From the NCBI GenBank assembly GCA_900617975.1, contig UZAE01000736.1, positions 1-18,939 on the forward strand: a stretch of 18,939 nucleotides of DNA, read 5' to 3'. The notes beneath the pieces are model-generated. The model was not told where the DNA came from, searched no databases, and saw only the letters and a program-made list of their open reading frames with translations. This DNA is from Rodentolepis nana (Eukaryota; Platyhelminthes; Cestoda; Cyclophyllidea; Hymenolepididae). Below, in pieces: positions 1 through 18,939 of the stretch (its first letter is position 1; every line of letters begins with the position of its first letter). A program made the position numbers and the translations under genes.

Positions 1-224
1 GGGGGGGGGGGGGGGAACAGAAGAGTGTTTTAAAGATGTAAAATGGACAGACAAAAAGGTAGAAAAAGGGTGAGGTGAGCACACTGGAAGTAGTCGAATG
101 TGGTATACAGTGGGGTGGTGGTAGTTTAGGGCCAGAAGTCAACTGTCAGTTAATAGACTTTTTTGCCGTATGAATATACGTTGCCCCGGATGCACCACGT
201 GGAGATAAGTCTATCGCACACCCC
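1..224 (-). mobile_element. rzSINE copy A, cut by window edge
   Basis: Antisense copy of the ribozyme-headed short retroposon. Its 5' end is at 224 (cccc of the antisense strand) and its 3' half runs off the window. The ribozyme region is 153-224: P2 arms ATAGACTT/AAGTCTAT and the P4 hairpin CGTAT-ATTC-ATACG are kept. The P1 3' strand reads GCATCCG instead of the usual GCACCCT, so the G1 wobble pair is lost and one G-C becomes G-U. The window opens with 15 G, an expansion of the C-run in the body of the element, which could be a contig end or a polymerase/assembly artefact. Because of the edge no target-site duplication can be checked. Confidence 0.85.
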
Positions 225-251
225 TTATTATTTTTAATTAACGATATATAG

Positions 252-394
252 CTGTGGAAGTGGAAGAATATAGCAACCAGTGGGGTTATGGCAGTTTGAA
301 GTGAGAAGTCAACTGCCAGTTAATAGACTTTTTTGCCGTATGAGTATACGTTGCCCCGGATGCACCACGTGGAGGTAAGTCTATCGCACACCCC
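252..394 (-). mobile_element. rzSINE copy B, 3' part missing
   Basis: Antisense copy with its 5' end at 394 and the whole 3' tail missing beyond about 252. The ribozyme segment is 323-394. It shares with copy A the unusual P1 3' strand GCATCCG, seen in no other copy of the window, and lies in the same orientation 28 bp away. A local duplication of one copy therefore looks more likely than two independent insertions. No target-site duplication was found. Confidence 0.85.
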
Positions 395-929
395 GACTAG
401 AAGGGATAGCATCGTCATAATTAACAATAATACTATATGGGCAATATATTCTTTTTAAGTAAGCCCTGATTTGTTTAAAATGTCTTTATTAATACTACCA
501 ACTTTCTTTCTCATTGCTAACAGAAGATTCAAATGGATCGAGTTTCGTTATCAACTATATGTTTAAAGCAGCAAGTCAAGCATCCACGACTTCATTGGAC
601 ATGAACTGTCTCTTAATCTTAAGAGATGTTTTCCTTTTGGAGAAGTAGAAAACTCAGTTCATTCGGACTTCAAATACTGCAAGCCTCGATAATTCCCATC
701 TTACTAAAGTTTCCCAACAAACCCCCCCCCGCATCATCAAAGGTAATTATTATTGACCATTGGAAGAATATTAAAAGGTTCTCGTTGACTGTGTAAACTT
801 ATGAAGAGAACGTCTGTCTTTAGATTTATTTAAGGTGAAGTTATGATGTTAGGTTTAGCTGCTTAATTAATCGACCATTGAGATGTAGTTTGAATTATAT
901 CAAAGGTATAGTTGAGTTTCTGAAGCATT
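395..929. other. intergenic, no gene seen
   Basis: AT-rich sequence with no convincing reading frame, RNA gene or repeat. A C10 run occurs near 722-731. Nothing else can be supported. Confidence 0.5.
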
Positions 930-943
930 ATCTTGGCGCACAA

Positions 944-1015
944 GGGGTGTACGATAGACTTACCTCCACGTGGGGCACCCTGGGCAACGTATACTCATAC
1001 GGCAAAAAAGTCTAT
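944..1015 (+). ncRNA. HDV-like ribozyme of copy C
   Basis: P1 is GGGGTGT with GCACCCT (G1-U wobble, five Watson-Crick pairs, one U-G). P2 is ATAGACTT with AAGTCTAT at 1008-1015. The P3/L3 segment is ACC-TCCACGT-GGG, where the last base spoils one of three P3 pairs. Then come GGGCAA, P4 CGTAT-ACTC-ATACG and GCAAAA with the putative catalytic C. In this family the cut falls before the first G, which is exactly where the target-site duplication ends. The weakened P3 may lower activity. The fold was drawn by hand. Confidence 0.75.
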
Positions 1016-1177
1016 TAACCGGCAGTTGACTTCTGACTTCAAACGACCATCACCCCAAAACCGGCAGTTGACTTCTGACTTCAAACTACCATGACCCCCT
1101 GGGCAACGTATACTCATACGGCAAAAAAGTCTATTAACCGGCAGTTGACTTCTGACTTCAAACGACCATCACCCCAC
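980..1177 (+). repeat. staircase duplication of ribozyme 3' half
   Basis: The 78-bp segment from CTGGGCAACG to CATCACCCC occurs at 980-1057 and again at 1100-1177. Between them lies one more 42-bp sub-unit, so AACCGGCAGTTGACTTC appears three times, starting at 1017, 1059 and 1136. The duplicated part holds the P1.1 strand, P4, the catalytic strand and the P2 3' arm, so the RNA could pair the single P2 5' arm with either 3' arm. Confidence 0.85.
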
Positions 1178-1436
1178 TCTATGTCATAGTCGACCACTTC
1201 CATAGTACTCACACCACTTCTTTTTTTACCTTTTCTACCTTCGTCTTTGAAACACTCTTCTGTTGCCCCCTCCCTCTCGACTTTTTTCACTTTGATGTTC
1301 CTTCCCCTCTGTAAAGCCTGAAGTCAACGGGCTAATGTTAACCATCAAAACGCCTGCCATTTGATATAAATAAATAAAAATAATATCCATCAAAACGCCT
1401 GCCATTTGATATAAATAAATAAATCTTGGTGCACAA

Positions 1437-1679
1437 AAAACGGCCACCCTCATATTAATAGATAATTTAGAAAGTAAGAGTTCCCATTGATAAGACCAGA
1501 TACACGCGACTTATTAATTTTTCATTTGAATTATTCCAATCACCATAGCTGCCATTTACCTACATCAGGAGAACAATTTATACACGCTAAGGAATGAATC
1601 TTATTGCTTATATAACCAATTACAATGCTAGCCTGTTTCTCCTAAAGTGCTAATTGCCAGCCTTAATGACATTCAAAAT
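1437..1679. other. intergenic, no gene seen
   Basis: Short AT-rich spacer between two retroposon copies. No feature was recognised on either strand. Confidence 0.5.
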
Positions 1680-1850
1680 ACACCTATTCCTTTGTGTCTG
1701 CCTGTCCCTTTTACTTCTGTGAACTATTCTTCTATTTCGCCTATTGACTTTTTCTCATTTTGAGGTTCTTCCCCTCTGTGAAGCCAAAAGTCAACACAAG
1801 GGTTATTGATAACCATCAAAACGCCTGCCATTTGAAATAAATAAATAATA
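1680..1850 (+). mobile_element. rzSINE copy D, 5'-truncated
   Basis: Only the 3' half of the element is present: the pyrimidine-rich body (from about CCTTTGTGTCTGCC at 1689), the GTGAAGCC...AGTCAAC segment and the tail ACGCCTGCCATTTGAAATAA with ATAA repeats. The ribozyme head is absent, as expected for incomplete target-primed reverse transcription. A weak possible duplication (CATTCAAAAT at 1670-1679 against CATTCAGAAAT at 1853-1863) includes an indel and is not firm, so the 5' limit is approximate. Confidence 0.8.
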
Positions 1851-2690
1851 ATCATTCAGAAATCAGCTTTCTCGGCTTGAGTGTAAAATCACTTTTTCAA
1901 AATTCCGCATTTTTTTTCAACAATTGCCAATTGCATTCAAGCATGATTTAATTAACCAAAATGTTGACTCACTTTCCAGTGACTCTTTGTTTGAATTTCG
2001 TCATCATGCACATACCGACAAGTATTTATTCCAAATCTCAATGAATTTACCTAGGACTAATTTATGGAATGCCTCACGCAATAAGGCTAAATGACTAAAA
2101 TGTCCTAATTTATGGGCACACTGACATGCAGAATTCCGAATGATGATAGAAAAACTGTTGTAGGATAAACAAAGAAGTGACTGTCAGTCAGAGGAGAATC
2201 GAAATCAAACAAATGTCTGTGATGTTTCAAAGAAAATGCATTAAAAATTCCATGAAATTTTGACTTGGTGAATTAAACATAGTGCCGATAAGAAAAATGA
2301 ACCGATTTTGCTTCTTAAAGCTGCTTTCAAACAAGGTCTCAATGACTAACAGCCCCCACAATACTTTTTAATTCATGAATTTGAAAATAACAAAGTTTAT
2401 TTTTTATCAATTAAAATACACCTAAAGTGACGCCTATCTGTGATAAATTCCTTTACTTTTTTAAGAAAGAACTCTAGTTTTATGTAACATATTTTTGCCT
2501 ATTTCGTAGTTCTTGACCTTCAAAGAATGAACTAACTTTTTGAAAATATAACTATAAATGGGTGAATAAGTTGAAGAATTCGAAATTCCTGTGCTTGAAG
2601 ATATAGAAGCAGGCTATTTTGGAGTGCAATTAGGTGCTATTGAACGAAAATCGGAAAGTAACTCTACTAGACCCTCCTAAGTTCAAGAAT
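1851..2690. other. intergenic, no gene seen
   Basis: AT-rich, stop-rich in all frames. No exon with paired splice sites, RNA gene or repeat could be supported. Confidence 0.5.
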
Positions 2691-2703
2691 ACTTTTCAAA
2701 TGT

Positions 2704-3350
2704 TGGGCGTGCGACGGACTTACCTCCACGTGGAGTACCCTGAGCAACTTATATTCATACGACAAAAAGTCTATTAACCGGCAGTTGGCTTCTGACTTCA
2801 AACTACCCTGACCCCACCGCATTTCATATTCGCCCACTTCCACAGTACTCATCTTGCTTTTTCTCTACCTTTGTCTCTGTCTGTCTCTTTTACATCTGTG
2901 AATCATTATTCTGTCCCCCTCTCGACTTTTGCCCCTTAGATGTTCATTTTCCTTTCCCACCCCTTGACTTTCTTCTACTTTGATGGACCTTCCCTCTTCT
3001 ACCCCTCGACTTTCTGCTACTTTGATGCACCTTCCCTCAACCCTTGGACTTTCTGCTACTTTGATGAACCTTCCTTCTGTGAAGGCCTGTCTCTTTTACG
3101 TCTGTGAATCATTATTCTGTCCCCCTCTCTCGACTTTTTGCCACTTTGGTGTTCCTCTTCCTTTCTGTATGTATGACTTTTTGCCACTTTGGTGTTCCTC
3201 ATCCTTTCTGTGAAGGATTTTTGCCACTTTGATGTTCATCTTCCTTTCTGTGAAGCGCCCCTTAGATGTTCCTCCTCCTCTCTGTGAAGCCCGAAGTCAG
3301 CTAAAGGGTTAATGATAAATACCAAAACGCCTACCATTTGAGCTAAATAA
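2704..3350 (+). mobile_element. rzSINE copy E, expanded and decayed
   Basis: Sense copy bounded by 13-bp target-site duplications ACTTTTCAAATGT (2691-2703) and ACTTTCCAAATGT (3351-3363). At about 647 bp it is twice the usual length because its body is tandemly expanded (2881-3290). The ribozyme part (2704-2774) is damaged: the first base is T, the P1 3' strand reads GTACCCT, the next strand reads GAGCAAC, the P2 5' arm is ACGGACTT, and P4 is broken. The catalytic-strand C before the A-run remains. This is an old insertion. The open frame at 2980-3213 is only the repeat being read through and is not a gene. Confidence 0.9.
2881..3290 (+). repeat. tandem expansion in the body of copy E
   Basis: A unit of about 40 bp containing ACTTTGATG (or ACTTTGGTG) with a following CCTTCC-type stretch recurs with anchors near 2977, 3019, 3058, 3143, 3186 and 3226. 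A larger block starting CTGTCTCTTTTAC is present at 2881 and again at 3087, an offset of 206 bp. Other copies hold one such unit, so the array grew inside this insertion or its parent. Confidence 0.8.
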
Positions 3351-3363
3351 ACTTTCCAAATGT

Positions 3364-4485
3364 ATATATTTGTATAGAAAGAAAGCGAATTGAAGTGTTA
3401 AATCCTTAGGAAATTTTCGGTACTTATATACCTTAACTACTACTTATTAACTTTTTCTTCCCTTTTTGAGGGGATTCATAAACTGAGTTTCCAAGACCAA
3501 TTCGTAGAATCCTTCCAGAAGTGTATCAGCTCTGATTACTAACAACATGAATTGCGACCCAGGATAGAGAACCTTAACATTTGAAAACATTCCACCTACT
3601 GACTGACCCAATGTGCTCATCATAATAAAGTGTTTCTAAGGATTTTCTAAAGAAGGCATCCTTAGTAGAGTCAAATAAGCTCCGCTGGGCAAATGCCTAT
3701 ATTAGCCTAATTCATTTTTTTTAATTTGAAATTTTCTTGAGCAAAATTTATTGTGTTTTGCTATTATTGGTATTAATGGTAACCCTTCTTATTATCACCT
3801 TGTGGGTTTAATAATAAGAAACAACAGTCTAATTGTTGACAAATCACATGAACTTGTACGAAACTCAGATAGCGTGAATTCATTCAAAAAACAACAACAA
3901 AATGAGAATTTATTCAAGAATGCAGCTCTCACTCGATTCCTTTCTCAACTCTCACTACACTTCTTCATCTCAATGGCAGAAATTTTGAATAATAAATGAA
4001 TATATTAGCTGCACTTTGGATGCATGGCATGGTAAATAGACTGATAGAATATAATCCACCTCTCAGGTCAAACCAGCTTAGAACATTCGGGACAAGAATT
4101 ACGATTTAGACATGCCGAGGTCAGATTGTCGAGAGGTTAGTTTAGTTTTTTTTTATCTCTTTAGTGACAAGAAGAAAAATAAAAGATTCTCGTGCCTTGC
4201 ATCCTGATGTTATTTTCATTCCACCTTTTGTGATTGCATGTTTTCGTGTAATAAACTATGGCAAATGGTGTCTTTTATTGTGGGTGATTATGTCTAAATT
4301 AATGGTAATTAAATGCGACATTGATTAATTACTGTTATCAATTATTGCAGTTTTTACTATTTATTTATAATTTAAAATTACCCAATCACGCCTCAAATAG
4401 CGCTAGATTCGACTAGTGTGGTGTTATTTGTAGCTAAATATTTAGAACTTGACATTTTGAATCGATAAGGAAAAAGAATTCTTCT
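3364..4485. other. intergenic, no gene seen
   Basis: AT-rich, with many short poly-A/T runs. An 82-codon open frame (3751-3999) starts in low-complexity sequence, has a CAACAACAACAA-driven QQQ stretch and no family resemblance, so it is not called as a gene. Nothing else was recognised. Confidence 0.45.
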
Positions 4486-4525
4486 CCCAACCTCCCCTCC
4501 CACCCCCCACCCCCCATCCACCCCC
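4486..4525 (-). other. G-rich tract, possible G-quadruplex
   Basis: On the minus strand this 40-bp stretch has runs of 5, 6, 6, 3, 4 and 3 G separated by one to five bases (with one GG), more than enough for an intramolecular G-quadruplex. It stands out in an AT-rich region about 470 bp beyond the 3' end of the minus-strand LRR gene, so it could act on that transcript or be neutral simple sequence. Confidence 0.6.
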
Positions 4526-4710
4526 ATTATGAAAATAGCCCAATTCCGTTTTTCCAATGAAAATTTATTACTGGCATAATCGCGATGCTTTGAATATCCG
4601 AAATTAGAGGCACGAAATTGTTTTATCTGTTTTATGCTCTACAATTGTCACTCAAAGACTGCTATAGGTTGTTTTAATTTTAAAAATACAAAACCTAATA
4701 TTTACATGTT

Positions 4711-4862
4711 GGGGTGTGCGATAAACTTACCATCACGTGGTGCACCCTGAACAATGTATTCTCATACGGCAAAAAGTCTATTAACTGACAGTTGACTTCT
4801 GACTTACAACTGGCTAATGATAACCACCAAGACGCCTGCCATTTAATATAAATAAATAAATA
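4711..4862 (+). mobile_element. rzSINE copy F, mini version
   Basis: Sense copy of only about 150 bp, bounded by 14-bp duplications AATATTTACATGTT (4697-4710) and AATATTCACATGTT (4863-4876). The ribozyme head (4711-4781) runs into GACTTCTGACTTACAACT and then straight into GGCTAATGATAACC of the LINE-like tail, so the whole body is deleted. P1 (GGGGTGT/GCACCCT) is intact and P2 has one mismatch. The strand GAACAA replaces GGGCAA, P4 has become TGTAT-TCTC-ATACG with one G-U closing pair, and L3 is altered to ATCACGT. The junction could be a reverse-transcription jump at the CAACT-like microhomology. Confidence 0.9.
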
Positions 4863-4991
4863 AATATTCACATGTTTCCGTGTAAGACATTTCTAATTAG
4901 AGACCATGCAGTTGTTACTTAAGCCAATGAAAGGCTACAAAAATGATGCGATTGTGACTGGCAACTAGACACACCAAGGGAGGTATTTCCA

Positions 4992-6542
4992 TCAAACATT
5001 TATTCGTTCAAGAATAGCAGAAAATAAAAATAAGATGGCACAAATTAAGGGAGAGGACTTTCTGAGTTCACCACCATCTGAGGGTTCTTCACTGGTTGAT
5101 TTCATAACGAACCTATTTGCAGTAGGGAGGTAGTTAGTAGAGATGTGGTTTTGATTCGGTTGGCATCTTTGTCGCAGCTTCCTCAGAAAATCGGAGACAT
5201 TTATCCACTTTCCCAACTCAATCCTCTCATCAGAGGAACGTGTCTGTAATACCTCGGCGCATTGTATCTTTCCATCGAAATAAGGATTCTGGGCTTTCAA
5301 CCAGGAGAAAGTGTTGTACACCAAGCATCCGCATTCCACAAGGGAGAGCCGAATAAAGTGGAATTTATCTGGCCTACGAAGGGATTTGAAAGGGTTGTCT
5401 AGAAGAATCACCATTCCTGTGGGTTTTCTTCCTCCATAGGTTTCTCCGACCCGAAGGCTCCTGAGATGTGAGAACCGACCCATTGCATCACCATCTATGT
5501 GGAGAAGGGGATAGTGATTCAAGGAAAGGTCGGTTGTATTCAGAGTCATTTTTGGCAAGAGGGAGCTGAGTTTGGTGAAAGATGCAGATTGAACGTAAAT
5601 TTCAACTGTCTGATTATCATTAGAAGTATGCGGATGACATGAAGCGCATCTCCAAAGACTAGGACAAGTCAGCGGGCCTACAGAAGGATTTATAAGTGTA
5701 ATATGCGTTAGATTTGTATTTCCTAAGTCCACACACTGAAAGAAATGAGATGCAGAAGTAAATGGACCAAGATCTTCAACCATAAGAATTATCTCCTTTA
5801 AACCGGACAAATTTAGTGGGGTTTTAACAGGTAGGAAGCTTTCTTCTAATTCTGCATTTGGAGTTACAAAGAGGGTCCTAAGATGCGGCAGATTAGAAGC
5901 ACTAGATATCGGAAATCCTAAACCATTTTCGGTATATTCCAACTTTTGCAAATGAGGAACAGTGAAGAACAACGCGTTTTTAGTTTCACTCGACCCTGTA
6001 ATGTAGGATGGTACTCTAGCACATTGAAAAGACAGATCTTCTAATATTGGAGCCAAAATATTCCCTTGAAATAGATCACAGCACAATTCTTTTATTGCTA
6101 ATTTATTCATATTCGGTAGAATGGTTTGTCTTTCGGCTTTCCAAGATATTTGTTCCTCATCCTTATGATTATCCTGGGCGGCCATAATTATTAGCTGATC
6201 TAATTTGGTGATCGACGGAAGCTTGGAGAAAGGACACGAAACTCCGGTAAAATGAAGCTCTTGAAGGTTAGTAAAATTTTGGAAAACGTCAACGGCTACA
6301 TCTGTATTACAATCTAAATTTGTTTGTCTTACCACAAGACCCGTTATTCGGCCGAGATCTGTTCCTTTTGGCAGGAGATCTAGAATTGCTTCGAAGCAAT
6401 CAAGGTAGCATATTAGACTTTCCTTATGCTCTAATTCACAAAACCGGTCCAATTCAATAAATGTCTCTGAAGAGGGGAAATATAATAGAAGGAGGAGGGA
6501 GAGGGCCGTTAGGAGTCCACTTAGACATCTTCCAATGTACAT
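4992..6542 (-). CDS. secreted or GPI-anchored leucine-rich-repeat protein
   Basis: Intact single-exon ORF of 516 residues. The N-terminus is a signal peptide (hydrophobic stretch about residues 8-22), placing the protein in the secretory pathway. The middle has irregular leucine-rich repeats, for example LPHLRTLFV, LSGLKEIILM and FSHLRSLRV, with several N-glycosylation sequons (NFT, NLS, NLT, NQT, NTT, NVS). Residues about 399-460 look like a C-terminal LRR cap with cysteines at about 404, 406, 428 and 460. A polar, disulfide-free linker follows, then a hydrophobic end (about 498-511) with a short tail, which suits a GPI signal or a single membrane anchor. LRR ectodomains of this kind usually bind ligands or other cell-surface proteins; the ligand here is unknown. 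The start chosen is the ATG directly before the signal peptide. AATAAA overlaps the last codons. It lacks introns, unlike the Argonaute locus, so a retrogene origin is possible. Confidence 0.85.
   Translation of the reverse strand: MYIGRCLSGLLTALSLLLLLYFPSSETFIELDRFCELEHKESLICYLDCFEAILDLLPKGTDLGRITGLVVRQTNLDCNTDVAVDVFQNFTNLQELHFTGVSCPFSKLPSITKLDQLIIMAAQDNHKDEEQISWKAERQTILPNMNKLAIKELCCDLFQGNILAPILEDLSFQCARVPSYITGSSETKNALFFTVPHLQKLEYTENGLGFPISSASNLPHLRTLFVTPNAELEESFLPVKTPLNLSGLKEIILMVEDLGPFTSASHFFQCVDLGNTNLTHITLINPSVGPLTCPSLWRCASCHPHTSNDNQTVEIYVQSASFTKLSSLLPKMTLNTTDLSLNHYPLLHIDGDAMGRFSHLRSLRVGETYGGRKPTGMVILLDNPFKSLRRPDKFHFIRLSLVECGCLVYNTFSWLKAQNPYFDGKIQCAEVLQTRSSDERIELGKWINVSDFLRKLRQRCQPNQNHISTNYLPTANRFVMKSTSEEPSDGGELRKSSPLICAILFLFSAILERINV
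4999..5004 (-). promoter_or_regulatory. polyadenylation signal overlapping the LRR stop region
   Basis: AATAAA on the minus strand spans the codons for Ile-Asn just before Val and the TGA stop (4992-4994). If used, the 3' untranslated region would be only about 10-25 nt. No other AATAAA stands close downstream; the next on this strand lies within rzSINE copy F. Confidence 0.5.
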
Positions 6543-7039
6543 GTCTTTTCACCTGCCGATAAAACGGTGCGACTCTAAATCTGTTCCCTTTTGCATGCAT
6601 TCACACTGGATAGGCGGAAATCCGAATAGAAGACAGCTAGATTCCCTGTCGACTTCTGATTGGTACATGAGCATTAACCAATCACAAACCAGTAAGCTCG
6701 GCTCTACGAATAGGAAGTTAAGTTCTATTTCACTCATTCCGTCATTATTCGGCTTCTAATAAGCTGCTTTTGTTACCCAATTCCAAAATAAAAAGTAATT
6801 TAAAACGAAATTTGCTTTATTTTTAATAGTTGTCAGAATTTCTATAAGCAAAAAAATTGCGCTTCCTTTGTACAATTTGGTGGGCTGACTACATTGTGGC
6901 CTATAAAGATAACTAAATTAAAAAATTATGTTAAAGGATTTCGATATCAGAATTACAAGCTGATGCACTGATATTAGAAAATATTTTCGATAAATATTTA
7001 AATTATGTAAAGCTTTTATTTTGACTTACGGGAAAGCAG
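6543..7039. other. upstream region of the LRR gene, no other gene seen
   Basis: Should hold the promoter of the minus-strand LRR gene, but no clear TATA box or initiator could be assigned. Short open frames on both strands at 6535-6759 overlap each other and have no family likeness. Confidence 0.4.
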
Positions 7040-7048
7040 ATCAGTAAA

Positions 7049-7095
7049 TTTATTTATTTATTTCAAATGGCAGGCTTTATGATATTTATGATATC
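7049..7095 (-). mobile_element. rzSINE or LINE tail fragment, copy G
   Basis: A 47-bp remnant in antisense: the tail GCCTGCCATTTGAAATAA with ATAA repeats plus a few bases upstream. It is bounded by identical 9-bp duplications ATCAGTAAA (7040-7048 and 7096-7104), so it is a separate, extremely 5'-truncated insertion. Because the rzSINE and the LINE share this 3' end, the parent cannot be told. Confidence 0.7.
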
Positions 7096-7123
7096 ATCAG
7101 TAAAAAGTGTTGTAAACGAATAT

Positions 7124-7434
7124 TATTATTATTATGTCAAATGGCAGGCGTTTTGATTGTTATCATTAGCCCTTTAGTTGACTTCAGTCTTTACAGAGGG
7201 GAAGGAACATCAAAGTGTAAAAAATTCAAGAGGGGGGGGGGGAACAGAAGAGTGTATCAAAGACAAAAGTAGATAAGGTGGGAAAAAGGTGGGATGAGTA
7301 CTGTGAAGTTGTCGAATATGACATACAGTGGAGTCATGGCAGTTTGAAGTCAACTGCCAGGTAATAGACTTTTTGCCGTATGAGTATACGTTGCCCAGGG
7401 TGCACCACGTGGAGGTAAGTCTATCACACACCCC
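7124..7434 (-). mobile_element. rzSINE copy H, youngest-looking
   Basis: Full-length antisense copy bounded by a perfect 14-bp duplication TTGTAAACGAATAT (7110-7123 and 7435-7448). In sense order it has the intact ribozyme (7364-7434), a shortened AGTTGACTTC region, a pyrimidine-rich body with an 11-C run (G at 7232-7242), the LINE-like 3' end and an (AAT)n tail instead of (AAAT)n. The undamaged duplication and ribozyme suggest recent insertion. It sits only 19 bp beyond fragment G, so two independent insertions hit nearly the same spot. Confidence 0.93.
7364..7434 (-). ncRNA. HDV-like ribozyme of copy H, intact fold
   Basis: Sense order: GGGGTGT (P1 5'), GTG, ATAGACTT (P2 5'), ACC-TCCACGT-GGT (P3 with L3), GCACCCT (P1 3'), GGGCAA, CGTAT-ACTC-ATACG (P4), GCAAA with the putative catalytic C, AAGTCTAT (P2 3'). 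P1 is 7 bp and starts with a G-U wobble. The CC of L3 can pair with GG after P1 to make P1.1. This is the strand order of HDV-like ribozymes, which cleave before the first base of P1. That base is the first base after the target-site duplication. Confidence 0.85.
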
Positions 7435-7687
7435 TTGTAAACGAATATAAAAATATGAGAATCAAAACGAAGGCAATTAAGTTCGGCATAAGGAGAGTTA
7501 ACCTACTTGAATTCTAGGGCATTATTCTATCATATGCTCATGATGAGACAGCCTTCGGTCAACCTGGTCTGATCAGAATTATCCTTTTGGGACAATTTTA
7601 CCTTATCAGTTTCCCAACTTTTTCCCTGTCCATGTAATGTGAAGTCCTTAATCAACCCAATTACCCATACTGTATATTTACCTAAGT

Positions 7688-7995
7688 GGGGTGTGCGATT
7701 GACTTACCTCCACGTGGTGCACCCTGGACAACGTATACTCATATGGCAAAAAGTCTATTAACCGGCAGTTGACTTCTCACTTCAAACTACCATGACCCAA
7801 CTGCTTGTCATATTCGCCCACCTCCACAGTACTCATCTTACCTTTTCTCTGTCCGTGTCTTTTACATCACTAAATCGTCCTTCTGTTCCCCATCTCTCGA
7901 CTTTCTGTTACTTTGATGAACCTTCTCTCTGTGAAGCTCGAAGTCAGCTAAATTGCTAATGATAACTATCAAAATGCCTATCATTTGAAATAAAA
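7688..7995 (+). mobile_element. rzSINE copy I
   Basis: Sense full-length copy, bounded by 13-bp duplications TATTTACCTAAGT (7675-7687) and TAATTACCTAAGT (7996-8008), one mismatch. The ribozyme region (7688-7758) keeps P1 and P3. It has a mismatch in P2 (ATTGACTT), a change in the P1.1 strand (GGACAA) and a closing G-U in P4, so activity is doubtful. The body and the tail (TGCCTATCATTTGAAATAA) are diverged, which suggests an older insertion. Confidence 0.92.
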
Positions 7996-8008
7996 TAATT
8001 ACCTAAGT

Positions 8009-8759
8009 GCGAAGTAATCTCAATGGATTCAAACTTCTGCCTTGTTAACCCTCTTCTGAAAAGCATTCGTGTAATTAACATTTCCTAATTGAAGTTATTT
8101 AAACGATGTCTAGGCGGACAAACTGAAAATAAGTTCAATTTATAAAGTCATTTAATTGTCAGGTTTGTGAGTGAAATTGTAAATAGGATGCTTGAAATCT
8201 ATTGACAGACTGACATACGCTACTGATATAGTTATACATTACAATAGGCAAAAGTAGACATCAGATAATAGAAAGGGGCATTGTAAGCACAGCAGAACTG
8301 ATCAAGGTAAATTTTACTTGATAACTGCTTATATACTGAAGTATAAAGGGGAATTTAGACCTAAGGTAAGCTCAAATTAACGAAGAGTAGCCATTCCCCA
8401 AATATCTGAAAGAGATTCATTTATTTGCAACTTTAATTGTGCTAAGAATGGTTACTCTCTTGTGAAAGTAGTCTCTTAAGAACCGCATCATTTACTTTTG
8501 AAATTTAGCAGTCTATGTACAGTATAGTACATATTGACGATAAATCATAATTTAACTTGCTTCCTGGCTTGAAACTTTTAAGATTTAATCTGTATTATCC
8601 TAAAATCGAATAAACTTTGCATATTGTGGAAAAAATTGGCCAAAAACACGTCAAAGTGATTTAGAAAATGAATAGTGACTTAATGTAAACAAATATTACT
8701 AATGCCATTCTAACTTACTTGGGATGAAATTAAGGCTTAATCAGACTTATCACACTCGA
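8009..8759. other. intergenic, no gene seen
   Basis: AT-rich spacer between rzSINE copies I and J. No open frame with coding character, RNA gene or further repeat was recognised. Confidence 0.5.
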
Positions 8760-9085
8760 ATATTTATTTATTTCAAATGGCAGGCATTTTGATAGTTATT
8801 ATTAGCCCTTTAGTTGACATCGAGCTTCACAGAAGGGAGGAACATTAAAGTGAGAAAAATTCGACAGGGAGAAATAAAAGCGATTCACAGATGTACCAGA
8901 CAGACAAACAGACACAAAGGCAGAGAAAAGGCTAGATGAGTACTGTGGAAGGGGTCGAATATGACATACATTGGGATCATGGCAGTTTGAAGTAAGAAAT
9001 CAACTGCCAGTTAATAGACTTTTTTGCCGTATGAGTATACGTTGCCCAGGGTGCACCACGTGGAGGTAAGTCTATCGCACACCCC
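8760..9085 (-). mobile_element. rzSINE copy J
   Basis: Antisense full-length copy: tail TATTTATTTATTTC at the left, 5' end at 9085. The ribozyme segment matches the window consensus without change. The body holds the (AGAC)n-type stretch seen in most copies when read antisense. No target-site duplication is visible, which is unusual for such an intact copy; the flank may have mutated or been deleted. The left limit is therefore approximate. Confidence 0.9.
9014..9085 (-). ncRNA. HDV-like ribozyme of copy J, intact fold
   Basis: All pairing elements are present: P1 GGGGTGT/GCACCCT, P2 ATAGACTT/AAGTCTAT, P3 ACC/GGT closing TCCACGT, GGGCAA after P1, P4 CGTAT/ATACG with loop ACTC, and catalytic strand GCAAAA. 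It is identical to the segment of copy K, so this is probably the ancestral sequence. Confidence 0.85.
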
Positions 9086-9799
9086 GCTACTTTGTTTATT
9101 GAGGATAGAGAAATTTAAATCTCAAGATAATATCATGTAAGTTTACCATTTTCATGGGCATCAGTTACTTCCTTGTTCGTAAGAACTTTAAATGAGTTTA
9201 TAGACTTAACTTAAATGGAGACTAATTTTTGGGTTTACTGGTAACGAATTTGGATTTGAAACCACAGATTGGTATCAATTTGATTTTTCCTAAGTCTGCC
9301 TAACCTACTTAACAAGGCGAGTCTATATCAACTCAGATTGGAATATAGTGTAGTTATTAGCGTATTAGCAGTTAGCCCAAACCAGATCATATTTAATTTT
9401 CGATAACGATTAGTATTCAAATGCACACTTACATATAAAAGTCACTTTAGCTTTGCTTCTTTAATCGTGCCTGAGATGAGTAGCGATTTCTTTCCTAAGT
9501 TTATTAGGTAAATTAGTATTTTGAACACAGAACGAGTCCTTTTCAACGCTATAAACTGTGAATATCTCAAATTGTAGACACAATGAGGAAAGAGTATCCA
9601 ATCGCAGGTATGAATTAATGGTTCTCAAATTGTGTATTGGCCGTGTTATAGTTCCCCAGAAAATATCTGTGAAAAAAGAAACTTTAATAGTCCCCCCAAC
9701 GAATGACAGGTAAATTCACATAGTAAATTGTTAAGAATTTCTATTTTTCCTGAGACATTAACATACAACTTGTTTAGCAACCGCAAGACAACTAACCAG
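9086..9799. other. intergenic, no gene seen
   Basis: AT-rich spacer. No exon could be matched to the Argonaute locus that follows, although its true first exon may lie here or further upstream. Confidence 0.45.
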
Positions 9800-9810
9800 C
9801 TGATGTAAGT

Positions 9811-10100
9811 TTATTTATTTCAAATGGCAGGCGTTTTGAAAGATATCATTAGCCATTTAGCTGGCTTCGGGCTTCACAGGGGGGAGAACAGAAGAGCGAT
9901 TCACAGTTGTAAAAGAGATAGACGGACACAAAGGTAGAGAAAAAGGTAAGGGGAATACTGTGGAAGGTGTCGAATATGACAACCAGGGGAGTCGTGGTAG
10001 TTAGAAGCCAGAAGTCAATTGCCGGTTAATAGACTTTTTTGCCGTATGAGTATACGTTGCCCAGGGTGCACCACGTGGAGGTAAGTCTATCGCACACCCC
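9811..10100 (-). mobile_element. rzSINE copy K, just upstream of the Argonaute locus
   Basis: Antisense full-length copy with perfect 11-bp duplications CTGATGTAAGT (9800-9810 and 10101-10111) and tail AAATAAATAAA. The ribozyme is intact. It lies 108 bp before the first recognised Argonaute codon. Read on the plus strand, the ribozyme complement supplies a consensus splice donor (GGAG|GTAAGT, intron start 10081). An acceptor-like TTAATTACAG ends at 10177, so the copy could have contributed a 5' exon or disturbed the original promoter. That is inference. Confidence 0.92.
10029..10100 (-). ncRNA. HDV-like ribozyme of copy K, intact fold
   Basis: Same sequence and pairing as in copy J: 7-bp P1 with G1-U, 8-bp P2, 3-bp P3, L3 TCCACGT, GGGCAA, 5-bp P4 and GCAAAA. 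The predicted cleavage site is between 10101 and 10100 on the minus strand, which is the element/duplication boundary. Confidence 0.85.
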
Positions 10101-10208
10101 CTGATGTAAGTAGATATCTTAAAATTTCTCTCTACTAATGCAAACCACCTTTCTCCCAAGTACTTTGTTAATTACAGTAGATGTAAATTCAAATATGATG
10201 GGGGAAAA

Positions 10209-13200
10209 ATGTTAACACCGAGGCCTAGAATCGGCACAGTCGGCGAAGCGGTCATGGTTGAAGTCAATTGTTGGGACTTCGAAGTAGCTGACGTTCAAAT
10301 CCACCGATATGACATTCAACCAATGCAACCGCAAGAGGTGACGGAAAATGGGATTAACCAGTTGAAATTGCATGAAAAATTCTTGCTCAAGTACATGAAA
10401 TTTGTTTACAATTTGTATGTTCCCAAAACTATCTTTATTTAACGCCTTGGTGCTCATGCTTATTAATCACAGCTCGAATCTTTCCACTTTTCAGGATGGA
10501 TGATGACGTGTTTTCAGATGCAAATCGATTCTGCTTTTCACTGGAACCCCTTGAAAGAAAATTCACTCTCTCAGAACCACAATATTTAGATGTGTATGAA
10601 GGTGAAAGAAAATTGAGATTAAAATATGTTATTAAGAAATTGAGAACAATATCAGCCCAATCTATTAAACAGTACATGGAGAATCCTAATTCAATGAGAG
10701 AGGAAACTCCTCAGAAAGCAATCAATATGCTAGACAATCTTTTCCGTTGGGTTAATAGAAAAATCTTTGAAATTTTCCTGAATGGGGTGTATTTAAGAGA
10801 TCCTGAAAAGATATGTTCAAATGGCCTTTACAGCATTTATAGGGGTCACTTGTTCAGTGTTCGACCACAGTGGAAGTTATGAATTAATATCGATTTGGTG
10901 AGAAAGAGAAACACTACCACCCAAAATGTGATTAAATCGATTAGAATTACTGGAAATCTGATTGATGTGCTGTATGAAAAGTACAGCCAGAGCATGTATG
11001 ATAGGTCAAAATGGGAAAAAATCAGTACTGAAATTGCTTCTCTTAAGGCTGAAGCTAGCCACTACAGAAATTCCGGTGGCATTTTTGAACGAATTAACGC
11101 ATGAATCTACATCATTCGCGTGACTAAAAGTCTTCTTCCTGTAGATACGGGCAAATCCTTCTCAAAGGTATTAACAATGTTTAGCTTATCGGATAAAACA
11201 GCGGATGAGATCATTATCAAAGCATTTGATATGTCTGTAACAGAATATTTTACAAGGAAGTATGGCATAGTTTTGAAGTATCCTAATCTCCCTTGTGTTC
11301 GGGTAAGCTAAATAAATGTTAGTCCAATCAATCAACCTGTCTCTAGATCGAGAAAAACAGAGATGAGTTTATGCCAATGGAATTGCTAACAGTCTTGCCA
11401 TTTCAAAAAGCACGAGAAGATAAAAGACGTATTGCCTCTGAGGTTACTCGCATAGCTGCAGTTAAACCCTCAGAACGATTTAGGGATTTGGAGAGGATGG
11501 TAAAGCAAGTTATGTCATTGTAAGTAACCACCTTTACTTCGTTTACTTGGACTGTTCCTTATGGGGACTGTGTATGAGATTTCGCTCTACTCTAGGCGCA
11601 GTTCGTTGATATCAAAATTGAATTTAAAGTTCACAGACCCGAAGCCAGTTCGAGTTGTGGCTCGAGAATTGCCCCAACCAAATTCTCGATTTTTTAATGG
11701 CACACAAGAGATGAAACGAGGCTCGTGGAGTCATGAACCCTTCCTTGAATCTGCCTCTACTTTCCTTAAATGGGTCATTGTTGTTTTGCATCCGTTCAAG
11801 GTAAGATATTCTCTTATCATGTACTGATTCTCGCATCTTGAATCGCATGTTGAACTACATTCTGTCAAATTTTAGATTAGGAATGTTGATTGGCTTCGAA
11901 AAGAGCTTCCAATGGCTGCCCAAAAGTCTGGACTTGAAATGGATAGGAATTCAGAAGTAGTTAGGTTATTTGTAGCGGAATTACCCTCTTTGTTAGAAAT
12001 GCTTAGTCGAAAGGTTTTTTTCGCATCTTTATTGAAGCGCTTTCAATTCATTGCATTAATTTAGGGTGTACATTTAGCCTTTGTATTTTATCAGACACGA
12101 AAAGCTATTCAGAAATCAACCGTGCAAGTGAGCTGAATAAATTTATGGTGACCCAGTGTGTCAAGGATGTGAATATTAAAAAAACGAGGCTTTATGGGTT
12201 AGGTAGTCATATCTCGATAAGAAAAGCGTATTGGGATAATTTTTGCAACAATGTGTTTTCACATTTCGGATAACTTGTTGCTGAAAATTAATGGAAAGTT
12301 GGGAGGCTCGAATTGGCAAGTCAGTCAATTATCAGATTGGTGGGGAAAGGAGATCATCATGGTTGCCGGTGCTGACGTAACACATCCAACTTCTAAAAAC
12401 GGAGGCCTTCGAAAATCTGTTGCAGCAGTTGTGGCCTCGATTTCTCCAGACCTGGTGAAGTATGCTGCAGTGGTGAGACAACAGGAACACAAATTGGCCA
12501 GTGAGTGCATAAATGGAATGAAGGACATATTTACTGACCTTTTGGATGTAAAAAGAGCAATTTTGAATTGCATATACTGTGTAGACTTTTGGAAAGCATA
12601 ATAATGGCAGACTTCCTACGAAAATAATAGTCTATCGAGATGGTGTTCCATAGGGACAGTTCTATCAAGTGCTGGAGTCAGAGCTTGGAGATATTCAAGA
12701 AGCTTGTACTGATATTCGACCTGGATATGAACCTGGAATCACCTTTATTGTTGTGCAAAAGCATCATCACATTCGTTCCACTCCTATTTCTGAGAAGTAA
12801 GTGATTTATTTCTTAATTCTGAATAAAATAGCTTGATACCTGAGTGTGTTTGTGTTGAAATCGTGCTAAGTTTAATTCAAACACTGATGAATGACTTTTC
12901 AGAGCTTATTGAAGAGGTTCCAACTGTTTTATTAAGGGAATTTTTAAAAGAGGTGCCTAATTGAACTAGTTTGATCGGTGCAAGTTCGATTTATTGTTGC
13001 ATATTCAACGAATTCAACCACTTATTGGATGAGCAAAAGAGTTTAGAAGAGGGGGTGATGAAACCTGAACTGCAAAAGTTTTACTAAAGTTTAAGCTTCG
13101 GAATTATTAGGTTTTGCACATTTTCGTGAAGTATATAGTTTTCTTTTTAATCTCCCAATAATCGAATTTCAATAACCCACACTCATACCTATGTCACTTC

Positions 13201-14196
13201 AATTTATTTGTAACATCTATCAACCGAAAGCCAGTAATTGAGAAAGTGCGATCTCTATCTTAGCTACAAGCAACTCGATCATTTTGAAAGGCGTTCGGCT
13301 TGTAAATTTGTGCAGTTAACGACTTTTCGTCTAACAGATTTCTGACTATTAAGAAATGTTTAAAGCTAAACATTTTAACCCATTTGGATGTTTGAATATA
13401 AGCACCTGCCAATAGACTGAAAGGTGGAATATAAATCTTCTCCAATCAAAAGTTTATTAATATCAAAGAATTTTGGTAAAAATGGCCGCAATTGCATAAC
13501 AGTGAATCTTATAAGTGGTTAAGTTAGAAAAGAATATATTGGATCTAAAGGTTAATGTATCTTCCGATTTCGAATGCTTATTGTAAAATTATTGGTTAAG
13601 CATATCTATTTCACAGAGCTTAGCTTTATTTTAATTCTTGTGAACACATGCTTCATAGAAAAGGTCGTATTCAGTTACTTGAGTGTCACAGCCTTTCACA
13701 GCCCTCCAATTTTAGAACAATAAATTAGTATTTCCAAGATTTGAAGACATATCATTTGTGCTTAAGCAATAATGCATTTGATTAACTGAAATATTTAACT
13801 CGTTTTTTTATTTTTAGATCACAAAATATCTCTCCAGGAACAGTAGTGGACTCAGAGATCACTCACAACAGAGAATTTGACTTCTACCTTTGCTCGCATA
13901 AAGCTATTCAAGGCACTTCAAAGCCGGCTCATTACACTGTACTTTATGATGATAACGACTGGGATTCAGACGATCTCCAATTGTTCACTTACTTCTTGTG
14001 CCGTGCTTCTATGCGTTCCAATCGAACCATTTCCTACCCTACGCCGACCTACTATGCACATTTGGCGGCTTTCCGAGGTAGAAGTTGGCTCAAAGATGCC
14101 CTGAATCCTTCGGCTTTTCTGAAAAATAGCAAGTTTGCAATTGTCGAAGGACAAAAAGACTTGATGTTCTTTCTGAAGTCTCTTTACTTAGATTAA
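10209..14196 (+). pseudogene. Argonaute-family gene, eight exons, disabled
   Basis: Argonautes bind small RNAs and silence or slice targets. Exons: 10209-10414, 10495-11302, 11347-11519, 11596-11800, 11876-12013, 12065-12547, 12585-12796, 13818-14196. Their GT-AG introns are 80, 44, 76, 75, 51, 37 and 1021 nt, and phases agree. Domain order is complete: N (TPRPRIGTVG), linker, PAZ (exon 2, ending YPNLPCVR), MID (RNVDWLRKEL, MVTQCVKDVN) and PIWI ([39 protein letters not shown]). Lesions: TGA at 10880-10882 after SVRPQWKL, TGA at 11102-11104, TAG at 12651-12653 inside the DGV-GQF motif, a one-base loss near 12087, and a second frame break with about 25 unexplained codons between 12160 and 12265. 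Of the catalytic tetrad, Asp (12374), Asp (12639) and His (14059) remain; the Glu position reads Ala (12497). The introns show it is a decayed gene copy, not a processed one. Sequencing error could explain single lesions, hardly all five. An upstream exon is possible (acceptor ending 10177). Confidence 0.88.
12827..13083 (+). pseudogene. coding-like relic inside the last Argonaute intron
   Basis: One frame stays open for about 45 codons, meets a single TGA at 12962-12964, and continues for about 40 more to TAA at 13082-13084. The amino-acid content is protein-like (for example LIQTLMNDFSELIEEVP and FNHLLDEQKSLEEGV), alpha-helical and leucine-rich. The family was not recognised and it does not resemble Argonaute. 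It may be an exon or fragment of another gene captured in the only long intron (1021 nt) of the locus. It could also be chance. Confidence 0.3.
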
Positions 14197-15083
14197 TTTC
14201 ATTGATTTGCAATTTTAATTTATAATTTCAAACCCTGAATTTACTGTTGGAGTGAACTATTTTTAAACCAGTTCAAATACCAACATATTTTCAATTAATT
14301 TTACTTTTCTTTTCTTCTTCTTCTTCTTTCTTATCGGGTCTGGGATTTGCTGTATGACTGGACAATTGTTTCAGGATACTGGGGTTGAGAATAATCCGAC
14401 TCAGCTTCCGCACACCCCTGACATACTATTAATTGTGAGTGTGCAGAAATAGGATGCTGTCTCTACTCCATCAATTAATTTAGTTCGATCTTCAAAGCAC
14501 GACCAAATATAACGACGAGAGTTCGATTGTCCAAGGCTTATTGTGAAACCAGAGTGTTCGAGATGTGATTGGGGTTGTGAAAGGGTGAAATAATTCTTAA
14601 GATGCTAATGAACACTGGGATTGAAGTGTGAGGTTATATCTAAGAGAAGACTCTCAAGTTCCTTGCATCTCAGACCATTCTAGAAACACCCCCTCGATGA
14701 TCATATTAACGATTACAACACCATCGAGAGAACAACTTCTGAATGATTCCTCCACTTAAACCAGGTTACTTTGGAAATCTAACTTGACTCGTAGTAAGCA
14801 TGATTTGAATTACCAGTGGTTTCCATGTGGTTGCCTGTTCCCAACGCTTTTTATTCATTTCATGTTGTATTAAGACCCCTATCCCTGGGCAAAACTCATT
14901 GGCTTTTTCCAATACCAGTCATCCAATCTGATAATCCGTTTCAAATTTCTTGAAACAGAAATGCAGTTAAAAATACATTGGCTGCACTAACAAGACAAAG
15001 AATATAAATAATTGAACATAGCAAAGCTTCCTATTACACTTTTACATATTTATAACTGGAGTAACTTATCAGGCTGTCACATA
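14197..15083. other. downstream of the Argonaute locus, no gene seen
   Basis: No AATAAA lies close behind the Argonaute stop; only AT-rich variants do. A pyrimidine tract (TTCTTTTCTTCTTCTTC type) at about 14303-14332 is simple sequence. No gene or RNA was recognised. Confidence 0.45.
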
Positions 15084-15497
15084 TCAACTGCAGTGAAAAA
15101 GTAACCTCATTTTGGGGTATTTAATCTTACTAGTTCTTTCAGCTAAGCTCGTTTTTAGCTCAGAATTGAAGTAATTCGAGGTTTCGTGGAGCAGAGGTTG
15201 GTATTTCGGTCTGCTATTGGTGTGATAACTTCGCAAAGACGTATTGTAACTACAAAATTCATCTATCCATTTTTGCACGTCTTCCTCTGACCAAGATACG
15301 ATGACGATTGGTTGATATGTACTCGCCCTATTAATAATATATTTGGGCGATATGCAACTTTGTGAGATTTCGAAGGACCATTTCAAATGTCTACTATTAT
15401 AAGCTGTCTTCAAGAACTTCGTCATTCTAAGGTCAGTTGTCGTACTTTCAGAATGATTGGGAGGAAGTGATAACATCACATTAGAGGATCTTGCCAA
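15084..15497 (-). CDS. hypothetical 137-residue ORF, doubtful
   Basis: Open frame of 137 codons from an ATG, the longest in the region after the LRR gene. The protein is hydrophilic with Trp-containing stretches (IVSWSEEDVQKWIDEF) and many Ser/Thr. No signal peptide, membrane segment or known motif was seen, and no family was recognised. It has no matched splice sites or obvious polyadenylation signal. In AT-rich DNA a frame of this length can occur by chance, so it may be spurious or the trace of a decayed element related to the relic at 15592-16067 on the other strand. Confidence 0.2.
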   Translation of the reverse strand: MARSSNVMLSLPPNHSESTTTDLRMTKFLKTAYNSRHLKWSFEISQSCISPKYIINRASTYQPIVIVSWSEEDVQKWIDEFCSYNTSLRSYHTNSRPKYQPLLHETSNYFNSELKTSLAERTSKIKYPKMRLLFHCS

Positions 15498-15591
15498 TCA
15501 ATAGTGAAAAGTGGACATTAGGTTTGGCGGTGGCACGAGTCAGCAAATACAGTTATTACTGAAACTGTGTCCCAGAAAGTTTGTTGGCTTT

Positions 15592-16067
15592 GCAATGATT
15601 TGCACTTCACTTGTGTAACAAACGAGGACACAATGAACTCAAATTTAGGAAAGTAAACCTCCATTCAGAACCTTAAATCACAAGTTAGTCAAGTGAGATC
15701 AGCACTAGTCAGACCGAAGAAGAACATGAAAAGGAATGGATATGGGCAGAAGAACTATCACAAAGTGTTGCAAAATTTAGCATTAAGAAGAGAATGGAAA
15801 GAAAGCAACATCCTGACAATAGTTGATGACTCGAAATCCGCTTCAAAGTGAAGTCTGACCAGGAGGCAGAGAATGGTGAGCTTACTCAAAGATTGAAGAA
15901 GAATGCAGTGTTCTATTCTTGGAAAGAGAAATTAAGAGGACAGGAGGCCATGCTAAGAAATCTGCACCCGAGAACTTCTACATTCTAATGCGAAGAAACC
16001 GATCAAATCTGCATCCATTGCATTAATCGCCCTTGGAGAAGAAAAAATCGCAGGTGAGAAATAGGTA
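15592..16067 (+). pseudogene. decayed coding region, possibly retroelement gag-like
   Basis: Purine-rich stretch in which overlapping frames give protein-like but broken sequences. Near 15616-15650 a frame reads CNKRGHNELKFRK, similar to the CNKRGH part of CCHC zinc knuckles of gag proteins, with one cysteine missing. From about 15709 another frame reads EEEHEKEWIWAEEL, stops at a double TGA, then continues SDQEAENGELTQRLKKNAV and RTSTF to a TAA. A third frame is open from about 15667 to 15849 (VRPKKNMKRNGYGQKNY). No polymerase, terminal repeat or target duplication was found. It could equally be a dead cellular gene. Confidence 0.3.
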
Positions 16068-16694
16068 ATAAACGGAAAGATTTCAAGTGAACTCAAATAG
16101 AGTGTTCAACAAGTAATGTGGGGCTTAAAAATTTCGGTGTTATACTATTAATATTTCACCATGACGAGATTTATATTTTAACTAACGACTGTTCGAAAAT
16201 AACGCTCATCCATCCAGTTTGTTGACATGAACTGTAATGAAGTATTTTATACTTAATATTTTCCGGATTGAACTGTGTGGAACGTACAACTTGGTCATGG
16301 CTGAACAAAGAACTCTCATGTAAAATCAGGCAGTTTCGACGGTGCTACCATGATACTTGTGGCATAGAGAGCAAGTGTTATCGTGAGCACAAAGGCCGCT
16401 CAGTCAACCATCAATCAGTAGTCCTTTCTTGGTTTAACGAAGCCTTCATTGTATTATAACGACTAAGCCCGTAGCTTAGCTAACCATGGGAACCACTACA
16501 AACTAGCGGGTTTGCTGAGCGTAGCAATCCAATTCAACTACTATATCGTTTTGCCAAAACAATGAGAACATGATTTACCCTTGCCGATATGGATAACAGT
16601 CTGAATATCTAGTGACTTTATATTTTTTAGTTTATCAGGCTTTCCCTACCAGCATGAGACCAATTACTCCATGCAAAAATTTTATAACTCTACT
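16068..16694. other. intergenic, no gene seen
   Basis: A 63-codon open frame (16268-16459) has mixed Cys/Trp content but no recognised motif and is not called. A segment near 16463-16525 carries CTAAG...CTTAG and GAGCGTAGC/GTAGCTTAG-like partial inverted repeats that could be remains of a small DNA transposon. This is not supportable by eye. Confidence 0.35.
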
Positions 16695-16705
16695 TTTTCG
16701 AGCTT

Positions 16706-17030
16706 GGGGTGTGTGATAGACTTACCTCCATGTGATGCACCCTGGGAAACGTATTCTCATACGGCAAAAGAGTCTATTAACCAACAGTTGACTTCTGACT
16801 TCAGACTACCATCACCCCACTGTATATCGTATTCAACCACTTTCACAGTACTCATCTCACCTTTTCTCTGCCTTTGTGTCTCTCTGTCTCTTTTAAATCT
16901 GCTAATCATTATTTTGTCCCAACTATCGGCTTTTTTGTCACTTTGATGTTCCTTCCCCTCTTTGAAACCTGAAGTCAACTAAAGAGCTAATGACAGCTAT
17001 CAAAACGCCAGCCATTTGATATAAATAAAA
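16706..17030 (+). mobile_element. rzSINE copy L
   Basis: Sense full-length copy bounded by 11-bp duplications TTTTCGAGCTT (16695-16705) and TTTTCGGGCTT (17031-17041), one mismatch. The ribozyme segment (16706-16777) keeps P1 with one change in the neighbouring P3 (ACC/GAT), and P4 as CGTAT-TCTC-ATACG, a loop-only change. P2 is shortened to 7 bp, and the P1.1 strand is GGGAAA instead of GGGCAA. Body and LINE-like tail (GCCAGCCATTTGATATAAAT) are complete. The open frames on both strands here are read-through of the repeat. Confidence 0.92.
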
Positions 17031-17258
17031 TTTTCGGGCTTTGTTGTGTCGGCTTCAAACACCCCCTTTAAAATGTAAAAATATGCGGTGAACAGTGTCT
17101 GAAATTCATTTAATGCTTTGGATCTAGATTTTATGGCGTTGACTAAATGAGGGTTTCTTATTTAAGAATTCATCTTTCACAATTCGTCTTCATGATTTGT
17201 ATCAAATGCATGTCCACGATGTCCAGTATTTACTGACCGCCTTTATAATTCTGAAGTC

Positions 17259-17768
17259 ACTGTGGCATTAAAGACAATGAGCTTGCTGACGCACTTGCTA
17301 AGAAGGGGCATAAACCGGTCGATGTCTTTCCACACAATGAAGGCCTTAATCAGGAGAGAATTCAAGACCTCAAGGTGAAACGAACTTAAAGCTCGAACAA
17401 AGGAGAAAAAGAGGACAGCGACACTCTCCGACATAGCCGACTGGCAAAGAATCGAGGCCGTTGCTGAGTTTAGACTACGTACCGGACACGATTGCTAGGC
17501 AAAACATCTTCACAGATTGGGAGTATACACTCAACCCACATGCCCTCTATGTAACCTGCAGGAGGAAACGGACAAGACCCACCTGATTCGGTGTCCAGCC
17601 CTAAAGACAACGACGGAAACTCAGAGATACTGGGAAGCAGAAGACAGCTAATGAATTGCTATTAATTAACTGTTATTTATGTACCTCCCACCCATGGGGA
17701 AGCTGAAGTCAAAGTTTAAGGGCTAATGATAACCATCATTAAGCCTGCCATTTGAAATAATAATACTT
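17259..17768 (+). mobile_element. 5'-truncated LINE (non-LTR retrotransposon) 3' end
   Basis: The insertion is bounded by 11-bp duplications ATTCTGAAGTC (17248-17258) and ATTTTGAAGTC (17769-17779). It encodes only the C-terminal part of the polymerase ORF: the end of an RNase H domain (CGIKDNELADALAKKG), then after a one-base frameshift near 17387 the segment ADWQRIEAVAEFRLRTGHD and a zinc-finger-like CPLCNLQEETDKTHLIRC. Stop codons are TAG at 17496-17498 (inside the domain, a decay mutation) and the normal TAA at 17649-17651. The 3' untranslated region ends AAATAATAATA. RNase H plus this C-terminal finger fits I/R1/Jockey-type LINEs; the clade was not settled. The element itself is dead, but its family is the likely helper of the rzSINEs. 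Confidence 0.9.
17699..17768 (+). repeat. 3' end shared by LINE and rzSINE
   Basis: The last ~65 bp of the LINE read GAAGCTGAAGTCAAAG, then AAGGGCTAATGATAACCATC, then AAGCCTGCCATTTGAAATAA. The same order with few changes ends every rzSINE with an intact tail, for example copy L (16955-17030) and copy H in antisense. LINE reverse transcriptases of the stringent type recognise the 3' end of their RNA, so a shared 3' end is the known mark of a SINE mobilised by that LINE. Confidence 0.9.
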
Positions 17769-17812
17769 ATTTTGAAGTCCAGTCTTGTCATTCCTATTCA
17801 TTTTTCTTCCAG

Positions 17813-18022
17813 ATCTATGATATTCTACATGCCGAAGATGTGGTAAGTTGAAATTTTATATTGACGGAACTCCATATGCTGCTTCTATTCAAGTTAACTA
17901 ATTGAACTCTCCAGAGTACAATGGGTAGATTATGCACCTATAACCGGTGTCGATTCAACGAGTTTCCATGTTTGTTTCGAATTTGATATTGAGATATTTC
18001 AGCTTTCCTCCTAAACCAATTG
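17813..18022 (+). other. three possible micro-exons, unproven
   Basis: After a pyrimidine tract and AG, 17813-17842 (30 nt, IYDILHAEDV) is followed by GTAAGT. 17915-17969 starts after CTCCAG and ends before GTTTGT. 18003-18022 lies between TTTCAG and GTATGT. Joined in phase, the three stay open. The implied introns are 72 and 33 nt, in the size range of the short Argonaute introns. No protein family was recognised, and such short matches to splice consensus occur by chance. Confidence 0.2.
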
Positions 18023-18071
18023 GTATGTTTAAATGCCACGAATCGTCATCATCAGTAGGATGAAAAATGTA

Positions 18072-18484
18072 TTTATTTATATCAAATGGCAGGCATTTTG
18101 AAAGTTATCATTAGCCCTGGAGCTGACTTCGGGGTTTCACAGAGAGAAGGAACATCAAAGTGACATAAAAGTTGAGATGGGAGACAGAATAATGATTCAC
18201 AGAGGTTATAGAGACAGACAGACAGATACAAAGGCTTAAAAAGGTAAGATGAGTACCGTAGAAGGGGTCGAATATGACAAATAGTCGGGCCATAGAAGTT
18301 TGAAGTAAGAAGTCAACTGCCGATTGATAGACTTTTTTGCCGTATAAGTATACGTTGCCCAGGGTGCACCACGTGGAGGTAAGTATATTTTGCACTCACA
18401 GCCGGCAAAGGGGCTCAGCCGGGATTTGAACCCGGGACCTCGCGCACCCGAAGCGCGAATCATACCCCTAGACCACTGAGCCCC
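18072..18484 (-). mobile_element. rzSINE copy M with a tRNA-Pro head
   Basis: Antisense insertion bounded by perfect 13-bp duplications GATGAAAAATGTA (18059-18071 and 18485-18497). In sense order it begins GG plus a complete tRNA-Pro(CGG). Then comes a short linker (CTTTGCCGGCTGTGAGTGC), then the rzSINE from ATACTTACCTCCACG to the LINE-like tail. The 5' strand of ribozyme P1 and part of P2 are replaced (GTGAGTGCAAAATATAC stands where others have GGGGTGTGCGATAGAC), while P3, L3, P1 3' strand, P4 and the catalytic strand remain. Because the duplications lie outside the tRNA, tRNA and SINE entered as one molecule. The tRNA would give this copy an internal Pol III promoter that the others lack. 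Confidence 0.9.
18411..18482 (-). tRNA. tRNA-Pro (anticodon CGG), part of retroposon copy M
   Basis: A 72-nt cloverleaf: acceptor GGCTCAG/CTGAGCC with discriminator C, D-stem GTC/GAT, anticodon arm CGCGC-TTCGGGT-GCGCG, variable loop AGGTC, T-arm CCGGG-TTCAAAT-CCCGG. All stems pair. Box A (TGGTCTAGGGG) and box B (GGTTCAAATCC) are intact, no intron is present and CCA is not encoded. Only a TTT follows, so a strong Pol III terminator is missing and transcripts could run on into the SINE. It is very close to the usual animal tRNA-Pro. It may still be transcribed, but its place inside target-site duplications marks it as a retroposon head rather than a resident gene. Confidence 0.93.
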
Positions 18485-18497
18485 GATGAAAAATGTA

Positions 18498-18939
18498 AAT
18501 CTAAGTAAACTGAGACAGAAAGCTAAAAAAACAATGATATAATTCATATCACTAGGTGCGTTTTGAGGAGATGAGGATTCAAAATCTGAATATCTCCATG
18601 ACAAAATCCTAGGATGTGTTCGATTCAAAGCAAAATTTGGTTATGAATGGTCTTTTTTTCTGTTTGTATTGAAACGGCACTCGGTTTCGCAAATCTGTTC
18701 TGTTTATTTGAGAGTGCAAGAAATCCTACACCAAAATTTATGAAGTCAAAGGGAGTGTGCGATGGTGTCTCCTTTGCTAAACGAGATTTATGTGCTATTA
18801 GCTAAGATATGTAAGGAAGATGATGACGCGAGCTTGCAAATATTTTAAAATAGCGAAGTTCACTTTCTTAATTGATCGGTTTTCTGGATGTTTTCATTAT
18901 CACCAGCCTAATCAAAGCACCTTGTTTCCACCTGAAACA
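18498..18939. other. window end, no gene seen
   Basis: AT-rich sequence without a convincing reading frame, RNA or repeat. The open frame running from 18628 into the tRNA and SINE is an artefact of those elements. Confidence 0.5.

Follow-up and report, generated by a model that had tools for sequence, protein, structure and literature searches.

The window, that is, the whole stretch of DNA that was analyzed, comprises the 18,939 nucleotides of contig UZAE01000736.1 of Rodentolepis nana (C736 in our genome scan). It holds a complete copy of a short retroelement that is flanked by a perfect target-site duplication and that is better named a SIDE, for reasons given below. Eleven copies bearing the head of this element were mapped in the window by nhmmer, and a fragment of the partner LINE is present as well. 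RF02682 and RF00094 below are Rfam families, and the RF02682 cut-off is 44 bits.

7124-7434, minus strand: complete SIDE copy of 311 nt, the focal copy, with ribozyme, LINE 5′ UTR-like stretch, CT-rich middle, LINE-like 3′ end and (AAT)n tail
7364-7434, minus strand: HDV-like ribozyme at the 5′ end of this copy; RF02682 41.0 bits, E 1.1e-4; strict descriptor match; G1 is 7434, and the predicted cut is just 5′ of G1
7435-7448: target-site duplication, 5′ side, adjoining G1; 14/14 identical to 7110-7123
7110-7123: target-site duplication, 3′ side, adjoining the tail; partner of 7435-7448
149-224, minus strand: ribozyme copy, SIDE type; RF02682 34.3 bits
319-394, minus strand: ribozyme copy, SIDE type; RF02682 37.1 bits
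944-1019, plus strand: ribozyme copy, SIDE type, with body and ribozyme partly duplicated downstream; RF02682 38.1 bits; strict descriptor match
2704-2779, plus strand: decayed ribozyme copy, mapped by nhmmer; no RF02682 match
4711-4786, plus strand: ribozyme copy of a SIDE without most of its middle (judged by eye); RF02682 24.7 bits
7688-7763, plus strand: ribozyme copy, SIDE type; RF02682 34.6 bits; duplication score 11, offset 0
9010-9085, minus strand: ribozyme copy, SIDE type (9014-9085 is identical to the 72-nt ribozyme query); RF02682 44.5 bits, above the cut-off; strict descriptor match; no duplication found
10025-10100, minus strand: ribozyme copy, SIDE type (10029-10100 is identical to the 72-nt ribozyme query); RF02682 44.5 bits, above the cut-off; strict descriptor match; duplication score 11, offset 0
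16706-16781, plus strand: ribozyme copy whose element extends to about 17031; RF00094 31.0 bits, RF02682 27.9 bits; duplication score only 8
17427-17765, plus strand: 3′ fragment of the partner LINE (repeat family D6) with the C-terminal coding part, the 3′ UTR and, by tail alignment, the tail shared with the SIDE; 17427-17645 served as a search query
18323-18398, minus strand: ribozyme copy with its first 10 nt altered, beside tRNA-Pro; RF02682 49.4 bits, above the cut-off; no duplication found

A tRNA-Pro gene (cgg) at 18398-18482 on the minus strand ends about 12 bases before the SIDE copy with the altered head, and no CCA was seen by eye at this junction (window 18398-18482). R2 is reported to jump onto tRNA templates (available excerpts of PMC3414825); a chance neighbourhood is as likely here as an R2-like template jump. 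Elsewhere in the window, a single open frame at 4992-6542 on the minus strand (516 aa) is 80% identical to an LRRCT domain-containing protein of Hymenolepis diminuta, and 10240-14196 on the plus strand looks by eye like an Argonaute-like gene with short introns.

Fold and conservation of the ribozyme

An earlier note on this DNA had listed the strands of an HDV-like ribozyme in the head of the element. Direct reading of 7434-7364 on the minus strand recovered these strands in the claimed order. They pair as P1 (7 bp, with a G1-U wobble), P2 (8 bp), P3 (3 bp), P1.1 (CC/GG) and P4 (CGTAT/ATACG), and a C is located in the strand joining P4 to P2. The note had proposed covariance-model and motif-descriptor searches, and both agree with the fold. 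Rfam cmscan matched RF02682 in ten of the 11 head-bearing window copies (24.7-49.4 bits), three of them above the cut-off; the focal copy, at 41.0 bits, is below it. Eight window copies matched RF00094. The strict descriptor, which was composed after the element had been seen, requires standard pairs throughout P1, P2, P3 and P4, CC in L3, GG after P1 and the joining-strand C. It matched four times in the window, at 944 on the plus strand and at 7434, 9085 and 10100 on the minus strand, and gave no match on either strand of 40 first-order Markov windows of like make-up. The latter result led us to reject a chance fold as the source of the motif, and the claimed HDV-like topology and motif set are thus borne out: the nested double pseudoknot of P1, P2, P3, P1.1 and P4 is present, as judged by the descriptor and by pair counts. 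Compared with RF02682 and RF00094, the element has the topology, the core letters and the catalytic C in common, whereas its P4 is short (4-5 bp) and its scores are low, with seven of the ten window matches below the RF02682 cut-off and all eight below the 50-bit cut-off of RF00094.

The catalytic C in the P4-P2 joining strand is kept in 79 of 84 aligned copies. Among copies within the family, 91.2% of pair cells pair, as against 33-48% when the strands are slid. All 25 pairs are kept in 12 of the 84 copies, 11 of which also have the catalytic C, which suggests that many copies are probably dead. Covariation within the family gives no support to the fold because double changes do not exceed shuffles (four double-change pairs versus 3.6 expected by shuffling); the copies are too alike, and many are decayed.

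A second comparison is offered by the LINE of the same genome, whose 5′ end carries the same ribozyme. The majority ribozymes of the two types (78 SIDE and 6 LINE alignment rows) have different letters at 5 of 72 positions. At position 7, U.G becomes C-G and the P1 pair is retained; another difference disrupts the final pair of P4; and three lie at unpaired positions. Over the next 42 nt, the majorities of 69 SIDE and 24 LINE copies, compared position by position with the downstream pieces unaligned for gaps, are identical at 26 positions, so that the ribozyme is better kept than what follows it (Fisher p 8e-5).

The partner LINE and the ends of the element

LINE loci were retrieved by the coding end of the LINE, and upstream of it, on the same strand, lies the same ribozyme starting at the same G1. 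This LINE head was found again in 20 stretches retrieved by the LINE-type core. When ten LINE heads were scanned with Rfam, RF02682 was matched at nine (30.0-37.1 bits) and RF00094 at nine (30.9-38.0 bits), in all cases below the cut-offs. Thus, the ribozyme that had been ascribed to the short element is indeed there, but it is not peculiar to it; a ribozyme private to the short element is ruled out by these LINE heads. Pieces of the LINE match PF14529 and PF03372 (endonuclease), PF00078 (reverse transcriptase) and PF00075 (RNase H). In six of the seven LINE copies inspected, the ATG that opens the endonuclease frame is at nt 104-105 from G1, and in the seventh it is at 97. Identity of the reverse transcriptase pieces to Rodentolepis nana sequences reaches 88%, which, with the LRRCT match to Hymenolepis diminuta, fits a hymenolepidid tapeworm as the likely host. 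Beyond tapeworms, the nearest named proteins to those of the LINE bear the annotation transposon BS or X-element. The lengths of the LINEs are uncertain because several loci contain single Ns or runs of N. Two LINE copies (L023 and L058) reach the tail motif after about 1.25 kb; both have lost large internal parts and are flanked by target-site duplications, which would fit frequent internal deletion. In other loci, single Ns make assembly error possible. A subfamily of LINE-type ribozymes has the P4 CGTAT-CTTC-GTACG, in which U.G replaces the U-A of the SIDE and the U-U of the commoner LINE (contigs C838, C1248, C1344, C2058, C2229, C2996 and C3017).

The likeness between SIDE and LINE extends beyond the ribozyme. 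The roughly 35 nt that follow it in the SIDE resemble their LINE counterpart, and the last 75 nt or so of the SIDE align to the LINE 3′ end with a score of 43.5, while the maximum in 500 shuffles was 18.0. Between this LINE-like head and tail is a CT-rich middle of about 130 nt. The SIDE therefore looks like a LINE 5′ UTR and a LINE 3′ end placed around a CT-rich middle.

The earlier note had called this a SINE-like family with a ribozyme and without an obvious Pol III promoter. The ribozyme and the lack of an obvious Pol III promoter both hold: a B or A box consensus was found in 0 of 69 copies (a B box occurs in 5% of shuffled copies), and a Pol III SINE was rejected on this ground. The label can be refined. 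SINEs are characterized by Pol III transcription (available excerpts of PMC3414825) and none is predicted here, so SIDE is preferable as a name; it fits an element whose 5′ ribozyme and 3′ end are both found in a LINE of the same genome.

The position of the ribozyme in the element was examined with a profile of 5′ ends. We used copies with a recognizable anchor (at most six substitutions in 30 nt), namely 74 of SIDE type and 27 of LINE type, and excluded four untyped rows. Conservation rises at G1 in both types. Position -1 has at most 0.24 bits and no base above 50%, and position +1 has more than 1 bit. G accounts for 78-93% at each of positions +1 to +4, and at least three G are present among the first four bases in 65/74 SIDE-type and 23/27 LINE-type copies. 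The step is seen equally in 26 SIDE copies taken from the window and from loci retrieved by the LINE coding end. Ten bases upstream of the start, T is preferred (0.3-0.6 bits), which probably reflects the target site. A search with the body alone, in the window and L012-L060, gave 43 matches, 32 of which extend back to where the body begins (model position 16 or lower). Thirty of these 32 adjoin a ribozyme, which in 25 begins at model position 4 or lower; such counts are biased, since the loci were chosen by an RF02682 match and the window by the finding itself, while target-site duplications are unbiased in this respect.

The duplications were scored in 67 distinct copies, obtained from 69 full-length SIDE rows after removal of two duplicates. 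A score of at least 10 was reached by 39/67 copies, as against 0/658 swapped pairs (2/671 in another swap); at a threshold of 9, it was 45/67 as against 10/658. The commonest length is 14, as in the focal copy, whose duplication is perfect and flush with G1. The score permitted only offsets of 0 to 3 bases before G1, and within that range 31 of the 39 duplications are flush; three stop one base short of G1, four stop two bases short and one stops three bases short. When exact repeats of at least 9 bases were sought over a wider range, from 12 bases inside to 15 bases outside, 37 turned up. Flush ends number 23; four repeats end one base and one ends two bases inside, and those ending outside do so by one base (3), two (3), three (2) or five bases (1). 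The remaining 28/67 full-length copies have no duplication scoring 10. LINE copies behave in the same way. Seven were given and six have a tail within reach (L027 does not); five of the six have target-site duplications (L054 has no scoring duplication), four flush with G1 and one a single base off. Their lengths are 14, 14, 14 (one mismatch), 13 (one mismatch) and 12, the last ending one base before G1, and duplications of 12-14 in these five copies are thus like those of the SIDE. Most of the copies sampled start where cleavage is predicted. The step in conservation at G1 and the mostly flush duplications confirm that the ribozyme is at the 5′ end of the element, as the note had claimed.

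Abundance in the genome and beyond

The genome scanned comprises 107.1 Mb in 4,701 contigs. With RF02682, 61 of 25,212 candidates were scored and 59 matches were obtained, 37 of them above the cut-off; none of 14 control genomes was matched. Scans with RF00094 and RF01788 gave no match at E 0.001 in this genome or in the control genomes. A DNA search of the genome with the 75-nt head, by a method that skips very common words, gave 0 matches, and phage records gave no match.

Pattern searches returned far larger numbers, which count matches to a pattern whether or not the copy is full-length. The 34-nt SIDE core with at most 3 mismatches has 13,440 matches (6,560 + 6,880) with 0 for the backward control, and the LINE-type core has 1,371 (737 + 634) with 0 for its control; with 4 differences between the two cores, some sites may be counted twice. 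The whole 72-nt ribozyme with at most 3 mismatches is matched 3,572 times in its SIDE type (1,794 + 1,778) and 110 times in its LINE type (54 + 56), with 0 for both controls.

A predicted protein of 93 residues in Hymenolepis microstoma reads through such a ribozyme and then through a SIDE-like body (E 1.9e-8; one match among two candidates, with the frame read by eye). This suggests that the family is probably older than the species.

Elements of this kind are already known, as R2 SIDEs and as NARTc/SIDER of trypanosomatids. R2 SIDEs, in the rRNA gene loci of Drosophila, consist of a 5′ ribozyme joined to a LINE 3′ end (available excerpts of Eickbush and Eickbush 2012, PMC3414825). As far as these excerpts describe them, they are like the family here in having a 5′ HDV-like ribozyme and a LINE 3′ end and in being non-autonomous and not of Pol III type; in contrast, the family here is dispersed, its core is matched more than ten thousand times, its targets vary and show duplications of about 14 bp, and its partner LINE has an APE-type endonuclease and RNase H. 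NARTc, RIME and SIDER are genome-widespread short partners in trypanosomatids (NARTc/L1Tc, RIME/ingi; available excerpts of PMC4035085). According to the same excerpts, they differ from the present element in that their hosts are protists with large co-transcribed gene clusters, not an animal, and in that Pr77 also acts as a promoter. R4, Dong, Baggins and L1Tc are cut at the 5′ end of the element (available excerpts of PMC3774820), and the LINE here is like them, to that extent, in carrying a ribozyme at its 5′ end with the cut predicted at the first base. In the literature searched, where subscription journals are thinly covered, the papers linking an HDV-like ribozyme with a SINE, as represented by their available parts, were trypanosomatid, R2 and review papers, and no report of a Hymenolepis ribozyme was found. 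What seems to be new is a genome-dispersed animal family that is this numerous and has an RNase H LINE as its partner, in a tapeworm.

Proposed mobilization and its alternatives

From the sequence, we infer a route, in support of the one that the earlier note had suggested, in which transcription comes from outside. A host transcript would run into the element, and the ribozyme would cut the RNA just before G1, freeing the 5′ end of the element. The LINE protein would then recognize the freed RNA through the common tail, and the RNA would be reverse transcribed at the nicked target, that is, by target-primed trans-mobilization. The SIDE itself may have originated by the joining of a LINE 5′ UTR to a LINE 3′ end around the CT-rich middle. 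We consider it highly probable that the SIDE shares its 5′ HDV-like ribozyme with the LINE, that it would release itself from host transcripts by self-cleavage and that it is likely copied by the LINE through the common 3′ end. An element that likely cuts itself out of host transcripts would need no promoter of its own.

The alternative that survives best, although we regard it as unlikely, is that the first 77 nt or so are mainly an internal promoter that starts the RNA at G1, in the manner of Pr77, with the ribozyme a passenger or working alongside. Pr77 of L1Tc is indeed reported as both an internal promoter and an HDV-like ribozyme (available excerpts of PMC4035085), and a start at G1 would likewise yield flush 5′ ends. 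A promoter only would leave unexplained why the double-pseudoknot motif is complete and is matched by two Rfam ribozyme families, why none of 40 random windows contains it, and why the P1 pair is kept by the change from U.G to C-G; the stretch may nevertheless play both roles. It is less likely still that the ribozyme is a relic, once active in the LINE, and that the SIDE spread otherwise, its present copies being inert. Such a history would agree with the mere 11/84 copies that keep all pairs together with the catalytic C, and with double changes that are not above shuffles; but any retroelement is expected to decay once inserted, and both the 3,572 SIDE-type and 110 LINE-type whole ribozymes within 3/72 mismatches and the fact that most duplications found end flush with G1 argue against it. 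A tRNA-derived Pol III SINE whose head is HDV-like by chance is hardly credible: it would account for a short, interspersed element with target-site duplications and a LINE-like tail, one window copy of which adjoins a tRNA-Pro gene, but no B or A box consensus occurs in 69 copies, the head resembles the LINE 5′ end, and the motif has 0 matches in 40 random windows.

SINEs normally get a defined 5′ end from a Pol III promoter. Self-cleavage from host transcripts, if it operates as proposed, suggests a second general solution in animals, in which the ribozyme of a LINE is adopted and any host transcript supplies the RNA. More tentatively, with our judgement leaning slightly to the side of doubt, the family could be a promoterless SINE able to move from wherever it is transcribed, with thousands of intact copies cutting themselves from host pre-mRNAs. 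If this is true, few animal genomes would be so densely stocked with self-cleaving RNAs, and the host's transcripts would be under a constant burden from them. This raises the question of how the host tolerates so many potential transcript cuts. The family also offers thousands of natural ribozyme variants.

Near the 5′ ends of some elements, we also observed the ribozyme core repeated in tandem, about 3 to 7 times and roughly every 38-51 nt. Such arrays are located at L002 2671-2950 (minus strand), in L120, and at C2020:9109-9235, C2883:19810-19936 and C4004:14453-14579. They may have arisen when the reverse transcriptase stuttered or jumped between templates.
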